From positions 89,541 to 153,540 of IMG/VR virus record IMGVR_UViG_3300029258_001212: a stretch of 64,000 nt of DNA. One strand, given 5' to 3'. Shown piece after piece: positions 1 to 64,000 of this stretch (its first letter is position 1; the number at the start of each line of letters is the position of its first letter). The notes below the pieces were generated by a model. It saw nothing but the letters and a program-made list of their open reading frames with translations. It was not told the DNA's origin and made no database searches. This DNA is from a virus. The position numbers were made by a program, and so were the translations under genes.

Positions 1-297
1 CGGGTGTGGCTCGGGATCGATTACCTGAGCGACTATCCCAACGGCGGCCCCTACGGGGTGAGCGTGACTGGGAATTCGGTGGCCATGGTTGGAACATCGC
101 CCAACTTCGGCCGGGCGCTCTGGGTCAACACAATGGTGGTGAGCTTCCCGGATGCTTGTGTCATGAGCAACTCCGGCCAGGGACGAGCTCGGTATCCGGG
201 CGGAGGGAGCACGAATCGGATCGTGGGCCTGAGTGGAAACAATCTCACCAGGAGCACTACCTTCAACTTCAACACTTGGGACCTGGAGGAGGTGTAG
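1..297 (+). CDS. Virion-associated protein, C-terminal part (5' end outside window)
   Basis: The frame is open from base 1 and stops with TAG at 295-297, so the true start lies upstream. The visible 98 residues are rich in Gly, Ser, Asn and Thr (for example SVTGNSVAMVGTSPNF and RIVGLSGNNLTRSTTFNFNT), the composition of a beta-rich virion surface protein. No family is recognised. The next gene starts 3 bases downstream, so both are probably co-transcribed in a tail or virion operon. Confidence 0.55.
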   Translation, partial: RVWLGIDYLSDYPNGGPYGVSVTGNSVAMVGTSPNFGRALWVNTMVVSFPDACVMSNSGQGRARYPGGGSTNRIVGLSGNNLTRSTTFNFNTWDLEEV

Positions 298-300
298 GCC

Positions 301-969
301 ATGGCCGGTCTGCTTTCGCTGGTGGGGAGCTGGATGGGGGGGCAAAAAACAGGGTTCATACAGAGCTCCGGGGCGAACGTCTATCTATTGCCGTGTACCC
401 CCGAGGGGAACATCGACACCACGTGGCTCCGTGCGTTCCAGTTCTGGCCCCCGTCGATTGCGGACAACTACTCCCCCAATTGGAGCAACAAGACGATCCC
501 GGGTGGCTCGGTGCCCCTGTACCAGTTCATCGCCATGGGGGAGCACACCATCAGCTTCACAGCTACATTCGCCCGAGACCTGGCGGGGGAGTTCGGGCCG
601 GCCCCCGGGCAACTCACCGAGAACAAGCACGACGTGGACATTGAAGCGGCTATCGCCTACCTGCGAAGCCTGAGCACCCCGACCTATGACACCAAGAAGC
701 AGTTTGTCCTGCCCCCGCCGCTGATCTACCTGACCATCCCCTACAACGCCATCGCTCCGAGCGAGGGGATCGCAGACGAGATGCTCTGCATCATGACCCA
801 GTGCGACGTGGAGCGGAAGCGGTGGTTCCCTGATGGGACCACCCGGCTGGCGGAGGCGACCCTGCAATTCAATGAGGTGGCCCAGAGGCCGAAGGCCACC
901 CAGTGGTACGGCCGGACCCAGTGGCAAAAGGTGGCCAAGAATTACAAGTGGCAGGGCCAGAAGCCGTGA
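301..969 (+). CDS. Putative tail/baseplate-associated protein
   Basis: 222 aa starting at ATG 301 behind GGAGGAGGTGTAGGCC. It has a Gly-rich, weakly hydrophobic N-terminus, then a beta-rich body. The C-terminal stretch AEATLQFNEVAQ followed by a basic WYGRTQWQKVAKNYKWQ tail resembles small tail-tube or baseplate proteins of contractile-tailed phages, where a strand of this kind ends the tube fold. That comparison is by eye only. It follows another virion-like gene and is followed by a transcriptional element, so it closes the upstream structural operon. No enzymatic motif is visible. Confidence 0.5.
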   Translation: MAGLLSLVGSWMGGQKTGFIQSSGANVYLLPCTPEGNIDTTWLRAFQFWPPSIADNYSPNWSNKTIPGGSVPLYQFIAMGEHTISFTATFARDLAGEFGPAPGQLTENKHDVDIEAAIAYLRSLSTPTYDTKKQFVLPPPLIYLTIPYNAIAPSEGIADEMLCIMTQCDVERKRWFPDGTTRLAEATLQFNEVAQRPKATQWYGRTQWQKVAKNYKWQGQKP

Positions 970-980
970 CCTGCCATCGG

Positions 981-1052
981 AGACCCTCAAGACTCTTCTC
1001 TTCTAAGAGGGGAGATAGGGTATAGAGAAACAGAAGCAACAGGTGTGCCAAG
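981..1052 (+). promoter_or_regulatory. Recurrent intergenic element, copy E1
   Basis: First copy of the element also found at 8873, 27596, 36251 and (inverted) 49808. It reads CCCTCAAGACTCTT, then the dyad CTCTT-CT-AAGAG at 998-1009, then GGGGAGATAGGGTATAGAG, then AGAAGCAACAGGTGTGCCAAG leading to the ATG at 1053. This is the most divergent copy: the TTGACT block is AAGACT and the TTAATTAAG block is TATAGAGAA. The stem differs from the other copies but stays self-complementary. It is probably a promoter/operator for the holin-like gene block. Confidence 0.65.
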
Positions 1053-1268
1053 ATGAGAAGCCAACCAGATGATGATGCGAGCGCAGTCCCCGTGGAGACC
1101 GTCCAGGGCGAGGACAATTTCGTTCTGGTGACAACTCCTGTAAGATATAGGCAGCTCTCCGATGCAGCGGTTCGCCTCGGGATGAGTGTTCAGGACTTTG
1201 TGGGACACACGCTCGAGAGCGCAGTACAGGCCGTAGCCGAAGGGCGGCGGCCATGGGAAAGGACGTGA
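1053..1268 (+). CDS. Small protein with RHH-like helical segment
   Basis: 71 aa, first gene after element E1. The central part (RYRQLSDAAVRLGMSVQDF then VGHTLESAVQAVAEG) resembles the strand-helix-helix of ribbon-helix-helix regulators of the Arc/CopG type, with an acidic N-terminus. No strong Shine-Dalgarno precedes ATG 1053; the leader GCAACAGGTGTGCCAAG belongs to the recurrent element. It sits directly before the membrane-protein gene at 1273 with a 4-base gap. A regulatory role is an inference. Confidence 0.5.
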   Translation: MRSQPDDDASAVPVETVQGEDNFVLVTTPVRYRQLSDAAVRLGMSVQDFVGHTLESAVQAVAEGRRPWERT

Positions 1269-1272
1269 GACA

Positions 1273-2037
1273 ATGCGACGATCCATGATGACCCTGGCCT
1301 TCCTGGCCCTCCTCCTGGTGGGCGCCACCCCCTCGAGCTCCCAGCCGGCCGCCCGGCCGGCGCCCCGCGCCACGGCTCCGGCTCCGGCTCCGGCAATGAC
1401 GGTTGCTCCCGCTGCCATGACCGTGCCCGTGCCCGCGATGGCAGCCATGGCGCCCAAGGTGGCCCCCGTGGCTCCAGCGGCGGCAGCTCCGTCCGCCGGC
1501 GCCCCTGTGATGGCCCCAGCGTCCACGAGCGCCCCTGTGGCAGCCATGGGGGCACCCATGGCCACCGAGGCCCCTGTGATGGCTCCAGCGCCAGTCAGTG
1601 CCCAACCAGCGGCCATGGCGGCCCAGGACAAGCCCAAGGTGAGCGGATGGGACAAGGCGGACAAGTGGATCGGGCTGATCGTCAAGATTCTGATCGGGCT
1701 CCTGAGCATCATCGGGGCCATCCTGGGCGTCGTGAAAGGCCAGGACTGGCGTGCCAAGCTCAAGACGGAACGCTGGCAGAAGATCCTCGGGTACGTGGAC
1801 CAGGCATTCCCCGTGGTGGAGTCGCTGGCCAAGGGCACCTCCTGGAAGGGCGACGACAAGCTGGTGGAGCTCCTGAAGCGCGTGAACGATTGGCTCAAGG
1901 GCGAGGGCGCCCAGGGGCTCTCCGCAGAGGAGATGGCCCTGGTGAAGCGGGAAGCGGCCGACAAGGCGGCGAAGCTCAAGACGGACAACGGCGCCGCGGA
2001 CAAGGTGGACGCCAAGGCCGTGACCCGGAACGGGTAA
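1273..2037 (+). CDS. Ala/Pro-rich membrane protein, holin-like C-terminal half
   Basis: 254 aa. Residues 1-23 form a signal peptide-like segment (MRRSMMTLAFLALLLVGATP). About 90 residues of low-complexity Ala/Pro/Met repeats follow. A hydrophobic span (WIGLIVKILIGLLSIIGAILGVV) lies near residues 132-155, and the charged helical tail includes WQKILGYVDQAFPVVESLAK. The membrane-helix plus amphipathic-tail half resembles the LLH (superfamily 6) holins, where a VDQAFPxVE-type helix follows one membrane span. The Ala/Pro spacer is unusual for a holin and could cross the periplasm or cell wall. A virion membrane protein is the alternative. AAAGGA lies 10 bases before the start. Confidence 0.5.
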   Translation: MRRSMMTLAFLALLLVGATPSSSQPAARPAPRATAPAPAPAMTVAPAAMTVPVPAMAAMAPKVAPVAPAAAAPSAGAPVMAPASTSAPVAAMGAPMATEAPVMAPAPVSAQPAAMAAQDKPKVSGWDKADKWIGLIVKILIGLLSIIGAILGVVKGQDWRAKLKTERWQKILGYVDQAFPVVESLAKGTSWKGDDKLVELLKRVNDWLKGEGAQGLSAEEMALVKREAADKAAKLKTDNGAADKVDAKAVTRNG

Positions 2038-2041
2038 CACC

Positions 2042-2344
2042 ATGGCCCGCTTCAAAGCGTGGATCCGAAAGTGGTGGTGGGTCCTGGTGCTGGTGCTGGT
2101 GACAGTGGGCGGACTTGTCCTGTATTTACTCTTACGAAAAAGCCCCAAACCGGCTCCGGCCGAGACCTTCACAGTGAAAGCTCGCAAGGAGATCCTGAAA
2201 GCCGAAACAGACGCCACCATCGAACGCGCCAAAGTGGAAGCCAGGAGCTCCGTGGAGCGAGCCAAGCTCGAAGAGATCGGGAAGGTCGAGGACGATTTTG
2301 CTCGCCGCAAACGGCTGGCCGATTACCTGGACGAGGTGCTGTAG
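2042..2344 (+). CDS. Small membrane protein with coiled coil (possible i-spanin-like)
   Basis: 100 aa. A basic N-terminus (MARFKAWIRKWWW) is followed by one membrane segment (VLVLVLVTVGGLVLYLLL, residues 13-31) and a charged, continuous helix predicted to coil (residues 45-98). This N-in, one-span, coiled-coil layout is that of Rz-type inner-membrane spanin subunits, but no nested lipoprotein partner is visible. It lies 4 bases after the holin-like gene, which supports a lysis or membrane role. Confidence 0.45.
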   Translation: MARFKAWIRKWWWVLVLVLVTVGGLVLYLLLRKSPKPAPAETFTVKARKEILKAETDATIERAKVEARSSVERAKLEEIGKVEDDFARRKRLADYLDEVL

Positions 2345-2375
2345 CGAGGGGACGCGATGGCAAACGGTAAGCGTC

Positions 2376-2843
2376 ATGAACCAGTGGATCGGTCCGATAG
2401 TGACAGCCGGAGGAGCTCTGCTTTCCGCTATCTTCGCTCTCATCGCCTGGGTAGCTCTGAGGGAGATCCGCCGAAAGGACAAGGAGATAGAGGATCTCCA
2501 GACGGACATGGAGGAGCTCCTCAAAATAGTCGTGATACTGGAGAACTTAGAAAAATCCTGCGAGCGCGAACGGAACGAGAGGAGAACGGTGGAGGAGCAG
2601 CTCTGGAGCAAGATCAACAGGCTGGTGGCGCAGATCTCGGCCCAGGCTACTACCATCTCGGAGCATCAGAGATCGTGTCGGAGCGTCTACATGACCCAGA
2701 CAGAACACGACCGCCTGGAAGCTCTCCGGGACAAGGTGGAGGACGCGAAAGCGATCACGGATGCCCGGCTGGATGCCAAGGTGGAGAATGTGATTCAGAC
2801 CCTGAATTTCCTCCTCCAGCGGAATGGGATGAGCAGGAGATAA
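2376..2843 (+). CDS. Membrane-anchored coiled-coil protein
   Basis: 155 aa from ATG 2376. It has an N-terminal membrane span (WIGPIVTAGGALLSAIFALIAW) and then a long heptad-like helix covering most of the protein (IEDLQTDMEELLKIVVILEN). The frame upstream of 2376 is not protein-like, so this start was chosen. The competing ATG at 2357 has a better GAGGGGA ribosome site, but its frame gives an Arg/Gly/Ser-rich non-globular product. Part of the membrane/coiled-coil gene run 1273-2986. Function unknown; host-envelope or lysis-associated is a guess. Confidence 0.5.
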   Translation: MNQWIGPIVTAGGALLSAIFALIAWVALREIRRKDKEIEDLQTDMEELLKIVVILENLEKSCERERNERRTVEEQLWSKINRLVAQISAQATTISEHQRSCRSVYMTQTEHDRLEALRDKVEDAKAITDARLDAKVENVIQTLNFLLQRNGMSRR

Positions 2844-2848
2844 CCGGC

Positions 2849-2986
2849 GTGATCGATCTGGCCGAGTCAGTCTCACCGGTGGTGGCAAAGCAGATTCGTC
2901 AAGACCGCGAGACCACCAAGCGGCGCCAGGCGTTCGTGGAGCGCATGGACACGCTCCTGGCGAAACTCCACGCACTCACGGTATGA
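2849..2986 (+). CDS. Short helical protein, hypothetical
   Basis: 45 aa from GTG 2849, five bases after the preceding stop. The product is amphipathic and helical (SVSPVVAKQIRQDRETTKRR). It lies at the 3' end of a longer open frame that begins at 2357, but only this last part is protein-like, so I call it as a separate small gene. No family recognised. Confidence 0.4.
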   Translation: MIDLAESVSPVVAKQIRQDRETTKRRQAFVERMDTLLAKLHALTV

Positions 2987-2995
2987 TGCGGCCCG

Positions 2996-3412
2996 ATGCG
3001 CCAACGAAACACCGTAGCGTCAACGGCCGGCTCCATCGTCCGCGGCTCCTGCACCGCGGCGGAATCGGTCGGGGATCCGGTCTACCTCACAGGTGACCCC
3101 TCCGGCTACGTGTACCCGGTCGAAAAGGCAGAAGCGTGGGACGAGGACAAGATGCCAGCGTTTGGCATCGTGATCCGAAAGCTGTCCGATACCGTCTGCT
3201 TGGTGCAAACCGATGGAATCCTTCCTCACGGGATCCTGTCCGGCCTTCAGAGGGGCCACGGCTACATGGTGGGGGGCACCGGGGGCCTCGAGGCGGCCCC
3301 GCCAGTGGTTGGCCCCAACGGCTACTCCTGGATCCAATTCATGGGCCGGTCCCTGGGTGACGACCGGTTCCAGGTGCGCCCGGACACCCTTATCACCATC
3401 AGACGTTCCTGA
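2996..3412 (+). CDS. Putative capsid-decoration/virion surface protein
   Basis: 138 aa, beta-rich, with segments such as AAESVGDPVYLTGDPSGYVY and MPAFGIVIRKLSDTVCLVQT. The pattern (property switched on, processed value, GIVIRK/GVAQ, LVQTDGIL) is shared with the C-terminal domain of the 4103 gene in this window (GRAVRWSAVNNEIQHADN then RAIGVAQ), and is typical of small beta-barrel decoration domains in phage virions. No Shine-Dalgarno is visible before ATG 2996; TATGAT lies 8 bases upstream. Confidence 0.5.
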   Translation: MRQRNTVASTAGSIVRGSCTAAESVGDPVYLTGDPSGYVYPVEKAEAWDEDKMPAFGIVIRKLSDTVCLVQTDGILPHGILSGLQRGHGYMVGGTGGLEAAPPVVGPNGYSWIQFMGRSLGDDRFQVRPDTLITIRRS

Positions 3413-3417
3413 TAGTG

Positions 3418-3446
3418 TTGTTTCGGTCATGGGTTACGGGTACAAT
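3418..3446 (+). promoter_or_regulatory. Candidate sigma-70 promoter
   Basis: TTGTTT (3418-3423), a 17-base spacer and TACAAT (3441-3446) lie in the 96-base gap before the Lys-rich protein gene at 3509. The -10 has 5 of 6 consensus bases; the -35 is weaker. Confidence 0.5.
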
Positions 3447-3508
3447 GATGCCCGAGATCCAAATCAAGATTCGAATCCCAGCAAAGGGAAACCCGATTGG
3501 AGGCGAAG

Positions 3509-4075
3509 ATGACGACGAAAGCATCGAAATCCACCCGTTCCAAAAAGGCTCCGGCCAAGAAGCGCACCACGAAGCGCAAGGCAGCGGCCAAGAAAAAGGC
3601 CGCCAAGGCCAAGGTGAAGCCCGCGCCCGAGCCCGCGGACAAGGATGAGCCCCATCCGCTCGCTGAGATCACACTCGAGGAGCGTGACTGGCTCATGAGC
3701 AAGTTCATGGTGGAGCGAGTCAGCGGCACCCAGGCGAAGCTCACGGCGGCCAAGCAGCAGCTCGAGATCCTCATGAGGGATCACATCGCTCAAAAGGCTG
3801 CCCAGAAAGCCCAGATCAACACCGCGGAGGCGGAGGTTCGCCAGGCGGACAACGAGATGAAGGTGTTTTTGGGGGAACTCGAGCACAAGCTCGGGATCAA
3901 CCTTCAGAATTACACCTGGCAGTCGGACGGCAAGATCATCTACATGGGTGACCTGGAAGAGATCGGCAATCAACAGCCGTCTCAACAGGCCAGCCAGCCC
4001 AAGAAAACCGAATCACCCGAACCTGGATCTGAGGATGAGGCGGAAGCTGAATTCCTGAACAGTCGGGTGGTCTAA
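3509..4075 (+). CDS. Lys/Ala-rich N-terminus plus coiled-coil protein
   Basis: 188 aa from ATG 3509, behind the ATTGGAGGCGAAG ribosome site that recurs in this phage. Residues 1-45 are a histone-H1-like Lys/Ala/Arg tail (KKAPAKKRTTKRKAAAKKKA). A helical coiled coil with HIAQKAAQKAQINTAEAEVR follows, and the C-terminus is acidic and Ser/Pro-rich. The basic tail could contact DNA or lipopolysaccharide. It precedes tail-fibre genes and has its own candidate promoter. No known family recognised. Confidence 0.5.
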   Translation: MTTKASKSTRSKKAPAKKRTTKRKAAAKKKAAKAKVKPAPEPADKDEPHPLAEITLEERDWLMSKFMVERVSGTQAKLTAAKQQLEILMRDHIAQKAAQKAQINTAEAEVRQADNEMKVFLGELEHKLGINLQNYTWQSDGKIIYMGDLEEIGNQQPSQQASQPKKTESPEPGSEDEAEAEFLNSRVV

Positions 4076-4102
4076 CCATCTTCTGGACAGGAGCACCGAG
4101 AC

Positions 4103-5503
4103 ATGGCCCAAGTCAGATTTTTCAAGCTGGATCCGAGCAACGGATTCCACGATCAGCACGACCCCACGGCGGACGAGCTCACCCTCGCCGGCATTGTGAT
4201 GAATGGCGACATTGCCATGGGATCGAACGAGGTGACCGGCCTACCGGGGACGCCCAGCGGCGACACGGCGGCGGCCTCGAAAGCCTACGTGGACAGCGTG
4301 GCGGCGGGGCTGGCGTGGAAGGAACCGGCGGCGGTGCTCAAGATCAAGGATGACTCCGACCAGAGCGGAGTGGATCCGACCGCTGGTGCGACCGGCGAGG
4401 CGTGGCTGGTGAACAACTGGTCCACCCAGACGGATGGCGACATTGTGGAGTGGGACGGCTCCCAGTGGAACGTGGTGGTGGCCAACTCCGGCGGCGAGCC
4501 CCCGGACGGCACCCGGGTGGTGGTGATCGACACCGGCGCGGCTGGATCGTTCACCGGCGAAGAGAACAACATCGGCACCTACGATGCTACCGGGAACACC
4601 TGGAGCTTCGATACTGCCACGGACGGCTGGGCGGTGCTGATCAACGGTGAGCTGTCCGTCTACGAGAACAAGGCGTTCGTCTACGATACCAACGCCTGGA
4701 TCCAGTTCTCCGGCGGCAACTTCACGGCCGGCACCGGCCTGGACCTGACCGGCAACGTGCTGTCCGTCAACTTCGGTGACGGTATCACCGAGCTCCCCAC
4801 GGACAGCGTGGGCATCGACCTGGCCACCACGCCGGGCCTCGAGCTCACCGGCGTCTCGCCGGACAAGCAGCTCCGCGTCCTGGTGGACGGTGCCCACGGC
4901 CTGGTGCTCGGTGCCAGCGGCGTGGAGCTCGAGCTGGACGACACCCCGGACACCCTGGACGTGGACGGCGACGGGCTCAAGGTGGTCGGTCTGCCGAGCC
5001 TGTTCAAGATCAACGATGTGGCCGTGTCGGCCAACGTGACGGCGGCCAACCTGAACACCCTCACGGCGGGCCCCACCTCCAACGCGGACTCGCTGCACAC
5101 GCACACCATCTCCGCCGTGGCCAGCGCCAAAAAGGTGCTCGACACCCACCTCAACAACGCAGCCGTCACCAGCGGCCGAGCAGTCCGCTGGAGTGCGGTC
5201 AACAACGAGATCCAGCACGCGGACAACGCGCCCATCGCCACCCCGGCCAATTCCCGGGCCATCGGCGTGGCCCAGACGGGTGGCGCAGCCAACCCCGGCA
5301 CCAGCGACGTGGTGAAGCATGGGATCTGCACCGGGTGCTTGAGCGGCGCCACGGTCAACACGCCCTACTTCCTGGGCACGGCCGGCGCCCTGGTGACCTT
5401 CGGCAGCATCCCCACCCCGGGCCGCGTGGTCCGCATGGGCTTCGCTGCCAACGGGTCCGACCTGGACGTGCAGGTGACGGACCTGGGCACCAAGCGCGTA
5501 TAG
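4103..5503 (+). CDS. Tail-fibre or head-fibre-like structural protein
   Basis: 466 aa. The N-terminus carries the fibre-type signature AAASKAYVDSVAAGLAWK, seen in many phage tail and head fibres just before beta-helical shafts. The middle has repeated Asp/Gly/Thr beta-strand units (DLTGNVLSVNFGDGITELP and similar). The C-terminal 130 residues resemble a beta-barrel decoration domain (GRAVRWSAVNNEIQHADNAP). It starts at ATG 4103 after GGAGCACCGAGAC. It heads a run of five fibre-like genes and probably takes part in host recognition or virion decoration. Confidence 0.65.
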   Translation: MAQVRFFKLDPSNGFHDQHDPTADELTLAGIVMNGDIAMGSNEVTGLPGTPSGDTAAASKAYVDSVAAGLAWKEPAAVLKIKDDSDQSGVDPTAGATGEAWLVNNWSTQTDGDIVEWDGSQWNVVVANSGGEPPDGTRVVVIDTGAAGSFTGEENNIGTYDATGNTWSFDTATDGWAVLINGELSVYENKAFVYDTNAWIQFSGGNFTAGTGLDLTGNVLSVNFGDGITELPTDSVGIDLATTPGLELTGVSPDKQLRVLVDGAHGLVLGASGVELELDDTPDTLDVDGDGLKVVGLPSLFKINDVAVSANVTAANLNTLTAGPTSNADSLHTHTISAVASAKKVLDTHLNNAAVTSGRAVRWSAVNNEIQHADNAPIATPANSRAIGVAQTGGAANPGTSDVVKHGICTGCLSGATVNTPYFLGTAGALVTFGSIPTPGRVVRMGFAANGSDLDVQVTDLGTKRV

Positions 5504-5514
5504 CGCAACCTGGA

Positions 5515-5555
5515 GCCGGGCAGCGATAGGGCTGCCCGGCCCTCCAGATTGGAGG
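5515..5555 (+). promoter_or_regulatory. Tandem hairpins overlapping a ribosome binding site
   Basis: A perfect 10-bp stem (GCCGGGCAGC 5515-5524 with GCTGCCCGGC 5531-5540, 6-base loop) is followed at once by CCTCCA-GAT-TGGAGG (5541-5555). The second arm of that hairpin is the Shine-Dalgarno of the gene at 5562. The first hairpin lacks a T-run and may be a weak terminator or RNA-processing stem; the second could mask ribosome binding. Confidence 0.55.
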
Positions 5556-5561
5556 CCGCAG

Positions 5562-6116
5562 ATGGGCACTGATGGCGATGCGGTACTCCCTGTAAAGTGG
5601 GAAAGTCCTAGCAGCGGAGGCACCGAGACCGACTACACCCCCGGGGAGGTGAACCCCTGGGAAGATGTGCTCGCTGCCCGCGGAATCTATCCCCAGCGAC
5701 CATCCCCTGATTCCACCATCCGCAAGACGGTCAAGCTATCCCAGGACGGCGCGGACCGGATGACCTTCGAGGACGCGGAGAACACTACACCTCTGACTCT
5801 CACTGATTTGGCCACAGGTGGGGGTGGACTCACGCCGGCAACGCATCGTGTACTGGATCAACTCGTCCACGATGTGGCAGAGGACTACTACCTGGAAAAC
5901 ACGTGGAGCGGTGCCCGGCTCACGAATATGACGTACTGGACGGATGCTACCAAGACGGTCAGGGTCCGCGAGCACCAATACACGTACACGGGCAGTCGGG
6001 TGACCCAAGAGGTGATCATTCAGTATGATGGGAGTGGTGTCGCTGTGGAGACGTTGACGATCACGAACACCTGGAGCGGCGGCAAGCTGGCCAGCCAGAC
6101 GGCGGTGCTTACATGA
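5562..6116 (+). CDS. Fibre-associated beta-rich protein, hypothetical
   Basis: 184 aa. The C-terminal half contains repeated strand patterns (ENTWSGARLTNMTYW and TNTWSGGKLASQT) around a central QYTYTGSRVTQEVIIQYDGS. This is like small fibre-tip or tail-fibre-attached proteins in other phages, where rows of NxWSG...L strands form a beta-helix or sandwich. It lies between two fibre genes and overlaps the next start by 4 bases (ATGA at 6113). Confidence 0.5.
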   Translation: MGTDGDAVLPVKWESPSSGGTETDYTPGEVNPWEDVLAARGIYPQRPSPDSTIRKTVKLSQDGADRMTFEDAENTTPLTLTDLATGGGGLTPATHRVLDQLVHDVAEDYYLENTWSGARLTNMTYWTDATKTVRVREHQYTYTGSRVTQEVIIQYDGSGVAVETLTITNTWSGGKLASQTAVLT

Positions 6117-7192
6117 GCGGAGCAACGATTGTCGTCATTGACGAAAGCAGCCCCCGGAACATCCTGGGGACCTACGAGTGGGACAGGAGCGGCGGCGGAG
6201 TGCTGATTGCCCCGGCCGTGAGCGCCCTACCCAGCCCCGCAGAGCCCGGGGAGATCGTCTGGCTAAAGACCGACAACAAGCTGTACCGTCGAAACGACTT
6301 GGACACGGCTTGGGATGCACTGGAGTCGGCTGTCGCATTGCACGGAAGCACCCATGAGGAAGGGGGTGCCGACGAAATCAACGTGGCCGGGCTCTCCGGT
6401 GTCCTGGCCGACGACCAGCCTGCCCAAACTCACGCCCTTGGCGGCTCGAAGCACAGCGCAGACACCTTGGCCAACCTGAACAGCAAGGTGTCTGACGCCA
6501 CCCTGGACGACGCAAGTGACCCACGCGACCCGAACGCACATGCGGTAACCCATGAGAACGGCGGCTCTGATGAAATCAACGTCGCCGGGTTGTCCGGGAC
6601 ACTGGCCGACCCGCAGACACCATCGGGCCACGGCTCGACCCACCAGGATGGCGGCTCGGATGAAATCAGCGTGGCCGGCCTGTCCGGTGTGCTCGCAGAC
6701 GGACAGGACGCAGCACAGATCCAAGGCCGGGATGTGGCAGCCACGGCACCATCGGCAGACCAGGTGCTCGCGTGGAGCGGCAGTCAGTGGGAGCCAGCGG
6801 ACCAGCAGGGCGGCGTGTTCGGCACGGAGTTGGATTACGCCAACGATGACACGGTATCGCAGACCACCAGCACGTCATGGCAGCAGAAGCTACGGCTGTC
6901 GGTGACGGGCCTGCCTGCTGGGACATACCGGATCGCGTTCTACTACAACTGGCAGTACAGCGTGGCATTCCGTGACTTCCAGGGGCGTGTGCAACTGGAC
7001 GACACCACGAACTTGTTCCTGCATCAGCAGGAGCCGAAGGATCCGGGCACCGATCAGGTCTACGTCGAGTCTGGGTTCATCCATGTGGCGCTGAACGGCG
7101 ACCACGACATTGACATTGACTACCGCGCATCGCAGGCCGGCGATACGGCCTACATCGCGTTTGCTCGGTTGGAAATCTGGAGAGTCAGCTAA
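6113..7192 (+). CDS. Tail-fibre-like protein with DEI-VAGLSG repeats
   Basis: 359 aa. Residues about 75-205 contain three near-identical units centred on ADEINVAGLSGVLAD, SDEINVAGLSGTLAD and SDEISVAGLSGVLAD, each preceded by a His/Gly-rich turn (HGSTHEEGG, HAVTHENGG, HGSTHQDGG). Such H-GG-DEI-V-GLSG-LAD repeats are common in phage fibre shafts. The C-terminal 120 residues form a compact beta domain (RIAFYYNWQYSVAFRDFQGR) that could be a receptor-binding tip. The start overlaps the upstream stop, and the TAA stop overlaps the next ATG. Confidence 0.65.
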   Translation: MSGATIVVIDESSPRNILGTYEWDRSGGGVLIAPAVSALPSPAEPGEIVWLKTDNKLYRRNDLDTAWDALESAVALHGSTHEEGGADEINVAGLSGVLADDQPAQTHALGGSKHSADTLANLNSKVSDATLDDASDPRDPNAHAVTHENGGSDEINVAGLSGTLADPQTPSGHGSTHQDGGSDEISVAGLSGVLADGQDAAQIQGRDVAATAPSADQVLAWSGSQWEPADQQGGVFGTELDYANDDTVSQTTSTSWQQKLRLSVTGLPAGTYRIAFYYNWQYSVAFRDFQGRVQLDDTTNLFLHQQEPKDPGTDQVYVESGFIHVALNGDHDIDIDYRASQAGDTAYIAFARLEIWRVS

Positions 7193-8217
7193 TGGCGGAG
7201 ACCAAGTACAGCTACAGCGTCAGCGAAGACTTCCCGAACGGGAAGGTTGCGCCCGACCGGCTCACCCAGGAGATTCAGGCGAGCACCATCACGGTCGCCT
7301 TGGACTGCATCAACGTCAACGGTGACAACTGCGACGTTTGGTTCAAAGCAGAGCTTTCGGCCGGAGAGCATACGACGCTGGATGGCGTGGTGGCGGCCCA
7401 CAGCGGTGAGCCGATCCCGAATCCAACGGCGCAACTCGACTCACAGAACCGCACAGTCACAGTGAAGGAGCCACAGCACGATGGAGAGGCGCGTCTGATC
7501 GTGACGCACCTGTGGACCGACCCATGTACCTGGTATGGGGACAGCGAGCGGGTGGAAGGTGGAGATCTCACCGACTCCGGCGATGGGCTCACGTTCACCA
7601 GTGGCAAGGAGCATTGGATTGACCTGACACACGGGCGCGTGTTCCGTGAGGACCGTGTGAGCGCACCATATCTGGTCAAGGTCTACGTGGATGGCGTGGA
7701 GAAAGCCGAGCGTCCACCGTTCAAGGACGAGGGGGGCGACTACACGATCAACTACGAAGACGGCACCGTGACGTTCGCGGAGTCGCAGGCAGGCAAGACG
7801 ATCACGGCCGACTACAGCTACGAAAACGGTTCTACGTTCTACATGCAGCCGAACGAAGGCAAGAAGCTATGGATCGAGAAGTCGGAAGCGCAGTTCACCA
7901 CCGACATTACGATGAACGATACCTTCCAGTACCAGCCGGCCGTGATCGGCGGCCCCACGGTTGGGCTTGGCCACATCTACAAGAAGTGGTTTGACTTGGT
8001 TCAGGAGGCAAACGGGGTGTATCCGATCACGCCAGCACTAGGCGGAGCAAAGCGGGGCCTGGAGCACGACGTGGTGAACATCCCATTCGACTTTGGCCCG
8101 GTGCGGGAGTTGATCGATGGGCAGGGCATCGAGATCCGCATTTGGCTGGAGGAGCACAACGCCTTCGATGGTGAGGTGGTATCGGTCACATTCTACTGCA
8201 TGGAATACGACAAGTGA
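7192..8217 (+). CDS. Tail-fibre-associated protein, paralogue A
   Basis: 341 aa. The first 70 residues (KYSYSVSEDFPNGKVAPDRL, then CINVNGDNCDVWF and LDGVVAAHSGE) are homologous by eye to the N-terminus of the next gene at 8268, suggesting a shared attachment domain. The remainder differs: a beta-rich domain with DYTINYEDGTVTFAESQAGK, the usual signature of a phage virion sandwich fold. ATG 7192 overlaps the previous TAA by one base. Confidence 0.55.
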   Translation: MAETKYSYSVSEDFPNGKVAPDRLTQEIQASTITVALDCINVNGDNCDVWFKAELSAGEHTTLDGVVAAHSGEPIPNPTAQLDSQNRTVTVKEPQHDGEARLIVTHLWTDPCTWYGDSERVEGGDLTDSGDGLTFTSGKEHWIDLTHGRVFREDRVSAPYLVKVYVDGVEKAERPPFKDEGGDYTINYEDGTVTFAESQAGKTITADYSYENGSTFYMQPNEGKKLWIEKSEAQFTTDITMNDTFQYQPAVIGGPTVGLGHIYKKWFDLVQEANGVYPITPALGGAKRGLEHDVVNIPFDFGPVRELIDGQGIEIRIWLEEHNAFDGEVVSVTFYCMEYDK

Positions 8218-8267
8218 TTTTACCCGGGGCAACCGACTGGTTGCTCGACGCTCTATGGAGGCTTCTC

Positions 8268-8873
8268 ATGAGCACCAGCTACGATTACAGCATCAGCGGC
8301 GACTTCCCGAACGGGCAAGTGAACCCGTCCGTTTTGTACGCAGAGATCAACGCCGAATCAGCTATCACGGTCCCATTGGAGGCGATCAACGTAAACGGCG
8401 ACGTGTGCAGTGTCGTCTTCGAGGGTCCGTTGTCCCCCACAGAAAAAACCGCACTGGACGACCTGGTTGCCAATCACACTGGTGAGGAAACCACGAGCGA
8501 TGTGCAGTACGCCTATTCGGAAAACGAGCAGGGCACCACCGGGCAGACCTGGATGGAGAAGCTGGAGCTTCAGTCCGACCCGCTGGGTGGCGGCGAGTAC
8601 CTGGTGACGTGGTACTGCGAGATCAAGCTCCTAAGCGGCACCCCGAACACGGGTGCCTTTGCCCAGTTCACCCTGAACGGCACAGAGCGCGGCGCCGACG
8701 TGAATGACCTGAATCAGTGGAAGGCGTTCAGTGGTTCGGCCATCGCCCCGTTCCCCGCCGGTGGTGAGCCGGTGCTGGCCATCAACTGGCGCCGCTTAGG
8801 TGGCTCTGATGAGGCCCTCATCAGGCGGGCGCGCTTGTCCATCAGTCCAGTCGAGAAAGGGAATGGCGAATAG
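8268..8873 (+). CDS. Tail-fibre-associated protein, paralogue B
   Basis: 201 aa from ATG 8268 with TATGGAGGCTTCTC as ribosome site; the longer reading from 8214 is rejected because its extra residues are not conserved with the paralogue. The N-terminus SYDYSISGDFPNGQVNPSVL matches that of the 7192 gene. The C-terminal part (AQFTLNGTERGADVNDLNQW) is a jelly-roll-like beta domain similar in style to the tip of the 6113 gene. This is probably the last gene of the fibre block, since element E2 starts immediately after its stop. Confidence 0.55.
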   Translation: MSTSYDYSISGDFPNGQVNPSVLYAEINAESAITVPLEAINVNGDVCSVVFEGPLSPTEKTALDDLVANHTGEETTSDVQYAYSENEQGTTGQTWMEKLELQSDPLGGGEYLVTWYCEIKLLSGTPNTGAFAQFTLNGTERGADVNDLNQWKAFSGSAIAPFPAGGEPVLAINWRRLGGSDEALIRRARLSISPVEKGNGE

Positions 8874-8945
8874 GACACCCTCTTGACTCTTATTCCCCTA
8901 CAAGGGGAGATAAGGTTAATTAAGAAGAAGCAATGAGCGTGCCAA
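8873..8945 (+). promoter_or_regulatory. Recurrent intergenic element, copy E2
   Basis: A full copy: GACACCCTCTTGACTCTTATT, a stem TCCCCT-ACA-AGGGGA (8894-8908), GATAAGGTTAATTAAGAAG, then AAGCAATGAGCGTGCCA. The start codon of the 8933 gene lies inside the conserved tail. The TTGACT block resembles a -35, but the A/T blocks downstream lie 22 (TAAGGT) or 27 (TTAATT) bases away, too far for ordinary sigma-70. A phage-specific promoter or operator is more likely. Confidence 0.75.
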
Positions 8946-9472
8946 TCTCGGAAGACCAACGGACCTGGGTGATCTTGAGCACCACCGAGACCTTCCTGGG
9001 AAGGGCCATCAGGTGGTTCACACGCGCGCCAAGGGGCGCGAGCCATGCCTCGGTGAGCTACTACTCCGGCAAGCTGGGCCAGCGCCTGGTACTCGAGGCC
9101 AGCGCCTACGGATACCGGGTACTCCCTTGGGCGAAGTGGAAGAACATGGACCCCGGCAAGCGCGTGTGGGTGTACGCGGAGGCGCGCATCAGTCTCCTGA
9201 AGGGGCTCCAGCACGTGGCGGCCGAGCTCGGGCGCCCCTACGATTACAAGCTGATGCTCTGGCACGCCCTTCGGTTCTGGTTCAAGCGATGGCTCAAGAA
9301 GCCGTGGCGCAACCCAAGGCGGTGGGCGTGCCAGGAGGCGACAATCATCATGCTCCAGGCGTCTGGCGTGGGTGGATCTTTCCGCGTTGACCCCGAGGCC
9401 ACAACACCTGAGCAGCTCCGCGTGTGGCTGTCCGGCTGCCCGGAGCTCGAGCAGATTGAGGTGCCCCTGTGA
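8933..9472 (+). CDS. Permuted papain-fold (YiiX/NlpC-P60-like) hydrolase
   Basis: 179 aa. The order His first, Cys last matches circularly permuted NlpC/P60 proteins of the YiiX/LRAT-like group: ASHASVSYYSG with candidate catalytic His38, ELGRPYDY near residue 100, and ACQEATIIM with candidate nucleophile Cys133. Members cleave peptide, amide or acyl bonds; in phages they are often linked to cell-wall entry or lysis. The first four residues (MSVP) are encoded by element E2. The stop overlaps the next start (GTGA). It could act in the virion or in lysis. Confidence 0.6.
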   Translation: MSVPISEDQRTWVILSTTETFLGRAIRWFTRAPRGASHASVSYYSGKLGQRLVLEASAYGYRVLPWAKWKNMDPGKRVWVYAEARISLLKGLQHVAAELGRPYDYKLMLWHALRFWFKRWLKKPWRNPRRWACQEATIIMLQASGVGGSFRVDPEATTPEQLRVWLSGCPELEQIEVPL

Positions 9473-10476
9473 CTTCCACCGTGATTCTCCTGGCGATGAT
9501 CGGCACCATGTGGGGCATCATCGCCGGCTACCGCGCCTACTTCAATCGGCGCAAGCGGCGCCAGGTGGCCACGAACTCTGGCCGAGAGACCCAGGAGCTC
9601 CAGGCCATGGTGGACGCCTTCAAGGGTTCTCATGCAGTCTCCAGGGGCTGGATGATGGGCCTGATGGCAGCCGGCGTAGCTGTGGCAACGGCTCTGGGGG
9701 CGCTGTTCATCAGCCTGATGGCTGGTGAGCCGGGTGGCTCCACCAAGACGATGCCACAGCGTGCTTCTGGGATGAGCGCCGCCATGAACGCCATGCGGCC
9801 AGAGGCCATGGACGCCATGCGGCCACCAGAGCGGCGACACCGGCGCCGGATGCAGGTGGTGATCGTGATCACCGATGACGGGGTGGAACCCATCGACAAC
9901 CCCATGGACCGCTGTGAGCCAGGCAAGGTGGTTCACGTCACCAAGGACGGCGTGAAGTGCCTCAAGCTCGGGTCCAAGGAGGCGAGAGCGGTGCTCGAGG
10001 AAGGCAACAAGCCGATCACGGACGTTGTGAAGCTCCGCGAGGACGTGATGCGCGTTGCCCCCATGCGGCCCCAGGTGATGCGCCAAGGTTTCGCGCCAGG
10101 CGTTGGGAACGTGGGCAAGGACGTAGCGAAGCGTAAGGGCAAGGGCGTCTGGCAGAAGTACGCGGAGATTGTCTATTTCCTCACCACGTTCCTCGGGGTG
10201 GTGCTCAGATTCATCTGGGATCACAACCTCGAGCGCCGCCGGTGCCAGGCGGCCGGACTCGCCACAGAGCGGTTCAACTTCATGAACCTGGTGGTGGGCT
10301 TTTTCATCGGCGTGGCCGTTCATCTTCTCATGTCCAAGGCCATGGGCGTGGGCTATGAAACGGCCACCTTTCAAAACGTGCTCCTCGCATCGTACAATGG
10401 GTTCCTGTGGCCGAGCATTCTCAAGGACGTGAGCGAGTTCCGCGGGTTGCGGAAGTCCGATGGCGCGGTGGCATGA
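9469..10476 (+). CDS. Polytopic membrane protein, hypothetical
   Basis: 335 aa from GTG 9469 (GTGA overlap). Four hydrophobic segments are visible: STVILLAMIGTMWGIIAGY near the N-terminus, a second around residues 62-88 (GLMAAGVAVATALGALFI), and two near the C-terminus (YFLTTFLGVVLRFIW and LVVGFFIGVAVHLLM). Between them lie a Met/Pro/Arg-rich repeat (NAMRPEAMDAMRPPE) and a basic linker. No family recognised. Its place after a cell-wall hydrolase suggests an envelope-related role such as a holin or antiholin. Confidence 0.5.
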   Translation: MTSTVILLAMIGTMWGIIAGYRAYFNRRKRRQVATNSGRETQELQAMVDAFKGSHAVSRGWMMGLMAAGVAVATALGALFISLMAGEPGGSTKTMPQRASGMSAAMNAMRPEAMDAMRPPERRHRRRMQVVIVITDDGVEPIDNPMDRCEPGKVVHVTKDGVKCLKLGSKEARAVLEEGNKPITDVVKLREDVMRVAPMRPQVMRQGFAPGVGNVGKDVAKRKGKGVWQKYAEIVYFLTTFLGVVLRFIWDHNLERRRCQAAGLATERFNFMNLVVGFFIGVAVHLLMSKAMGVGYETATFQNVLLASYNGFLWPSILKDVSEFRGLRKSDGAVA

Positions 10477-10479
10477 ACC

Positions 10480-11040
10480 ATGAGCAGAGAGCTACCTGTC
10501 AACGTAGGAGTCATTGACCAGTTCCCCGTCTGGGAACCGGACGGCTCCGGGCAGAAGCACAGCGGGCTCACCATCGGGGACTTCGCCGTCACCATCTTCC
10601 ACGATGGGGTGGAGCAGACCGGCTACGTCTACGGGATCGCGGAGATCGATAACCTGGGCGAGTACCGAATCTCCTGGACGCCCAACGCCACCGGCTTCTG
10701 GTTGGTGGAGGTGCTCATCGACTACAACCTTCAGGTCTGGTACGAGGAGTACGATGTGGTGGACGCCTCGCAGAGCGAGATCTACCAGATGGTGGCTCGC
10801 GCCCTGGGCCTGGTCCACGAAAACATCTTCATCGACACCACCAGCTACGATGCGGATGGTCAGCTTGTAGCGGCCCGCGTGCGCCTCTTCGAGTCCAAGG
10901 CAGACGTGGAGCTCGCCACCGATGGCGGCCAGCCCCCGCCGGCCGGCACGGACCCAGAGCACCTGGCGGAGTACACCATCGGGATCACCTGGGAAGGCAC
11001 CAACCGGTACAAGGTGTTCAAACAGGTGCTCGAGCCATGA
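10480..11040 (+). CDS. Beta-rich virion protein, hypothetical
   Basis: 186 aa. The N-terminal 80 residues (IGDFAVTIFHDGVEQTGYVY, then EYRISWTPNATGFWLVEVLI) have the look of an immunoglobulin-like or baseplate beta-sandwich. The C-terminal half (ARVRLFESKADVELATDGG) resembles small phage proteins describing ramped values along a virion rod. It belongs to the tight overlapping cluster 10480-12670. Structural role inferred; no specific family assigned. Confidence 0.45.
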   Translation: MSRELPVNVGVIDQFPVWEPDGSGQKHSGLTIGDFAVTIFHDGVEQTGYVYGIAEIDNLGEYRISWTPNATGFWLVEVLIDYNLQVWYEEYDVVDASQSEIYQMVARALGLVHENIFIDTTSYDADGQLVAARVRLFESKADVELATDGGQPPPAGTDPEHLAEYTIGITWEGTNRYKVFKQVLEP

Positions 11041-11348
11041 TCGCCTTCATCGCCCAGACCGGTCTACTCGAGCTCCTCGCCGTGTGCGTGGTAGTCGGGA
11101 TTTCCCTGTCCACCCTCGGGAAGATTTGGCCCCAGGCGGCCATCACCAGGGAGCAGTTCACGGAGCTCGACACGGACGTGGAGGGGGTGAGCGAGCTCCA
11201 GGTGGAAATGGTGGAGGTGGAGCCGGAGACCATGCAGGTGCAGCTCGAGGACATTGGCGAGATCACCGTGGAGGTGGAAGTGCTCGACACCGAGACCGGC
11301 GTGGTGGTGAAGGACTCTGGTATTACCGTGAAAATGGAGTGTGACTGA
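11037..11348 (+). CDS. Single-span membrane protein with acidic beta-rich tail
   Basis: 103 aa. A membrane segment at residues 7-27 (TGLLELLAVCVVVGISLSTL) is followed by an acidic Val/Glu-rich region (VSELQVEMVEVEPETMQVQL). The start overlaps the upstream stop (ATGA). Unrecognised. It lies within a short cluster of virion-like and membrane genes. Confidence 0.5.
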   Translation: MIAFIAQTGLLELLAVCVVVGISLSTLGKIWPQAAITREQFTELDTDVEGVSELQVEMVEVEPETMQVQLEDIGEITVEVEVLDTETGVVVKDSGITVKMECD

Positions 11349-11761
11349 TGGCTGACTCCCCGTTCTTCCAGCCCGATTGCGTGTGCTCGGATGTGATCAA
11401 CCTCTACAAGAACCGGGATCGCACCATCCGGTTCACCATCACCAATGACGATGTGGGTGATATTACGGGCGCCTTGATCTGGTTCTCTGTGAAAAAAGAG
11501 GTGACCGACACCGACAGCGAGGCGGTGATCACCAAGAAGTCCGCTGGCATCACTGGTGGCGACGATTCCCAAGCCAAGGTGGTGGACGGCGTGGCCAGGA
11601 TCATCGAAGTCTACATCCTGCCAGCGGACACCGTGGACCTGGACGCTGGCGGCTACGTGTCGGACGCAGTGATCCAGCTCCCCACCGGGCGGAAGCTCCA
11701 GCTCAAGGACCCCTTCCGGTTCAACGTCCAGCAACCGGCCACCCTCGCGGAGACCCCATGA
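11348..11761 (+). CDS. BppU N-domain-like small virion protein
   Basis: 137 aa, consisting almost entirely of a beta-sandwich-like domain. The pattern KNRDRTIRFTITNDDVGDIT followed by ALIWFSVKKE and later ITKKSAGI resembles the N-terminal domain of baseplate upper proteins and related phage proteins, which begin with a linear-property (TIRFTI...LTGAxIWFxVK) strand set. It overlaps both neighbours by 1-4 bases. Probably a baseplate or fibre-attachment subunit. Confidence 0.5.
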   Translation: MADSPFFQPDCVCSDVINLYKNRDRTIRFTITNDDVGDITGALIWFSVKKEVTDTDSEAVITKKSAGITGGDDSQAKVVDGVARIIEVYILPADTVDLDAGGYVSDAVIQLPTGRKLQLKDPFRFNVQQPATLAETP

Positions 11762-12180
11762 GCCAGATCCTCACCGAAGCGGAGCTTGAGCTCGCCCTGG
11801 CGGCCCAACAGGCCCAGCTAGAGGCCAAGGTGGCCCTCGCGGACCATGAGGTGGCCTACCAGGGCACCAAGGCCGAGCTAGTGGACCGGGTGAAGGCTAC
11901 TACTGAGGCGCGCCAGCACGCCCTGGCGGCCATCCTACAGGCCCGTGGGCTTGACCCCCGCGAGTGGACGATCAACGTCGCTACGCAGGAGGTGGAGCCC
12001 GCTGGGGCGCCGTCCACGGGGCTCCTGGGTGGCCTGGGCGAGGTGCTACTGGAACAGGGCCAGGATCGGCCCTTTCGACCCCTGAGCTCCGAGGAGGAGC
12101 TCGAGCGCGGGCGCGGTGGCGCGGTGGCAGCGGTGCGCCTCACGCGACCTGGAAACGGAGGCCACGATGACAGGGACTGA
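11758..12180 (+). CDS. Helical hypothetical protein
   Basis: 140 aa. The N-terminal 70 residues are a long Ala/Glu-rich helix (AELELALAAQQAQLEAKVAL), and the rest is Gly/Arg-rich and poorly ordered. The start overlaps the previous stop, and the 3' end overlaps the spanin candidate at 12167 by 14 bases. No family recognised. Confidence 0.45.
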   Translation: MSQILTEAELELALAAQQAQLEAKVALADHEVAYQGTKAELVDRVKATTEARQHALAAILQARGLDPREWTINVATQEVEPAGAPSTGLLGGLGEVLLEQGQDRPFRPLSSEEELERGRGGAVAAVRLTRPGNGGHDDRD

Positions 12181-12670
12181 ACGGCGCGGGATCGCCTTGA
12201 TCCTGGTGACCACGATGCTCACGATGGCCACCTTGGCGTGCGCCCCCCAGGTGCAGACGGCCAAGCGGGCGCCCATCTTCGAGAAAGCCCAGGAGCTATC
12301 CAAGCTCCCGGCCCGGGTGGAGAAGCCGGCCAAAAAGACCGGCACGGTGGTGGCTGTCCGCAAGGGTGACCAGGTGCCCTTCGATGGCATCCTACTCACC
12401 GAGGACCGGGCGAAAAAAGCGGCCCAGCTCCGAATTTCCTACGATGAGCTGTACGATATTGCGACGATCAACCGGCGCTTCACCGGTGTGGCTCTCCGGG
12501 CGGCAGATGAGCAGCTCGCGGCGGCCGACAAGGAGATCGCCAGGCTTCGCAAGGCCCAGGACTCCTGGTGGAACCGGCACAAGCTCACTGTGGGCATCGT
12601 GATCGGCACCATCCTCACGCTCGGACTCGGGGGCCTCGCGGTGTGGGGCGCCAGCGAGCTCAAGAAGTAG
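12167..12670 (+). CDS. Putative unimolecular spanin (lipoprotein plus C-terminal membrane span)
   Basis: 167 aa from ATG 12167, with GGAGGCCACG as ribosome site. Residues 8-25 form a signal peptide ending in the lipobox-like LACAP (candidate acylated Cys26). A mostly helical periplasmic part includes VPFDGILLTEDRAKKAAQLR and a coiled-coil stretch. A C-terminal membrane span (LTVGIVIGTILTLGLGGLAV) is followed by a short basic end. An outer-membrane lipid anchor plus inner-membrane span is the architecture of unimolecular spanins, which fuse inner and outer membranes at the end of lysis in Gram-negative hosts. Its place after envelope genes fits this. Confidence 0.6.
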   Translation: MTGTERRGIALILVTTMLTMATLACAPQVQTAKRAPIFEKAQELSKLPARVEKPAKKTGTVVAVRKGDQVPFDGILLTEDRAKKAAQLRISYDELYDIATINRRFTGVALRAADEQLAAADKEIARLRKAQDSWWNRHKLTVGIVIGTILTLGLGGLAVWGASELKK

Positions 12671-12671
12671 C

Positions 12672-12698
12672 AGCCTTTCCCTTACTTTCCCTTATCCC
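12672..12698 (+). repeat. TTCSCTTA direct-repeat block, copy 1
   Basis: AGCCTTTCCCTTACTTTCCC contains TTTCCCTTA twice, 10 bases apart (the second runs into the following bases). A similar block with TTCGCTTA twice occurs at 59371-59397 (21 of 27 positions identical). Both lie just after a stop codon at the head of an intergenic region, so they may be a shared regulator site. Confidence 0.45.
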
Positions 12699-12907
12699 TC
12701 TTGTGTCGGGTGCCCTGGTAGGGTAATTGTAGAAGCTCGGGTGGTAGCGGCTGCCCGACAGCGGACGCGGGGGCGGTTCCTGCGATGCCTCGGTGGTCAG
12801 TTCGGTTGCCATGGCCCTCCCCCATCCCCGCGCCCAAGCCGCGAGGTGGCTCGCTCCCCTGTGATGGCTGCAAGGCTGGGCCGGAGGGCAGCTCGAGAAA
12901 CCGGCCC

Positions 12908-12935
12908 CGGCGGAGGCATTGAATCCGCCGCTTTT
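12908..12935 (+). terminator. Terminator-like hairpin after the spanin operon
   Basis: A 7-bp stem CGGCGGA (12908-12914) and TCCGCCG (12924-12930) with a 9-base loop is followed by CTTTT. The T-run is short, so the site is only moderately convincing. It lies 20 bases before a promoter, as expected at an operon boundary. Confidence 0.45.
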
Positions 12936-12954
12936 CGCCCAGGAGGAGACGGTG

Positions 12955-12983
12955 TTGACAGTCAGATCTGGCCAAAGTACCCT
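12955..12983 (+). promoter_or_regulatory. Sigma-70-type promoter
   Basis: TTGACA (12955-12960), exactly 17 bases of spacer, then TACCCT (12978-12983). The -35 is perfect consensus. A transcript starting near 12990 would read through the hairpin at 13017-13065 before reaching the gene at 13093. Confidence 0.65.
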
Positions 12984-13016
12984 GTCCGCAAAGCTGTGTT
13001 TCGTCACGGCTCCCTC

Positions 13017-13065
13017 GGACTGGTCGGGCAGCCCCCCAACACCCCCCCTGGCCAGTCCTTTTTTT
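13017..13065 (+). terminator. Leader terminator/attenuator with seven-T tail
   Basis: GGACTGG (13017-13023) pairs perfectly with CCAGTCC (13052-13058), followed immediately by TTTTTTT (13059-13065). The 28-base loop is C-rich. It lies between the promoter and the start codon of the same gene, so it would stop most transcripts unless read-through occurs. Confidence 0.6.
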
Positions 13066-13092
13066 GTCCAGCGACACGATTGGAGGTACGTG

Positions 13093-13839
13093 ATGGGTCG
13101 CTCTGCGATTGAGTGGACGGACTACTCATGGAGCCCTGTGACCGGGTGTTCGATGGTCTCCACGGGGTGCCGTAACTGCTACGCGAAACGGATGGCCGAG
13201 CAGTTCCAGCGGGACGGCAAGGCGCGCTACAGGTACGGGTTCAAGCCGACGATCCACCCGGATGTGCTCGAGGAGCCGCTGGGGTGGAAAACGAGTCGGC
13301 TCATCTTCGTGTGCAGCATGAGCGATCTGTTCCACGAGGACGTTCCTTTCGAGTTCTTGGAGCGCGTGTTCGCCATCATGCGGCGGACCCCGCGGCACAC
13401 CTACCAGGTGCTCACGAAGCGAGCGGAGCGGATGCGCGAGCTCGGCAACAAGATCGGCTGGCCGAGCAACATCTGGGCTGGCGTGACCGTGGAGCATCCC
13501 CGGTACGTGAAGCGGCGCATCCCCGAGCTCCTTGACACCGAGGCGCGGCTCCGATTCGTCTCCTTTGAGCCCCTGGTGGCCGAAATCGGCCCGTTCGATT
13601 TCACGGGCATCGACTGGGTGATCGTGGGTGGTGAACGGGGGAGCCGGGTGCGCCCCATGGACGAGGCATGGGCCCTGGACCTACTACGCCAGGCCCGCGC
13701 GGCCGGCGTGCCGTTCTTTTTCAAGCAACGCGGCGATGCGGCTGGGATCATGGGCTACCGGGACCAGCTCCTCGGGGGCAAGAAAATCCAGGAGCTCCCC
13801 GAGCAAGCTGGCAACCAACCCAGCCTGTTTGACCTGTGA
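13093..13839 (+). CDS. Phage Gp37/Gp68 (DUF5131) family protein
   Basis: 248 aa from ATG 13093 behind GATTGGAGGTACGTG. The N-terminus IEWTDYSWSPVTGC followed by STGCRNCYA is the hallmark of the DUF5131/Gp37-Gp68 family; Cys19, Cys26 and Cys29 form a C-X6-C-X2-C cluster like that of radical-SAM-type proteins. Other family motifs are IFVCSMSDLFHEDVPFEF, YQVLTKRAERM, WAGVTVEH and DWVIVGGERG. The molecular role is not established; members occur in phages and defence-associated loci. It has its own promoter and terminators on both sides, like a moron. Confidence 0.8.
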   Translation: MGRSAIEWTDYSWSPVTGCSMVSTGCRNCYAKRMAEQFQRDGKARYRYGFKPTIHPDVLEEPLGWKTSRLIFVCSMSDLFHEDVPFEFLERVFAIMRRTPRHTYQVLTKRAERMRELGNKIGWPSNIWAGVTVEHPRYVKRRIPELLDTEARLRFVSFEPLVAEIGPFDFTGIDWVIVGGERGSRVRPMDEAWALDLLRQARAAGVPFFFKQRGDAAGIMGYRDQLLGGKKIQELPEQAGNQPSLFDL

Positions 13840-13940
13840 GCCCTTTGTCTGCTACGTTGACGGGTGCGCGCCTGGAGGGGCGCTGGAAGGCTTGCCAGGC
13901 TCTCCGGTCTCCTCTGCGAGAAGCTCCCCGGCCAGGCATG

Positions 13941-13979
13941 AATCCCCGTCTGCAATAGCAGCGGGGATTCGACTTTTTG
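13941..13979 (+). terminator. Intrinsic terminator abutting the methyltransferase ribosome site
   Basis: AATCCCCG (13941-13948) pairs with CGGGGATT (13962-13969), and inside it CTGC (13950-13953) pairs with GCAG (13958-13961) around an AATA loop. CGACTTTTTGG follows. The T-run merges into the TTGGAGG Shine-Dalgarno of the next gene, so termination and translation initiation could be coupled. The rest of the 149-base gap 13840-13988 shows nothing I can name. Confidence 0.75.
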
Positions 13980-13988
13980 GAGGCCACG

Positions 13989-14702
13989 ATGATTGAACGA
14001 TTGGAATCCTCCCCCCTCTGGTGCGCGTGGGACGTGGTGTGCTGTGACGCTGTGACGTTCCTCCGCCAGCTCCCGGACGCCTCGGTGGACCTGGCGATCA
14101 CGGACCCGCCCTACGAGTCCCTTGAGAAGCATCGCAAGAAAGGCACCACCACGCGCCTGAAGGTGTCCAAGGCGAGCTCCAACGCCTGGTTCAAGACGTT
14201 CCCCAACGCGCGGTTCCCAGAGCTCCTGGCAGAGCTCAGGCGCGTCCTGAAGCGCGACCGGCACTGCTACATCTTCGTGGACCAGGAGACCATGTTCGCC
14301 TTGCGCCCCGTGGCAGAGGCAGCCGGGTTCAAGTGGTGGAAGGCGCTGGTGTGGGACAAGGTGGCCATCGGGATGGGCTACCACTACCGGGCCCGCTTCG
14401 AGCACATCGCCTTCCTCGAGCTGGGCAGGCGCAAGCTCAACGATCTGGGCGTACCAGACGTTCTCCAGGTCAAGCGCGTCTGGCGGGGCATCCCCGCGGA
14501 GAAGCCCGTGGAGCTGATGGAGGTGCTGGTCCGACAGAGCACCAGGCCCGGTGAGCTGGTGGTGGACCCCTTCCTGGGCTCCGGGGCCTCGGGTCAGGCA
14601 GCCGTGAAGCTCGGGCGCCGGTTCCTTGGATCTGACCTGAATCCAGAATTAGTGCAAGAATCCACAGATCGGATTTGCGGCGCTTCTGCCATCCCCATGT
14701 AG
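13989..14702 (+). CDS. DNA methyltransferase (N6-adenine or N4-cytosine type)
   Basis: 237 aa from ATG 13989, behind TTTTTGGAGGCCACG. Catalytic motif IV is DPPY at residues 39-42 (VDLAITDPPYES); the AdoMet-binding motif I comes late (VVDPFLGSGASGQAAVKLG, around residue 190), followed by FLGSDLNPE. This IV-before-I order is that of beta-class amino-methyltransferases. No restriction partner is visible, so it is probably an orphan enzyme that protects phage DNA from host restriction or alters regulation. It lies between an attenuator-like terminator and a repeat array, outside the overlapping operons. Confidence 0.85.
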   Translation: MIERLESSPLWCAWDVVCCDAVTFLRQLPDASVDLAITDPPYESLEKHRKKGTTTRLKVSKASSNAWFKTFPNARFPELLAELRRVLKRDRHCYIFVDQETMFALRPVAEAAGFKWWKALVWDKVAIGMGYHYRARFEHIAFLELGRRKLNDLGVPDVLQVKRVWRGIPAEKPVELMEVLVRQSTRPGELVVDPFLGSGASGQAAVKLGRRFLGSDLNPELVQESTDRICGASAIPM

Positions 14703-14754
14703 TGTGCCTGGCGGACTGAAACCACTACATCTGGTAGTCGGTTTTTGACCATCT

Positions 14755-14842
14755 GGAAGTTTTCTTCTACATGGTCAGGAAGTTTTCTTCTACATGGTCA
14801 GGAAGTTTTCTTCTACATGGTCAGGAAGTTTTCTTCCTGACC
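14755..14842 (+). repeat. 23-bp tandem repeats ending in a perfect hairpin
   Basis: Three identical 23-base units starting GGAAGTTTTCTTCTACATGG occupy 14755-14777, 14778-14800 and 14801-14823. A partial fourth at 14824 changes after CTTC. The last junction forms a perfect 10-bp stem GGTCAGGAAG (14819-14828), TTTT loop, CTTCCTGACC (14833-14842). Each unit also has an internal GAAG-TTTT-CTTC dyad. The array is AT-richer than its surroundings and lies in the 354-base gap 14703-15056, which has no convincing gene. A protein-binding array or terminator cluster are both possible. Confidence 0.75.
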
Positions 14843-14985
14843 TATATGGAAGTATATGCAGAGAAAAAGATGCAGAGAAGCAGAGCGGGGCTGGGCGCCC
14901 CGGCTGCCAGGTGCTCCGATGACAGCTCTCTGACGGCGGCTCACCTGGCACGAAAATTGACCACCGAGTTTTGGACTGAAAGAAG

Positions 14986-15015
14986 TTGACCGGCCGTTTC
15001 GCCCCGTGATATGCC
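14986..15015 (+). promoter_or_regulatory. Candidate promoter for the GHKL-ATPase gene
   Basis: TTGACC (14986-14991), an 18-base spacer and TATGCC (15010-15015). A second TTGACC lies 29 bases upstream at 14957. The -35 is good; the -10 matches only the TAT part of the consensus. Confidence 0.4.
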
Positions 15016-15056
15016 TGGACTCCTGGCAAGCCTTTCTGACTCACGAGGAGAACCAA

Positions 15057-16466
15057 ATGGCGAAGATCGAGCTGACGTTAAAGCGGACATACCGCCCCCA
15101 CTGGGGGGTTCCGGAGGCAGTCCGGGAGTTCCTTCAAAATTGGTTGGACGGGGGAGACAAGGGGTTCACGAAGTCCATGCGCCGGGACGGCGACTGGTTG
15201 GTGCTCCGCAACGAAGAGGTGGTGCTTCCGCGTGAGGCGCTCCTCCTCGGGTTCACCACGAAGGCGACGGACGCGGATTCACGCGGCCAGTGGGGCGAGG
15301 GGCTCGACATGGGGCTCCTGGTGGCCACCCGGTCCGGGCTGGACGTGGTGGTCTACACGGGCGCGGAGCGGTGGGCCCCGAAGCTGGTCCAGAGCGCATC
15401 GTTCGCAGACGAGGTGCTCGCGGTGTTCACGCGCCAGGTGCGGGACCGCGCCGGCACGGAAGTCCACCTGCGGATCTCTGAGGAGGAATGGGCCGAGCTC
15501 CAGTGGCGCTTCCTCGAGCTCCAGCCGGCGGAGGAGACCACCCCGGGCAGCAGAGGCCAGATCATCTTCGATGCGGACAGGCGCGGGTGCGTGTACGTCA
15601 AGGGGATCTTCGTGTCCAAGATGGATGACCTACAGCACGGCTATGATTTCGAGCACGCGCATGTGGACCTGGATCGGATGCTGGTCAGTGGCTTCGATGT
15701 GCGCTGGGAGGCGGCCATGCTGTGGGAGACCGCCATCAGCCGGTCGCCCAGTCGCAACGGGCGCGCCGCGTGGGAAATGCTCAAGTCCGAGAAGCCGGAC
15801 GTGGCCGGCCTCGGAAGTCGCCTACAGCGCAACCCCAACCCCCAGGTGGCCAGGGCCGTGGCGGAGGTGTTTAAGGCGGAGCATGGCGCGGACGCTCTCC
15901 CGGCAGCCGACGACCACCAGATGCAGAAGATCGAACATCTAGGTCGCAAGCCCGTGCGGGTGTCCAGGTCCGCGGCAGATGTGCTCGAGGCCCATTACGG
16001 TCAGTTCCACGTGATGCTCAACAAGGTGGCCAAGGCGGAAAAGGTGGCGGTGGCCACGGCCGAGCTCACCGAGCTCGAGCGCCAGGTGGTGTTCCGAGGG
16101 GTGCGCCTGGTGGAGCTCGCCATGGACGGACTCAAGTGGAGCCGGGGCTACCAGGAGCTCCTCGCCGGGCTGGACGTGGTGGAGTACGCAGACGATCAGA
16201 TACTGGGTACGTGGGAGCGCGAATCGCGCCGCATTGGTGTGTCGCGCCGTGTGCTCAATGATGTGCCAGAGTTCCTGGGGACCTACCTCCACGAGCTGGC
16301 CCACGATTTGACCGAAGCTGTGGACGGCACCCGCATTCACATCAGCGTGGCTGAGTACCTGTGGGTGCGCTGCATGAGGGTGGTGCTGGAACGCTTCGGG
16401 ATGGAGTGGCTGGATGAGCGTGCAGACGATGGGGCCGAAGTGCGGGATCTGCGACAAGGCGGTTAG
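15057..16466 (+). CDS. GHKL-type ATPase fused to HExxH zinc-metallopeptidase-like domain
   Basis: 469 aa from ATG 15057 (ACGAGGAGAACCAA ribosome site); upstream codons from 15006 are not needed. The N-terminal half carries the Bergerat ATP-binding fold: REFLQNWLDG with Glu24, Asn28 and Asp31 (E-x3-N-x2-D box), then GQWGEGLDMGLLVATRSG with the Gly-rich lid motif at residues 78-90. The C-terminal third has the zinc motif LHELAHDLTEAVDGTRIH, with His412, Glu413, His416 and a possible third ligand at His428. GHKL proteins include Hsp90, MutL, gyrase and Topo VIB. Coupling ATP-driven dimerisation to a peptidase would be a switchable protease, but no substrate can be named. Confidence 0.65.
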   Translation: MAKIELTLKRTYRPHWGVPEAVREFLQNWLDGGDKGFTKSMRRDGDWLVLRNEEVVLPREALLLGFTTKATDADSRGQWGEGLDMGLLVATRSGLDVVVYTGAERWAPKLVQSASFADEVLAVFTRQVRDRAGTEVHLRISEEEWAELQWRFLELQPAEETTPGSRGQIIFDADRRGCVYVKGIFVSKMDDLQHGYDFEHAHVDLDRMLVSGFDVRWEAAMLWETAISRSPSRNGRAAWEMLKSEKPDVAGLGSRLQRNPNPQVARAVAEVFKAEHGADALPAADDHQMQKIEHLGRKPVRVSRSAADVLEAHYGQFHVMLNKVAKAEKVAVATAELTELERQVVFRGVRLVELAMDGLKWSRGYQELLAGLDVVEYADDQILGTWERESRRIGVSRRVLNDVPEFLGTYLHELAHDLTEAVDGTRIHISVAEYLWVRCMRVVLERFGMEWLDERADDGAEVRDLRQGG

Positions 16467-16635
16467 CATGGACAACTGCGTGGAGGTGATCGTGATCGCC
16501 CACCGTGGCCGGTCCGAGACTCCGCTCGGTTCGATGTACTACCACATGGAATGCTACCTGGACGAGCAAGATGGCGAAGCAACGCAAGCCCAGAAAGAAG
16601 CCCGGGAAGCCCGCGCGAAAAGCGGCCCCAGGTAA
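16414..16635 (+). CDS. Small zinc-finger protein
   Basis: 73 aa. CGICDKAV near the N-terminus (C-x2-C) and MYYHMECYLDE (H-x2-C) form a plausible four-ligand zinc site, like that of treble-clef fingers. It overlaps the end of the GHKL gene by about 50 bases and the following gene by 65 bases. ATG 16429 is an alternative start that keeps the whole finger. Function unknown; perhaps a nucleic-acid or protein adaptor. Confidence 0.5.
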   Translation: MSVQTMGPKCGICDKAVSMDNCVEVIVIAHRGRSETPLGSMYYHMECYLDEQDGEATQAQKEAREARAKSGPR

Positions 16636-17548
16636 CCGGAAGAAAGCCAAGCGGCCGTTTCGCCTGAAGCGCCGTAGGGCCGGCCCGGTAGACAAGCGGC
16701 CCAAGGGGTTCCTGGGGCCCAAGACGGAAGTGCCTCACCAGTGCAACCTGGCCGGGAGGTGCTGTTGGAACGGTTGGGTGAACCTCACGCCGTTCGATGT
16801 GTGGCGGATGGTCTCCGCCCGCAAGAGTCCGCTCCGCAAGTGGGGAGTGCGCTTCACCTGGGAGCTCTGGGAAAAAGGGCTGGTGACCATGGGGGTGGGC
16901 GAGCAGAAGCGGATGCCCCTTTGCATGATCATGCCCCAGCCGTACCGTGGCCAGGAGGGGGCGGCAGAGCATTGCCCCTTTGTCCAGTGGGATGACGACC
17001 AGGTGGGCGAGCCCGAGGCGCAAGCCCTCCTCGCTGGCAAGCTCCCCGGGCCCGGCTTCTGGACGGTGAACGGAAAGCCCAGGTTCACGTGTGGCCTGGG
17101 AGAGGTGGCGCCCATCTTGTGCCAGTTCTTCCCGATGGCGCGGGTGGGCAGCCCAGCCAAGGAGGGGCAGCCAGCCACGTGGCGATTCTCGTGCCCCCTC
17201 GAGACCTGCGAGGAGTGTATGCCGGAGTCGATCAAGCCGGCCGGTTTCACGGTGCAGAAGTGGCTCCGCAATCACGTGGTGCGCGAGTACCTCCGAGTGA
17301 GCCAGGAGCACCAGGAGGTGCTGTACGCGATCAAAGCGTTCCAGCTCCCAAACGTGGTGCGGAAGCGCCTGGCGGCCACGATGTTCAACTTCGATGGGAT
17401 GCTCAAGGACGCCGGGGTGCCAGAGGAGGAGATCCTCGCCAAGCGCCCCGAGAAGCCAGAGTACCTGATCATGGCGGCGAAGATGGCGATCATGGGGATG
17501 ATGCAGCCCCCGCCAGACGGAGTGGACGGTGGCGCATCGGCTGAGTGA
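16571..17548 (+). CDS. YkgJ-like CxxxCC cysteine-cluster protein
   Basis: 325 aa from ATG 16571. Residues 1-45 are strongly basic (KPRKKPGKPARKAAPGNRKK). The core then has CNLAGRCCWNGWVNLTPFDV, the signature of YkgJ/FliB-like cysteine-cluster proteins (C-x4-CC followed by a L-TP-D-V motif), and further cysteines in CGLGEVAPILCQFFP and CPLETCEEC. The family is thought to bind a metal cluster; flagellin N-methylase FliB belongs to it. A protein-modification role is therefore possible but unproven. The basic N-terminal extension may be a phage-specific addition. Confidence 0.65.
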   Translation: MAKQRKPRKKPGKPARKAAPGNRKKAKRPFRLKRRRAGPVDKRPKGFLGPKTEVPHQCNLAGRCCWNGWVNLTPFDVWRMVSARKSPLRKWGVRFTWELWEKGLVTMGVGEQKRMPLCMIMPQPYRGQEGAAEHCPFVQWDDDQVGEPEAQALLAGKLPGPGFWTVNGKPRFTCGLGEVAPILCQFFPMARVGSPAKEGQPATWRFSCPLETCEECMPESIKPAGFTVQKWLRNHVVREYLRVSQEHQEVLYAIKAFQLPNVVRKRLAATMFNFDGMLKDAGVPEEEILAKRPEKPEYLIMAAKMAIMGMMQPPPDGVDGGASAE

Positions 17549-17888
17549 GGTGAACGCCATCCTGGGATTCTGGGATGGCTGCTACGCGGATGCGACCCTG
17601 GGGACCAGGTGGCCCCCGAATGGGTCTCCGCGCGAGTACAGGTGGATCTGCGGATGCGAGGGCGTGTCTTTTGACGGGGTGACAGTGCAGATGACTCCGT
17701 GCCTTGACCACCAGGACGATTTGTTCCCCGTCCAAACGGATGGGGTTCCAGAAAAGACGCGCCAGGCAATGCTGGGGGTGCTGGACAGGGCTGCGGCGCG
17801 CAAGCGAGGGAGACGTGAGCGAGACAAGGGAACGAGTGGTGCAGCTCCTGATTCGGGACTGCCCGATAGTGGCAGCGTGGAAGGCTAA
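17529..17888 (+). CDS. Small hypothetical protein, heavily overlapped
   Basis: 119 aa from GTG 17529 (or GTG 17550). The first 75 residues look like a real globular protein (VNAILGFWDGCYADATLGTR, then WICGCEGVSFDGVTVQMTPC with several Cys). The last 25 residues are Gly/Ser-rich and overlap the next gene's first 74 bases. No family recognised. The overlap may mean that the tail is unselected. Confidence 0.45.
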   Translation: MAHRLSEVNAILGFWDGCYADATLGTRWPPNGSPREYRWICGCEGVSFDGVTVQMTPCLDHQDDLFPVQTDGVPEKTRQAMLGVLDRAAARKRGRRERDKGTSGAAPDSGLPDSGSVEG

Positions 17889-18276
17889 GGGGAAGCCGAT
17901 CCGTTGCATGTACTTCGGCGTGGGGGATAACTGCGGATCGTGTTCCTACCAGTGGCCGGAGCTCGCCCAGATGATCATGGACGAGGTGGCCACGGACGGA
18001 CAGGGGATCGAAACCTACCGCAAGCGAGCGCGAAGCGCGCGGGCGCGAGCGAAGCAATTTGACCACCTGAGCGGACTGATCCTCACCACCATTGGACAAG
18101 CCCTCGAGGAGTGGCAACGCCAGTACACCGAGGCCGGTGGAACGATGGAGCTCGAGCATGACGGACGCATGGGAGAAGTGGCCGAAAACGAGATCGAAGG
18201 TTCTGAGGTTCTCCAAGGGGGAGATGGTTCCGGTGACGGTGGAGGGGCAGACGGTGAGGATGGAAGCGCCGGATGA
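17815..18276 (+). CDS. Cys-containing small protein, hypothetical
   Basis: 153 aa from GTG 17815. The conserved-looking part is residues 1-90: VVQLLIRDCPIVAAWKAKGK, CMYFGVGDNCGSCSYQW (Cys-rich loop) and a helix with PELAQMIMDEVATDG. The last 45 residues are acidic and Gly-rich and overlap the next gene. GAGGGAGAC precedes the start. The Cys pair spacing suggests a metal site. Unrecognised. Confidence 0.45.
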   Translation: MSETRERVVQLLIRDCPIVAAWKAKGKPIRCMYFGVGDNCGSCSYQWPELAQMIMDEVATDGQGIETYRKRARSARARAKQFDHLSGLILTTIGQALEEWQRQYTEAGGTMELEHDGRMGEVAENEIEGSEVLQGGDGSGDGGGADGEDGSAG

Positions 18277-18640
18277 TGGCTTCCTGATCGATTACCCCCA
18301 CCGGGGCACCCAGGTGCTAGATCGTGACCTGGCGGACGCGGATTCGCTGTACGCTCCGCGGCCATCAGTGGAACGCCAGCCAGAGGAGCCAGAGCCCCCC
18401 ATGCCGCGGCTCCAGGGGCACTACCATTGTGGGTGCCCTGGGATGCGGTACAATCGGGACGAGTACCGCCGCTGGCTGAATGGACTCCAAGCCTATCGTG
18501 AGGACTTCGAGGCAGCGGAGGGAGAAGCGTATGCGCGGAGCTCGGATGGTGAGCCACGGCCCCTGGATTGGCCAGGGAGCTGGTCTCACAATCGTTGCTC
18601 CGTGTGTGGCCAGGCAATCCAAACGGCGGGGGTGGACTGA
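18158..18640 (+). CDS. Hypothetical protein with C-terminal zinc-like finger
   Basis: 160 aa from ATG 18158; the first 118 bases overlap the preceding gene in another frame. It has a KGEMVPVTVEGQTVRMEAP beta segment, a Cys/His-rich HYHCGCPGMRYNRDEYRRWL and a C-terminal NRCSVCGQAIQ (C-x2-C). It belongs to the overlapping small-gene chain 17529-18853. Confidence 0.5.
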   Translation: MTDAWEKWPKTRSKVLRFSKGEMVPVTVEGQTVRMEAPDDGFLIDYPHRGTQVLDRDLADADSLYAPRPSVERQPEEPEPPMPRLQGHYHCGCPGMRYNRDEYRRWLNGLQAYREDFEAAEGEAYARSSDGEPRPLDWPGSWSHNRCSVCGQAIQTAGVD

Positions 18641-18664
18641 TGCCCCCCAAGAGAGGAAAGAACG

Positions 18665-18853
18665 ATGCTCGAGTCCAAGACCGAAACGGTGATCTGTTCC
18701 AAGTGCCATCGCCAAAAGACGATCAAGGAGGGTCTCCTGACGGAAGCTCAGAAAGCCAACTGGGTGTGCCGGGTGTGCGTGGAGGAGCCGGTGGTGGAGC
18801 GCCAGGCGGACGCGCATCAGAGGGACGGCAAGGAGCTGCTACTCGAGGGGTAG
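18665..18853 (+). CDS. Small zinc-ribbon protein
   Basis: 62 aa with GAGGAAAGAACG before ATG 18665. VICSKCHRQKTIKEG and WVCRVCVEE give two C-x2-C pairs 24 residues apart, a classic zinc ribbon. The longer frame starting at ATG 18640 over the same DNA is Gly/Ser-rich and not protein-like, so it was rejected here in favour of this gene. Confidence 0.6.
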   Translation: MLESKTETVICSKCHRQKTIKEGLLTEAQKANWVCRVCVEEPVVERQADAHQRDGKELLLEG

Positions 18854-18873
18854 GCTCCAGCGACAGGGGGAAG

Positions 18874-19233
18874 GTGAAGCAGTATCGCAAGTGCGACACG
18901 TGCGGCCACAAGTTCCAGATTCGAGGCGACAAGGAGAGCTGGAAGCATCGGTGCGGCGAGTGCGCCCAGGCGCTTCGTGGCGCGTCCATCACGTGTGGTC
19001 TCTGCGAAACCCAGGTGTCGCTGCGTCGGGCCGAGCTAGTGACGTTCATCGTGAACCCAGGGAAAAAGGGCTCTAAGAAGTTCCAGGTGCGCTACTGCGT
19101 CAGGTGCGCGGTGGCCGTGCGCGCCAAGATTCGGGCGAACGCAGATCGGCAGAACACTGAATTCGAGCGGGCCCAGAAGACCCAGAAACAGCTCATGCAC
19201 GATATGTACGGACGACGGGGGGAAGGCAGATGA
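18874..19233 (+). CDS. Double zinc-ribbon protein
   Basis: 119 aa from GTG 18874 (AGGGGGAAG ribosome site). Four C-x2-C-type pairs are visible: CDTCGHKFQ, RCGECAQAL, ITCGLCETQV and YCVRCAVAV, with a basic helical C-terminus (KTQKQLMHDMYGRRGEG). This arrangement suits a nucleic-acid-binding or transcription-linked adaptor. It overlaps the replication initiator start by 4 bases (ATGA), so it is translationally linked to the replication operon. Confidence 0.6.
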   Translation: MKQYRKCDTCGHKFQIRGDKESWKHRCGECAQALRGASITCGLCETQVSLRRAELVTFIVNPGKKGSKKFQVRYCVRCAVAVRAKIRANADRQNTEFERAQKTQKQLMHDMYGRRGEGR

Positions 19234-20162
19234 CAGATCAGGTGCAATTCGTTGACCAGGTTGCGGCCCTTGGTTTCGTGCAGCTCCCCGTGGCGGTGCT
19301 TCGAGATTCCAGGTTGTCCGATGGTGCGCTCCGCACCTACGCGACCCTGGTGTCCTTTGCTCGCCAGGAGCAGCGGTGTTGGCCGGGGCTGGACCGGATC
19401 GCCAGGGACCGCGGGAAGTCTACACGGAGCATCACGGCTCACCTACAGGAGCTCCGGCTGGTGGGCCTGGTGAGTACCACCCGGCGCGTTGGCACGAGCC
19501 AGGTGTACTGGATCATCCCTATGTGGAACGTGTACGGGCGCGAGGACGAGCCCCACCGGTTCACCGAGGAGGCCATCGCTGCGTGCAGCCTGGACAGCGA
19601 CGGTCGCATCCCCAGGCGCAAGGACGTGAAGGTGTCCAAGGAGGTGCCAAGCGAACCACCACCACCGGTGGATATGGGCACGGCGGCTCTGACCGTGGCG
19701 GCAGCATCGCAACGCACCGAGGAGGCCCGCGCCGCCCGGGGCGCCAAGGAGGCCACGCGCCAGGCGGCCAAGGCGGACAAGCGCGCGGCCAAGGTGGAGC
19801 GAGAGACCGGGCTGACAGGGGAGAAACTCCGGCTCAGATGGATGGAGCTCTATCGCGAGAAGTGGCCGAATCTGCCCATGCCAACGTGGGGCAAGGCAGA
19901 GCGCAGTTTGGCGAAGCGGATCGTGACCAATTACCCCGAGCTGGCCCTCGAGGTGTGCCAGCGCGTGATCGAATACTGGGAGGACTATGCGCGCCGATGG
20001 AGCCTAGACGGCGTGCCAACGATCAAGCTGGTGTGGGGCTACCGAGAGGCCCTGTTTGCGGAAGCTGCCCAGGGGCTTCCACCGGGAGGCCCAAAGGGTG
20101 ATGCGTTGCGCGCGGACGAGTACCAGGACGATGGGGGCTCCCTTGGCAAAGTCGGCTGGTAA
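19230..20162 (+). CDS. Winged-helix replication initiator-like protein
   Basis: 310 aa. Residues 15-95 form a winged helix of the HTH_36 type often found in phage O-like and plasmid Rep initiators: LSDGALRTYATLVSFARQEQ, WPGLDRIARDRGKSTRSITA (recognition helix) and LRLVGLVSTTRRV (wing). A long Ala/Glu/Arg helix and a C-terminal helical domain with YPELALEVCQRVIEYWEDYA follow. It is the first of eight replication/recombination genes, immediately before the helicase loader, as in lambda O/P. Origin-binding is inferred from that order. Confidence 0.65.
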   Translation: MTDQVQFVDQVAALGFVQLPVAVLRDSRLSDGALRTYATLVSFARQEQRCWPGLDRIARDRGKSTRSITAHLQELRLVGLVSTTRRVGTSQVYWIIPMWNVYGREDEPHRFTEEAIAACSLDSDGRIPRRKDVKVSKEVPSEPPPPVDMGTAALTVAAASQRTEEARAARGAKEATRQAAKADKRAAKVERETGLTGEKLRLRWMELYREKWPNLPMPTWGKAERSLAKRIVTNYPELALEVCQRVIEYWEDYARRWSLDGVPTIKLVWGYREALFAEAAQGLPPGGPKGDALRADEYQDDGGSLGKVGW

Positions 20163-20808
20163 ACCAGGGCTCACCGAGAAGCAGCTACAGCGGATGAAGC
20201 TGCCTAAGCTGTATTGGACGGCCAGCATGGACAAGGTGCTCCCGGCGGACAGTATTCACAGGCGCCAGGTGCAACGCTACCTGGACGTGCTTCCGGCGAT
20301 GCTCGCCCGGGGTGGTGGCCTGTACCTGTGGGGTCCCAACCGGTCCGGCAAGACGGCTCTGGCGGCCATCATTTTGAAGGCAGTGCGGCGGTTTCGTTTC
20401 CAGGCGCTTTACATCCGGAGCTCGGACCTGATGGAGCTGGTGAATAACCGTACCCGGTACGATGAGTCTACCACGGTGATGCAGCGTGCGAAGCAGGTGG
20501 ATGCCCTTGGGCTAGATGACCTGGGCAAGGAGCACCGAACCAAGGCCCACGCCTACAATGAGCGGATCACCGAGAATCTCCTCCGGGCCCGCGCGGAGGA
20601 CCGATTGATCACCATCGTGACAAGCAACATCAACCCCCACCAGGTGGACGGCAAGCCCAGCCAGCTCGAGCGCATCTATCCGGAGTCCATGGTGCGCCTC
20701 ATGCGTGAGGTGCTGGTGCCTGTGCCAGTAGCCGGTCACGATTACGGTGCAGAGCTTGGTGCCGAGCTCAGGGCCATCCTTGAGGGAGGTGACAATGCCG
20801 GTGCTTGA
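20131..20808 (+). CDS. DnaC-like helicase loader (AAA+)
   Basis: 225 aa from ATG 20131, overlapping the initiator's 3' end by 32 bases. Walker A is GPNRSGKT (residues 68-75), Walker B is LGLDDLG (about 127-133), and sensor-1-like SNIN follows (TIVTSNINPHQV). The length and ATPase core fit the DnaC/IstB family, which loads the replicative helicase onto origin-bound initiator. The DnaB-like helicase follows directly. Confidence 0.8.
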   Translation: MGAPLAKSAGKPGLTEKQLQRMKLPKLYWTASMDKVLPADSIHRRQVQRYLDVLPAMLARGGGLYLWGPNRSGKTALAAIILKAVRRFRFQALYIRSSDLMELVNNRTRYDESTTVMQRAKQVDALGLDDLGKEHRTKAHAYNERITENLLRARAEDRLITIVTSNINPHQVDGKPSQLERIYPESMVRLMREVLVPVPVAGHDYGAELGAELRAILEGGDNAGA

Positions 20809-22075
20809 CCTGGATATGGCCCTGGTGTCGTCTCTTCTGATGGGGGGCAGGAGCGCCCTGAAGGTGGCGCGCGACTCCGGAATCACTGCCGAGCTTCTGA
20901 GCGGTTCAAGCGCGAAGCAGGTGTTCGATTTCATCGAAGCTCACACCCGTGAGCACCGGGAGCTCCCAAGCGAGGAGCTGGTGGTGTCCAAGTTCGGGGT
21001 GAGGCTACCCGAGGTGAAGGATTCGCTGCCAGTGCTGGTGAGCGAGATCCGCGACCGTCACCTGTGGCAGCTCCAAGGGACCTTCCTGGGGGACTTCGAG
21101 AAGCTGGTGAACGGGCGCACCCCTCACGAGGCCCACGCGGCGGTGGAGGAGTACCAGCGCCAGGTGCGCCAGGCGCAGATGGTGGGCAGCAAGGTGGAGT
21201 CCCTTTTCGACTATGCCGAAGGGGTGATCCAAGCCTACCTGGACGCCAAGGACGGCAAGCTGGGCATCAGAACCTACTGGCCCACCCTGGACGATTCGAC
21301 TCGCGGGTGGTGGCCGGAGGACTTTGTGGTGATCGCGGCCCGGCCCAAGACGGGCAAGACCTGGGTGCTCCTGATGATGGCCCACCAGGCGTGGAAGGAT
21401 GGCGCCAGCGTCCTGGTGATCTCCACAGAGATGAGCCGGGCACGGCTCCTCCGGCGCTTCGTGGCCCTCGAGCTCAAGCTCCCCTACAACGATCTGGTCC
21501 GCGGTGAGCTGGATATGTACGAGGAGGAGCGGTTCCTCGAGGAGACGCGCAAGCTGATCGGTCAGCCCGGGCTCGAGGTGATCGGCGCCGGGTGGCACTA
21601 CACGACGGTGAACGTGGAGGACGCTATCGCCATCACGAAGCCGGATCTGGTGGTGATTGACGGTATGTACCTGATCAAGCCTAGCTCTGGTGGAAACAAC
21701 AGCCGAGAGCGCCTGAGTAATGTGGCGAACGACCTGGTGGAAACAGCGCAGCTCCACGCCGTCCCGATTGTCGGCACCCACCAGTTCAACCGAGAGGTGG
21801 ACCCCAACGATCTATCCACCGGGCGCCTGGAGAACCTGGGCGGATCGGACGTGATCGGCTGGAACGTCTCGGCCGCGTTTGCCCTACTCCAGACCGATGA
21901 CATGCGTGAGGACCGTCAGATGATCATCCGTCCGATGGCCCTCCGCGAGTCCGGTGCAATGGACGATGTGGTGATTGACTGGGACCTGTCCAGGATGAGC
22001 TTCGGTGAGCTCGGTGGGGAGGCGGAGCTCGAGGCGGGCGAGCCCGGCGCGGCCGGTCAAGAGGTGCCGTTCTGA
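20795..22075 (+). CDS. DnaB-like replicative helicase
   Basis: 426 aa from ATG 20795 (GGGAGGTGACA ribosome site). The N-terminal helical domain is about 150 residues; the RecA-like core has Walker A ARPKTGKT (182-189), STEMSRARLLRRF (H1a-type), Walker B VVIDG (about 286) and the QFNREVDPNDLSTGRLENLG segment (H3/arginine-finger region). It unwinds DNA at the fork together with the loader and primase. Its last residues are GQEVPF, like the acidic tip of bacterial SSB proteins and the last residues of the phage SSB at 23153; that is unusual for a helicase. Confidence 0.85.
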   Translation: MPVLDLDMALVSSLLMGGRSALKVARDSGITAELLSGSSAKQVFDFIEAHTREHRELPSEELVVSKFGVRLPEVKDSLPVLVSEIRDRHLWQLQGTFLGDFEKLVNGRTPHEAHAAVEEYQRQVRQAQMVGSKVESLFDYAEGVIQAYLDAKDGKLGIRTYWPTLDDSTRGWWPEDFVVIAARPKTGKTWVLLMMAHQAWKDGASVLVISTEMSRARLLRRFVALELKLPYNDLVRGELDMYEEERFLEETRKLIGQPGLEVIGAGWHYTTVNVEDAIAITKPDLVVIDGMYLIKPSSGGNNSRERLSNVANDLVETAQLHAVPIVGTHQFNREVDPNDLSTGRLENLGGSDVIGWNVSAAFALLQTDDMREDRQMIIRPMALRESGAMDDVVIDWDLSRMSFGELGGEAELEAGEPGAAGQEVPF

Positions 22076-23073
22076 TGCGTGAGCTGGACCTGATCTCTGT
22101 GCTCGAGCAGTGCGGATGCAGGCGCATCCGGACTTATGGCGAAGAGGTGCGCTCGACGTGTCCAGACGAGGCCAGCCACAGCCGTGGCATGGATCGGAAT
22201 CCATCGTTTTCAGCGCGCATCAATCCGGACGGCTACTCCCCCTACTTCTGCCAGGCGTGCGGGCTCAAGGGGACGGTGGAGTTCCTCGCGCTGGAACATG
22301 GGATGCCCCAGTACATGCCCGAGAAAGGGCGCAAGTACGATCCGGAGGATTGGTTCCCTGCGGAGAACCGAGAGCTGTGGGGTGGCGATGAGGAGACCTG
22401 TATCCTGATGCCTCCAGAGGAGCTCCTCCGGCGGTTCCAGGGTGGCATTCCGCGCTACTTGGTGGAGCGTGGCGTGGAGCTCGAGACGGCGAAGCGGTGG
22501 GAGCTCGGATTCGACCGGGAGTTCAAGCGGGCGATGTTCACGATTCGGGATCGCCTTGGGCGTTTCCGCGGTGTGTGCGGGCGTGCATTGTTCAAGCAAC
22601 AGAAGCCGAAGTATTGCCACTACTCATGGGACACCAGGGAGGAAAAGCTGGTGCCGTGGGTGGACTACAACCGGTACAAGGAATTCCTGCGAGTTGAGAA
22701 GCGCCTGATCTGCTACGGCGAGCACATGGTGAAAGTGCCAGCGAAGCGGCTCCTGGTCACCGAGGGGCACCTGGACGTGGTGCTGAGTGACCAGGCGGGG
22801 GTTCCGGCGGTGGGGCTCCAGGGGAGCAAGCCGAGCGATGAGCAAGTGGAGACGATTCTCGAGCTCCTGGACCGTGATGGCGAGCTGGTGGTGGGGTTGG
22901 ACCAGGACCAGTACGGCCGGGAAGGCAGGGATGAGCTGATCGCCAAGCTGGACGGACGGGTCCCCCTGTTTGACCCCAGGTTTCCAGAGGGCAAGGACCC
23001 AGCGGACCTGGTGCTCGAGGACCCAGGCGCCTACTGCGAGTTGGTGGCATCGGCGCGGGTGATTCAATGTTGA
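22075..23073 (+). CDS. DnaG-type DNA primase
   Basis: 332 aa. A CHC2-like zinc finger is formed by Cys29, His35, Cys59 and Cys62 (STCPDEASHS and YFCQACGLKG). The TOPRIM domain has LLVTEGHLDVVLSDQAG (Glu at 230) and VVGLDQDQYGREG (D-x-D near 275). The protein is shorter than bacterial DnaG and lacks the helicase-interacting C-terminus, as in many phage primases. TGATG overlap with the helicase stop suggests coupled translation. Confidence 0.85.
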   Translation: MRELDLISVLEQCGCRRIRTYGEEVRSTCPDEASHSRGMDRNPSFSARINPDGYSPYFCQACGLKGTVEFLALEHGMPQYMPEKGRKYDPEDWFPAENRELWGGDEETCILMPPEELLRRFQGGIPRYLVERGVELETAKRWELGFDREFKRAMFTIRDRLGRFRGVCGRALFKQQKPKYCHYSWDTREEKLVPWVDYNRYKEFLRVEKRLICYGEHMVKVPAKRLLVTEGHLDVVLSDQAGVPAVGLQGSKPSDEQVETILELLDRDGELVVGLDQDQYGREGRDELIAKLDGRVPLFDPRFPEGKDPADLVLEDPGAYCELVASARVIQC

Positions 23074-23097
23074 CAAAGCTGGTGGACACTGTATTTT
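23070..23097 (+). promoter_or_regulatory. Candidate promoter before the SSB gene
   Basis: TTGACA (23070-23075), a 16-base spacer and TATTTT (23092-23097). The -35 overlaps the primase stop codon. The -10 lies in the loop of the terminator hairpin described next, so one structure may serve both ends of this 79-base gap. Confidence 0.5.
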
Positions 23098-23112
23098 GGA
23101 GTGTCCGTTTTT
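23084..23112 (+). terminator. Intrinsic terminator/attenuator after the primase
   Basis: GGACACT (23084-23090) and AGTGTCC (23100-23106) form a perfect 7-bp stem with a 9-base loop, followed by GTTTTT. It would lower read-through into the SSB gene, or act as an operator dyad, since it surrounds the -10 of the promoter. Confidence 0.55.
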
Positions 23113-23152
23113 CGCAATACCTGGATGAAAGAGAACAACAAGGAGAACAACG

Positions 23153-23977
23153 ATGAGCTGGTACACAACAGGCGAAGACAACCTGGACGAGGACGAGCGC
23201 CAAGAAAAGGAAGAGAATCAATCCAAGGGCGCCAAGCGGTTCTTCCTCCGGGAGAACACGGAACGGGAGATCATCTTCCTTTCCAACGATGCGGTGCGGA
23301 TCTGGGAGCACAACCCCCTGGTCAACGGCGAGTGGAAGCCGGACAACTGGTACACGTGTCGCCAGGGAGTGTTCCGCGAGGACCCCACGTGCGCCATGTG
23401 CCAGGCGGGCATCTCGCGCTACAAGATGGGCTTCTACACCATCCTGGACACCACGGCGTTCACCTACAAGGGGCGCGAGTACAAGAACCTCCGGCGGCTT
23501 CTCGCGCTGCGGCTCGAGGGACTCAAGAAGATCAAGATCAAAAAGGATCGCGTGGGCGGCCTGGTCGGGCGCCGATTCCTGTTTGCTCGTACCAGCGCGA
23601 AGTCGCCCAACGTCGGAAACGACTGGGAGCCCATGGGCCAGGAGGACACCTTCCGCGCGTGCCCCGAGTGCCGTATGGAGCTCCAGGACCGCGAGGGCGA
23701 GGGCGGCGTCACCGAGCACTTCTGTGGCGGATGCGGCTACACCGGTGATGGCCTGTTCCTTTTGTCGGACAAGCAATACTGGTGGAAGGACCGGGAGGGA
23801 GGAGTCCATCCCCCGATGCCCTATGACCTGAAGAAGATCCTCGCCCCCATGAGCAACGATGAGCTCCGGCGTGCCCTGCGTGAAGGTGGACGCCAGACGA
23901 GCCAGCCCGAGAGCTCCAAGCAAACCGAGATGCACGACAACAACGGTCCCGGTGCCGATGAGGAGATTCCGTTCTAA
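23153..23977 (+). CDS. T4 gp32-like single-stranded DNA-binding protein
   Basis: 274 aa from ATG 23153 behind ACAAGGAGAACAACG. The core has the gp32-like pattern of a zinc-containing OB fold: YTCRQGVFREDPTCAMCQAG and, later, ACPECRMELQDREGE with FCGGCGYTGDG. The C-terminus is acidic and ends EEIPF, the tip used by SSB proteins to recruit partners. It coats single-stranded DNA in replication and recombination. Its own promoter and hairpin suggest higher or separately controlled expression. Confidence 0.75.
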   Translation: MSWYTTGEDNLDEDERQEKEENQSKGAKRFFLRENTEREIIFLSNDAVRIWEHNPLVNGEWKPDNWYTCRQGVFREDPTCAMCQAGISRYKMGFYTILDTTAFTYKGREYKNLRRLLALRLEGLKKIKIKKDRVGGLVGRRFLFARTSAKSPNVGNDWEPMGQEDTFRACPECRMELQDREGEGGVTEHFCGGCGYTGDGLFLLSDKQYWWKDREGGVHPPMPYDLKKILAPMSNDELRRALREGGRQTSQPESSKQTEMHDNNGPGADEEIPF

Positions 23978-25302
23978 TGCTTTCGGTTGGCGGATGGGCG
24001 TGGCTCGCGCCGGAAGATTGGACGCCGCGGGGCCTGGATTCGCTCCGGCGCAGCTTGCACGTGACCCCCCGAAGGGACGAGCGTGACAAGCGAGGGTCAC
24101 GACCCATCCGCCTTTACACTGAACGTGACGGTCTCCTGGGAATCCCCAGGGAGCACAAGGAGATCACCAAGTACGGGGGGCCCATTGACTACCAGGTGTC
24201 GGAAGGGAGCCCCATCAACCTCACGTTCAACGGCCGGCTCCGGGACGACCAGCCGGAGGCCACAGAGGCCGTGGTCAACTACCTCCGCTCTGCCCCGGCC
24301 GCCGGTGGAATCATGCAGGCCATCGGTGGCTGGGGCAAGACGGTCTGGGCGGCGAACGTGATTGCGACCTTGGGTGTTACCACCCTGGTGATGGTCCACC
24401 GGGGCTACCTGGTGAACCAGTGGCGCAAGCGCCTCGAGGCGTTCCTGCCTGGGGTGCGGATTGGCATTGTGCAACAGGAGCGGTGCGAGATTCAGGACGT
24501 GGACGTGGTGATCGCCATGATCCACAGCCTGGCCGGAGACCGCCAGTACCCCGAGGAACTCTATACCTGGCCCGGGCTCCTGATCACCGATGAGGTTCAC
24601 ATTCTGGGAGCTGACACCTGGGCCCCGGTGGCCCCCCGCTTCCCCGCCAGGTGGCGGCTCGGCCTGAGCGCCACACCTCGCCGCAAGGACGGGGCGGACA
24701 AGGTGTTCCGTCTGCACATCGGGAAGGTGCTCCACGTCGGCAAGCGTGGGACGATGCAAGGGGTGGTACGGCGGGTGTGGACCGACTGGGCACCGATCCG
24801 TCGCCAGGGCGACAACGGCGAGCTCCCGGACTTCGTGATCATGCGGAAGCTGGTGGCGAGCTCCTACCGAAACCAGATGGTCCTGGAGCAGCTCCTGAAG
24901 GCCGTGGCGGCCGGCCGAAAGGTGATCGTGTTCTCTGCCCAGCGAAAGCACCTGGACACCCTCCACGCGATGCTCCTCGAGGCCCAGCCGGATGCGGATG
25001 CGGACTTCTACGTCGGGGGCAGGAAGCAGGAGGAGCTCGACAAGGCCGAGCTCGCCCAGGTGATCTTCGCCACCTACAAGATGGCGAAGGAAGCCTTAGA
25101 CATTCCGGACCTGGACTGCATGTTTGTCGCCAGCCCCATCGGGGACATTGAACAGGCGTACTACCGGGTGACTCGCAAGGTTGAGGGCAAGAAGCAGCCG
25201 GTGGTGGTGGACTTCATTGACAGCCCGGAGGTGCCCCTCTACCAGCACCTGTGGCGAAGCCGTGAGCGGTTCTACCGCCGCATGAAGGCGCTACCCTACT
25301 GA
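23977..25302 (+). CDS. SF2 DNA helicase, UvsW/XPB-like
   Basis: 441 aa. Motif I is IGGWGKTVWA (residues 116 on), motif II is DEVH (205-208) in LLITDEVHILGADTW, motif III is LGLSATPRRKDGAD, and motif VI is near YYRVTRKVEGKKQP. The Q-motif-like LRDDQPEATEAVVNYL precedes motif I. This set matches XPB/RAD25-like and T4 UvsW helicases, which reverse forks and process recombination intermediates. TAATG couples it to the SSB gene. Confidence 0.8.
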   Translation: MLSVGGWAWLAPEDWTPRGLDSLRRSLHVTPRRDERDKRGSRPIRLYTERDGLLGIPREHKEITKYGGPIDYQVSEGSPINLTFNGRLRDDQPEATEAVVNYLRSAPAAGGIMQAIGGWGKTVWAANVIATLGVTTLVMVHRGYLVNQWRKRLEAFLPGVRIGIVQQERCEIQDVDVVIAMIHSLAGDRQYPEELYTWPGLLITDEVHILGADTWAPVAPRFPARWRLGLSATPRRKDGADKVFRLHIGKVLHVGKRGTMQGVVRRVWTDWAPIRRQGDNGELPDFVIMRKLVASSYRNQMVLEQLLKAVAAGRKVIVFSAQRKHLDTLHAMLLEAQPDADADFYVGGRKQEELDKAELAQVIFATYKMAKEALDIPDLDCMFVASPIGDIEQAYYRVTRKVEGKKQPVVVDFIDSPEVPLYQHLWRSRERFYRRMKALPY

Positions 25303-26105
25303 TGGGCAACCGGGACGATTACTACGCCCAGTGGTACGCGGAGAACCGGGCGCGGAGGAACGCCAGGCGCCGCAAGCGGTGGCGCGAGGACCCAGCATAC
25401 CGAAGGCGCCAGGTGCGGAAGCGGCCACGAAGGCGCAAGCGGTCAAGGGACCGACAGCACTTGGCACCCCTCGAGCTCGAGGCCGGTGGGCGCGTGATCG
25501 TGCTGTGGAGCGTGGGCGTGCTGGCGAAGTGGATCGGTCGCACCGTTCGGACCGTGGATTCGTGGCAGGCCCGCGGCGCCCTTCCCGAGACCCCGTTTCG
25601 GCGGGGTGGAGTGCGCTACTACAGCGAGGGCATGATCAAGGCGATTCAAGATGCCCTCACTCGGGCAGGCGGGCGCGTGCGAGACGATGATGCCCTTTGG
25701 TACTACCGCGTGTTGCTCCAGTGGCTCCAGGGGGACCTGGCGCACCTCGAGGAGCACGTGGACGTGGAGCCCAAGGAGCTCCGCCGCGTGTACCAGGACG
25801 GCGAACTGGTGGCCTACACGGTGCTGGGCGCATCCGAGGAGCTCGGGCGCCAGGTGCAGACCGTGGTGGATTGGCAGCGATGTGGGCTGATCCCCAGGAC
25901 CCCGCTTCGCTATGGCGAGGAGGAAGTATTCACGCCCGGGATGATCCGGGCTCTATCTGCGGCCGTACAAGCCCGCGGGGGCGTGGTGCCGTGGCAGGAC
26001 GCCACGTTGCGCCGGGAGCTGCGGGAGGCATGGCGGCCGGAAATCAAGGCGTACAGGCGCCGCATGAAGGGAGCAACATGGCAGGCAAGGAAAAACACGA
26101 GGTAG
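25302..26105 (+). CDS. Transcription regulator with tandem MerR-like helix-turn-helix domains
   Basis: 267 aa. An Arg-rich start (RRKRWREDPAYRRRQVRKRP) is followed by two similar domains: LAKWIGRTVRTVDSWQARGA with TPFRRGGVRYYSEGMIKAI, and LGRQVQTVVDWQRCGL with TPLRYGEEEVFTPGMIRAL. Each has the MerR pattern of recognition helix, then a G-(L/A)-x-(R/P)-TP wing, then a helix. A monomer with two such units could bind a long dyad. It sits between helicase and RecA, so it may regulate this operon. Confidence 0.6.
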   Translation: MGNRDDYYAQWYAENRARRNARRRKRWREDPAYRRRQVRKRPRRRKRSRDRQHLAPLELEAGGRVIVLWSVGVLAKWIGRTVRTVDSWQARGALPETPFRRGGVRYYSEGMIKAIQDALTRAGGRVRDDDALWYYRVLLQWLQGDLAHLEEHVDVEPKELRRVYQDGELVAYTVLGASEELGRQVQTVVDWQRCGLIPRTPLRYGEEEVFTPGMIRALSAAVQARGGVVPWQDATLRRELREAWRPEIKAYRRRMKGATWQARKNTR

Positions 26106-26404
26106 CGAGCGAGGTGACAGTGGGCAGCTCGGTGGAAATCCACAAGAACCAGATCTGGGCCAAGGAGGTGATGGAGCCCGTGGCGATTCACGATTTCATC
26201 ACCGAGCCGGCCGTGATCAACATCAGCAAGGGCGTCACCATCAGCCCGGCGCGATTCGAGTTCGTGCGGGTGGACGTGAGCCTCAAGATGCCCTGCTACG
26301 CGGAGCACGTGGACGAGACCTTCGAGCAGGCCACCAGGTGGGTGGACGAGCGCCTCGGGGAAGAGATCGATGCCACGAAGGAAGCTCTAAGCAAGGGGAA
26401 GTAA
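26078..26404 (+). CDS. Small RecA-neighbour protein, hypothetical
   Basis: 108 aa from ATG 26078 (AAGGGAGCAAC). It has a beta-rich N-terminus (VTVGSSVEIHKNQIWAKEVM) and GVTISPARFEFVRVDVSLKM, then CYAEHVDETFEQATRWVDER. The NxSxGxTI-F-xVRVDVxLxxPC-x-E-x-VDE pattern is one I associate with small phage proteins near RecA or replication genes; the function is not known to me. It is two bases from RecA, so the two are co-expressed. Confidence 0.5.
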   Translation: MAGKEKHEVASEVTVGSSVEIHKNQIWAKEVMEPVAIHDFITEPAVINISKGVTISPARFEFVRVDVSLKMPCYAEHVDETFEQATRWVDERLGEEIDATKEALSKGK

Positions 26405-26405
26405 C

Positions 26406-27596
26406 ATGGCCAAGAAGTCGCCACCCAGTGCCCTGGCCACGCTCGCCCAGAGCATCGTTAAGAACCACGGTGTCGGAACGCTGATGACGGCGGACCGCGT
26501 GGCACACGTGTTACTCCCCCGGGTGAGCTCCGGGATCTTCGAGCTGGACAAGGCGCTGGGCGGCGGCTGGCCGGCCGGGCGCGTGTCCATGGTCTACGGG
26601 TGGGAGTCCACCGGGAAGACCAGCCTGTTTGTCCGCGCCGTGGCGAATGCCCAGCGCCTGTGCGGCACGTGCTTCCAACCGGCGAAGCTGGTGAAGGGGG
26701 AGGTGGAGACGATCAACCCCAACACCGGCGAGGTAGAGATCCGGGAGTCTATGATCGTGGGCGAGTGCGCGTGCGGGAAGCCCAAGTCCATTCGGACGGC
26801 CTGGGTGGACCAGGAGGGCACCTGGGACGGGGAGTGGGCCAGGCGCCTCGGGGTATTCGAGGAGCGGGTGATTCTGTCGCGCCCCCTGTACTCCGAGCAG
26901 ACGGTGGACGTGATTGACGCCATCATGGAGCTCGGGGCGTCGGACATTATCGTGCTGGACAGCATCGGTGCGATGGCCCCCTCCAAGGAGCTCGAGGACA
27001 GCGCGGTGGACAGTATCAACAACCCCGGGCTCCAGGCGCGCATCATGAACAGCGCCATCCGCAAGTGGATCAGCCAGCTCATCGCCAAGATGCGGGACGC
27101 CATGCGGGACAACATCGAACCGGCCCAGGTGGTGCCCACCCTGTGGCTGGTGAACCAGCTCCGCCTGAAGATCGGGGTGGCCTTCGGGAACCCCGAGGTA
27201 GTGACCGGCGGGCGCGGTCAGGGATTCGCTACGAGCTGCGAGGTTCGCACCAAGACGGTGAAGTACACTCAGAACGACAAGGGGGACGAGACCTACAAGG
27301 TGCAGCTCGGATTCACCGTCAACAAGAACAAGACGGCCCCGGCCAAGCGCAAGGGCGTCTACACCCTCTGCATGAGTCCCCAGGGGCCATTCCAGCTCGG
27401 GGACGTGATGGACCAGGGACACGTGCTCAACTGGGGGCTCAAGGTGGGGCTGGTCACCGAGGTGTCCGCCAAGAAGCTCGGCTACAACGGCGAGGAGTAC
27501 CTGGGCAAAAAGGGGCTGATCGAACACTGGGCAGCGCATCCGGATGAGTACGAGGAAGCGAAGCGGATCATCATGGCGCAGATCACTGCCCAGTGA
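26406..27596 (+). CDS. recA: RecA/UvsX-like recombinase with Cys-rich insertion
   Basis: 396 aa. Walker A is GWESTGKT (65-72), Walker B lies in DIIVLDSIGAMAPSKELED, and WLVNQLRLKIGVAFGNPEV is the L2/allosteric Q-motif region. Between Walker A and the catalytic Glu is an insertion with C-x2-C (Cys86, Cys89) and C-x-C (Cys121, Cys123), which may bind zinc. It promotes strand exchange in phage recombination and replication restart. The C-terminal part (VLNWGLKVGLVTEVSAKKLG) matches the UvsX/RecA helical end. Last gene before element E3. Confidence 0.85.
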   Translation: MAKKSPPSALATLAQSIVKNHGVGTLMTADRVAHVLLPRVSSGIFELDKALGGGWPAGRVSMVYGWESTGKTSLFVRAVANAQRLCGTCFQPAKLVKGEVETINPNTGEVEIRESMIVGECACGKPKSIRTAWVDQEGTWDGEWARRLGVFEERVILSRPLYSEQTVDVIDAIMELGASDIIVLDSIGAMAPSKELEDSAVDSINNPGLQARIMNSAIRKWISQLIAKMRDAMRDNIEPAQVVPTLWLVNQLRLKIGVAFGNPEVVTGGRGQGFATSCEVRTKTVKYTQNDKGDETYKVQLGFTVNKNKTAPAKRKGVYTLCMSPQGPFQLGDVMDQGHVLNWGLKVGLVTEVSAKKLGYNGEEYLGKKGLIEHWAAHPDEYEEAKRIIMAQITAQ

Positions 27597-27667
27597 ACAC
27601 CCTCTTGACTCTTACTCCTCAAGAGGGGAGATAAGGTTAATTAAGCAGAAGCAATGAGCGTGCCAAC
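27596..27667 (+). promoter_or_regulatory. Recurrent intergenic element, copy E3
   Basis: ACACCCTCTTGACTCTTACT, the stem CCTC-AA-GAGG (27617-27626), then GGAGATAAGGTTAATTAAGC and AGAAGCAATGAGCGTGCCAA. It starts one base after the RecA gene stop. The conserved ATG begins the five-codon frame MSVPT at 27654-27671 (ACT then TGA), which overlaps a TTG start of the next gene at 27668. Confidence 0.75.
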
Positions 27668-27671
27668 TTGA
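27654..27671 (+). CDS. Five-residue leader ORF inside element E3
   Basis: ATG-AGC-GTG-CCA-ACT-TGA encodes MSVPT. The first four residues equal those of the 8933 protein, whose start lies in element E2. The stop overlaps the TTG start of the 27668 gene by two bases (TTGA), so ribosomes could re-initiate. It may instead be a relic of a longer gene. Confidence 0.4.
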   Translation: MSVPT

Positions 27672-28108
27672 AACCGAAGCGACAGCGCGGTCAGCAGCCC
27701 ACCCTCAAGCGGCGGTGGCTTGACCAGGAGACCGATGGCCGGAGCACCCCAAGGAGCGTGAAGCGCCAGGAGCGCCACCTGGGCAAGCTGATGGGCGGGC
27801 GGCGCCGCCCAGGGTCCGGGAGCAACAAGCTCGCCCCCGGGGATGCAGTGGGGCGCTTCGAGCTCGGGGAGGCAAAGCAGACGGCGGCGAAGTCCATCAG
27901 CATCAAACGCGCCTGGCTGGCCCAGATCGAAAACGAGGCGGCCGGGGAGGGGCGCGTGCCGGTGTTCCACCTCGAGTGGATCGGCTTCGAGGGGGACCCG
28001 GAGTGCAAGTTCATGACACCCGGCTGGGCGATGGTTCCGGACTGGTATTTGGCGAAGCTCATGGAGGCGTACCATGCGGGAGATGGTGACGTGGAAGGCT
28101 CTGAATGA
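27668..28108 (+). CDS. Putative PD-(D/E)XK nuclease, Holliday-junction-resolvase-like
   Basis: 146 aa from TTG 27668. The order KLMGGRRRPGSGSNKLAPGD, RFELGEAKQTAAKSISIK, then VPVFHLEWIGFEG matches a small phage nuclease family: RRxPGSGS, catalytic Asp59, then E68-x-K70 in EAKQT, and a later strand. That pattern is of the Hjc/PD-(D/E)XK type. It follows RecA and element E3, fitting a role in recombination intermediates. The TTG start, used because no better ATG exists in the conserved part, is uncertain. Confidence 0.5.
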   Translation: MKPKRQRGQQPTLKRRWLDQETDGRSTPRSVKRQERHLGKLMGGRRRPGSGSNKLAPGDAVGRFELGEAKQTAAKSISIKRAWLAQIENEAAGEGRVPVFHLEWIGFEGDPECKFMTPGWAMVPDWYLAKLMEAYHAGDGDVEGSE

Positions 28109-28517
28109 CCACCAGCGCCAGCGCGCCACCGAGGAGGCCCAGAAGCTCCTCCGGTGGTGCGCGAGCTGGGCGGACCAGGTGCGGCCCTGGGGGCACGTGG
28201 TGGACGGCCGGCGTGTGCGGGGACTGGTGGAGGAGGAGAACCGGCACCTCACGGATCGGCTGGACGCGACCGTGGTGCGGGTGCTGTCCGGACTGAAAAA
28301 GGACATTGCGCGCCCACTGGTTCCCTTGTACGTGGCTGTGTGGACGGCGGCCATGGAGATTGAAGCTGGCGAGATTCCGCCCCAGGTGGAGCTCGCCATC
28401 GTGCTGGCGATGGTTCGGGTGCAGAGCACGGCGCGATTCGTCCATCTTTACAACAAGTCACCCGGAGATAAGACCCTCGCCGCGGAGATGAAGCGGCGGG
28501 GCCTGATTCGGAGGTAG
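28074..28517 (+). CDS. Helical hypothetical protein
   Basis: 147 aa, overlapping the previous gene's end by 35 bases. Nearly all helix (RATEEAQKLLRWCASWADQV, LVPLYVAVWTAAMEIEAGEI), with one weakly hydrophobic stretch that is short for a membrane span. No family recognised. It is tightly linked to the nuclease candidate and the zinc-ribbon gene. Confidence 0.5.
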   Translation: MREMVTWKALNDHQRQRATEEAQKLLRWCASWADQVRPWGHVVDGRRVRGLVEEENRHLTDRLDATVVRVLSGLKKDIARPLVPLYVAVWTAAMEIEAGEIPPQVELAIVLAMVRVQSTARFVHLYNKSPGDKTLAAEMKRRGLIRR

Positions 28518-28522
28518 CAGCG

Positions 28523-28894
28523 ATGGCGAGAACCTACAGCGTGAACCGGACGTGCGACCGTTGCGGAGGCACCATGAAATCCGTGCAGCTCGAGATCGGC
28601 CAGGTGCCCGAGCCCCAGGAGGACGAGGTGGAGCTCGAGGTGTTCAAGATCTTCCTGGGCGGCCAGGGGCACGCCTACGCAGATCTGTGCCCCAAGTGCG
28701 AGAAGACCCTCACGCGGATCTTCAAGGACGCCGGGCCGATCAAGCGCAGCCACAACAACGAAACCGAGGTGGACAGCGGTGCCGAGAGCGGCGGTGCCGA
28801 GACCACCGAGGAGCCAGAGGGCGGCAACGGCACGAAGGGCCGGACCAGGATGGGGGCACCGAAGCCCCCGACGCGCCCCGAGGTGCCGAAATGA
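28523..28894 (+). CDS. Zinc-ribbon protein with acidic tail
   Basis: 123 aa. CDRCGGTMKSVQ and LCPKCEKTL form a two-pair zinc ribbon about 45 residues apart. The C-terminal 45 residues are Glu/Gly/Thr-rich and disordered. It overlaps the metallopeptidase start by 4 bases (ATGA). No function can be named. Confidence 0.55.
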   Translation: MARTYSVNRTCDRCGGTMKSVQLEIGQVPEPQEDEVELEVFKIFLGGQGHAYADLCPKCEKTLTRIFKDAGPIKRSHNNETEVDSGAESGGAETTEEPEGGNGTKGRTRMGAPKPPTRPEVPK

Positions 28895-29610
28895 CCCCAG
28901 ATGAGGCGAGACTGAAGCTCCTCGAGGATGTGATCCGGAAGCAGATCCCATCCTTCGAGGTGCGCTTCAAGGACAAGGGGCCCGGGTCTGGCGGCCAGAA
29001 GCTGATCGCCAAGCTGATCTGGCTGTTCAACCGGGAGTACATGACCCGCTACATCAGCACGTTCTACCCTCGGGTGTACTGGCCCACCGAGGCAGACTAC
29101 AGGGACGATCCGCGTGGGGCGTTCAAGACGCTGGCGCACGAAGCCGTCCACCTCATGGACGATCACCGGCGCCGTGGCTGGTTTGCGTTCTCTTACCTGT
29201 TGCCGGCGGTGCTGGCCCCGTTGGCGCTCGGCGCCCTGGCGGCTATCTGGGCGAGCAACTGGTTCCTGATGTTCCTGGTGGCCCTGGTGTTCCTCCTGCC
29301 CCTGCCGGCCTACTGGCGGATGTGGTGGGAGCTCCGCGGCTACAGCATGAGCATGGCCATGTACGCTTGGCGGGACGGGAGCATCCCGGCGGACACGAAG
29401 ACCTGGATGGCGGAGCGGTTCACCGGGCCTGCTTACTATTTCATGTGGCCTTTCAAGCGCGGGATCATGCGGCGCCTCGCCGCATCCGAAAAGGCCATTC
29501 ACAACGGTGACATACTGAAGTGGGGGCCGATCTACGCCCAGGTTCACCGGATCCAGAAGCTGTCCGACTCCGAGGCGGTGGCACTGGCGTCCCGGGAGGG
29601 GGGGAGCTGA
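28891..29610 (+). CDS. Membrane-bound HExxH metallopeptidase-like protein
   Basis: 239 aa from ATG 28891. The zinc motif is AHEAVHLMDD with His83, Glu84 and His87. Two hydrophobic stretches follow (FSYLLPAVLAPLALGALAAI and WFLMFLVALVFLLPLP), and ELRGYSMSMAMYAW offers a Glu that could complete the zinc site. I know this layout from a family of phage zincins with RYxSTFYPxVYxP before the HExxH. It could act on envelope or phage proteins; the substrate is unknown. TGATG overlaps the next gene. Confidence 0.65.
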   Translation: MTPDEARLKLLEDVIRKQIPSFEVRFKDKGPGSGGQKLIAKLIWLFNREYMTRYISTFYPRVYWPTEADYRDDPRGAFKTLAHEAVHLMDDHRRRGWFAFSYLLPAVLAPLALGALAAIWASNWFLMFLVALVFLLPLPAYWRMWWELRGYSMSMAMYAWRDGSIPADTKTWMAERFTGPAYYFMWPFKRGIMRRLAASEKAIHNGDILKWGPIYAQVHRIQKLSDSEAVALASREGGS

Positions 29611-29846
29611 TGGCAGGGACCGGTGACCTGGAGAGCCGGATCGCCAAGCTCGAGACCGGCATGAAGCGGGTGGACAAGGCCATCGTCCAGCTCCTTGAGC
29701 TGGTCCAGGAGGTGGGCGGATTGACTATCAGCCTGGTTTCTGTTCTGATTTCGGGTTCAAGGATCCGTGCAGGAGCCAAATCGAAGCTGCGGAGCCGTGC
29801 CGATGGGCTGGCCGAGCGGTTCGGCGGAGATGATGATGAAGCATGA
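29610..29846 (+). CDS. Small coiled-coil protein
   Basis: 78 aa. The first 45 residues form an amphipathic helix with a regular heptad (DLESRIAKLETGMKRVDKAI), then a short Leu/Val/Ile segment and an acidic end. Its last 17 bases overlap the endolysin gene. Unrecognised; it could be an antiholin-like or adapter peptide, but that is only a guess. Confidence 0.5.
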   Translation: MAGTGDLESRIAKLETGMKRVDKAIVQLLELVQEVGGLTISLVSVLISGSRIRAGAKSKLRSRADGLAERFGGDDDEA

Positions 29847-31272
29847 TTACCAGCGATTGAGTCTGGTGCAGCTCCGAAAGGGGTGCAAGCGCCCCGAGGT
29901 TGGGCTCCTACAGAGCGCCATGGCCCACCTGGGCTACTACAAGGGCGCCATCGACAACTGGTTTGGGCGGGCCACCCAGGGGCGCCAGGGCTCGGATGGG
30001 CGCCCTGTGGACGGCCTGGTGCGGTTCCAGGCAGACCACGGGCTGGACCAGGACGGCGTGGCCGGGAAGATCACCCAGACGCTGCTACTGCGCCAGGCGG
30101 AGGCGGCCGGGTGGAAGCCTGAGCTGCGGCTTCAGATCCAATCCGTGATCACCTACTTCGAGACCAGCACTACCATGGACGCCTACGGCATGTCCGAATC
30201 GGACATTGGCGATGGCGCTGGGGCCAACTACGGGTTCATGCAGTCCAACAGCCTGGGCAGCGTGGAGCATGTGCTCAAGCTGGCCGGCGCGGAGCACCTG
30301 GTGGACGTGTACCGGGGCAGCGGGAAGTCCGAAGAGTGGATCCGCGAGTGGCTGGTGCGTCCAGGCGTTGCCCAGCGCAGTCCGACGATCCGGAAGATCG
30401 CCAATCGGGCGCGCGAGGAGCTCAAGATCGAAGAGGACGACATGCCTGGGATCGAGGAGTGGGCCGGGCGCCCGGACCTGGCGAAGTATTGGCGGGACGC
30501 CATCGAAGACTTCCCCAGGGCCTACCTGGACATTCCAAACCCAACGATCCAGAGCTGGTTCGGCTCGGTGAAGGGGATCGAAGCTCAGGACGTGTACTTC
30601 GATGAGGTGGTGCTCAGGGTGGCCAAGCGCCAGATGAAGGATCTACCGGAGATCTGCGACTGGGAAGGTCACCCGAAGCTGCACCGGTACTGGGAGCGGG
30701 CGCTGCTACTGTTCTGCGACACCGTGATTCAGAACGGCGGGATGTGGAGCTCCTACGCCAGACCGTTCTGGAAGGACACCGTGGGCGTGGACTCCTATCC
30801 GCCCAGGCACAAGCTGATGGAGCTCTACACCGGCACCTGGTGGGATGGGCTCCTGGGGAAATACATTCCCTACAAGGACCTGAAGGAGCTCTGGTGGGCG
30901 GAGCTCAAGCGCCAGGAGGCGGCCCACGAGGGCAAGCCCAGAACGGCCAAGCGCGCGGCGAACCGAGAGCTTTGCCGGCGCATCATGGAGGAGAACATCC
31001 CCGAAGACGATCCCGTGTCCAAGCTGGTGCTTCTCGCCCAGTGGCGGGCGCGTACCAGTTCACCGAAGTGGTGGTACATCGCCGTGGCGTGTCGCCGGAT
31101 GCTGGACGCAACCGGCCATGGCGTCGTGAACGGTGCGACCATCGACCTGGTGGCGGACTATCGCCTTGGTGTCCAGCGTGACCCAGATGAAAAAAGCCCG
31201 GGAAGAACAATCCGGGAGACCTATCTCAAGGACCACCACGCGGACATTCTGGAGAAGCTCGGGATCGGCTGA
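29830..31272 (+). CDS. Putative endolysin with N-terminal peptidoglycan-binding domain
   Basis: 480 aa; one of three consecutive ATGs at 29830-29838, after GGCGGAG. Residues about 15-85 form a PG_binding_1-type domain (VGLLQSAMAHLGYYKGAIDN, then DGLVRFQADHGLDQDGVAGK). The middle carries ITYFETSTTMDAYGMSESDI with a candidate catalytic Glu and GANYGFMQSNSLG. This ET...GxxYGxMQxN layout is typical of lysozyme-superfamily muramidases or chitosanases. The long C-terminal part is helical and unassigned. Next to a second wall enzyme at 31296, as in a lysis cassette. Confidence 0.6.
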   Translation: MMMKHDYQRLSLVQLRKGCKRPEVGLLQSAMAHLGYYKGAIDNWFGRATQGRQGSDGRPVDGLVRFQADHGLDQDGVAGKITQTLLLRQAEAAGWKPELRLQIQSVITYFETSTTMDAYGMSESDIGDGAGANYGFMQSNSLGSVEHVLKLAGAEHLVDVYRGSGKSEEWIREWLVRPGVAQRSPTIRKIANRAREELKIEEDDMPGIEEWAGRPDLAKYWRDAIEDFPRAYLDIPNPTIQSWFGSVKGIEAQDVYFDEVVLRVAKRQMKDLPEICDWEGHPKLHRYWERALLLFCDTVIQNGGMWSSYARPFWKDTVGVDSYPPRHKLMELYTGTWWDGLLGKYIPYKDLKELWWAELKRQEAAHEGKPRTAKRAANRELCRRIMEENIPEDDPVSKLVLLAQWRARTSSPKWWYIAVACRRMLDATGHGVVNGATIDLVADYRLGVQRDPDEKSPGRTIRETYLKDHHADILEKLGIG

Positions 31273-31295
31273 CGGGTTACGCAAGGAGGATCGGT

Positions 31296-32231
31296 ATGCG
31301 TTTCCTAGTTTTCATCATTGCCCTGTTCGCCATCATGCCTGAAGCTGGCGCCCGAGAGCCAGCTCAGGCCAGCAAGGTGGCGAGCGCCACGAAGGCGGCC
31401 ATCCCTACCCTGGCCCCTCTTGCCCAGGGGCTCCTGGCTGTCCGTGGTCACCAGCGTCACGTGAAGCCGGCCCTGGTGAGGCGTCTCGAGCGTGAGGCCA
31501 AGGAGGTGATCGCCATGCCCGGCAACGGATGGATGAAGCCTCACATCCTACTCGGGCTCGCTGTCACCGAGAGCGATCTTCGCGGCTGGCTCAAGCGCGG
31601 CTACGGCACCGTGGCAGACTGCGGGCTCACCCAGGTGAACCTCACTCGCCTCCGCATGACCACCTACAAGAAGCGGAAGCTCTGCCGGGCTATCCGTAAG
31701 AACACCAAGCTGGCCATGGTGTGGACGATGAAGGAGCTCAATACGGTGAAGGCGCGCTACTGCACACCGAAGTGGCTCAAGCGTATCAAGCGATACCAGC
31801 GCGGGACCGGGGAATGGCGCGGGCTCAACGATGACCAGCGATTCTGGATGTGTGTCCTGAACGTCTACAATCAAGGGCCCAGATTCGTCACGTATAGGTG
31901 GAACACGTGCAAGTGGAAGCATCGGTTCCCGGAGGATCCATCTCAGGCGGTGCTCGACAAGCGCGCCAAGAAGTGCCGGAGCCGGAATCGGTACTGGCTT
32001 CGGACCATGTGCTTTGCGACCGGGATCCGCTTGAACAAGACGCCGAAGTACGCGCGGCGCCGGTGGACGCGGAGCGGCTGGAAGGTGAAGTCCCTTCACC
32101 GTGCGTCGTGCAGGCGCGTTTGGACCTGGAAGGGGATGCAGAAGCTATACTCCTGGAAGCCCCTTCCCGCGCCCCCGCGCCCGCGGCCGACAAACAAACC
32201 TGTTCGGGTGTCACAGATTGGAGGTAGCTGA
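31296..32231 (+). CDS. Secreted lytic-transglycosylase-like protein
   Basis: 311 aa with AAGGAGGATCGGT before ATG 31296. Residues 1-19 are a signal peptide (MRFLVFIIALFAIMPEAGA, cleavage after AGA). The lysozyme-like core has LLGLAVTESDLRGWL with a candidate catalytic Glu, and DCGLTQVNLTRL, the counterpart of the GLMQ-N motif of SLT enzymes. The C-terminus is very basic and Trp/Pro-rich, suited to binding anionic cell-wall polymers. It may act in lysis or be exported to modify host peptidoglycan. Confidence 0.55.
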   Translation: MRFLVFIIALFAIMPEAGAREPAQASKVASATKAAIPTLAPLAQGLLAVRGHQRHVKPALVRRLEREAKEVIAMPGNGWMKPHILLGLAVTESDLRGWLKRGYGTVADCGLTQVNLTRLRMTTYKKRKLCRAIRKNTKLAMVWTMKELNTVKARYCTPKWLKRIKRYQRGTGEWRGLNDDQRFWMCVLNVYNQGPRFVTYRWNTCKWKHRFPEDPSQAVLDKRAKKCRSRNRYWLRTMCFATGIRLNKTPKYARRRWTRSGWKVKSLHRASCRRVWTWKGMQKLYSWKPLPAPPRPRPTNKPVRVSQIGGS

Positions 32232-32701
32232 TGGGTGACAACGGGCACCAGGCCCAAGTAGCAGAGACCGAAGGCTGGTTTACCAAGCGGCTCGAGGAAA
32301 TCGACCGCGAGGTGGAAAGACTTGGCGGGGAGGCGCGTGCCGTTCTGTCAGGCGAGGCCAAGCGCGTAGAGGGGTGGTATCAGGAGCAACGCAAGATGCT
32401 CGAGCGCGTTCACCGAGAGAGCATCGGGGACGCCAAGCGGGAACACGGAGCTCGCCGCGCGGAGCTCGACCGAAACCACAAGGCCACACTCGAGAGCCTC
32501 GAGGCCCATCATAAGAACAAGCTCGCGGAGCTCCGCCTGGAGAAGACGGCCAAGCTGTCCCCCCTCGAGGGGGAGCTCGACGCCCAGGTGGACGCAGCGG
32601 AGCTGTGGAAGCGTGAGGCACTGGCGGCGGCGGAGGCGGAGCGCAAGGAGAGACTGAAGGCTATCGCGGACCGGGGGCGGGACGCGGCGGCCAGGGAGTA
32701 G
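32231..32701 (+). CDS. Long coiled-coil protein
   Basis: 156 aa, nearly all one charged helix rich in Glu, Lys, Arg and Ala (EEIDREVERLGGEARAVLSG; LESLEAHHKNKLAELRLEKT). It starts at ATG 32231 behind GATTGGAGGTAGCTG, overlapping the previous TGA by one base. No membrane segment or catalytic motif. Scaffold-like in composition, but function unknown. Confidence 0.5.
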   Translation: MGDNGHQAQVAETEGWFTKRLEEIDREVERLGGEARAVLSGEAKRVEGWYQEQRKMLERVHRESIGDAKREHGARRAELDRNHKATLESLEAHHKNKLAELRLEKTAKLSPLEGELDAQVDAAELWKREALAAAEAERKERLKAIADRGRDAAARE

Positions 32702-32751
32702 ACTGAACACGGGTCACCAGGTGGCCCACCGGCAACGATTGGAGGATTGGA

Positions 32752-33798
32752 ATGTCGGTAGCAGCGGTATTCGCCAAGAAAAAACCGGAGCTCGAGCAAG
32801 CCCGGTCAGCCTACACGAACCAAGGGGTGCCAGAGTGGCTCATGGGCGAGCTCACCTCGGTGCGGGAGAAGCCTCCGCTCAAGCCGGACTCCTGGGTGAC
32901 GGCTTCCGGACTGGGGCGCCTGTGCCCTCGGTACGAGACCCTCCGGGCAGTTCACGAGATCACGATCCAGGACACCACCACCGGTGTGATGCAGTGGACC
33001 TTTGACGTGGGCAACGCCTACCACGATATGTACCGGGAGCACTACATGGGCCCGCGTGGCGCTTACCTGGGGCGCTGGCGCTGTTTGCGGTGCGGGTGGA
33101 ACACGGACCAGGGAGTTGAGAAGCCCCTCGACTGGGGAGAGCACGGGATCCCACAGCCGGCCAAGGCGCCCCTCAAGCCCACCAGCTATATGCCGGAGGG
33201 CGACTTCCCGAGCGAGGAGCACATCCTCCTGGCGAAGATGCCCGAGCGGTGTCCGAATTGCGGCGGCAAGCGCGCGTTTCCCGACTGGACGGCCAGCGGG
33301 CGCGAGGTGGACGGCCACCAGCGGGCCATCGTGTACCACGAGTGGCTCCTCACCAATGAGGAGTACCGGGTACGGGTGATGCCTGACGGATGGCGCCAGT
33401 CCTTGAGCACCGAGAAGATCCTATTCCAGGAGCTCAAGTCCATCAGCCCGAACGGCTACAAGAAGATCAAGTCCAGCGGCGCGGCCAAGCCGGAGCACGT
33501 TGTTCAGACCCAGGCGGGCCTCTGGCTCTCCGGTTGGGACATTGGCGAGATCGTCTACTTCTGCAAGGCGCCGATCTGGCGGTTCCCTGACGGCTGGAAG
33601 CCGGAGGACTTCTTTCACCAGGTGGTGGTGCGTTACGATGAGGGCACCCTCGAGGCCACGGTCTGGGGCCCGGTCACCGAGATGCGCGAAGCTCTCAAGG
33701 CCGGCACGGTCACGAAGCGGATCTGCGTCAACACGGAGGTGCCCCGGGCCAAGGACTGTGACCTGTGCCAGCTTTGCTTCAAGGAGCCGAATGGATGA
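32752..33798 (+). CDS. PD-(D/E)XK exonuclease, Cas4/RecB-like
   Basis: 348 aa behind CGATTGGAGGATTGGA. Features of the Cas4/AddB-type nuclease fold: DVGNAYHDMYREHYMG with His91, an inserted zinc ribbon WRCLRCGWNTD with CPNCGGKRAF, ILFQELKSISPNGYKK with Glu227-x-Lys229, and C-terminal CDLCQLCFKE, a possible iron-sulphur or zinc site together with an upstream Cys. It probably digests DNA ends in recombination with the RecA and SSB functions. The next gene overlaps by 4 bases. Confidence 0.65.
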   Translation: MSVAAVFAKKKPELEQARSAYTNQGVPEWLMGELTSVREKPPLKPDSWVTASGLGRLCPRYETLRAVHEITIQDTTTGVMQWTFDVGNAYHDMYREHYMGPRGAYLGRWRCLRCGWNTDQGVEKPLDWGEHGIPQPAKAPLKPTSYMPEGDFPSEEHILLAKMPERCPNCGGKRAFPDWTASGREVDGHQRAIVYHEWLLTNEEYRVRVMPDGWRQSLSTEKILFQELKSISPNGYKKIKSSGAAKPEHVVQTQAGLWLSGWDIGEIVYFCKAPIWRFPDGWKPEDFFHQVVVRYDEGTLEATVWGPVTEMREALKAGTVTKRICVNTEVPRAKDCDLCQLCFKEPNG

Positions 33799-34160
33799 AC
33801 ATCCCGAACGTGAGACCACTGCACGGCTACGTGATGCTCAAGTTCTACCCGGATCAGGAGTTCCCATTGGATCCAAGCTCCGGGCTGTACCTGGCCAGAG
33901 CTCCGCACCAGAAAGCCGTCTGGCGCATCGGGAAGGTGATCGCCATTGGCGATGGCATTCCGGCCAAGAAAGGCGACAAGGTGACGCCACACGAGCTCAA
34001 GGTGGGGGACTTCGTGGTTACAGACCACATCTTCGGGGCGGTGGTGTACGATGGGAAGAACGTGGAGCACCTGGAGATTCGCGTGCTGTCCGTGGATCAG
34101 ATTGAAGGCGTCCTGGAGGGCGTCACCGAGGAGGCGGCAAAGGTGCTGGACATAGGATGA
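33795..34160 (+). CDS. GroES-like co-chaperonin
   Basis: 121 aa from ATG 33795. IPNVRPLHGYVMLKFYPD, WRIGKVIAIGDGIPAKKGDK and LKVGDFVVTDHIFGAVVYDG follow the GroES/gp31 order: an N-terminal strand, a GKVxAxGxG turn, a GDxV-x6-xG-x2-xxxG segment, then a C-terminal strand. The mobile loop (SSGLYLARAPHQK region) is unusually short or altered. No GroEL gene lies in the window, so it would pair with host GroEL to fold phage capsid proteins. Overlaps both neighbours by 4 bases. Confidence 0.6.
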   Translation: MNIPNVRPLHGYVMLKFYPDQEFPLDPSSGLYLARAPHQKAVWRIGKVIAIGDGIPAKKGDKVTPHELKVGDFVVTDHIFGAVVYDGKNVEHLEIRVLSVDQIEGVLEGVTEEAAKVLDIG

Positions 34161-34741
34161 TCTCGGTACTCGGTGCAGATCTGGCTCAACGCCACAGCGG
34201 CTTCTGTTTCATCCCAGGTGGGTGGGACGGTCGTTTCGAGTCCTTGGTGACGGACTTCTGTGAGTACGGCGCCAAGGGGCGCATCGAAGATTCCACGGCC
34301 ATCGAAATCATGCTCACTGCGGCCAGGACGGCCGTGAACCTCGCCAGGCGCACGAAGCCAGATGAGATTGTGGTGGAGGAGTACGCCTACCGCGCCAAGG
34401 GTAACGCCGTACATCGCCAGGCGGAGATCGGTGGAGTAGTCCGGTCCCAGCTCCGCCTGGCTGTTGGCATTGCGGCCGGACTGGTTCCGATGGGCACGGC
34501 CAGATCGTTCCTGATCGGCGGCTCCCTCCGCGGCAAGCGGAAGGCGGACAAGAAGAACGGCGTGAAGCCCCTCGAGAAGAAAGACCAGATCCTCGCGTTC
34601 CTGGCCAATCGTGGATTCTCATTCCCCACGGATGACGTGTCCGATGCCTTCGTGGTGGGGTACTATCACTATTGCCAGCGGAATGGCCTGGATTGCATGT
34701 TCGATCCGATTCTGGAGAGCGAGCAAGTAGTGAAGCTGTGA
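34157..34741 (+). CDS. RuvC-like Holliday junction resolvase
   Basis: 194 aa. MISVLGADLAQRHSGFCFI carries the first catalytic Asp (Asp8 in a beta strand ending GADLA). PDEIVVEEYAYRAKGN supplies Glu74/Glu75. TDDVSDAFVVGYYHY gives the C-terminal acidic pair. This is the DxxxxxxG / VEE / DDxxDA order of RuvC-family RNase H fold resolvases. It cleaves branched DNA before packaging. It follows the nuclease and chaperonin genes with ATGA coupling. Confidence 0.7.
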   Translation: MISVLGADLAQRHSGFCFIPGGWDGRFESLVTDFCEYGAKGRIEDSTAIEIMLTAARTAVNLARRTKPDEIVVEEYAYRAKGNAVHRQAEIGGVVRSQLRLAVGIAAGLVPMGTARSFLIGGSLRGKRKADKKNGVKPLEKKDQILAFLANRGFSFPTDDVSDAFVVGYYHYCQRNGLDCMFDPILESEQVVKL

Positions 34742-34744
34742 ACC

Positions 34745-35083
34745 ATGATGCCCAACCCCGCCAACACCTGGAACGGTATCGGCCGCGTGGCCCAGGATAT
34801 TCGCTTCGGTCGGACCGGAGAGGGACAGCGCGTGTGCTCGTTCCAGGTGACTACCACCAGCCGGGGAGACCGGCTCACCTGGGTGCGGATCAACGTCTAC
34901 GATCAGGAGCTGGTGAAGTACGTCAAGCGCCGGATCGTGAAGGGGGCGACAGTGCAGGTGGAGGGCGAGCTGATGAACCGCAACAAGGGCGGACGCAATG
35001 GTCCCCAGCTCACCGAGGTGAGGGCCTTTTCAATCGAACCGACAGACGATGAGGGAGCCGATGGTAGCCGCAACCGAGAATGA
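34745..35083 (+). CDS. ssb: OB-fold single-stranded DNA-binding protein (SSB)
   Basis: 112 aa. Typical bacterial-type SSB strands are NTWNGIGRVAQDIRFGRTGE, VCSFQVTTTSRGDRLTWVRI and KYVKRRIVKGATVQVEGELM, with the start-to-YDQELVKY segment. It is a single OB domain. Its end (EGADGSRNRE) lacks the EIPF tip that the other SSB of this phage has. Having both a gp32-like and a bacterial-type SSB suggests a division of tasks. Confidence 0.75.
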   Translation: MMPNPANTWNGIGRVAQDIRFGRTGEGQRVCSFQVTTTSRGDRLTWVRINVYDQELVKYVKRRIVKGATVQVEGELMNRNKGGRNGPQLTEVRAFSIEPTDDEGADGSRNRE

Positions 35084-35831
35084 CCTGCAAGTAGTGGACG
35101 GCCAGGCGCCGATCACTGATGACGTGAACGAAATCCGTGAGCACCTACAGGAGCTCAAGGGGCGCTTCACCCGTACCTACTTCGAGTTCGGGGAGGTGCT
35201 CCAGAGGGCTTACGAGCTCGGGGCCCATAAGACATGGGGATTCCCCACTTGGAAGGAGTACGTGGAGGAGGAGCTCGGCATGTCCGAGCGCCGTTGCCAG
35301 TACCTCCTGTCCATTCACAAGTGGTTCAACAAGGTGCTCAAGGACCACCCGCACGTGCGCCAGCGCGTGGAGCACCTGGGCTGGTCGAAGGTCCGGCTCC
35401 TGGTGGGCGTGGTGGACGAGACCAACGTGGACGAGTGGGTGGCCCGGGCGGAGAAGATGACCCTGGCGGCGCTCCAGGAGTTTATCAAGGAGCTCAAGGC
35501 CGGCAAGACACCGAGCGATGAAACCGAGAAGCTCACCACGCTTTCGATCAAGCTCTACCCCGAGCAGGTGGCCAACGTGGAGGACGCCCTGGAGCTCGCC
35601 AAGGAGATCGCGGAGAGCGACAAGCGCGGCCACCTGATCGATCTGATCTGCACGACGTTCAAGGCGGACCACGTGTTCTCTTCGAGCCCAGGCACGAAGA
35701 TGAGCGAGCTCTACATCGCCAAGATCGAGAAGATCATGGGGGTGCGCCTGGTGGTGGTGGACGAGGCATCCCGCAAGGTCAAGTACGGCCTGGATGTGCT
35801 CGAGCGACTGGCGGAGGAACCGAAGGAGTAA
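35061..35831 (+). CDS. DUF3102/KorC-like DNA-associated protein, paralogue A
   Basis: 256 aa from ATG 35061 (GAGGGAGCCG). Residues about 40-95 (FEFGEVLQRAYELGAHKTWG, FPTWKEYVEEELGMSERRCQ) match the helical domain of the 56606 gene and of phage and plasmid proteins that combine an F/L-GEVL helix with a WxxYVExExGxSxRxxY motif, used for DNA or host-factor contact. A helical middle follows, with VRLLVGVVDETNVDEWVARA, and a C-terminal region. Function uncertain; DNA-binding inferred. Confidence 0.5.
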   Translation: MVAATENDLQVVDGQAPITDDVNEIREHLQELKGRFTRTYFEFGEVLQRAYELGAHKTWGFPTWKEYVEEELGMSERRCQYLLSIHKWFNKVLKDHPHVRQRVEHLGWSKVRLLVGVVDETNVDEWVARAEKMTLAALQEFIKELKAGKTPSDETEKLTTLSIKLYPEQVANVEDALELAKEIAESDKRGHLIDLICTTFKADHVFSSSPGTKMSELYIAKIEKIMGVRLVVVDEASRKVKYGLDVLERLAEEPKE

Positions 35832-35882
35832 GAGGAGCCGGTGCCCATCCTGTGCAGCATTGGAGCTGCAAAGGAGGCAGAG

Positions 35883-36185
35883 ATGGATAGTCTTAGCGTT
35901 GGATGCCAGGTGATCTACACGGATGAACACTTCAAGGACCACCACGCCCTGGTGACGGCCATCTGGGCAGCGTCACATGAGCACCTGGTTCAGGGGAGCG
36001 ACGAGGTGAAACACACCTGCGTGAACCTGGTCTACGTGTCCGGTGACGACACCAAGGACGATCCCTACGGACGGCAGATCGAACGGAACACATCGGTGGT
36101 CCATTCGAGCGTGCAGCCGGCGGGGGGTGCGTGCTGGAGGTTCCCCAGTGAGCCACGGCCCAAGATGGGCGTGGTGAGCAAGTAG
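35883..36185 (+). CDS. Conserved phage protein with SH3-like barrel pattern
   Basis: 100 aa, start chosen at ATG 35883 because of its strong AAAGGAGGCAGAG ribosome site. SVGCQVIYTDEHFKDHHALV, LVYVSGDDTKDDPYGRQIER and NTSVVHSSVQPAGGACW fit a conserved small phage family (VGxxVIYTDExxxxHxALVT ... NLVYVSxDxxxxDPYGRQ), whose molecular function I do not know. It is the last gene before element E4. Confidence 0.55.
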   Translation: MDSLSVGCQVIYTDEHFKDHHALVTAIWAASHEHLVQGSDEVKHTCVNLVYVSGDDTKDDPYGRQIERNTSVVHSSVQPAGGACWRFPSEPRPKMGVVSK

Positions 36186-36250
36186 CCCGGCGGCCGGTGA
36201 CTGGTGCCGAAGAGGTGCCTGCCCCACTGGTTCCAATGCTGCACAGGATG

Positions 36251-36323
36251 GGACACCCTCTTGACTCTTTTCTCCTAGTAAGGGTAGATAAGGTTAAGTA
36301 AGCAGAAGCAACGTCTGTGCCAA
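36251..36323 (+). promoter_or_regulatory. Recurrent intergenic element, copy E4
   Basis: GGACACCCTCTTGACTCTTT, then CTCCTAGTAAGGGTAG (arms CCT-AGTA-AGG), GATAAGGTTAAGTAAGCAG and AAGCAACGTCTGTGCCAA. The TTAATT block has one change (TTAAGT), and there is no ATG in the tail. The ParB-like gene starts 34 bases downstream. The 171-base gap 36186-36356 shows nothing else I can name. Confidence 0.7.
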
Positions 36324-36356
36324 TCTGCGATTTGAACCTCTGGAAGGGAGGCCCTG

Positions 36357-37250
36357 ATGAGCAAGAACATTCCCCTCAACAAGATCGACACCGAGCGATT
36401 CCCGAATCCGCGGGGACAGCTCGACCCGTCCAGCATTGCCAAGCTGGCGGCTTCTATCGACAGCCATTCCCAGCTCCAGCCCATCGTGGTGAGCGGAGGG
36501 AACACGTCCGATGGGCGCTACTACCTGGTGTGCGGCTTTCGCCGGTACGCGGCCCACAAGCTCCTGGGTCGCACGACGATCCCCGCCGTGGTGAAGCGCA
36601 TTCCCGTGGCCCAGGTGCCCGTGGTGCAGCTCATTGAAAACGTGGACCGCGAGCCGCTCCCCCTCCTGGACGAGTGCGGCGCCCTGGCCAGAATCAGGGA
36701 TTCAGGAACGCTCGGTGCCAAGGACCTGGCGGAGCTGTACGGTCGCTCCCAGAGCTACATCACCCAGCGGATCAGCATTCACCGGCTCCCGGACGAGATC
36801 AAGGAAGCCTTCCTGGACGGCAAGATCCAATTCTCGGACCTGCGAGACCTGTCCGGCGTGAAGGCAGATGAAGGCAAGACCCGCGAGGAGGCCCAGATCG
36901 CAGCCTTCCGCAAGGCCCTCGAGGCGGATGCCTCCGCGCCCGAGCCCGCGAGCTCGCGCAAGAAGCCGAGCAGGTCCAAGCGCAAGGCGGCCACGCGCAA
37001 GGCCGTTCGCCAGAGCACACGTCAGGCCAAGAAGCCGGAGCGCCGGGCAGCTTCGGAGCGGACGGGCGAGAAGCCCGGGCGGAAGGCCATGGAGGGCACC
37101 ACCGAGGAGCGCCTCGAGGCCCTCACCCAGCGCATCGAAGGCGAGATCGCCAAGGAGATCGGAGCGAGCAAGCTGTCCCCGAAGGCGTCCGATGCGGTGC
37201 AGCGTGCGATCACCAAGCTCCACCAGGAGCGCCTCCTGGTACTGCCCTGA
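36357..37250 (+). CDS. ParB-like nucleoid/partition-type DNA-binding protein
   Basis: 297 aa behind TGGAAGGGAGGCCCTG. ParB N-domain features: IDTERFPNPRGQLDPSSIAK, QLQPIVVSGGNTSDGRYYLV and the box CGFRRYAAHKLLGRTTIPAV, then IENVDREPLPLLDECGALAR, a helix-turn-helix (KDLAELYGRSQSYITQRISI) and a basic Ala/Lys/Arg-rich linker with a C-terminal helical dimerisation part. No ParA is visible. Element E4 lies directly upstream, so autoregulation or site-binding at E copies is plausible. Confidence 0.75.
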   Translation: MSKNIPLNKIDTERFPNPRGQLDPSSIAKLAASIDSHSQLQPIVVSGGNTSDGRYYLVCGFRRYAAHKLLGRTTIPAVVKRIPVAQVPVVQLIENVDREPLPLLDECGALARIRDSGTLGAKDLAELYGRSQSYITQRISIHRLPDEIKEAFLDGKIQFSDLRDLSGVKADEGKTREEAQIAAFRKALEADASAPEPASSRKKPSRSKRKAATRKAVRQSTRQAKKPERRAASERTGEKPGRKAMEGTTEERLEALTQRIEGEIAKEIGASKLSPKASDAVQRAITKLHQERLLVLP

Positions 37251-37720
37251 TGCCAGGCCCGAACACATCCAAGCGGTGGAAGGCCGTTCGCAAGCGGTTG
37301 GCCAAGGCCAGTGACGCCCAGGGTGTGCTCGAGGCCCTGTCAACCAACGGGGCCGGGGACGGGCGCGTGGAGGACCTGTGGCTGGACGCTACGGATGAGC
37401 TCTGGGATAAACACATCCTCCCGATGACCCTCCGCGAGCTCGCTGCGGCCGTGGCGCAGTCCGATGGCGTGAAGGTGCAGCTCGACCGCGGCAAGGTGCG
37501 CCAGAAGCGGGCCAGCCGGATGAAGCCAGCGGAGATCGCGGAGGCGTCCGAGAAGATCGTGGCCGTGGTGAAGGAAAGGCCAGGTTGCGCGTGTTCGGAG
37601 ATTGCCGAGCGGATCGGCCTGGATCGCACCAGGACAGGCAAGCTCCTGGGCAAGCTCCACGATGCTGGCGAGCTTCGCAGAGAGGGTGAGCGCGGGGGCG
37701 CAGTGTACTTTCCGGCCTGA
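37250..37720 (+). CDS. Winged-helix DNA-binding protein
   Basis: 156 aa, TGATG overlap with the ParB-like gene. A basic N-terminus and helical middle are followed by a C-terminal winged helix (IVAVVKERPGCACSEIAERI, LDRTRTGKLLGKLHDAGELR, REGERGGAVYFPA) in the order helix, turn, recognition helix, wing. This looks like a MarR/ArsR-type fold. It may partner the ParB-like protein or regulate this operon. Confidence 0.55.
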   Translation: MPGPNTSKRWKAVRKRLAKASDAQGVLEALSTNGAGDGRVEDLWLDATDELWDKHILPMTLRELAAAVAQSDGVKVQLDRGKVRQKRASRMKPAEIAEASEKIVAVVKERPGCACSEIAERIGLDRTRTGKLLGKLHDAGELRREGERGGAVYFPA

Positions 37721-37737
37721 TGCGGTAGGATCTACGG

Positions 37738-38421
37738 ATGCTGGTGAGCTGGCCAACATTTGAGCACGATTGCCCAGCGTGCGTGTTCCTGGGCTCGGAG
37801 GACCGCGTGGCGCCCAGGTGGCGCGGGTGGGGGTTCTCCACGGCCAGGTGGCGCGACTTCTACCTCTGCCGAGCTCACGGTGTGCCGGCCTACACGGCCA
37901 GGTTCGGCAACAGCCCGGGGGACTACGTGGCGGTGTCCAGCGAATCACTCGAGCGGTGGGACTTCCGCGAGTGGGCAGCGATGGCCCGCGAGGAGACCGA
38001 AGATCATGCGGTGCCACTGAATGCTCTGTACCGGCTCCACCGGGACGGCGCCCTTGAGCGAGGATTCACCGTGTACCCTCACTTCGATGCTCCGAACAGG
38101 CCCTACATCATGGTGTCCCCGGCGCTGGCACCACAGGAGCATGACGTGTTGCACACGGTGGTGCTCCACGTGACAAACGGCTATTCCAGGTTCGGCAGCG
38201 GTGCGCCGCTGGACGATGATGCGACGGACAAGCTCGCTGGACGGGTGCTGGTCGTGGTGAGGGAGGTGGCGAACAAGCTGGGAGCGGTCACCAGGTGGAA
38301 CCGATGGGGCCGTGACGTGGTGAATGCTGAAACAAGGTGTAGTGCTCACGCTGACGGTGTTGACCATGGCGGCTGCCCTGGCCCCGGTGGTCTGGATCAT
38401 GATTCAGGACGTTTCTCCTGA
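37738..38421 (+). CDS. HDCxACxFLG-type conserved phage protein, paralogue A
   Basis: 227 aa. FEHDCPACVFLGSEDRVAPR, then RDFYLCRAHGVPAYTARFGN and PGDYVAV form a short domain also present in the 50959 gene (HDCEACAFLG...YYTCPNG...YIARFGSEGPDY), probably a zinc-bound fold. The middle contains another beta domain. The last 25 residues overlap the next small gene and are Cys/Gly-rich, so the true end may be less well conserved. AGGA lies upstream within TAGGAT. Confidence 0.5.
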   Translation: MLVSWPTFEHDCPACVFLGSEDRVAPRWRGWGFSTARWRDFYLCRAHGVPAYTARFGNSPGDYVAVSSESLERWDFREWAAMAREETEDHAVPLNALYRLHRDGALERGFTVYPHFDAPNRPYIMVSPALAPQEHDVLHTVVLHVTNGYSRFGSGAPLDDDATDKLAGRVLVVVREVANKLGAVTRWNRWGRDVVNAETRCSAHADGVDHGGCPGPGGLDHDSGRFS

Positions 38422-38443
38422 TGAAATGGACGATGAGCTGTGA
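38324..38443 (+). CDS. Tiny membrane protein, hypothetical
   Basis: 39 aa, too short for standard scans. It is almost one membrane span (VVLTLTVLTMAAALAPVVWI) with an acidic tail (DVSPDEMDDEL). It lies in another frame over the end of the 37738 gene and overlaps the next tiny gene by 4 bases (GTGA). No Shine-Dalgarno stands out. It may be a toxin-like or regulatory membrane peptide, or a chance frame; the hydrophobic run and the coupling favour a gene. Confidence 0.45.
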   Translation: MLKQGVVLTLTVLTMAAALAPVVWIMIQDVSPDEMDDEL

Positions 38444-38529
38444 GCCGAATTCTGTGCAACGCGAGCGGCGTATTCGCCCTGATGTTCATGGCGTGGTACG
38501 CAGTAAAGATGAGCGGATGCCTCCCCTGA
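38440..38529 (+). CDS. Tiny membrane peptide, hypothetical
   Basis: 29 aa from GTG 38440. The sequence VSRILCNASGVFALMFMAWY continues for nine more residues; the hydrophobic middle could span a membrane. It overlaps the upstream tiny gene by four bases and is followed by the DHH gene's GATTGGAGG ribosome site. Support comes only from overlap and composition. Confidence 0.35.
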   Translation: MSRILCNASGVFALMFMAWYAVKMSGCLP

Positions 38530-38551
38530 GCTCCGCAGATTGGAGGGCGCA

Positions 38552-39577
38552 ATGCCTACGATTGAGGTGTCGGACTTCAAACCCATCCTGGTGATCTACC
38601 ACGCGCCCCCGTGCAACGATGGGTGGACGGCGGCGCTGATCGCCTGGCACGTGCTGGGAGACACGGCCGAGTACGTGCCCATGCACTACCAGAGCGATCC
38701 CCCGGACCCGACCGGGCGCCAGGTGCTGATGTTCGATTTCAGCATGAAGCGGGAGGCCATGCAGGAGTTCGCCGCGCGGGCGGACAGCATCGCCGTGTAC
38801 GATCATCACCAGTCGGCCCAGGAGGAGCTGGTGGGGCTCGCCTACGCTTCGTTCAATATGGACAAGTGCGGGGCACGGATGGCCCTGGAGCACTTCCAGG
38901 CGATGCTCCTGGGCACCGAGGACGAGGGGGTGCTGGACCACCTCGAGACGCTGGTGGCCTACGTGGAGGACCGCGATCTGTGGCGCTGGCAGCTTCCGCT
39001 GTCCAAGGAGGTGAGCCAGGTGCTCGCCACCACCACCAAGGACTTCCGGACGTGGCAGGACCTGGCGTGGCAGGTGCGTCAGGTGCGCCACTACGCGGAG
39101 CACCGGGAGGCCGTTGCGGCTGGCCTGGCGCGGAGCCACATGGAGAAGCCCCCGATGGTGGTGGCCGGGGAAGCAATGATCCGCAAGCTGGACTCGGACG
39201 TGAGCTTCCTCGCGCGCAAGGCCCAGGTGATGGAGTTCAATGGTCACCGGGTGGCCGTGGTGAACGCTCCCATCTTCCAGAGCGAGGTAGCCGGGCACCT
39301 GGCCACGGCGCCGGGCATCGACTACGGCATGGCGTGGTGGCATGGCGGCTCGGACTCCCAGTACCACTACTCTCTGCGTTCCCGGGGCGATGGCGGCGTG
39401 GAGGGGGCGGCACAGGTGGACGTGGCCAAGGTAGCGGAGCAGTTCGGTGGCGGCGGCCACAAGGCGGCCAGCGGCTTCTCGAATCACCTGCCCCCGTGGC
39501 GCCTGGACCGCGAGGGGGACGAGGCGGAGCTCGAGCCCATGCCCGAGTACATGCGGCGGATGGTTCCAGAGGAGTAG
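38552..39577 (+). CDS. DHH-family phosphoesterase (nano-RNase/RecJ-like)
   Basis: 341 aa from ATG 38552 behind GCAGATTGGAGGGCGCA. ILVIYHAPPCNDGWTAALIA carries the first Asp, VLMFDFSMKREAM the second, IAVYDHHQSAQEELVG the DHH motif, VAYVEDRDLWRW a later Asp, and FGGGGHKAASGFSNHLPP the DHHA1 GGGH motif. Members hydrolyse short oligonucleotides, pAp or cyclic dinucleotides. In a phage it may recycle nano-RNA or degrade host signalling nucleotides such as those used in CBASS or Pycsar defence; the latter is speculation. Confidence 0.75.
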   Translation: MPTIEVSDFKPILVIYHAPPCNDGWTAALIAWHVLGDTAEYVPMHYQSDPPDPTGRQVLMFDFSMKREAMQEFAARADSIAVYDHHQSAQEELVGLAYASFNMDKCGARMALEHFQAMLLGTEDEGVLDHLETLVAYVEDRDLWRWQLPLSKEVSQVLATTTKDFRTWQDLAWQVRQVRHYAEHREAVAAGLARSHMEKPPMVVAGEAMIRKLDSDVSFLARKAQVMEFNGHRVAVVNAPIFQSEVAGHLATAPGIDYGMAWWHGGSDSQYHYSLRSRGDGGVEGAAQVDVAKVAEQFGGGGHKAASGFSNHLPPWRLDREGDEAELEPMPEYMRRMVPEE

Positions 39578-39580
39578 ACG

Positions 39581-39994
39581 ATGCGAATTCACAATCCGCG
39601 CCAGTTCGGAATCTACCTGATGCGGCGGCGCAAGGCGGCTGGGATCAACCTTCAGGTGCTGGCCCAGAAGCTCGAGATTCACCCCAAGATCATCGGGGCT
39701 ATCGAACAGGGCATCGGTGGCCAGGAGATTGACGATGATCTCCTGGACGAGCTGGTGGAGAACGTACCTGGATTCAGCTTGGCCCTCGCGGCCGGCGTGA
39801 GTCCGCCACCCACGCCTGTGCGAAAGCTCGAGGGGCGTGAGGGGCCCAAGGCGGCCCCGATGTCAGCGGCCAACATGCGGCCGTCTGCACCTCCGGCTCC
39901 GGCCCGGGTGCCCAAGCCGAAGCCACCTCGAGCCATCCCCACCGAGGAGCAGCTCGGCAACTTCGTGGACCGGGAGCTCCAAAAGGACCAGTAA
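39581..39994 (+). CDS. XRE/Cro-like regulator
   Basis: 137 aa. FGIYLMRRRKAAGINLQVLA, then EIHPKIIGAIEQGIGGQEID resemble the helix-turn-helix of XRE regulators (R-R-K-x-G-x-x-x-x-x-L-A followed by I-x-x-x-E-x-G). A Pro/Ala-rich linker and a short C-terminal helix follow. It sits immediately before the 271-base regulatory gap 39995-40265 with a dyad and a promoter; it could bind there. Confidence 0.5.
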   Translation: MRIHNPRQFGIYLMRRRKAAGINLQVLAQKLEIHPKIIGAIEQGIGGQEIDDDLLDELVENVPGFSLALAAGVSPPPTPVRKLEGREGPKAAPMSAANMRPSAPPAPARVPKPKPPRAIPTEEQLGNFVDRELQKDQ

Positions 39995-40042
39995 GACCCA
40001 CTACGCTTGCCCCTTGGCGACTTGTGGTGCTCATTACAACTC

Positions 40043-40077
40043 GCCAAAAAAAATCATGTCCATGTCGTTTTTTTGGC
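40043..40077 (+). terminator. A/T-run hairpin, possible bidirectional terminator
   Basis: GCCAAAAAAA (40043-40052) pairs with TTTTTTTGGC (40068-40077) with a 15-base loop. The second arm is itself a T-run of seven, so it may end transcription from the XRE gene and, in reverse, from any antisense start. Stem strength is mostly A-T, so function is uncertain. Confidence 0.5.
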
Positions 40078-40093
40078 CGAGTGAGATCACTCG
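40078..40093 (+). promoter_or_regulatory. Perfect palindromic operator candidate
   Basis: CGAGTGA-GA-TCACTCG is a perfect 7-bp inverted repeat with a 2-base centre, in the gap after an XRE-type regulator gene. The symmetry and size suit a homodimeric repressor. Confidence 0.55.
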
Positions 40094-40218
40094 ACCGTAA
40101 TCACTAACATTTTTGATATTCAGTTGCAGGGCCAAACAGGGCTCAACCTGTGGGCGCAGCGGCGCAAGTGCGTGACACTACAGTAGTAAAGCAGTGTACT
40201 GGTAGACGTGTTGACGTG

Positions 40219-40247
40219 TTGACTTGTTTACACGGGTAGGGTATCAC
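40219..40247 (+). promoter_or_regulatory. Sigma-70-type promoter for the transglycosylase operon
   Basis: TTGACT (40219-40224), a 17-base spacer and TATCAC (40242-40247), 19 bases before the start codon at 40266, with GGGGGTAGGAGGATCAC as ribosome site. An overlapping TTGACG lies 8 bases upstream. Confidence 0.65.
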
Positions 40248-40265
40248 TGGGGGTAGGAGGATCAC

Positions 40266-41423
40266 ATGGACAACACGACGCGCAACGAAATCAGCTACTT
40301 CGCTTCCGGCTCGAATCACGAGGGCGAGATTGCCGGTCTGGCCGACTGCGGCATGAACGTGGGCGTGGCGGTGGATCGCGTGAACGGCGCGTCCATGGCG
40401 GCTCTCAAGGCGCTCGCCGGAACGGGCACCAAGGTGTTCGTGGACTCCGGCGCTTTCTCCGAGATCGAGTTCCCCAAAAACGCTCCCCCTCGCGTTGCCA
40501 AGCCGATCACCCACAGCCAGTGGATCGAGCGCCTCGAGACCTACGTGGAGCTCGCCGCGCACCTCGGTTCGCAGCTCTACGTGGTGGCTCCCGACAAGGT
40601 GGCCTTCCAGTCCGAGACCCTCGAGCGGATGGCCCGCTACCGCCACTACATGCTGGCGTGCCGGGTGCTCGGTGCGAACGTCCTGGTGCCCCACCAGAAA
40701 GGCGAGCTCACCATGGCCCAGTTCGGTGAGGCGGCTGCCCAGGCGCTCGGCTTCTCGGACTGGCTCCCCGCCATCCCGATGAAAAAGGACGCCACCACCC
40801 AGGCGGAGCTGGTGGACTACCTCGAGACCGCGCAGCCCCACGCCGTCCACCTCCTCGGGCGCGGCCCCCAGAGCCCCGGCTGGGAGAAGCTGGTGAGGGC
40901 CGTGCGGACCCACAGCCCCTCCACCATCTTCTGTGACTCGGTGCTCGTCGCCTCGCTGGTGGGCCGCTCCAACGGCCGCGTGATGCCCGCCACGGGCACC
41001 AAGGGCCCCCGGGTGCTCACGGCTGCTTTCGACGCTGTGAACAGCGAGCTGGAAGAGGGCATGTGGAGCTCCACCGGCGGCCACGACTACACGGACCAGA
41101 TCTTCCTCGACGCCTCTGAGTGGGTGGCTGAGCTCACTGCGGCCCAGCGCACCGAGCTGGCAGAGGAGCTCACCCTGGTGGCCGGAGAGGCCCCCCAGGG
41201 CAACCTGGTGGACTGGCTCGAGGACAACGGCAACGACTACACGGACCAGGTGCTCGACCACTACTACCGCACCTGGGTGCTCGAGACGGGCGCGGTGGCC
41301 TGGCGGAAGCGCGATGCCATCAACCTGGCGCTCCGCGGCCAGCCCGCCCCCGAGCGCGAGCTCAACCTCAACACCACTACCCGCACCAAGCCCGTCCAGC
41401 TCACGCTGGCGCTGGCTGCCTAG
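40266..41423 (+). CDS. dpdA: tRNA-guanine-transglycosylase-like protein (DpdA-type)
   Basis: 385 aa. The TGT-fold pattern is visible: TKVFVDSGAFSEIEF with Asp60 in the DSGAF motif (counterpart of the DSGGF loop of TGT), LYVVAPDKVAFQ with Asp110, VLVPHQKGEL, PAIPMKKDATTQAEL and AVHLLGRGPQSPGW, and later IFCDSVLVASLVG as a possible second Asp motif. The zinc-binding Cys cluster of true TGTs is absent. Phage members of this family (DpdA) insert 7-deazaguanine bases into DNA and protect it from host nucleases. The needed precursor genes are not seen here. It has its own promoter. Confidence 0.6.
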   Translation: MDNTTRNEISYFASGSNHEGEIAGLADCGMNVGVAVDRVNGASMAALKALAGTGTKVFVDSGAFSEIEFPKNAPPRVAKPITHSQWIERLETYVELAAHLGSQLYVVAPDKVAFQSETLERMARYRHYMLACRVLGANVLVPHQKGELTMAQFGEAAAQALGFSDWLPAIPMKKDATTQAELVDYLETAQPHAVHLLGRGPQSPGWEKLVRAVRTHSPSTIFCDSVLVASLVGRSNGRVMPATGTKGPRVLTAAFDAVNSELEEGMWSSTGGHDYTDQIFLDASEWVAELTAAQRTELAEELTLVAGEAPQGNLVDWLEDNGNDYTDQVLDHYYRTWVLETGAVAWRKRDAINLALRGQPAPERELNLNTTTRTKPVQLTLALAA

Positions 41424-41435
41424 CAGGAGGACCGG

Positions 41436-44147
41436 ATGACCACCGACTACCAGATCACCGAGGCCCACAGCGACGGCAAGTGTACGCTCTGCCGCAAGGC
41501 CATCACGGCCGGCGAGGAGATCGTCTGGCTCCAGCCGGCGCAGCTCGCTACCCTCAACGCCCTGGGCATGAGCCTCAAGGTGTTCCGCCGCGCCCACACC
41601 AAGTGCCTTCCGCCCATCCTCGAGGACGAGGCGCAGTTTCGGCCGGCCATCGAAGAGTCCACCTCGCACCTGATGGAGCTCACCGACCCGAAGTGGCCCA
41701 AGGACCACATGGGGTTCAACGCTGGGGACGCTGGCTTCGCGCGGCGCTACCTGGATCTGGGGTGCCCCCGTGAAGGCACCTGGGAGATGGCCAGGCGCCT
41801 GGTGAAGTACATGGACACCCAGCTCGGCGGCCAGGACCGGGACGCCAACAAGGTGATCCTCGAGGCCGTGGAGGAGGGCAAGAAGACCCGCAAGGGGCTC
41901 CTCGCCCGGCTCCGGCGCCAGCGCAACGCGGTGGCCGCAATTGCGTGCGGGTCGAGTATCCAGGACGCGGCCAAGCTCCCGGAGCGGCGCCCGAAGGGCA
42001 TCGTGGGCATCGACACCATCTACAAGGGCCAGGGCGCCTTCGGTGGCCAGACGGGGCTCCTGGTCACGATGGACCACCCCAGGTACAACGCCACCCACGG
42101 CGTGATCAAGGACCAGCTCAAGTCTGTGGGCGCCAAGTGGGACGGCGAGAACCGTGGGTGGCTGATCTCCGCGGACACCCTGGCGGCCATCTGGGGCCAG
42201 GTGTTCACCGAGGCCCAGGTGGCCGTGAGCGACAAGGCTCGCGCGAAGCTCACCGAGGTGGCCAAGGACGCCAAGGATGGCCTCATTCCCCTCCGCAAGC
42301 CCGGCCAGGTGCTGGTGACCACCAACGGCCGCGTGGAGCTCAAGGTGGAGCTGGACGCCCCCTGGAACAACCCCGACCACGGGGCCCTCAAGGACCGGCT
42401 CAAGCGCGTGGGCGCGAGCTGGGACAAGGCCACGGGTGCCTGGTGGATCGGCGCCGCCCTGGTGGCCAACAACTACGATTACCTCTGGGGCGAGGGATCG
42501 GGCATTGACCCGGCCACGGTGACGATCACCGACGATGCCCAGGAGAAGCTCGAGGAGGCCCTCGAGCGCGAGGCCCTGAGCAACGCGGCGAGCCTCGAGG
42601 ACGCCAACGTGGACACGGACGTGGGCGAGCGCCTGGCGGGGATGCTCCCCGATGGGCTCGAGCCGTACCCCTATCAGCTCGCCGGAGCGGCGTTTGTGGA
42701 CGCGGCCGGGGGCCGGGCCCTCATCGGTGACCAGATGGGGCTCGGCAAGACGATCCAGGCCATTCTGTGGCTCCTCCTGCACCCAGAGGCGCGCCCCGCG
42801 GTGCTGGTGGTCCCCGCAGTGGTCTCCACCAACTGGGTGGACGAGATCAACAAGTGGGCCCCGGGGGAGACCGTGCAGCGGATCAAGACGGGCAAACAGA
42901 AGCTGGACCCCAAGGCCACCTGCTACGTCATCACCTACGATCTGGCCAGGCGGCGCGTGGAGGAGCTCAAGGCCCTCGCCCCCCGCGTGCTGATCTTCGA
43001 TGAGTGCCACTACCTGAAAAACTACAAGGCCCAGCGCACCAAGGCGATGCTGGACCTGGTGAGCCAGGTGAACCCCGAGGCCGTGATCGGGCTCTCTGGT
43101 ACGCCCATCCTGAATCGGCCGGTCGAGTTCTACACTACGCTCAAGATGCTCCGCCCGGCGGACTACGCCTCCTGGAAAAAGTACGTTACCCGGTACTGCG
43201 GCGCCTACCGCGACCGCTTCGGGTGGCAGATCGGTGGAGCCACCAACAGCGAGGAGCTCTCCGCCCGGCTCCGCGACACCATGGTCCGGCGCACCAAGGA
43301 CCAGGTGCTCAAGGAGCTCCCCGCGAAGACGCGCGCCATCACCAAGGTGGAGGTGCCCCGCAAGGAGCTCAACGCCATCCGCAAGACGGTCAAGGCCATG
43401 GTGGACAGCCCCGAGCCTGGTGCCCAGCTCGCGGCGATGACCTGGGAGCGACACGAGACCGGGCGCCTGAAGGCCCAGGCGGCCGTGGAATGGGTCCGCG
43501 AGTATCACGCCCAGGGCGAGCCGGTGCTGGTGTTCGCCCACCACCAGGACGTGCTGGACGAGCTCGAGGCCGGCTGCAAGGCCACGAAGCGCGGCCAGGA
43601 GCCCCTCCGGGTGGGACGCATCGACCTGAACGTCTCGGCGGACAAGCGCGGGGCGCTGGTCAAGGCGTTCCAGGCGGGGGACCTGGACGTGATGCTCCTC
43701 GGGATCGAATCCGGGGGCGTGGGCATCACCCTCACCCGGGCGAGCAACGTGATGTTCGTGGAGCGCGCCTGGACCCCGAGCTCCGAGGAGCAAGCGGAGG
43801 ACCGGGCCCACCGGATCGGCCAGGAGCGAGCGGTCACGATCCGCTACCTGGTGGCGGACGGCACCATCGACAACTACATCAGCGAGCTGATCGAATCCAA
43901 GCGCGAGGTGGTGCAGCGCATCCTGGACGGCGAGGCCCCCACCAAGGAGAGCCTGGACATTCGGAGCGAGCTCCTGGGCGCCTGGCTGGCCCACCACGGG
44001 CTCGAGCGCAAGCCCAAGGCCAAGCGGACGGCCAAGGCCAAGAAGTCGGCCCAGCGGCGCCCTGAGCGCCAGGAGAACACCAAATCCGGCGGAGGAGGCG
44101 GCAGCGTGCTGTCCCGGCCGGCGAACCAGGTGGAGATGAGGTGGTAA
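41436..44147 (+). CDS. SNF2-family helicase with HARP-like repeats (SMARCAL1-like)
   Basis: 903 aa behind CAGGAGGACCGG. The N-terminus has a zinc-finger-like CTLCRKAITAGEEI (C16, C19) with HTKC (H54, C57). Two similar repeats around residues 200-350 (DHPRYNATHGVIKDQLKSVG, AKWDGENRGWLI; NNPDHGALKDRLKRVG, ASWDKATGAWWI) resemble the HARP domains of SMARCAL1. The core has GDQMGLGKT (about 431), DECH (about 522), LSGTPILNRPVEFYTTL, FAHHQDVLDEL and AEDRAHRIGQ. Such enzymes reanneal or remodel DNA. A function at phage forks or R-loops is inferred. Basic tail. Confidence 0.75.
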   Translation: MTTDYQITEAHSDGKCTLCRKAITAGEEIVWLQPAQLATLNALGMSLKVFRRAHTKCLPPILEDEAQFRPAIEESTSHLMELTDPKWPKDHMGFNAGDAGFARRYLDLGCPREGTWEMARRLVKYMDTQLGGQDRDANKVILEAVEEGKKTRKGLLARLRRQRNAVAAIACGSSIQDAAKLPERRPKGIVGIDTIYKGQGAFGGQTGLLVTMDHPRYNATHGVIKDQLKSVGAKWDGENRGWLISADTLAAIWGQVFTEAQVAVSDKARAKLTEVAKDAKDGLIPLRKPGQVLVTTNGRVELKVELDAPWNNPDHGALKDRLKRVGASWDKATGAWWIGAALVANNYDYLWGEGSGIDPATVTITDDAQEKLEEALEREALSNAASLEDANVDTDVGERLAGMLPDGLEPYPYQLAGAAFVDAAGGRALIGDQMGLGKTIQAILWLLLHPEARPAVLVVPAVVSTNWVDEINKWAPGETVQRIKTGKQKLDPKATCYVITYDLARRRVEELKALAPRVLIFDECHYLKNYKAQRTKAMLDLVSQVNPEAVIGLSGTPILNRPVEFYTTLKMLRPADYASWKKYVTRYCGAYRDRFGWQIGGATNSEELSARLRDTMVRRTKDQVLKELPAKTRAITKVEVPRKELNAIRKTVKAMVDSPEPGAQLAAMTWERHETGRLKAQAAVEWVREYHAQGEPVLVFAHHQDVLDELEAGCKATKRGQEPLRVGRIDLNVSADKRGALVKAFQAGDLDVMLLGIESGGVGITLTRASNVMFVERAWTPSSEEQAEDRAHRIGQERAVTIRYLVADGTIDNYISELIESKREVVQRILDGEAPTKESLDIRSELLGAWLAHHGLERKPKAKRTAKAKKSAQRRPERQENTKSGGGGGSVLSRPANQVEMRW

Positions 44148-44149
44148 TC

Positions 44150-44395
44150 ATGGCGAAGCGAAGAACCCCGACCCCCAGGTGTCTGCACTGCGGCAAGCCG
44201 TTGCCCTACTTTCTCGGCCCCACGGACCAGGCGAGGTGGGCCAGGGCCTACCCGGACCAGGAGATCCCGCCTTTGACCCGGGGGGTGGATGGCATGGGTT
44301 ACTTCTGTATCAAGCGGCGTGCCATCGCTTTCGCCCACCGGGCGGCCAGGAAGATGGTGGAGCGTAACTCCGATGGCACCAAGGCGGGGGCGTAG
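44150..44395 (+). CDS. Small zinc-finger protein
   Basis: 81 aa from ATG 44150. CLHCGKPLPYF (C-x2-C) lies near the N-terminus, and GYFCIKRRAIAFAHRAARK follows later with a further Cys and His. It overlaps no neighbour but follows the helicase by 2 bases. Unrecognised family. Confidence 0.5.
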   Translation: MAKRRTPTPRCLHCGKPLPYFLGPTDQARWARAYPDQEIPPLTRGVDGMGYFCIKRRAIAFAHRAARKMVERNSDGTKAGA

Positions 44396-44396
44396 C

Positions 44397-44612
44397 ATGG
44401 GAGTCACCATGGACGAGATGCAGATTCTTGACGCCTGTATCTTCGGGAGCACCGTGGGCGAGATTGCGGAGTGGACAGCGTTCCCAGTGAGCAAGGTGCG
44501 GCGCCTGGTGAAGCGGCTCGAGAAGCGCCAGCTCCTACGCCGTTCCGAGTACAAGTCACACAGCACAGCCAGGCCCGCGATTCTCTGGACGCGGGAAGGG
44601 CCGGGGGATTGA
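44397..44612 (+). CDS. Winged-helix-like regulator
   Basis: 71 aa from ATG 44397 (ATG 44409, behind GGGAG, is the alternative). ILDACIFGSTVGEIAEWTAF, VSKVRRLVKRLEKRQLLRRS form the helix-turn-helix and wing of a small winged-helix protein. It lies between the zinc-finger gene and the compositionally odd 44615 gene. Confidence 0.5.
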   Translation: MGVTMDEMQILDACIFGSTVGEIAEWTAFPVSKVRRLVKRLEKRQLLRRSEYKSHSTARPAILWTREGPGD

Positions 44613-44614
44613 GC

Positions 44615-45922
44615 ATGGGCAGCAAGAGTGGATTCAAGACGCCCCCTCCTTCGATTACCGCCTTCATTGAGCCGCGTGACTACTTGGTGGAACTTGTCAC
44701 ATGGGCTCACACGGAAGGCAATAGCAACCTGGAGCTCTGTGGAAGTACGGCGTTAGAGTTTTTGGAGCGCCGTGTTTATGGCAATCCCGTGGAAACCGCG
44801 GTTCGTAGGCGTGCATGGAAGCAGTGGACCAGGATCATTCTTCGCACGCTTGGGAGCACTAATCAGGCTCACCTGGATTTCAATTTGTATATGAGGTTTT
44901 GCGGATTGGTGGCGGCAAAGTATCCAAGCGTTGCGATTAGGGGTGCGCCGTGGAGTGATGAGGAAGCCTGTTTTCTTGAGATTGCATATTCTATGGAGTG
45001 GGCTGCAAATACTTGGGAGGCGTTGCGGTTAAGGCGTCTTTACCAGGGAGGGCTACACGATGAGTTGAGCAACGCGCTGGATGACACTGCGTTTGCTTGG
45101 CGCTCTTACACCGAGACACTGATGGGGGCATGTATTGGGCGTGTTCCGAGGTTTTATATTTCGTCGTCCTTGATCGAGTCGTTCTGGTTGACGGATGTGA
45201 ACATTCCTTCCGAAGACGTGCGTTTGCCGTTTGAAGAGTGCGTGCTTCTTTTCCCGGACGACTCTGTGCATGTGAAGCTGATGGGCGAGCTCAAGGCAGT
45301 GGTGGTGTGCGAGGCGAAATATCACGACAATGAGCCTGCGATTGCTCTGTTTTCTGGATATGAGGCGCCTACGTTTCCTATGCCTGGATACATGCCAAGG
45401 GACGCGGAGCTTGTGAGTGAGATCGTTCACAGTGTGATCGAGAGCACCAATGATAGGCACAAAGCTATAATAGGGGGGATCTCTGGCGACAACATTGAAT
45501 CGCATAAGCAACAGGCGAAGTTGTTTTCGCTTGTGGCCAATTTTGCCCTTTACACCACCAACATGCAGGATGACGTGCAACTGGATTGCCAGGATGAAAT
45601 CAACAGGATGGCAGCCAGAGCGAAGAGGCACCAGGATGGATCCAGGAAACGCCGTAAGCTCGAGCGCGCAATAGAGCGCAAGCAAAAGGGTGCAATCTAC
45701 ATCGTTGGTAGCAAGTTCGAATCTCGCCTGGGTGACTCCGGTGGTGATGTTTCGATGCGAGCTCGCCACGTGGTGAGAGGGCACTGGAGAAACCAGCCCT
45801 ACGGGCCAGGGCGCGAATTCAGGCGCCAGGTGTTCATCAAGCCTCACTATCGCGGCGGGATACCGAAGGTCAATGAAGGGGCTCCAGAGCCACCTCCAAA
45901 GGACTACTACGTGAGCAAGTAA
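44615..45922 (+). CDS. Unrecognised large protein in an AT-richer segment
   Basis: 435 aa from ATG 44615. Helical in its first 300 residues (YLVELVTWAHTEGNSNLELC, FLEIAYSMEWAANTWEALRL), and basic near residue 370 (AARAKRHQDGSRKRRKLERA). The C-terminus has RHVVRGHWRNQPYGPGREFR and VFIKPHYRGG, a motif I recall from phage proteins of unknown role. Codons such as TTG, TTT, GCG, AAT and TAT are frequent, unlike the CTG/GCC-rich neighbours, so recent acquisition is likely. Function cannot be named. Confidence 0.5.
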   Translation: MGSKSGFKTPPPSITAFIEPRDYLVELVTWAHTEGNSNLELCGSTALEFLERRVYGNPVETAVRRRAWKQWTRIILRTLGSTNQAHLDFNLYMRFCGLVAAKYPSVAIRGAPWSDEEACFLEIAYSMEWAANTWEALRLRRLYQGGLHDELSNALDDTAFAWRSYTETLMGACIGRVPRFYISSSLIESFWLTDVNIPSEDVRLPFEECVLLFPDDSVHVKLMGELKAVVVCEAKYHDNEPAIALFSGYEAPTFPMPGYMPRDAELVSEIVHSVIESTNDRHKAIIGGISGDNIESHKQQAKLFSLVANFALYTTNMQDDVQLDCQDEINRMAARAKRHQDGSRKRRKLERAIERKQKGAIYIVGSKFESRLGDSGGDVSMRARHVVRGHWRNQPYGPGREFRRQVFIKPHYRGGIPKVNEGAPEPPPKDYYVSK

Positions 45923-45934
45923 GGGAGGGAAGAA

Positions 45935-46432
45935 ATGGATCCTGACAAGGCACTGGAAACCATCCGTGAGTCCTTGGCTGTTCTGCGGATTCCGGAGGAC
46001 CACGTGGGTGTAATTGAGCGGGACGAGGCGCTCGGGGACCTGGTGGAGAGCATGGGCGCTCTGGACGAGTGGCTGTCCAGAGGGGGGTTCCTCCCCGCGG
46101 ATTGGCAGCGCAAGCCCATGGTGCCCACCGAGGAGGAAGCGTTCGCGGCTGGCGTGCGCGGGGAGCATCCGGCTCACTTCGCGGCGCGTGTGGCCGATGC
46201 TCTCACCAGGGAGTACGCGGAGCTCCAGAAGCGCATCCTGCGAAGCCTGGACCGGACTTCGAGCGGGGTGGCGATCCTGATGGACGAGGAGAACCACGGG
46301 GCGTGTACCCAGCTCGAGGAGCTCGGCCTGGTGGCCAAGGGCGAGAGCGCGATCACCGAAAGCGGCGACTGGACCAACTACAGCATCACAGAGGCCGGGC
46401 GCGCCCTGGTGGAAGCGTGGAGAGCCAGGTGA
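45935..46432 (+). CDS. Hypothetical protein with winged-helix-like end
   Basis: 165 aa behind AAGGGAGGGAAGAA. The N-terminal half is acidic and helical. The C-terminal half ends with QLEELGLVAKGESAITESGD, WTNYSITEAGRALVEAW, the recognition-helix and wing pattern of a small winged-helix domain. It overlaps the next gene by 4 bases (GTGA). Confidence 0.5.
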   Translation: MDPDKALETIRESLAVLRIPEDHVGVIERDEALGDLVESMGALDEWLSRGGFLPADWQRKPMVPTEEEAFAAGVRGEHPAHFAARVADALTREYAELQKRILRSLDRTSSGVAILMDEENHGACTQLEELGLVAKGESAITESGDWTNYSITEAGRALVEAWRAR

Positions 46433-46632
46433 GCATCGAAGTCAAGATCGTTTGTGACGGTTGCGGCTTCAGTCACCCGTCCTACGGCCAGACGTGCGGG
46501 CGCGGGAGAAAAGAAGCTCACCAGATGAGGACCGATTTGAAAACCAAGCTCCTGTGGAGTGTGTCCAGAGCCAACGGGGAGGACCTGTGCTGGAATTGTC
46601 TCCAGGAGCGCAAGCGACAGGGGAAGCTGTAA
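46429..46632 (+). CDS. Zinc-ribbon protein
   Basis: 67 aa from GTG 46429 (GTGA overlap). VCDGCGFSHPSYG and LCWNCLQERKRQ give two C-x2-C pairs, with an extra Cys between them. A recurrent small-protein type in this phage. Confidence 0.5.
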   Translation: MSIEVKIVCDGCGFSHPSYGQTCGRGRKEAHQMRTDLKTKLLWSVSRANGEDLCWNCLQERKRQGKL

Positions 46633-46633
46633 C

Positions 46634-46966
46634 ATGCAGATCATCGCAATGCGGCCTGGCGAGCACGCCAAGGCGGAGGACCTGGACGACAACCTGAAGG
46701 CCATGCAGACCTTCGTGGACGGCTACATCGAATCTGTGATGCTGGCCACCGGACACCGGAACATCGTGCTGTGGTGCAACGAAGAGGGGCTCTACACCCA
46801 CGCTCGGAACAGGGTGCTCCCTGGCCAGTTCGGCCCCATCGTGATCCATGGGCCGTGCTTCATTTCCGCGGTGGACGGCGCCGGGGAGACCGTGGGGCTC
46901 ACCGAGGCCGAGCTCGAGGAGTGGCTGGCCATCGCTACCAGGTGGCCCAGGAGGGACGCGCAATGA
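46634..46966 (+). CDS. DUF3846-like protein
   Basis: 110 aa from ATG 46634. MQIIAMRPGEHAKAEDLDDN, then YIESVMLATGHRNIVLWCNE and EEGLYTHARNRV follow the DUF3846 pattern (phage and plasmid proteins of unknown function). Overlaps the next gene by 4 bases. Confidence 0.6.
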   Translation: MQIIAMRPGEHAKAEDLDDNLKAMQTFVDGYIESVMLATGHRNIVLWCNEEGLYTHARNRVLPGQFGPIVIHGPCFISAVDGAGETVGLTEAELEEWLAIATRWPRRDAQ

Positions 46967-47193
46967 AGTTCAAGCTGCGAGTCAACAGCTACAACGGCGT
47001 TCATGTTCACGCGGTGTTGTTCGCCGGGTCCGGAGGCACGCTGGCGAACATCGGGTCCCTGGCGATGCGGGAGCCGGAGTTCCTGGCCCTGGCGGAGACC
47101 CTACGGGCGGGGGCCCCGGTCGCGGAGGAGCATGTGGAGGTGACCGTGGAGGACCAGGCGTACTGGGAGCACAAACTGGGGAGTATGCGATGA
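46963..47193 (+). CDS. Small protein of unknown function
   Basis: 76 aa with ATGA overlap. FKLRVNSYNGVHVHAVLFAG forms a beta hairpin; the C-terminal half is acidic and helical. Overlapping genes lie on both sides. No family recognised. Confidence 0.5.
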   Translation: MKFKLRVNSYNGVHVHAVLFAGSGGTLANIGSLAMREPEFLALAETLRAGAPVAEEHVEVTVEDQAYWEHKLGSMR

Positions 47194-47843
47194 GCAAGGG
47201 TACCCGCTGGTGGCCCGAGTTCACCACGGTGGCCGAGCGCCTGACCCTGGAGCCCACGATGCGGGTGACCCGTCGTGTGAGCAAGCGTGGGGTGCCCCAC
47301 CTGGTGGTGCGCGGAGCGGCCAGGAGCGCGTCCGTGTGCTGGTTCAACCGGAGCAAGGTGCTCCGGACGTTCTCCCCGTGTTTCAGCTACGGCGCCAGTC
47401 AGCACAAGCGCAACTGGGAGCTCGAGGACCTTGAGGACCTGGTGTGCTACCTCCGGAACGAGCTCGAGGAGCGCCGGCTCCAGGAGGCGGAGGACGTGTG
47501 GGTCACTCGCATGGGCGAGCGCGTGCGCGTGAGCGAAATGGGGGACAGCCACCTGGTGAACACCATCTTGTTCCTACAGCGCCATGCCACGAAGAACCTG
47601 GCGGCCCTCACGGCGTGCTACGTGATGGGGCCAGCACCTCGGGGGGAAATGGCCCAGGATGCCTTTGATCGTGAGTTCGATGCGGTCCTGGACGCCACCT
47701 GGCAGGACAGGGTGCCGGCGATCTTCTGGCTCATGCTCACCGAGGCCGAGCATCGTGGGCTTCGGGTGGTGCTCCCGACCGATCGGGAGGAGCTGATGCA
47801 GCGGCTGGCCCTCGAGCTGGCCATGATGGGAGTCAAGTCATGA
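47190..47843 (+). CDS. Hypothetical protein upstream of mini-A
   Basis: 217 aa. A basic beta-rich first half (RVTRRVSKRGVPHLVVRGAA, SVCWFNRSKVLRTFSPCFSY) is followed by a helical second half with YLRNELEERRLQEAEDVW. Overlaps both neighbours (ATGA). It is coupled to the mini-A gene, so it may be its partner or modulator. No motif that identifies a function. Confidence 0.45.
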   Translation: MSKGTRWWPEFTTVAERLTLEPTMRVTRRVSKRGVPHLVVRGAARSASVCWFNRSKVLRTFSPCFSYGASQHKRNWELEDLEDLVCYLRNELEERRLQEAEDVWVTRMGERVRVSEMGDSHLVNTILFLQRHATKNLAALTACYVMGPAPRGEMAQDAFDREFDAVLDATWQDRVPAIFWLMLTEAEHRGLRVVLPTDREELMQRLALELAMMGVKS

Positions 47844-48715
47844 GGGAGCGATTCATCGAAGCGGGGTTCACTCCGAAGTCCATGGAGCTGATGGAGCACT
47901 GCAACCGGGTGGTGGAAGCCTACATGGAGGACGGCCTTCGGCTTACCCTCCGGCAGCTCTACTACCAGCTTGTGAGCGCCAACATCATTCCGAACAAGGA
48001 GCGGTCCTACAAGAACCTGGGCAACCTGGTGAGCAAAGCGCGCCTGGCGGGGCAGCTCGACTGGGATGCGATTGAGGACCGCGTGCGCCAGGCCAAGCGG
48101 GCGCCCGAGTGGGACTCCGCGAGCTCGCTGATGGAGTCCGCCCTGGCATCATTCCGGCTTCCGCGGCTCCAGGGGCAGTGCCACTACGTGGAACTGTGGG
48201 TGGAAAAGGACGCCCTGGCCGGGGTGCTCGAGCCTATCTCCAAGGAGTGCCACATCGTGCTGATGGTCAACCGGGGTTACAGCTCCCAGAGCGCCATGTA
48301 CGAGAGTGCCAAGCGGATCAGCTACCGCATGGACAACCTCGGGTGCGACGACGCCACGATCTTGTACCTCGGGGACTTGGACCCGAGCGGCGAGGACATG
48401 GTGCGGGACATTCAGGACCGCATGGACCTGTTTGGCACCCAGGTGGAGGTGGTCAAGGTGGCCCTCAACATCGACCAGGTGCAGAAGCATCAGCTTCCAC
48501 CGAATCCGGCCAAGCTGTCCGACTCGCGCGCCAGCGCGTTCATCGCCAAGTACGGCCGCGAGAGCTGGGAGGTGGACGCGCTTTCGCCGCGTGAGCTTCG
48601 GGCCATCATCAACGGCGCCATCTGGTCTCGGCTGGACATGGACGCCATGAACGAGATCATTGACCAGGAGAACGAGATCAAGGAGACCCTCCGGAGCGCA
48701 TCCGAGGGACTGTAG
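47840..48715 (+). CDS. Topo VIA/Spo11-like protein (Topo mini-A type)
   Basis: 291 aa. The winged-helix part has RLTLRQLYYQLVSANIIPNK with the candidate catalytic Tyr41/Tyr42, in the RxLYY context typical of Topo VIA and Spo11. The TOPRIM part has ELWVEKDALAGVL with Glu122 and ATILYLGDLDPSGEDMVRD with Asp179-x-Asp181. Length is shorter than Topo VIA, like the stand-alone mini-A proteins described in phages and plasmids. A DNA cleavage/rejoining role is likely; the partner ATPase is unknown, though a GHKL protein lies at 15057. Confidence 0.65.
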   Translation: MRERFIEAGFTPKSMELMEHCNRVVEAYMEDGLRLTLRQLYYQLVSANIIPNKERSYKNLGNLVSKARLAGQLDWDAIEDRVRQAKRAPEWDSASSLMESALASFRLPRLQGQCHYVELWVEKDALAGVLEPISKECHIVLMVNRGYSSQSAMYESAKRISYRMDNLGCDDATILYLGDLDPSGEDMVRDIQDRMDLFGTQVEVVKVALNIDQVQKHQLPPNPAKLSDSRASAFIAKYGRESWEVDALSPRELRAIINGAIWSRLDMDAMNEIIDQENEIKETLRSASEGL

Positions 48716-48755
48716 GCAGCCCAGTGCTGGCCGAATGAATGAAGGGAGACGCACC

Positions 48756-48986
48756 GTGACGACCAATGTGGAACGAGAGCTGGTGAACATGCTGGCCAGT
48801 GAGATGGCGAACGATGTTGACTGGGTTTTCATGAACACCATCTGGCGCTGGCACGATGACACACCCGGGTGGAAGCGATGGGTGGCCAACCGGTGGCCCT
48901 TCCGGTGTCGCAGCATGTGGCTGGGCCGAAGGCTCGGGCTGGGCGAGTGGTGGTGCCCCCCGCGGCCGACAAGGGGCAACGCATGA
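48756..48986 (+). CDS. Small Trp/Arg-rich protein
   Basis: 76 aa; GTG 48756 is chosen because GAAGGGAGACGCACC fits as its ribosome site, better than for ATG 48735. A helical N-terminus (MTTNVERELVNMLASEMAND) and Trp/Arg-rich C-terminus (TPGWKRWVANRWPFRCRSMW). It follows mini-A by a 40-base gap and overlaps the next gene by 4 bases. Unrecognised. Confidence 0.45.
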   Translation: MTTNVERELVNMLASEMANDVDWVFMNTIWRWHDDTPGWKRWVANRWPFRCRSMWLGRRLGLGEWWCPPRPTRGNA

Positions 48987-49171
48987 CCATGAATGGAGAT
49001 GGCCCCAAAGGGCGCGAGATCAAGACGGTACAGGGCGAGCTGGACTTCGATGAGCAGATGGAGCTCGTCCGGGACGGCTGGACCTTTGGCAGCCGGACGC
49101 GCATCCATGGGTGTACCAGGTGGACCTGGTGGCGCCCGAAGCCGGTTGACTCTACCTGTAAACCGGTATAG
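48983..49171 (+). CDS. Small hypothetical protein
   Basis: 62 aa from ATG 48983 (ATGA overlap). DGPKGREIKTVQGELDFDEQ, then Trp-rich basic end (TRWTWWRPKPVDS). No recognisable family. Its 3' end holds the candidate promoter TTGACT. Confidence 0.4.
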   Translation: MTMNGDGPKGREIKTVQGELDFDEQMELVRDGWTFGSRTRIHGCTRWTWWRPKPVDSTCKPV

Positions 49172-49172
49172 C
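49146..49172 (+). promoter_or_regulatory. Weak candidate promoter before the RHH gene
   Basis: TTGACT (49146-49151), 15-base spacer, TATAGC (49167-49172). A 15-base spacing is short, so this is tentative. It precedes a gene with a strong AGAGGAGGCAAC ribosome site. Confidence 0.35.
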
Positions 49173-49195
49173 GTTCTACGGCTAGAGGAGGCAAC

Positions 49196-49387
49196 ATGGC
49201 AGACCGCAAGGCAACACACGTAACCGGCGAGGCGCATGAGCGGCTCCGGGTGCTCAACTTCAAGCGGCGCGTGTCGATCCAGGCGATGATCGATGAAGCC
49301 CTACAGGAATGGCTGGACAAGGCCGAAAGGGCTGGTGATCGTTGGTGGTCCAACCGTTTCCCGGAGGCCCGTGGAAGGGATGCCTGA
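49196..49387 (+). CDS. Ribbon-helix-helix-like DNA-binding protein
   Basis: 63 aa behind AGAGGAGGCAAC. THVTGEAHERLRVLNFKRRV (strand plus helix) and SIQAMIDEALQEWLDKAERA (second helix) have the RHH pattern of Arc/MetJ/CopG regulators. It lies near the mini-A operon with its own weak promoter; a repressor role is plausible. Confidence 0.6.
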   Translation: MADRKATHVTGEAHERLRVLNFKRRVSIQAMIDEALQEWLDKAERAGDRWWSNRFPEARGRDA

Positions 49388-49571
49388 GCGAGGTGCCAGT
49401 CCTGGACAGGTCTACTGGAACCCAACGCTACAGGTGCTGGCTGTGGTCTACCAGGTGGACGGCAAGCGAGTCCGGGCAGCGGGGATCAGGATAAGCCGGC
49501 CGGCCCGGTGGACCGTCAAGCGGTACACCTGGCCAGATGGTGTTCCGTCTACATGGATGCTGCGTAAGTGA
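49380..49571 (+). CDS. Small beta-rich protein, hypothetical
   Basis: 63 aa from ATG 49380. VYWNPTLQVLAVVYQVDGKR, VRAAGIRISRPARWTVKRYT form a beta-hairpin-rich small protein. Starts inside the last codons of the RHH gene. Unrecognised. Confidence 0.4.
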   Translation: MPERGASPGQVYWNPTLQVLAVVYQVDGKRVRAAGIRISRPARWTVKRYTWPDGVPSTWMLRK

Positions 49572-49580
49572 TTGTTTTCA

Positions 49581-49805
49581 ATGGCCCAAATGCAGATTCG
49601 ACATGGGCAGGTGTGGCAGCTCCGTGCCCAGTACCTCGAGGACTGGCCCAGCGACAGGTGCGCGTGGCCCAGGAGGATCCAGATCGTGATGGTGCTCTCC
49701 GGGCTCGAGACCACGGTGGCCCGGGAGGACCTGGACGACGTGATCGGCCCGAAGCTCCAGGTGCCTTGGAGCGTGCTGCGCCAGTTCTACCGGCGCATCG
49801 GCTGA
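49581..49805 (+). CDS. Small protein, hypothetical
   Basis: 74 aa from ATG 49581. QIRHGQVWQLRAQYLEDWPS, RRIQIVMVLSGLETTVARED. The sequence looks compact, with no signature motif. It is the last gene before element E5, whose reverse orientation would place a transcript pointing back over it. Confidence 0.45.
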   Translation: MAQMQIRHGQVWQLRAQYLEDWPSDRCAWPRRIQIVMVLSGLETTVAREDLDDVIGPKLQVPWSVLRQFYRRIG

Positions 49806-49807
49806 GA

Positions 49808-49881
49808 CTTGGCACGGGTGTTGCTTCTTCTTAATTAACCTTATCTCCCTCTGTAGGAGAATAAGAGTCAAGAGGGTGTTC
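49808..49881 (-). promoter_or_regulatory. Recurrent intergenic element, inverted copy E5
   Basis: The only copy on the minus strand: read in that direction it is GAACACCCTCTTGACTCTTA, CTCCTACAGAGGGAG, GATAAGGTTAATTAAGAAG, AAGCAACACCCGTGCCAAG. It keeps the TTGACT and GGTTAATTAAG blocks exactly. If it is a promoter, it points against the only genes here, which would give antisense RNA over the 49196-49805 genes; if an operator, orientation may not matter. The next + gene begins 3 bases beyond its edge. Confidence 0.7.
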
Positions 49882-49883
49882 GG

Positions 49884-50225
49884 ATGCAAGAAACGAAAAC
49901 AGACCTGGAACGGCTGCACGCGGTGGTGAGCGGCGAGACCTGGCGCCGGGGATGCGGAAAGACGTTTGCCCAGTGCCACGCCGTGGCGAGCGCCTTGGAA
50001 CTCGGGGAGCCAGGTGTCCTGGTGGCGGTGCCCCGCTACCAGTGGCTGGAGCACGTGGCCCCGATGCTCGAGGGGATCCTGGTGGAGCGCGGGCTCGGTT
50101 CACCCACCCGGCGGCGCCGGCTCGAGTGGGAGCTCCCCACCGGCCAGACGATTCGCTTCGTGGCGGCGTGGGACGAGGGGCGCATCGTCGGGGATCGCTC
50201 CGCCGTGGTGGAGGTGATGGCGTGA
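49884..50225 (+). CDS. Small P-loop-like protein
   Basis: 113 aa from ATG 49884. The sequence GETWRRGCGKTFAQCHAVAS contains a Walker-A-like RGCGKT preceded by a short strand, but the rest of a helicase or terminase core is missing. GTGA overlap with the next gene. It could be a truncated terminase-like or regulator ATPase. It begins the packaging block. Confidence 0.45.
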   Translation: MQETKTDLERLHAVVSGETWRRGCGKTFAQCHAVASALELGEPGVLVAVPRYQWLEHVAPMLEGILVERGLGSPTRRRRLEWELPTGQTIRFVAAWDEGRIVGDRSAVVEVMA

Positions 50226-50962
50226 GGGACGACCTGGAGCGACAGATCACTCGGTTCCTCAACTGGTGGGATGACCACCTCGAGGAGTGTAGGTTCCCGG
50301 AGGGTGACCAGGAGGAGGCGGTCCCAGGGAGCGACTGGGGTGAGTGCGTCTACCCGGTGACCTACCAGGCGGACCAGCGGGCCCTGGTGGCCCAGCTCTG
50401 CGAGGCGGGGTGCTGCACTTCTGCCTTCGAGCTGGACGGCTTGGTGGAGGCTCTCCGCGAGCTGATGGGGCGCGTGGCACCCGAGCCGTTGCCCCCGGAC
50501 AATGATCGGCTATTCCGGCTTTCGGAGGACGATTACAAGGTGTGGGAGGCAGAGTTCGCCAAGGCTAATCCCGACGCATTCCATGAGGACGCCAGGGGCC
50601 CCGGGGACTGGGAGCGTATCAAGGCAGAGCGCCAGGAGCCCCCCGATGGGGCGCGCAGTGCCGGCCAGCTCCCCGGGGAGTCGAATCCGTTTTGGGTGGA
50701 GCTCCTGGGGCACCTGACAAATCGGGAGCGGGTGGTGCTTTGGAACGTGTACCGTCTGTCGTCGCCCCCAGTGAAACATCGGGTCCCGAAGGTGCAGCTT
50801 ACGAGGGAGATGGAGCACTACATGAGCCGGCAGACGTGCGAGCGCGCGGTGCGGATGCTTCGGCGCCGCGGGATGCTCTGGGAGCACGAGGGCCTCATTC
50901 ACCTCACCGAGAGCGGTGCCATCGTGGTCACCAAGATGACAGAGGATTGGAGGACGGGATGA
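50222..50962 (+). CDS. Hypothetical protein with winged-helix-like C-terminus
   Basis: 246 aa from GTG 50222. An acidic helical N-terminus (RQITRFLNWWDDHLEECRFP), a middle with SEDDYKVWEAEFAKANP, and a C-terminal helix-turn-helix (YMSRQTCERAVRMLRRRGML) with a wing (WEHEGLIHLTESGAIVV). In the gene order before terL, a small terminase subunit or regulator could sit here, but no identification is possible by eye. Confidence 0.45.
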   Translation: MRDDLERQITRFLNWWDDHLEECRFPEGDQEEAVPGSDWGECVYPVTYQADQRALVAQLCEAGCCTSAFELDGLVEALRELMGRVAPEPLPPDNDRLFRLSEDDYKVWEAEFAKANPDAFHEDARGPGDWERIKAERQEPPDGARSAGQLPGESNPFWVELLGHLTNRERVVLWNVYRLSSPPVKHRVPKVQLTREMEHYMSRQTCERAVRMLRRRGMLWEHEGLIHLTESGAIVVTKMTEDWRTG

Positions 50963-51246
50963 TCGGATTCGAGTACAGCGAGGTTCCGTACCACAGCCAT
51001 GACTGCGAGGCGTGCGCTTTCCTCGGGTCCGTGGAGATGGCGCCGGGGAAGTGGATCGACTACTACACGTGTCCGAACGGTCCTGGCCGGACGTACATCG
51101 CCAGGTTCGGCTCCGAGGGGCCCGACTACACCAGCATGAATGCGATGATGTTGTCGGACCTGGACATGATTCCAGCGGACCCCCTCCTGGCGATGCTCTG
51201 GCTCCTGTGGTCGCGGGACGATGCGGCGATGAGGCTGGGCAGGTGA
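50959..51246 (+). CDS. HDCxACxFLG-type conserved phage protein, paralogue B
   Basis: 95 aa with ATGA overlap. HDCEACAFLGSVEMAPGKWI, DYYTCPNGPGRTYIARFGSE and PDYTSMN match the first domain of the 37738 gene (HDCPACVFLG, YLC, YTARFG). The three Cys suggest a bound metal. Function unknown; two copies in one phage suggest useful divergence. Confidence 0.55.
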   Translation: MIGFEYSEVPYHSHDCEACAFLGSVEMAPGKWIDYYTCPNGPGRTYIARFGSEGPDYTSMNAMMLSDLDMIPADPLLAMLWLLWSRDDAAMRLGR

Positions 51247-51455
51247 GCGTGGCGTGCCTGTTCATCGGTGTGGTGCTGGGCGGCCTGGTGGTTCATCTGT
51301 GCCACTGGCTTCGCCAGCGGGAGCACGTGACCGATGAGGGCGACGTGGTTCTTCCGGCCGGGGTGGAGGTACGGGACCGTGAGGGCAGAGTGTTCACGGT
51401 TACCGTTGACCACCACCTCGGGGCGCGGGACACTAGAACACCGGAGGACCGCTAG
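51243..51455 (+). CDS. Small membrane protein with beta-strand tail
   Basis: 70 aa from GTG 51243. One membrane segment (VACLFIGVVLGGLVVHLCHW) is followed by PAGVEVRDREGRVFTVTVDH. Directly precedes the terminase gene. Function unknown. Confidence 0.45.
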   Translation: MSVACLFIGVVLGGLVVHLCHWLRQREHVTDEGDVVLPAGVEVRDREGRVFTVTVDHHLGARDTRTPEDR

Positions 51456-53519
51456 ATGCTGAAGCGCCAGGACGGCCGTGCCCGAAGTGAAATCATCCCC
51501 GAGGAGGAGCTCGCGCTACTCGAGGAGGAGCTCAAGTCCCTTGACGTGAATGAGCGCGAGGCGCTGATTCGGCTGGTCGAGGAGCACATGGCGGCCGATG
51601 GCGCGGAGGTGGTCCAGGAATTCGCCGCGTTGGACGAGTCCATGTATGACCGTCATTGCGTGGACATTGATACCTTCCTGCGAGACGAGTATTTCCTGGG
51701 GCACATCGGCAAGACGCTGTATCCGTGCTGGCAGAGAGATCTCCGAGAGCTGTTTGCCGGGGACTACCATGAGGCGATCATTTCCGGATCCATCGGGTGC
51801 GGCAAAAACACGTTCGCCTCGGTGGCCCTCTGCTACATGATCTACCAGATGAGCTGCCTGCGAGATCCACAGGCGGTGTTCGGTCTCGAAAAGGGTTCTG
51901 AGATCGCGTTCTGTTGTATTTCGGTGAACGAGAAGCTGGCGCGCCGGGCGGTGTTCGGGGGCATCAAAACGAAGATCATGAGCTCCCGGTATTTCATGGA
52001 CGAGTTTCCATACCGGCCCACCCTGTCCGAGCTCCGTTTTCCGAACAACATCTGGGTGGCGGCGAGCTCCTCGAGCATGAGCTCCGCGCTTTCGCTCAAC
52101 ACGTTCGGCGGGATCTTGGACGAGGTGAATTTCTTTCAGAGCACACCCCCGCGCGTGAGCAAGATCCGCTACGGGGCCAAGCGCCGGGAGCGCCACAGCC
52201 ACGCGGAGACCTTGTACCAGATGATCCTCCGCCGGATGAAGTCTCGCTACAGCCGAAGCGGGAAGCTCCCTGGCGTGCTGATGATGATCAGCTCCAAGTC
52301 CCACACCGATGCGTTCACCGAGCGGCGGATCGCGGCCAGCGCCACGGACCCGAGCATCCTGGTGCGGGAGTACGCATTGTGGGAGGCGAAGCCTGGCCAC
52401 CTGTTTTCCGAGGAGACCTTCAGTGTATTCGTGGGTAACGAGCGCCTACAAAGTCGGCTGATCTCCAGGGATGAGGAGCGCGTCCGGCTACAGGACTGCA
52501 TCGACAACGATCCGGACTACGATGGGTGCCGGATCGTCCAGGTGCCGATTGACTTCAGGCGGGACTTCGAGGAGGACCTGGACAGCGCCCTACAGGACCT
52601 GGCCGGCGTGGCCACCGTGAGCATCAGCCCATTCATTCAACGGCGCGAGACCCTGTACGATGCCATTGACGAGACGCGCGGCCATCCGATGGCCACCCTC
52701 GAGTGGAATCCCCAGACACTGGCAAAGGTGGACTGGCGCCAGCTCACACGGATGTACTCGAGCAAGGACAGCCAGGGCAACGTGAGCCAATTCGAGGGGC
52801 CCATCGTGAACCCGGAGGCCCCGCGGCACCTGCACCTGGACACCTCGCTGAATCATGATGCCACTGGGCTCGCCATCGGCCACGTGGCCGGGACTGTCCA
52901 GGTGGAGCGGCGCGACGATGACGGCGTGGTCTTCGTGGAGGACGCGCCGGAGATCTACATCGACTTCCTGTTGAGGATCGTTCCTCCGCCCGGGGATGAC
53001 ATTATCCTCGCGGACATTAGGACGCTGATCTATTCGTTCATGGACCACGGATACCAGTTCGCCCTGGCCACCACGGACCAGTACCAGTCTGCGGAGATGC
53101 GCCAGTACCTCGAGCTCCAGCGCGGGGTGGAAACGAAGCTCCAATCCATGGACCGGACACTGGACCCCTACATGGAGCTCAGGGCTGCGTTCTACGAGGG
53201 GCGGATGAATATGTACGCCTACGAGCCGTTCCTCCGCGAGATGCAGCGCGTGGTCCATGACAAGGTGCGCCAGAAAGTGGACCACCTCGAGGGCGAGTCC
53301 AAGGACGTTTCCGATGCGGTGGCCGGCGTGGCATTCACGCTGTCCAGGGATCAGGCTCTGATGCCCATTCCGCTCAAGATGGGGATCTCCACCTGGGAGG
53401 ACGTGTCCATGCCAGACGAGTGGCTCCGCAAGGACTACGCTCTGGAAAAGGGGAAGGAAGAGGGACCGGTCAAGCGTGGGCCGGGTCAACACCATTGGCT
53501 GATGCCACTATCGGGATAA
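51456..53519 (+). CDS. terL: Terminase large subunit
   Basis: 687 aa from ATG 51456 (GGAGGACCGCTAG as ribosome site). The ATPase half has a Walker A variant GSIGCGKN (111-118) and Walker B ILDEVNF with Asp222/Glu223, then WVAASSSSMSSALSLNTFGG upstream. The nuclease half has HLDTSLNHDATGLAIGH (first Asp near 461) and later SKDVSDAVAGVAF (last acidic residue). It cuts and pumps concatemeric DNA into proheads. The N-terminal extension of about 80 residues is acidic and helical. Small subunit not identified with certainty. Confidence 0.8.
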   Translation: MLKRQDGRARSEIIPEEELALLEEELKSLDVNEREALIRLVEEHMAADGAEVVQEFAALDESMYDRHCVDIDTFLRDEYFLGHIGKTLYPCWQRDLRELFAGDYHEAIISGSIGCGKNTFASVALCYMIYQMSCLRDPQAVFGLEKGSEIAFCCISVNEKLARRAVFGGIKTKIMSSRYFMDEFPYRPTLSELRFPNNIWVAASSSSMSSALSLNTFGGILDEVNFFQSTPPRVSKIRYGAKRRERHSHAETLYQMILRRMKSRYSRSGKLPGVLMMISSKSHTDAFTERRIAASATDPSILVREYALWEAKPGHLFSEETFSVFVGNERLQSRLISRDEERVRLQDCIDNDPDYDGCRIVQVPIDFRRDFEEDLDSALQDLAGVATVSISPFIQRRETLYDAIDETRGHPMATLEWNPQTLAKVDWRQLTRMYSSKDSQGNVSQFEGPIVNPEAPRHLHLDTSLNHDATGLAIGHVAGTVQVERRDDDGVVFVEDAPEIYIDFLLRIVPPPGDDIILADIRTLIYSFMDHGYQFALATTDQYQSAEMRQYLELQRGVETKLQSMDRTLDPYMELRAAFYEGRMNMYAYEPFLREMQRVVHDKVRQKVDHLEGESKDVSDAVAGVAFTLSRDQALMPIPLKMGISTWEDVSMPDEWLRKDYALEKGKEEGPVKRGPGQHHWLMPLSG

Positions 53520-53595
53520 CCGCGTGATGCGCGGCTGGTGAGAGCGATGAAAACGATGAGAACACTGGCACCGATTGGAGCGGGGGAGGGGAAAC

Positions 53596-53889
53596 ATGGA
53601 GTCGAAAGAAGTGTCCAGGGCCGACTACTCACGGTTGGCTGTTGCTATGGGCTACATCTGCACCGAGCTCAAGGGGAGGTGCAGCCCGGAAGCATTCCGC
53701 GAGATCTGTGGACTGGTGGGGCGCCTGGCGGGCGAGCGTGGGATGCAGGAGCTACGTCACATTGGATTCGCCTTCAGTGGCCTGTACGATCTGTTCAGAC
53801 CACCGATGGATCCAGGAGGGGTGTTCGATGAGCCGGAGCGACGATCCAGTGGAGATCTACGTGGAGGAAGTGCTGGCCGATACGGATGA
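53596..53889 (+). CDS. Small helical protein, hypothetical
   Basis: 97 aa from ATG 53596 behind GGGGGAGGGGAAAC. YSRLAVAMGYICTELKGRCS, FREICGLVGRLAGERGMQEL, HIGFAFSGLYDLFRPP. The C-terminal 20 residues overlap the next gene and are Gly/Arg-rich, so only the first 75 residues look selected. The 76-base gap before it shows a CCGCG...CGCGG hairpin without T-run. No family recognised. Confidence 0.45.
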   Translation: MESKEVSRADYSRLAVAMGYICTELKGRCSPEAFREICGLVGRLAGERGMQELRHIGFAFSGLYDLFRPPMDPGGVFDEPERRSSGDLRGGSAGRYG

Positions 53890-54031
53890 GGCGATCCTGT
53901 GCCTGGTGGACGGCGACACCGAGGCGTGGATTCCGAGGAGCCAGCTCCTCTACACCGAGGTGGAAGAGGAAGGCGACAGCGGCAACATCGAAATCCCCGA
54001 GTGGCTCGCCATCGACCGGGAGCTGATATGA
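53828..54031 (+). CDS. Small acidic beta-rich protein
   Basis: 67 aa from ATG 53828. VEIYVEEVLADTDEAILCLV, DGDTEAWIPRSQLLYTEVEE resembles a small acidic SH3-like strand protein. It overlaps the previous gene by 62 bases and the next by 4. Function unknown. Confidence 0.5.
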   Translation: MSRSDDPVEIYVEEVLADTDEAILCLVDGDTEAWIPRSQLLYTEVEEEGDSGNIEIPEWLAIDRELI

Positions 54032-54420
54032 GCCATAGGTGGAAAGGAAGGGAGCTCCCACCTCCGCCCAGCGATGATGCTCTGGGCTCACCAGAGCAGC
54101 TCAGGTTTGTCCATGTGGGCACCCTCGAGTGGAGCACCCTGTCCGGAGAGGCATTCGGGCCGGTTTTCGAGGCGGCCAAGGCCGTATTCGAGCAGACCCC
54201 TGGGGCAGTGAGCCGGCTGGACGTGGACGTGAAGTATGGACGCGATGATCTGATCACCCAGTTCCCGGATGGCTCCAGGGGCTTCGGTGAGAGGACGGTT
54301 GTGGAGCTGAATCTGGTGCAGCCACGGCTCCACGTGTACCGCGTACAGCGAGGCGCCCAGGTGCTCGGGCTGGTGTATCTGAACCGGGGCGTCGGGCTCC
54401 TGGGAGGCATCGGTGAGTAG
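54028..54420 (+). CDS. Hypothetical protein
   Basis: 130 aa, ATGA overlap. SPEQLRFVHVGTLEWSTLSG, EAAKAVFEQTPGAVSRLDVD, YGRDDLITQFPDGSRGFGER. It looks globular alpha/beta. It overlaps the next gene by 8 bases. Unrecognised family. Confidence 0.5.
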   Translation: MSHRWKGRELPPPPSDDALGSPEQLRFVHVGTLEWSTLSGEAFGPVFEAAKAVFEQTPGAVSRLDVDVKYGRDDLITQFPDGSRGFGERTVVELNLVQPRLHVYRVQRGAQVLGLVYLNRGVGLLGGIGE

Positions 54421-54718
54421 CGACGACGGGCAGCCCATTGTGGTGATCGGCCAACGCGGAAGAGACGGTGGCGTGCGCCTCGAGGGGCGCGACTGGCACA
54501 TGGTTTACCACCAGGGCCGTGGTGACCCGTCTCCGCGGGAGATGGCCCTGAAGGTGGAGTGGCTGGTGATGCGCCATGCCCAGATGCGGATGGAGAGGGC
54601 GGCCGATGAGGCCCGAGAGTGCAGGCGCGAGAGCGAAGCGAAGCGCCAGGCGGACCTGATCGATGCCCTTTTGGAGCACATTGCCAGCGAGCAAGCTGGG
54701 GAAGGGGTGCCCTACTGA
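54413..54718 (+). CDS. Helical protein, hypothetical
   Basis: 101 aa from GTG 54413. A short strand (PIVVIGQRGRDGGVRLEGRD) and a long charged helix (ARECRRESEAKRQADLIDAL). TGATG overlaps the next gene. Unrecognised. Confidence 0.45.
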   Translation: MSSDDGQPIVVIGQRGRDGGVRLEGRDWHMVYHQGRGDPSPREMALKVEWLVMRHAQMRMERAADEARECRRESEAKRQADLIDALLEHIASEQAGEGVPY

Positions 54719-54843
54719 TGTTCCTGGACGACTTTGTGCTCGAGGTGGTGCGGGTGGCGGTGGGCGCTCCCGAGTGGACAGCTCCAGGGATGTTTCTCCT
54801 GTGGCTCCTGTTGCACCGGGGGCAGGCAGAGAGCGGCGAGTAG
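54718..54843 (+). CDS. Small membrane-like peptide
   Basis: 41 aa. FVLEVVRVAVGAPEWTAPGM, FLLWLLLHRG. A hydrophobic run sits near the middle. It overlaps the upstream stop. Too small for a confident call; possibly a membrane-active peptide. Confidence 0.4.
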   Translation: MFLDDFVLEVVRVAVGAPEWTAPGMFLLWLLLHRGQAESGE

Positions 54844-54856
54844 ACCGCTATGATGG

Positions 54857-54872
54857 CCCGGCCCGAGCCGGG
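54857..54872 (+). promoter_or_regulatory. CCCGGC-CCGA-GCCGGG hairpin before a ribosome site
   Basis: A perfect 6-bp stem with a 4-base loop; the Shine-Dalgarno GATTGGAGGCGAAG for the 54889 gene follows within 3 bases. No T-run, so an RNA stabiliser or weak terminator. TATGAT lies just upstream (54850-54855) and may be a -10. Confidence 0.45.
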
Positions 54873-54888
54873 ATGATTGGAGGCGAAG

Positions 54889-55125
54889 ATGGATCCTGAT
54901 AAGCCACGGCGACAGTCGTGGGAGTACCGCACCGAAGAGTACGCAGCGGAAAACGAGACCAGCTTGGGGATGTGGCTGTCCAGCCGTGGTCGTGAGGGCT
55001 GGGAGCTGGTGACCATGATTCACCATGTGTCCGGCCCGCACCTTTACACGGCCGTGTTCAAGCGCCCTGGGCTCACGCCTCCGGCGAAGCCGGGCAAGCC
55101 GAAGCCCAAGGGAGGCAAGCGATGA
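54889..55125 (+). CDS. DUF4177-like small protein
   Basis: 78 aa from ATG 54889. WEYRTEEYAAENETSLGMWL, SSRGREGWELVTMIHHVSGP, YTAVFKRP matches the DUF4177 pattern (WEYxxxxY...L...GxEGWELVxxxxxxYxxxFKRP). The C-terminus is Lys/Pro-rich. Function unknown in the family. Confidence 0.6.
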   Translation: MDPDKPRRQSWEYRTEEYAAENETSLGMWLSSRGREGWELVTMIHHVSGPHLYTAVFKRPGLTPPAKPGKPKPKGGKR

Positions 55126-55544
55126 GCGGACAGAGCCCATTCGAGCGTGCGATGGATCGCGCCATGGAGGAGATTGGCCAGGCGGCCCAGCACGAAGCAA
55201 TGCTCCGTGAGCTCGCGGACCTGATGGATACCCTGTACCAACAGGTGGTCCACATGGCCCTGGCTGGCAGGGCGCTGGCCACGGTGGTGGACGACATGGA
55301 GGCGGATTTCGCTGTCATGAAGGGCCGGGAGCCGCATGGGAACGGTCTCACGGTCGCACGTGCGTTCACTACGGTGTCCAATGGGCTCAACGCCAAGGTG
55401 CTCGAGAAGCTAGAGGACGGCGTGAGGCGCCTCGAGAGTGTGCTCACCGGGGACGAGGACGAGGACCGGGAGGTGCGCGAGTCCTTGTCCGAGCTCCGCG
55501 CCAAGATCGAAGTGGTCAAAGCCAATGAAGTGCCGTCGCTGTAA
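55122..55544 (+). CDS. Helical hypothetical protein
   Basis: 140 aa. Nearly all helix with hydrophobic periodicity (ELADLMDTLYQQVVHMALAG, EDGVRRLESVLTGDEDEDRE). The ends overlap both neighbours. No family recognised. Confidence 0.5.
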   Translation: MSGQSPFERAMDRAMEEIGQAAQHEAMLRELADLMDTLYQQVVHMALAGRALATVVDDMEADFAVMKGREPHGNGLTVARAFTTVSNGLNAKVLEKLEDGVRRLESVLTGDEDEDREVRESLSELRAKIEVVKANEVPSL

Positions 55545-55833
55545 CGAGCTGCACAGCCACGCTTGGCATCCGCGCGGTCAGCGCGTGGAGGAGCCGTGGG
55601 GCGACCTGGAGTGCGACGACGCGGAGCCAGAGAAGCCTTGGTGGGACGAGGTGGACGACTGCACATTCCACCTGGCTGGGTTTCACGGGCGGCGCGGCGC
55701 ACCGAGTACACCCATGAAGCGCGTGGTGTGCCGGGGCTGTGGCGGGGATCGGTTCCAGGTGGGCTCCGGCGAGTGGGTGACGGCGATTAAGTGCGTCAAC
55801 TGTGGCTGGGAAAGGGTGATCCACGATGGGTAA
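55525..55833 (+). CDS. Zinc-ribbon protein
   Basis: 102 aa from ATG 55525. CRRCNELHSHAWHPR (C-x2-C) at the N-terminus, VCRGCGGDRFQVGSG and IKCVNCGWERVIHDG give three C-x2-C pairs. Nucleic-acid or protein-adaptor role possible. Overlaps both neighbours. Confidence 0.55.
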   Translation: MKCRRCNELHSHAWHPRGQRVEEPWGDLECDDAEPEKPWWDEVDDCTFHLAGFHGRRGAPSTPMKRVVCRGCGGDRFQVGSGEWVTAIKCVNCGWERVIHDG

Positions 55834-56188
55834 GACGATGACGGCAGAGGAGCACCGGGCGCGCCACCAGGAGCTCCACAATATGCTGGACGAGCTGGTG
55901 GCGGATTGGCTCGGTGAGACCGGGGGGCTCCCGAGCAAGGCCACGGTGCTCGAGCTGATGCAGTGGTCTGCACAGCAAGCCAAGATGGCCAAGGCGGTGG
56001 GCCAGGAGCAGCCGGTGAGCCGCGGGATCAGTCCAGCCAAGGTGGAGCGGCCCGTCAAGGTGAAGGTGCTCTGCCCGGCGTGTCAGGCGAGCATGGACAC
56101 GGTGCCGGCCAAGACGCTGATCTGTCCGACGTGCCGGACGCTGTTTGCGATGGAGACCGGGGCAGTGCTCGGGAAGGTGCCACTGTGA
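55826..56188 (+). CDS. Helical protein with C-terminal zinc ribbon
   Basis: 120 aa. A helical first half (ARHQELHNMLDELVADWLGE) and VLCPACQASMDTVPAKTL, ICPTCRTLFAM at the end form a two-pair zinc ribbon. Overlaps the next gene (GTGA). Confidence 0.55.
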   Translation: MGKTMTAEEHRARHQELHNMLDELVADWLGETGGLPSKATVLELMQWSAQQAKMAKAVGQEQPVSRGISPAKVERPVKVKVLCPACQASMDTVPAKTLICPTCRTLFAMETGAVLGKVPL

Positions 56189-56625
56189 GCGACCGACAGC
56201 ACGATTCCCATGTGCAGCTCTACATGGTGTACGAGCATGTGCGCCGGTCGGTGGAGCTCGCCACTGACTGGATGGTGGGGCGCCGGAACGACAGGGACTT
56301 GGTGGAGCGGCTCAAGGGTGTGGACTGGGGCAACACGCTCTACCAGATGATGTACGGTGACCGCGAGAAGCCAGATCTTCTGCGGGACGAGGTAACGGTG
56401 GAGGAGTGCCCAGTCCAGGAGGGGCTCTACCATATCACGGTGGCCTTCCCGGAGCTCAAGCTGCCCGACGACAAGATGCTACTGCACACCACCGGGGAAT
56501 GCGGGTGCCCTCAGTCGGTGATCATTGACCGACCCAAGGACTTCGTGGTGATGCGTTTCACTGAAACGGTGCCGGTGGGGCTGGCGCCAGATGAAGGGAG
56601 CGAAGATGGAACAGACGAAAGCTGA
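56185..56625 (+). CDS. Hypothetical protein
   Basis: 146 aa from GTG 56185. A helical start (VQLYMVYEHVRRSVELATDW), then ECPVQEGLYHITVAFPELKL and MLLHTTGECGCPQSVIIDRP, which look alpha/beta with a Cys pair. Unrecognised. It overlaps the next gene by 20 bases. Confidence 0.5.
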   Translation: MSDRQHDSHVQLYMVYEHVRRSVELATDWMVGRRNDRDLVERLKGVDWGNTLYQMMYGDREKPDLLRDEVTVEECPVQEGLYHITVAFPELKLPDDKMLLHTTGECGCPQSVIIDRPKDFVVMRFTETVPVGLAPDEGSEDGTDES

Positions 56626-57169
56626 TCTGAGACGGCTGGCGAGAAACCTGGCCGGCAATGCCCATGGTGAGCTGATGCGCCTCGGGGAGGTGCTTCGGGC
56701 GATTCGCGGTGGCCAATTCCACTACGAGTGGGGTTGGGACACCTGGGCGGACTACGTGGAGAACGAGGTGGGGCTCACGGCCGGGATCACCTATGAGCTG
56801 ATGGCCATCGCTCGGTGGTCGAGTGACCAGCGGCTCCTGAAGGCCCAACGCGAGGCCCTGGCTCGACTGGGGCGATGCAAGGCGGCGATCTTGGCCCGGA
56901 TGGGCCCGCGCCGTGAGAGCGCGGACTACTGGCTGCGGTGGGCGCGGGGGCACACCGTGTCGGAGTTGCGAGCTCGCGCTTACGGTGAGTCCATGGAGAC
57001 GGCACCCAAGACGGTGGCATTCTGGATGGATGGACGCCAGCGCCGGGTGCTCATCAGGGCGATGAACCGGGCGAAGCGCGAGGTGGGTGAGGAGTACCAC
57101 GGGGAGCTCCTGGCGACGATATGCCAGGGCTACCTGGCGAAGATCAAGGCGGCAAGGAAGGCCGGGTAA
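56606..57169 (+). CDS. DUF3102/KorC-like protein, paralogue B
   Basis: 187 aa from ATG 56606 (GAAGGGAGCGAAG). LMRLGEVLRAIRGGQFHYEW, GWDTWADYVENEVGLTAGIT shows the same helix order as the 35061 gene. The remainder (LARLGRCKAAILARMGPRRE) is helical with a basic surface. Two paralogues in one phage suggest related but divergent DNA-associated roles. Confidence 0.5.
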   Translation: MEQTKADLRRLARNLAGNAHGELMRLGEVLRAIRGGQFHYEWGWDTWADYVENEVGLTAGITYELMAIARWSSDQRLLKAQREALARLGRCKAAILARMGPRRESADYWLRWARGHTVSELRARAYGESMETAPKTVAFWMDGRQRRVLIRAMNRAKREVGEEYHGELLATICQGYLAKIKAARKAG

Positions 57170-57534
57170 TGCACGCCTGGGTGGTACAGGAATTCGAGCG
57201 CCGGGTGACGGTGGAGCTAGAGCGGATAGTCCAGACGCGGCCGGCGGCTGACCATGAGGCCGAAGGGATGCTCCAAGCGGTGCTCCGTAGTGTCCTGATC
57301 GGGCTCGCCAGGGACCTTAACGCGGACTGTGGGCGCATCATGCAACGCTACAGTTTCCGGATTGAGGGACTCGGCTCCAACCTGTGCCCCACGTGCTTCT
57401 ACCAGATGCCTCACAGCGGCACCGTTCATATCACCTTGGTGGACGCCAAGGCGCACTTGCACCCCGATGACAAGCTCTGGGAGGATCGGGAGTGCTGGGG
57501 TCCAGAGGTGCAATACCGTGGAGGGTACTGGTGA
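57169..57534 (+). CDS. Small protein with Cys pair, hypothetical
   Basis: 121 aa with TAATG overlap. A helical start (VVQEFERRVTVELERIVQTR), then LCPTCFYQMPHSGTVHITLV with C-x2-C. Unrecognised; a zinc site is possible. Confidence 0.5.
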   Translation: MHAWVVQEFERRVTVELERIVQTRPAADHEAEGMLQAVLRSVLIGLARDLNADCGRIMQRYSFRIEGLGSNLCPTCFYQMPHSGTVHITLVDAKAHLHPDDKLWEDRECWGPEVQYRGGYW

Positions 57535-57540
57535 TACAAT
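57532..57540 (+). promoter_or_regulatory. Extended -10 (TGATACAAT) for a possibly leaderless gene
   Basis: TG-A-TACAAT lies 6 bases before ATG 57547, so the transcript would start at or very near the start codon. No -35 and no Shine-Dalgarno are visible. Confidence 0.4.
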
Positions 57541-57546
57541 CTCGGC

Positions 57547-57813
57547 ATGACTACCAAGCGAACCTCCAACGGCTACTTGCGGCTGATGTGCGTGGAGGAT
57601 GTACTGCGGCTCCTCGAGGAGCACCCGGTGATCGATCTGGTGCGGTACAACTACATGCCGGAGACCAGGGGCTACTACTGCGTGTTTTGGTCGGGCGAGG
57701 AGGGGTGCGGGTACGGCGGGATCCATCTATCGAAGGCTCAGTTCCACGAGCTTCAGAGGCGCACCGAGGGGCGCCTACGCTTTGTGCTTTGGACTGGGCG
57801 CGGCGTGACATGA
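57547..57813 (+). CDS. Small protein, possibly leaderless
   Basis: 88 aa. DVLRLLEEHPVIDLVRYNYM, TRGYYCVFWSGEEGCGYGGI, HLSKAQFHELQRRTEGRL. No Shine-Dalgarno precedes the ATG. It looks globular alpha/beta. Unrecognised. Confidence 0.5.
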   Translation: MTTKRTSNGYLRLMCVEDVLRLLEEHPVIDLVRYNYMPETRGYYCVFWSGEEGCGYGGIHLSKAQFHELQRRTEGRLRFVLWTGRGVT

Positions 57814-57820
57814 GGAGACC

Positions 57821-58540
57821 ATGACGATTCTCGAGGAGCTACCGCTTCACTTCACTCCGGTGATGGCCCTTGCGGCGGCCGTGGGCAACAAGACGGAAAC
57901 GCGCCGGGTGATCACCAGCGCCAATTCCCTTTTCGATGGAGCTCCGGCGGCGAAGTACGCCTGGGGCGAGCTGCACTGGGATGAGGCGTGGATCGATCCT
58001 GGCCCGTCACCAGTCGGGAATCCGGGCCCATACCTGAAGGTGCCACGGACTTGGGAGTGGGATGGCAGCGGCGAGCGTACCGTCCACCGAATTTATCCGC
58101 GCTACCAGGTGGGCGTGAAGCTGTGGGTGCGTGAGAATTGGTGGACGGCGGCGAGGCATGATCGCCTGTCCCCGAGTAACCTGCCCCCGGATGCGCCGAT
58201 CTGGTACGAGCGCAACTGGGTGGACGCGGACCTTCGGCTCGAGCTCTGGGGGCGCAAACGGCCGAACATTCACCTCCCCAGGCGCTTCTGCGGGATGGAG
58301 CTCGAGGTGGTGTCATGCCAGCCCGAGCGTGTCCAGGAGATCACCGAGCAAGGGTGCCTGGCGGAGGGGACCGGGTGCGCCAGGATTCAGCACGCCAGGG
58401 ACCCGAGCCGTGGCCCCCTCATCGACGGATTCGCCAACCTGTGGGACCGGATCAACCTGGGCCGCGGGTACGGCTGGGATACCAATCCATGGGTGTGGAA
58501 AATTCGCTTCAAGCTCTTGAGTGCTGTTGACGCACGTTGA
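57821..58540 (+). CDS. ASCH-domain-like phage protein
   Basis: 239 aa. NKTETRRVITS near the N-terminus, VGVKLWVRENWWTAARHDRL, RPNIHLPRRFCGMELEVVSC and GRGYGWDTNPWVWKIRF follow the phage ASCH family (KxxTRRVI ... PGDxLWVRExW ... RxSIHxPRxxxRIxLEV ... RGYxWxxNPWVWxIxF). ASCH folds bind RNA or nucleotides. It lies just before the AT-rich HNH gene. Confidence 0.65.
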   Translation: MTILEELPLHFTPVMALAAAVGNKTETRRVITSANSLFDGAPAAKYAWGELHWDEAWIDPGPSPVGNPGPYLKVPRTWEWDGSGERTVHRIYPRYQVGVKLWVRENWWTAARHDRLSPSNLPPDAPIWYERNWVDADLRLELWGRKRPNIHLPRRFCGMELEVVSCQPERVQEITEQGCLAEGTGCARIQHARDPSRGPLIDGFANLWDRINLGRGYGWDTNPWVWKIRFKLLSAVDAR

Positions 58541-58560
58541 TTTGGGTTATTGTTTGGGTT

Positions 58561-59019
58561 ATGAGAGCACGAAAATCAAGGACCAGAAAAGGTGTTGAGC
58601 AATGGAAATGCTCTGCGTGCGGACGATGGAAAGATTCGTCTGGGTTTTACTCTGATTCTCGCACGCCAAACGGACTCAAAAGTCAGTGCAAGAAGTGTCA
58701 TACCAGAGCATCAATTCGCACAAGGGACGAATCTAGGCACAGAAGAGACAATCGGCGCTACATGCGGCGCGCAAGGGAGGAAAACCCTGATTTATTTAGA
58801 GAGCGTGCGGCGAAAAGAAGGCCAGGTGACGCGGTGAAGGTGAAGGCAAGGCGTGATCTGAATTCGGCTGTGAAAAGGGGTGTTCTGCAAAAGCCTGAAT
58901 CTTGCTCAAGGTGTTGTGAGGAGAAAAAGGTGACTGCTCATCATGATGATTACAGCAAGCCGCTAGAGGTTAGATGGTTGTGCTATCTGTGTCATGCAGA
59001 GGTGGAGCGAGGCGAATGA
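58561..59019 (+). CDS. HNH endonuclease-like protein
   Basis: 152 aa from ATG 58561 (the longer 58537 reading is rejected). KCSACGRWKDSSGFYSDSRT, LKSQCKKCHTRASIRTRDES, and CSRCCEEKKVTAHHDDYSKP, then RWLCYLCHAE. The two zinc pairs and AHHDDYxxPLxxRWLCxxCH are those of phage HNH nucleases. DNA is AT-richer than neighbours (AAA, ATT, TTT, TCT codons), as expected for a mobile homing-type gene. It is in the middle of an overlapping + operon. Confidence 0.6.
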   Translation: MRARKSRTRKGVEQWKCSACGRWKDSSGFYSDSRTPNGLKSQCKKCHTRASIRTRDESRHRRDNRRYMRRAREENPDLFRERAAKRRPGDAVKVKARRDLNSAVKRGVLQKPESCSRCCEEKKVTAHHDDYSKPLEVRWLCYLCHAEVERGE

Positions 59020-59171
59020 CCCTGTGGGACTTCCTTCACCAGCATCCCGTCTGGGGACTGGTCTACCTGGTGATCAGTGTCCTGGGTGCGTCCCTTGCGC
59101 TGTCCACCATCAGCGCAGCGGTCCGGCGCCACGGTGAAAAGGACGAGGACGAGGATGGAGATCTTGGCTGA
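59016..59171 (+). CDS. Small membrane protein
   Basis: 51 aa from ATG 59016 (ATGA). One membrane span (VWGLVYLVISVLGASLALST) and an acidic tail. It overlaps the next gene by 17 bases. Unrecognised. Confidence 0.45.
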   Translation: MTLWDFLHQHPVWGLVYLVISVLGASLALSTISAAVRRHGEKDEDEDGDLG

Positions 59172-59361
59172 CTTCGGCGGCAAGGTGTACCACCTGGTCA
59201 GGGTGGCCAGCGAGGGCGACGTGACCATCTGTGGTATCCCATTGAACACGGCGAACGGCACCACGGCCAGTGGTCAACAGGTGCCGTGGATCGTGCGCCG
59301 CAAGCCGTCCAAGCGCCTCTGCAAGTGCTGTTCAAAACAGCCAAGGAGCACCGAATCTTGA
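59155..59361 (+). CDS. Small Cys-containing protein
   Basis: 68 aa from ATG 59155. KVYHLVRVASEGDVTICGIP, then RLCKCCSKQPR (Cys cluster). Its stop lies at 59361, within the TTGACG block of the next promoter. Confidence 0.4.
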   Translation: MEILADFGGKVYHLVRVASEGDVTICGIPLNTANGTTASGQQVPWIVRRKPSKRLCKCCSKQPRSTES

Positions 59362-59387
59362 CGCGCGCAAAGCCTTTCGCTTATATT
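59358..59387 (+). promoter_or_regulatory. Sigma-70-type promoter with TATATT box
   Basis: TTGACG (59358-59363), an 18-base spacer and TATATT (59382-59387). The -10 matches 5 of 6 consensus bases. It includes the TTTCGCTTATATTCGCTTAT repeat. A GGCCC-CCTTGC-GGGCC hairpin follows at 59395-59410 in the leader. Confidence 0.6.
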
Positions 59388-59397
59388 CGCTTATGGC
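59371..59397 (+). repeat. TTCSCTTA direct-repeat block, copy 2
   Basis: AGCCTTTCGCTTATATTCGC with TTCGCTTA twice, 10 bases apart. It overlaps the -10 of the promoter at 59358. Similar to the block at 12672. Confidence 0.45.
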
Positions 59398-59421
59398 CCC
59401 CTTGCGGGCCAGATGGAGGGT

Positions 59422-59985
59422 ATGATGTTTGACGATTGGACCCCCTCCGATCCCATTGCCGAGCTGGGCGGGAGCGTGCTTCCCCAGTGGGTGTCAGAGG
59501 ACGGAACACACGAGCCAGGGAAGCTGGAACACGCCACCGTGGTGAGCCGCATGAGCGCGGGCCAGGATGAGGACGAGGGGATGCCTCGCCAGCTCGAGCT
59601 GGTGCGGAAGTGGGCGAAGCATGGCATCGAAGCCAGGCGCACCTACGTGCAGCTCACGGACGCAGAGACCGATGCCCTCACCATGCTGTGGCGACTGGTC
59701 TATCCGAAGCCCGGGGATGAGCGTGAGCCGTTTGCCACGCCGGACGAGGGTGAGTGGGAGTACCCGGCCCAGGTGTATCGACACGTGAAGGGGCTCCTCG
59801 AGGAGTACACGGCCCTGATGGACGCCATCCGGGTGGAGCTCCGTGCGATGGGCGCGGCGGCTCCACCGGAGCTGGTGGCTCTGGTGGGCACCAATGACCG
59901 TGAGGCCCTCCGGGGCATTCGAGACCGAATCAGCCAAGCGCGGGCGCGGGGGCGCGAGCGCACGAAGAAAGTGAGGGAGCAATGA
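59422..59985 (+). CDS. Acidic hypothetical protein
   Basis: 187 aa from ATG 59422 (GGAGGGT ribosome site; ATG 59425 is possible). LELVRKWAKHGIEARRTYVQ, MLWRLVYPKPGDEREPFATP, a helical region with LEEYTALMDAIRVELRAMGA, and a basic end. It overlaps the next gene (ATGA). Unrecognised. Confidence 0.5.
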   Translation: MMFDDWTPSDPIAELGGSVLPQWVSEDGTHEPGKLEHATVVSRMSAGQDEDEGMPRQLELVRKWAKHGIEARRTYVQLTDAETDALTMLWRLVYPKPGDEREPFATPDEGEWEYPAQVYRHVKGLLEEYTALMDAIRVELRAMGAAAPPELVALVGTNDREALRGIRDRISQARARGRERTKKVREQ

Positions 59986-61157
59986 GCGGAAAACACGAAG
60001 AGAGCGTGCTGCACAGGGCGGTCCAGGTGCTGGACGCCATGGAGGCGGCCGGGTGGGACATGGACGATGCGCGCCACAAGGCGAAGATCGCAAAGGAGGC
60101 GTACAACCACGCCACGCGGAAGTACCACAACCAGAGGTACTACAACAACACGGTGCGGATGCCCACGCGGGTGCTGTCCAACATCATCAACCTGGACGAC
60201 TACCTGGGCATCGGGGACAAGTGGTGCCTGGGCACCATCGCCAGCGAGCTGGACGGTGACAAGCGCCGTGGAGCTCCAGGTGTGACCGCGGATACCATCG
60301 TGGTGCCGGCGCCCATGGTGATCGATCTGGTGGACGCCTTCGAGCGTGCGGTGGACAAGATGGTGCGCCAGGCCATCGAACGCGAAGTGATCGCGCCCGA
60401 GCACCTGGACCGCTTCAAGGACCAGATCGAACGCGAGCTCAAGCTCCGGGCGGAAGCCAAGAACACGCGCGGCAACTTCACCCAGCCGGGGGCACGGCTG
60501 ATCGAATCCTTCGAGGAGTTCACCGATGTGTTCGGCGGTTCGGCCGAGAAGACCATCATGGACGCCATGGAGGGCGAGCTGGGGCGCGAGATAGACCGTG
60601 AGCTGGTGGGCGACACCAAGGAGTACACCAAGCGGGTGGAGCGCCCCGCATTCATGGGGGCCCTCGCGTGCGCGGCGGACGTGCGCGGGATCCAGGACGG
60701 CTGGGCTGCGACGGTTGCGGTGGATGACCTGAAGCGCAACTGGCGATTCCAGATTGGCCCCTTTGCGTGGAGCCCGGCGCTGGCCAAGGTTGAGTACCGG
60801 GTGGGTCTGGACGGCAAACCCGACCAGGTGGCCGTGACCGTGGCGGCGCGCGACAGCGGCAGCGGCAAGCTCCCCGACGTGGGAGCCATGCTGGACAGGG
60901 CGATCCAAGAGGAGCGCCCGGTGTGCGCGGAGCTCCGGCGTGAGAACGGGGGCCCCGCGTCCTGGTACTGGGGCGCCAAGGCCAACATCGAACGGCTCCG
61001 GACCGGCAACGGGCAGCTCCACCTCACCTTGGTGACAGACGTGGCGTACATCGCCCACGGCAACCCCCTCGAGGTGGAGGAGGCCAGTATCCAGTTCCGC
61101 AAGGAGGAGTGTGGCCAGCATCGCCCGCGACTCGGCGGAGCTCTGCCGACGTTCTGA
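59982..61157 (+). CDS. Large hypothetical protein, helical with beta tail
   Basis: 391 aa. Early basic His/Tyr-rich stretch (YNHATRKYHNQRYYNNTVRM), a helical middle (IDLVDAFERAVDKMVRQAIE), then beta-rich parts such as KVEYRVGLDGKPDQVAVTVA and RTGNGQLHLTLVTDVAYIAH. No conserved enzymatic motif. It has its own upstream promoter via 59422. Could be a virion or host-takeover protein; unrecognised. Confidence 0.5.
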   Translation: MSGKHEESVLHRAVQVLDAMEAAGWDMDDARHKAKIAKEAYNHATRKYHNQRYYNNTVRMPTRVLSNIINLDDYLGIGDKWCLGTIASELDGDKRRGAPGVTADTIVVPAPMVIDLVDAFERAVDKMVRQAIEREVIAPEHLDRFKDQIERELKLRAEAKNTRGNFTQPGARLIESFEEFTDVFGGSAEKTIMDAMEGELGREIDRELVGDTKEYTKRVERPAFMGALACAADVRGIQDGWAATVAVDDLKRNWRFQIGPFAWSPALAKVEYRVGLDGKPDQVAVTVAARDSGSGKLPDVGAMLDRAIQEERPVCAELRRENGGPASWYWGAKANIERLRTGNGQLHLTLVTDVAYIAHGNPLEVEEASIQFRKEECGQHRPRLGGALPTF

Positions 61158-61366
61158 TGGGCTTCACGATCCCCTGGTGGGCCTACGCGGTGCTGGGCGC
61201 CGCCGTGGCGGTGACGGTGCTCCTGCCGATCTTCGCCCTGGTGTGCGCCTGGGCTGGGTGGCCCCGCCAGCGGGAGCGCGAGCTCGAGAGGTACGTGGAC
61301 ATACTCCTCGAGGAGAACGACCGATTGGAGGCCCAGTTCGAGGGCCAGGAAGGGATAGACCGATGA
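61157..61366 (+). CDS. Small single-span membrane protein (possible holin or spanin)
   Basis: 69 aa. One membrane span (AYAVLGAAVAVTVLLPIFAL) with an adjacent basic/coiled-coil tail (RELERYVDILLEENDRLEAQ). Directly before an amidase endolysin and overlapping it by 4 bases (ATGA). A lysis role such as holin or inner-membrane spanin is plausible by position. Confidence 0.5.
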   Translation: MGFTIPWWAYAVLGAAVAVTVLLPIFALVCAWAGWPRQRERELERYVDILLEENDRLEAQFEGQEGIDR

Positions 61367-62244
61367 ATAAGCAATGGATCTTGAAGGGAGACCGCGGGCC
61401 AGGCGTGCGTCGGTGGCAGGAGCTACTTCTGGACGCGGGCTACAAGCTCCCCCAGTGGGGCGCGGACGGCGACTTCGGGGACGAGACGGACGAGGCTACC
61501 AGGAAGGCTCAGGCGGACCTGGGTGTGACCACGGATGGGATCGTGGGCCCGAAGACCATGGAGGCGATGCACGCAAGGCTGGACACCCCAGAGGACCAGA
61601 AGCCCAGCGAGCCCATGACGGTGATCGATGGGGTGGAGGTGTTCGATTACCGCGGCCAGCTTGCCCCGCCGAAGAACGGGGTGCCGAGCAAGGGCAACCG
61701 GTGGCCTGAGCTCTCCGGGGTGGTGCTCCATCGGACCGCGTGCCGGCTCGGGGAGAACCCGGAGCGGTACTTCAAGGTGAACGCTCACATGCACGTCACC
61801 CTGGGTGGTCGGATCATCCTGTGCCACCCGTGGGACCTTCACATCTGGCACGGTCACCGGCCGAGCCTGTGGACCCTGGGGATTGAGCTGGACGGCAATC
61901 CCGAAGGCTACCCGGGCTACTGGTGGCAGCCAGGAGGCGGTCCGGACCCGATCACCCCTGAGCAGATCAAGGCGGCCGGGGTGCTCCTCAACCTCATCCT
62001 GGCCGGCTTCAAGGACAATGGGCGGCCGTTCAAGTACATCTACGCTCATCGCCAGGCGTCGGATCAGCGCGAGTGCGACCCTGGGCACGAGGCGTGGGCC
62101 AAGATCGCGGTGCCCTGGATGGAGCAGACCGGGGCGATCCCCGGTGACTCCAACGGTTTCGGTGGCACCACGTTCGGGACCGGCTTCCAGATTCCGCAGA
62201 GCTGGGATCCTCGCTCTCCTACCAAGGGCTTCCGGGTGCAGTGA
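61363..62244 (+). CDS. N-acetylmuramoyl-L-alanine amidase with peptidoglycan-binding domain
   Basis: 293 aa from ATG 61363. N-terminal PG_binding_1-type domain (GPGVRRWQELLLDAGYKLPQ, GDFGDETDEATRKAQADLGV). The Amidase_2/PGRP domain has ELSGVVLHRTACRLGENPER (first zinc His), WTLGIELDGNPEG (Glu) and YIYAHRQASDQRECDPG (second His and the Cys/Asp ligand near the end). It cleaves the sugar-peptide bond in peptidoglycan. Located next to a small membrane protein, it is the most standard endolysin here. TGATG joins it to the next gene. Confidence 0.75.
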   Translation: MNKQWILKGDRGPGVRRWQELLLDAGYKLPQWGADGDFGDETDEATRKAQADLGVTTDGIVGPKTMEAMHARLDTPEDQKPSEPMTVIDGVEVFDYRGQLAPPKNGVPSKGNRWPELSGVVLHRTACRLGENPERYFKVNAHMHVTLGGRIILCHPWDLHIWHGHRPSLWTLGIELDGNPEGYPGYWWQPGGGPDPITPEQIKAAGVLLNLILAGFKDNGRPFKYIYAHRQASDQRECDPGHEAWAKIAVPWMEQTGAIPGDSNGFGGTTFGTGFQIPQSWDPRSPTKGFRVQ

Positions 62245-63098
62245 TGCGGGCGCTACTCTACACGGCTACTACGCTCCCGGACGCATGGTTCCAGCTCGTC
62301 TACGCGCTGGTGAAGGGGGACGCGCCCCGGAACATCTACACCATCGACAAGGGCAGCTACGTGGGCCAGAGGCGCCTCGAGTTCCCCTACGTGACGGTGC
62401 AGATCGATCTCCCGGGGACGCGCCCCCTCATCCCGGAGATTCCGCCGCTCCTCAACATCCCGGCCCCGGTGGAGTCCATGGAGTACGTGAACGACTACTT
62501 CACGCGCTACCTGATGGGCACCGAGCTCGAGAAAGGTGAGACCTACATCTACGGCACCTGGCTTGCGCCCGGGGTGGAGCGGGTGATCGAACAGCTCGCG
62601 GGCGCGCCCGGGAACAACCAGGCGGCCATCAGCATCGGAGGGTGGGCGCCGGGTGAGCACAACCAGGTGATCCGCGAGGCGGCCATGGGTGTGGTGCGGC
62701 GGCTGATGCCAAAGCACCAACGTGATCTGGAGAAGCTGGCGGGCATCACGGCCACCTGTACGGACACGGACAACTTCATTGACCCGGGCACCGGCCAGCG
62801 CGATCCGGCGTGTCTCCGGGTGGTGGACTTCCGGCTCGACCAGGATAACTTCCTGCACATGGTGGTCTACTTCCGGAGCTGGGATCTCTGGGGTGGTTTC
62901 CCCGCCAACCTCGCTGGGCTACAGCTCGTCAAGGAGTACGTCGGGCAGGCCATCGGGGCGCACGATGGCGCCATCATCGCCAGTTCCAAGGGGCTGCACA
63001 TCTACGACCATGCTATCGACGTGGCGGCCCAGCGGCTCGGCATGGCCGGGGTGGGCAGCATGGACGACCTGGTGGGCTGGATCGGTGACCAGGGATGA
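62244..63098 (+). CDS. Thymidylate-synthase-superfamily enzyme
   Basis: 284 aa from ATG 62244. Key TS residues appear with exact spacing: Cys190 (RDPACLRVVDFRLDQDN), Arg211-Ser-x-Asp214 and Pro220-x-Asn222 (FRSWDLWGGFPANLAGLQ; TS R166, D169, N177), and His252-x-Tyr254 (GLHIYDHAIDVAAQRLG; TS H207, Y209). Distances D to N (8) and N to H (30) equal those of bacterial ThyA. Asn222 suggests uracil rather than cytosine as base. It may be a thymidylate synthase or a dUMP hydroxymethylase for DNA modification. The first 100 residues differ from ThyA. Confidence 0.7.
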   Translation: MRALLYTATTLPDAWFQLVYALVKGDAPRNIYTIDKGSYVGQRRLEFPYVTVQIDLPGTRPLIPEIPPLLNIPAPVESMEYVNDYFTRYLMGTELEKGETYIYGTWLAPGVERVIEQLAGAPGNNQAAISIGGWAPGEHNQVIREAAMGVVRRLMPKHQRDLEKLAGITATCTDTDNFIDPGTGQRDPACLRVVDFRLDQDNFLHMVVYFRSWDLWGGFPANLAGLQLVKEYVGQAIGAHDGAIIASSKGLHIYDHAIDVAAQRLGMAGVGSMDDLVGWIGDQG

Positions 63099-63307
63099 AG
63101 TACCGGGGCTGTAGCAAGTGCCAGGATCTCCCGGAGAGCTCCAACCGGATGCGTGACGCTATCTTGGCATACGCCAGGATTTTGCATCGCTACAACAAGC
63201 CCCGCGTCCACGGGCGCAACATCGACGCCTTGTACGACATTCTGGACTACGGCGAGGACCCCACGAAGGTGCCCAGGTGGCTCACTCCTGGGGATGGAGG
63301 AGAGTGA
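63095..63307 (+). CDS. Small Cys/His protein
   Basis: 70 aa with ATGA overlap. YRGCSKCQDLPESS (C-x2-C) near the start, then a helical AILAYARILHRYNKPRVHGR. Unrecognised; may bind a metal. Confidence 0.45.
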   Translation: MKYRGCSKCQDLPESSNRMRDAILAYARILHRYNKPRVHGRNIDALYDILDYGEDPTKVPRWLTPGDGGE

Positions 63308-63930
63308 TGGGGATTCATGCGGATGATGCCATCGGTGCGATCTTGGACCCGCTTGGGGATGAGGAGGAGTGGCAGCGGATGAATGACGAGGATGGATCCT
63401 GCCCACCGTCCGGGAACGTGCTGTACTTCGAGACGGCTGCGGATGCGGACCGGGTGATCCGCGAGGACAACATCCGCGGGCCGGTCCAGTGCGACTACTG
63501 CGGCGAGGACGCGGAGCTGGTGAAGTCCAGCAAGATCTACGGCCCCGGCCGCAACTACGGCTGGATGTGGGTGTGCTGGCCGTGCAAGGCGTGGGTGGGG
63601 TGCCATGATGGCACGAAGAACGCCCTGGGGCGACTCGCGGACGGCGAGCTCCGCCAGGCGAAGATGGCGGCCCATGCTGCTTTCGATCCGCTCTGGCGGG
63701 ACCACCCGGATCCGCCGTGGGGGCGCCCGGGGCATCGCAAGTCCGCTTACACCTGGCTGGCGGACCAGCTCAACCTTTCCCCTCGCCATTGCCACATCGG
63801 CAAGATGGGCGTGGCCATGTGCCAGCGCGTGGTGGCGGTGTGCCAGCCCTACCTGGACGAGCTTGAGGAGATGGGCTCCGAGGCGGCTGACGGTGAGGAC
63901 ATGACGTGGGGTGACGACGATGCGCGATGA
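63307..63930 (+). CDS. DUF3268-like zinc-finger protein
   Basis: 207 aa from ATG 63307. CDYCGEDAELVKSSKIYGPG, WVCWPCKAWVGCHDGTKNAL, GRLADGELRQAKMAAHAAFD is the DUF3268 pattern: two Cys pairs, VGCH, then LR..K..AH..FDPLW. The N-terminal 60 residues are acidic and vary. DUF3268 proteins occur in phages and plasmids; their function is not established. It is followed by the last, partial gene. Confidence 0.65.
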   Translation: MGIHADDAIGAILDPLGDEEEWQRMNDEDGSCPPSGNVLYFETAADADRVIREDNIRGPVQCDYCGEDAELVKSSKIYGPGRNYGWMWVCWPCKAWVGCHDGTKNALGRLADGELRQAKMAAHAAFDPLWRDHPDPPWGRPGHRKSAYTWLADQLNLSPRHCHIGKMGVAMCQRVVAVCQPYLDELEEMGSEAADGEDMTWGDDDAR

Positions 63931-64000
63931 GTACGTGGGGCTCCCCTATGCCAGTGGCTCGGAAACATCCATGGAGGCGGCTAAGAAGTCGGCTGGCAGC
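63920..64000 (+). CDS. Gene start at right edge (3' end outside window)
   Basis: 27 codons from ATG 63920, open to the edge. MRDEYVGLPYASGSETSMEA resembles the opening (PYxxGSxTSxxAA) of many phage proteins with a winged-helix or nuclease body. It overlaps the 63307 gene's end. No further judgement is possible. Confidence 0.45.
   Translation, partial: MRDEYVGLPYASGSETSMEAAKKSAGS

Follow-up and report, generated by a model that had tools for sequence, protein, structure and literature searches.

GHKL ATPases power DNA clamps, chaperones and kinases; a number of them are joined to nuclease-type effectors. Sacsin combines an Hsp90-like ATPase module with an effector-type domain, and so do the GHKL (paraMORC)-HEPN proteins; in both, the effector is a HEPN domain (PMC3710099). 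For phage RIIA, a GHKL ATPase part, a variable C-terminal domain and a role in counter-defence have been described (PMC7824862). Another phage family, PHROG_6077, bears the annotation 'histidine kinase-like ATPase' and includes gp176 of the Escherichia coli phage 4MG. On the protease side, the minigluzincins (proabylysin and selecase among them) have a minimal zincin fold and are stand-alone archaeal peptidases.

The protein we describe here, P0001, is a 469-residue product encoded in a 153.5-kb phage record and touches on each of these systems. Its N-terminal 316 residues belong to the same family as PHROG_6077 (residues 1-316 against positions 1-318 of the 366 in the profile, E 2.8e-59), sharing the residues of motifs I and III and a motif II that likewise has no canonical Asp. 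The isolate members of PHROG_6077 that we checked are about 360-400 residues long and, unlike P0001, have no zincin. With RIIA it has in common an N-terminal GHKL module followed by another C-terminal part, but that part and the overall size differ. As in sacsin and the GHKL-HEPN proteins, an Hsp90-like module is coupled to an effector-type domain, here a zincin rather than a HEPN domain. The closest solved structures to the C-terminal half are those of minigluzincins, whereas the zincin of P0001 is fused to an ATPase and has a predicted His as its third ligand.

Proteins with the same layout already sit in the databases. Salinibacter WP_231847039 and Natrinema WP_226778665, both labelled 'ATP-binding protein', match P0001 in domain order, length and homology from end to end. 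These and other cellular or plasmid fusions are about 23-25% identical to P0001 and differ from it in having a canonical DxGxG motif and a likely Glu, not His, as third zinc ligand. CDS0173 of the Moorella phage MTATph1 is also a fusion, with motifs like those of the cellular proteins (DxGxG and HETLH...DCTREFE). In the literature we searched, which took in few subscription journals, we found no description of a GHKL domain joined to a zincin, HExxH or metallopeptidase domain.

The fusion gene and its surroundings

The window, by which we mean the whole 64,000-nucleotide stretch that was analysed, covers bases 89541-153540 of a virus record of 153,540 bp. Table 1 lists the features of the gene and its upstream region. 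A sister phage (IMG/VR 3300028920_000034) carries the same gene with 89% identity, and comparison of the two gives a dN/dS of 0.25 for the whole gene, 0.23 for the GHKL half and 0.30 for the zincin half; by this sequence measure, both halves are under purifying selection. That ratio, together with the homology that independent phage contigs show over the whole length (E down to 1e-70), rules out a chance motif.

Table 1 Features of the GHKL-zincin locus, in window coordinates
Feature	Position	Strand	Basis
DUF5131 gene, upstream of fusion gene	13093-13839		Pfam E 1.7e-86
N6/N4 DNA methylase gene, upstream of fusion gene	13989-14702		Pfam E 4.4e-28
Tandem array of 23-bp repeats (3.6 copies), upstream of fusion gene	14755..14836	.	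Array in same place in sister phage
Ribosome-binding site GAGGAG, 6 nt before ATG	15045..15050	+	Read from sequence; kept in sister phage
GHKL-zincin fusion gene, protein P0001, 469 aa	15057..16466	+	ORF and translation; full-length homologues; PHROG_6077 match
GHKL/Bergerat ATPase and transducer-like half, aa 1-302	15057..15962	+	AlphaFold, Foldseek
Motif I: E24 (predicted catalytic base), N28 (predicted Mg ligand), D31	15126..15149	+	Invariant, 24/24 phage fusions
Motif II (G1 box), degenerate, N52-E54; Asn stands where Asp is canonical	15210..15218	+	24-sequence alignment
Motif III, ATP-lid glycines, G77xxGEG82	15285..15302	+	Invariant, 24/24 phage fusions
Zincin metallopeptidase domain, aa 303-454, core about 332-447	15963..16418	+	Domain modelled alone; Foldseek
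HELAH: H412, E413, H416, predicted zinc ligands and catalytic Glu	16290..16304	+	Invariant, 24/24 phage fusions
H428, predicted third zinc ligand (HExxH-x11-H)	16338..16340	+	Invariant, 24/24; in helix after HExxH helix

The repeat array and the methyltransferase that had been placed upstream of the gene when it was first noticed are both real. On the far side of the fusion gene from the methylase lie genes that resemble replication genes. Immediately adjoining it, in the sister phage as well, is a gene for a cysteine-rich protein (16505-17548) with no Pfam or PHROG match. We found no sigma-70-like promoter near the fusion gene, no tRNA genes within the 64-kb window and, again in the window, no other defence genes adjoining the fusion gene.

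The 23-bp repeats contain an inner palindrome, GAAG-TTTT-CTTC. In the array of the sister phage (L018, about 3697-3780) both arms are altered in every copy, to GACG...CGTC, while the flanks are well conserved, and in two copies AAAA replaces TTTT, which turns these into the reverse complement of the remaining two. The changes between the two phages look concerted, compensatory and inversion-like. Within IMG/VR, the sister phage was the only place besides the window where the repeat occurred in multiple copies.

Two folds in one chain

Searches with P0001 alone against Pfam, PADLOC and NCBIfam gave no call at a useful E-value, phmmer against the PDB returned nothing useful, and a family profile reached Hsp90 and zincins only weakly. 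The NCBIfam model of the sacsin N-terminal domain matched 22 of 24 family members, below its cut-off where this was checked. An AlphaFold2 model of the full-length protein, built from an alignment of 24 phage homologues, has a mean pLDDT of 88 and a pTM of 0.67. AlphaFold and Foldseek found a Bergerat fold in the N-terminal half and a zincin fold in the C-terminal half, so the original prediction of a GHKL ATPase fused to a HExxH metallopeptidase domain was right on both counts, and the identity of both domains is secure. A predicted structure with neither fold, the outcome named beforehand as fatal to the fusion idea, was not what the modelling gave.

In the GHKL half, pLDDT is mostly about 90, with lower blocks of 72 and 62 at residues 61-80, the lid region. 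The nearest PDB structures are Hsp90/TRAP1 (E 4.9e-8, probability 1.00), then GyrB and MutL. The motif I residues and the Gly-rich lid sit where they had been read from the sequence, and the alignment of 24 phage fusions, which are 24-89% identical to P0001, holds E24, N28, D31, K69, G77, G80, E81, G82, D206, R207, H412, E413, H416 and H428 invariant. By the usual marks of the GHKL family, the Bergerat fold, motif I and motif III are present and the DxGxG of motif II is absent: the position of its Asp is Asn in 22 of the fusions and Ser in the other two. The N-terminal half is, on the model, a divergent GHKL-related module with a Bergerat fold, which may bind and hydrolyze ATP. ATP use may be altered, since the Asp in question is the adenine-binding residue of motif II and is replaced in all of the phage fusions.

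The zincin domain modelled on its own has a core pLDDT of 95-98, and DSSP gives the zincin order of elements: a helix, strands, the HExxH helix and then a helix bearing the third ligand. The top Foldseek matches in the PDB are all minigluzincins (proabylysin, selecase and jannalysin), with probabilities of 0.94-0.99 for the best four and modest E-values of 0.05-0.12. The HELAH motif had been reported with a possible third ligand. H412, E413 and H416 are as described, and the most likely candidate for that ligand is H428, because it is invariant in all 24 sequences. The three predicted zinc ligands expected of a zincin, H412, H416 and H428, are thus present and conserved.

Relatives in phages

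In IMG/VR, scans with alignments turned up the whole fusion on about 25 diverse phage contigs and the GHKL part by itself on about 75, so that the zincin is missing from most phage relatives. Among isolated phages, 112 records match, over residues 1 to about 315 of P0001 only, and those we opened encode proteins of 360-400 residues without HExxH. The sole fusion found among isolated-phage records is MTATph1 CDS0173 (L218:5998-7338). Two further phage relatives, L040 and L042 (3998-5407), keep the zincin domain (E 2.3e-30) with its HExxH decayed to EEVSH, and these are candidate pseudoproteases. Their loss of the motif, and the absence of the zincin from most phage relatives, suggest that proteolysis is dispensable in some contexts.

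When we compared neighbours within about 4 kb of 21 phage fusion loci by mutual similarity, no family was conserved; the fusion therefore appears to be a stand-alone accessory gene. An archaeal virus, Sulfolobales Beppu filamentous phage 1, supplied a fold match in BFVD: its protein A0A3Q8Q6V3, which carries the annotation 'structural protein', matches the model (E 1.5e-14). This points to a GHKL-type fold in a filamentous virus of archaea.

Relatives in cells and on plasmids

A GTDB scan gave about 35 bacterial and archaeal loci with a co-linear fusion, spread across many phyla, including Bacteroidota, Bacillota, Actinomycetota, Verrucomicrobiota, Armatimonadota, Thermoplasmata and Lokiarchaeota, and the fusion is also plasmid-borne. 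The pairing had been thought rare. Counted per genome it is indeed sporadic: three phyla, sampled at about 300 genomes each, yielded 0, 1 and 2 genomes with the cellular fusion beyond the centre genome, a patchy presence in some 0.3% of those sampled. It is nonetheless widespread over many phages and cellular phyla. The cellular members are mostly about 460-520 residues long and keep the DxGxG motif (D53xGxG is invariant in the aligned set). Their HExxH is followed by D-x-T-x-x-FE, the Glu of which is invariant in the aligned cellular set and is the likely third ligand. Phage and cellular fusions show full-length co-linear homology, at E 1e-12 and better for some, and an HMM of the phage zincin half retrieves cellular zincin halves (E 3e-12 to 5e-3).

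Two plasmid proteins are built on a larger scale. One from an Alkaliphilus plasmid (L013:3351-6665, 1104 residues) has three GHKL modules and then a zincin, and the other (L015:1911-4787, 959 residues) has tandem Hsp90-like modules ending in a zincin, a layout that in both resembles the sacsin repeats.

The company kept by the cellular genes is suggestive. Type I restriction genes, S and R, flank the Salinibacter member; the Natrinema member has Piwi, PLD and SIR2 genes close by, the Halorussus member type I restriction genes and a helicase, and the DL31 member SMC and HNH genes. The Euzebya and Streptomyces members adjoin DprA genes. The cellular GHKL-zincin genes L220, L221, L222 and L223 lie in apparent defence islands, among type I restriction, Piwi, SIR2, SMC and HNH genes. 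At 1e-10, the neighbours of chromosomal members (100 proteins) match 131 PADLOC profiles, among them OLD, GajA, AriA, DrmC and HEC-01, against 46 profiles for 100 proteins from arbitrary stretches, where those shown were mostly of the methyltransferase and restriction-enzyme kind. Because this control was small, rough and not genome-matched, and the profiles are redundant, the excess does no more than suggest a defence setting. Housekeeping genes also occur among the neighbours. Judged from these relatives, a defence or anti-defence role for the phage gene is plausible.

Evolutionary history

We built a tree of the GHKL half from 78 rows, the deep branches of which have modest support. The cellular fusions, with one member without HExxH inside them, stand apart from the phage group (SH-aLRT 99). 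On the phage side, 32 rows plus one decayed member form a GHKL-only clade, which separates from the fusions with support of 92; mapped on the tree, the GHKL-only label takes a minimum of 2 changes. L040 and L042 nest among the phage fusions. As fusions lie on both sides of the root, the simplest history is that the ancestor was fused and the zincin was lost once, giving the GHKL-only clade; this is probably what happened, though the conclusion hinges on where the tree is rooted. Apparently the two halves have been travelling together since before phage and cellular forms split. The MTATph1 fusion groups with the cellular clade, and its cellular-type motifs make an acquisition independent of the main phage clade probable.

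What the protein may do

Our best explanation, held tentatively and put a little short of an even chance, is that P0001 is a phage-encoded, ATP-controlled intracellular zinc protease used in conflict between phage and host. An ATP-gated protease would be the most economical mechanism, albeit an unproven one in which we infer ATP binding, proteolysis and a target from sequence and model. ATP binding would close a dimer clamp, as in Hsp90 and MutL. The closed clamp would then hold a substrate and switch on or position the zincin, which would cut a specific protein. More speculatively, that substrate might during infection be a protein of the host or of a rival element, and the gene a conflict factor (for counter-defence, takeover or exclusion) and not a part of the virion or of replication. 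Its part in the conflict between phage and host is a reasoned guess, and it is the altered motif II that warns most strongly against reading the protein as an ATP-gated protease.

That the zincin half might be a structural or regulatory metal-binding domain, the whole protein being a chaperone-like ATPase, would fit with the persistence of the domain in L040 and L042 after HExxH was lost and with its wholesale loss in the GHKL-only clade. The invariance of all four catalytic and ligand residues in the 24 phage fusions, and of HExxH and the Glu that follows it across the cellular alignment, makes this very improbable. A related thought is that the zincin is an interchangeable, non-essential attachment, and that the GHKL module with its variable C-terminal part protects the infected cell from exclusion or defence much as RIIA does. 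Once the family itself is set aside, RIIA proteins account for many of the top viral fold matches (E 1e-7 and weaker), and most phage relatives do without the zincin. T4 RIIA, however, is 725 residues long, and a profile comparison with it by hhalign reached a probability of 7.8% over 79 residues, so orthology was rejected; comparison of the fusion loci by mutual similarity showed no partner gene conserved within about 4 kb, and so no sign of an RIIB, and every catalytic zincin residue is conserved in the fusion clade. We think this reading rather unlikely. By analogy, RIIA-type counter-defence proteins would still be the closest functional analogue, while membership of RIIA itself is not supported.

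MutL, MORC and GyrB share the GHKL fold and act on DNA, which raises the thought of a protease in the manner of SprT, Wss1 or SPRTN that strips proteins off DNA as the phage replicates, the GHKL half serving as a DNA clamp. The gene does lie between a DNA methylase gene and replication-looking genes, and the zincin half has a weak likeness to SprT (E 0.041 for P0001; 8 of 24 members below 0.1) and to Wss1 (E 0.024). These Pfam matches fall under the curated cut-offs, however (12-14 bits against 25.6 for the SprT-like PF10263), the nearest folds are minigluzincins and not SprT, we identified no DNA-binding element, and most related phages have no zincin at all; we regard the idea as quite improbable. 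Or the phage may carry the gene as a defence or superinfection-exclusion factor against other phages and plasmids, like the cellular members that are presumed to act in defence. Their closeness to restriction, Piwi, SIR2 and OLD-like genes speaks for this, as does a match of the N-half core to the PADLOC profile TmtA (which we take to be the Tiamat system) in 14 of 24 members. That match, however, covers only about 65 residues of the Bergerat core in a profile of 1000-1600 and is lacking for P0001 itself, so we rejected membership of TmtA, and the fusion gene has no further defence genes identified beside it in the window. A phage-carried defence role seems to us distinctly unlikely.

A wider version of the ATP-controlled protease reading takes in the whole family. 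All members would be ATP-gated proteases of a previously undescribed kind, GHKL clamp plus zincin, with the cellular proteins as defence effectors and the phage proteins as counter-effectors, the phage branch differing by a His in place of Glu as third zinc ligand and an Asn in place of Asp in motif II. In this full form we consider it unlikely.

A family from archaea to phages

The GHKL-zincin fusion makes up a broad family that seems to have escaped description; many phages have it, and in bacteria and archaea its occurrence is patchy. If the coupling of its two halves is what it seems, it would be another route from ATP to proteolysis, besides the AAA+ proteases, running from archaea to phages. 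The fusion also gives PHROG_6077 as a whole a hypothesis on function; that phage family is common and includes phage 4MG, which is tractable because it grows on E. coli K-12.
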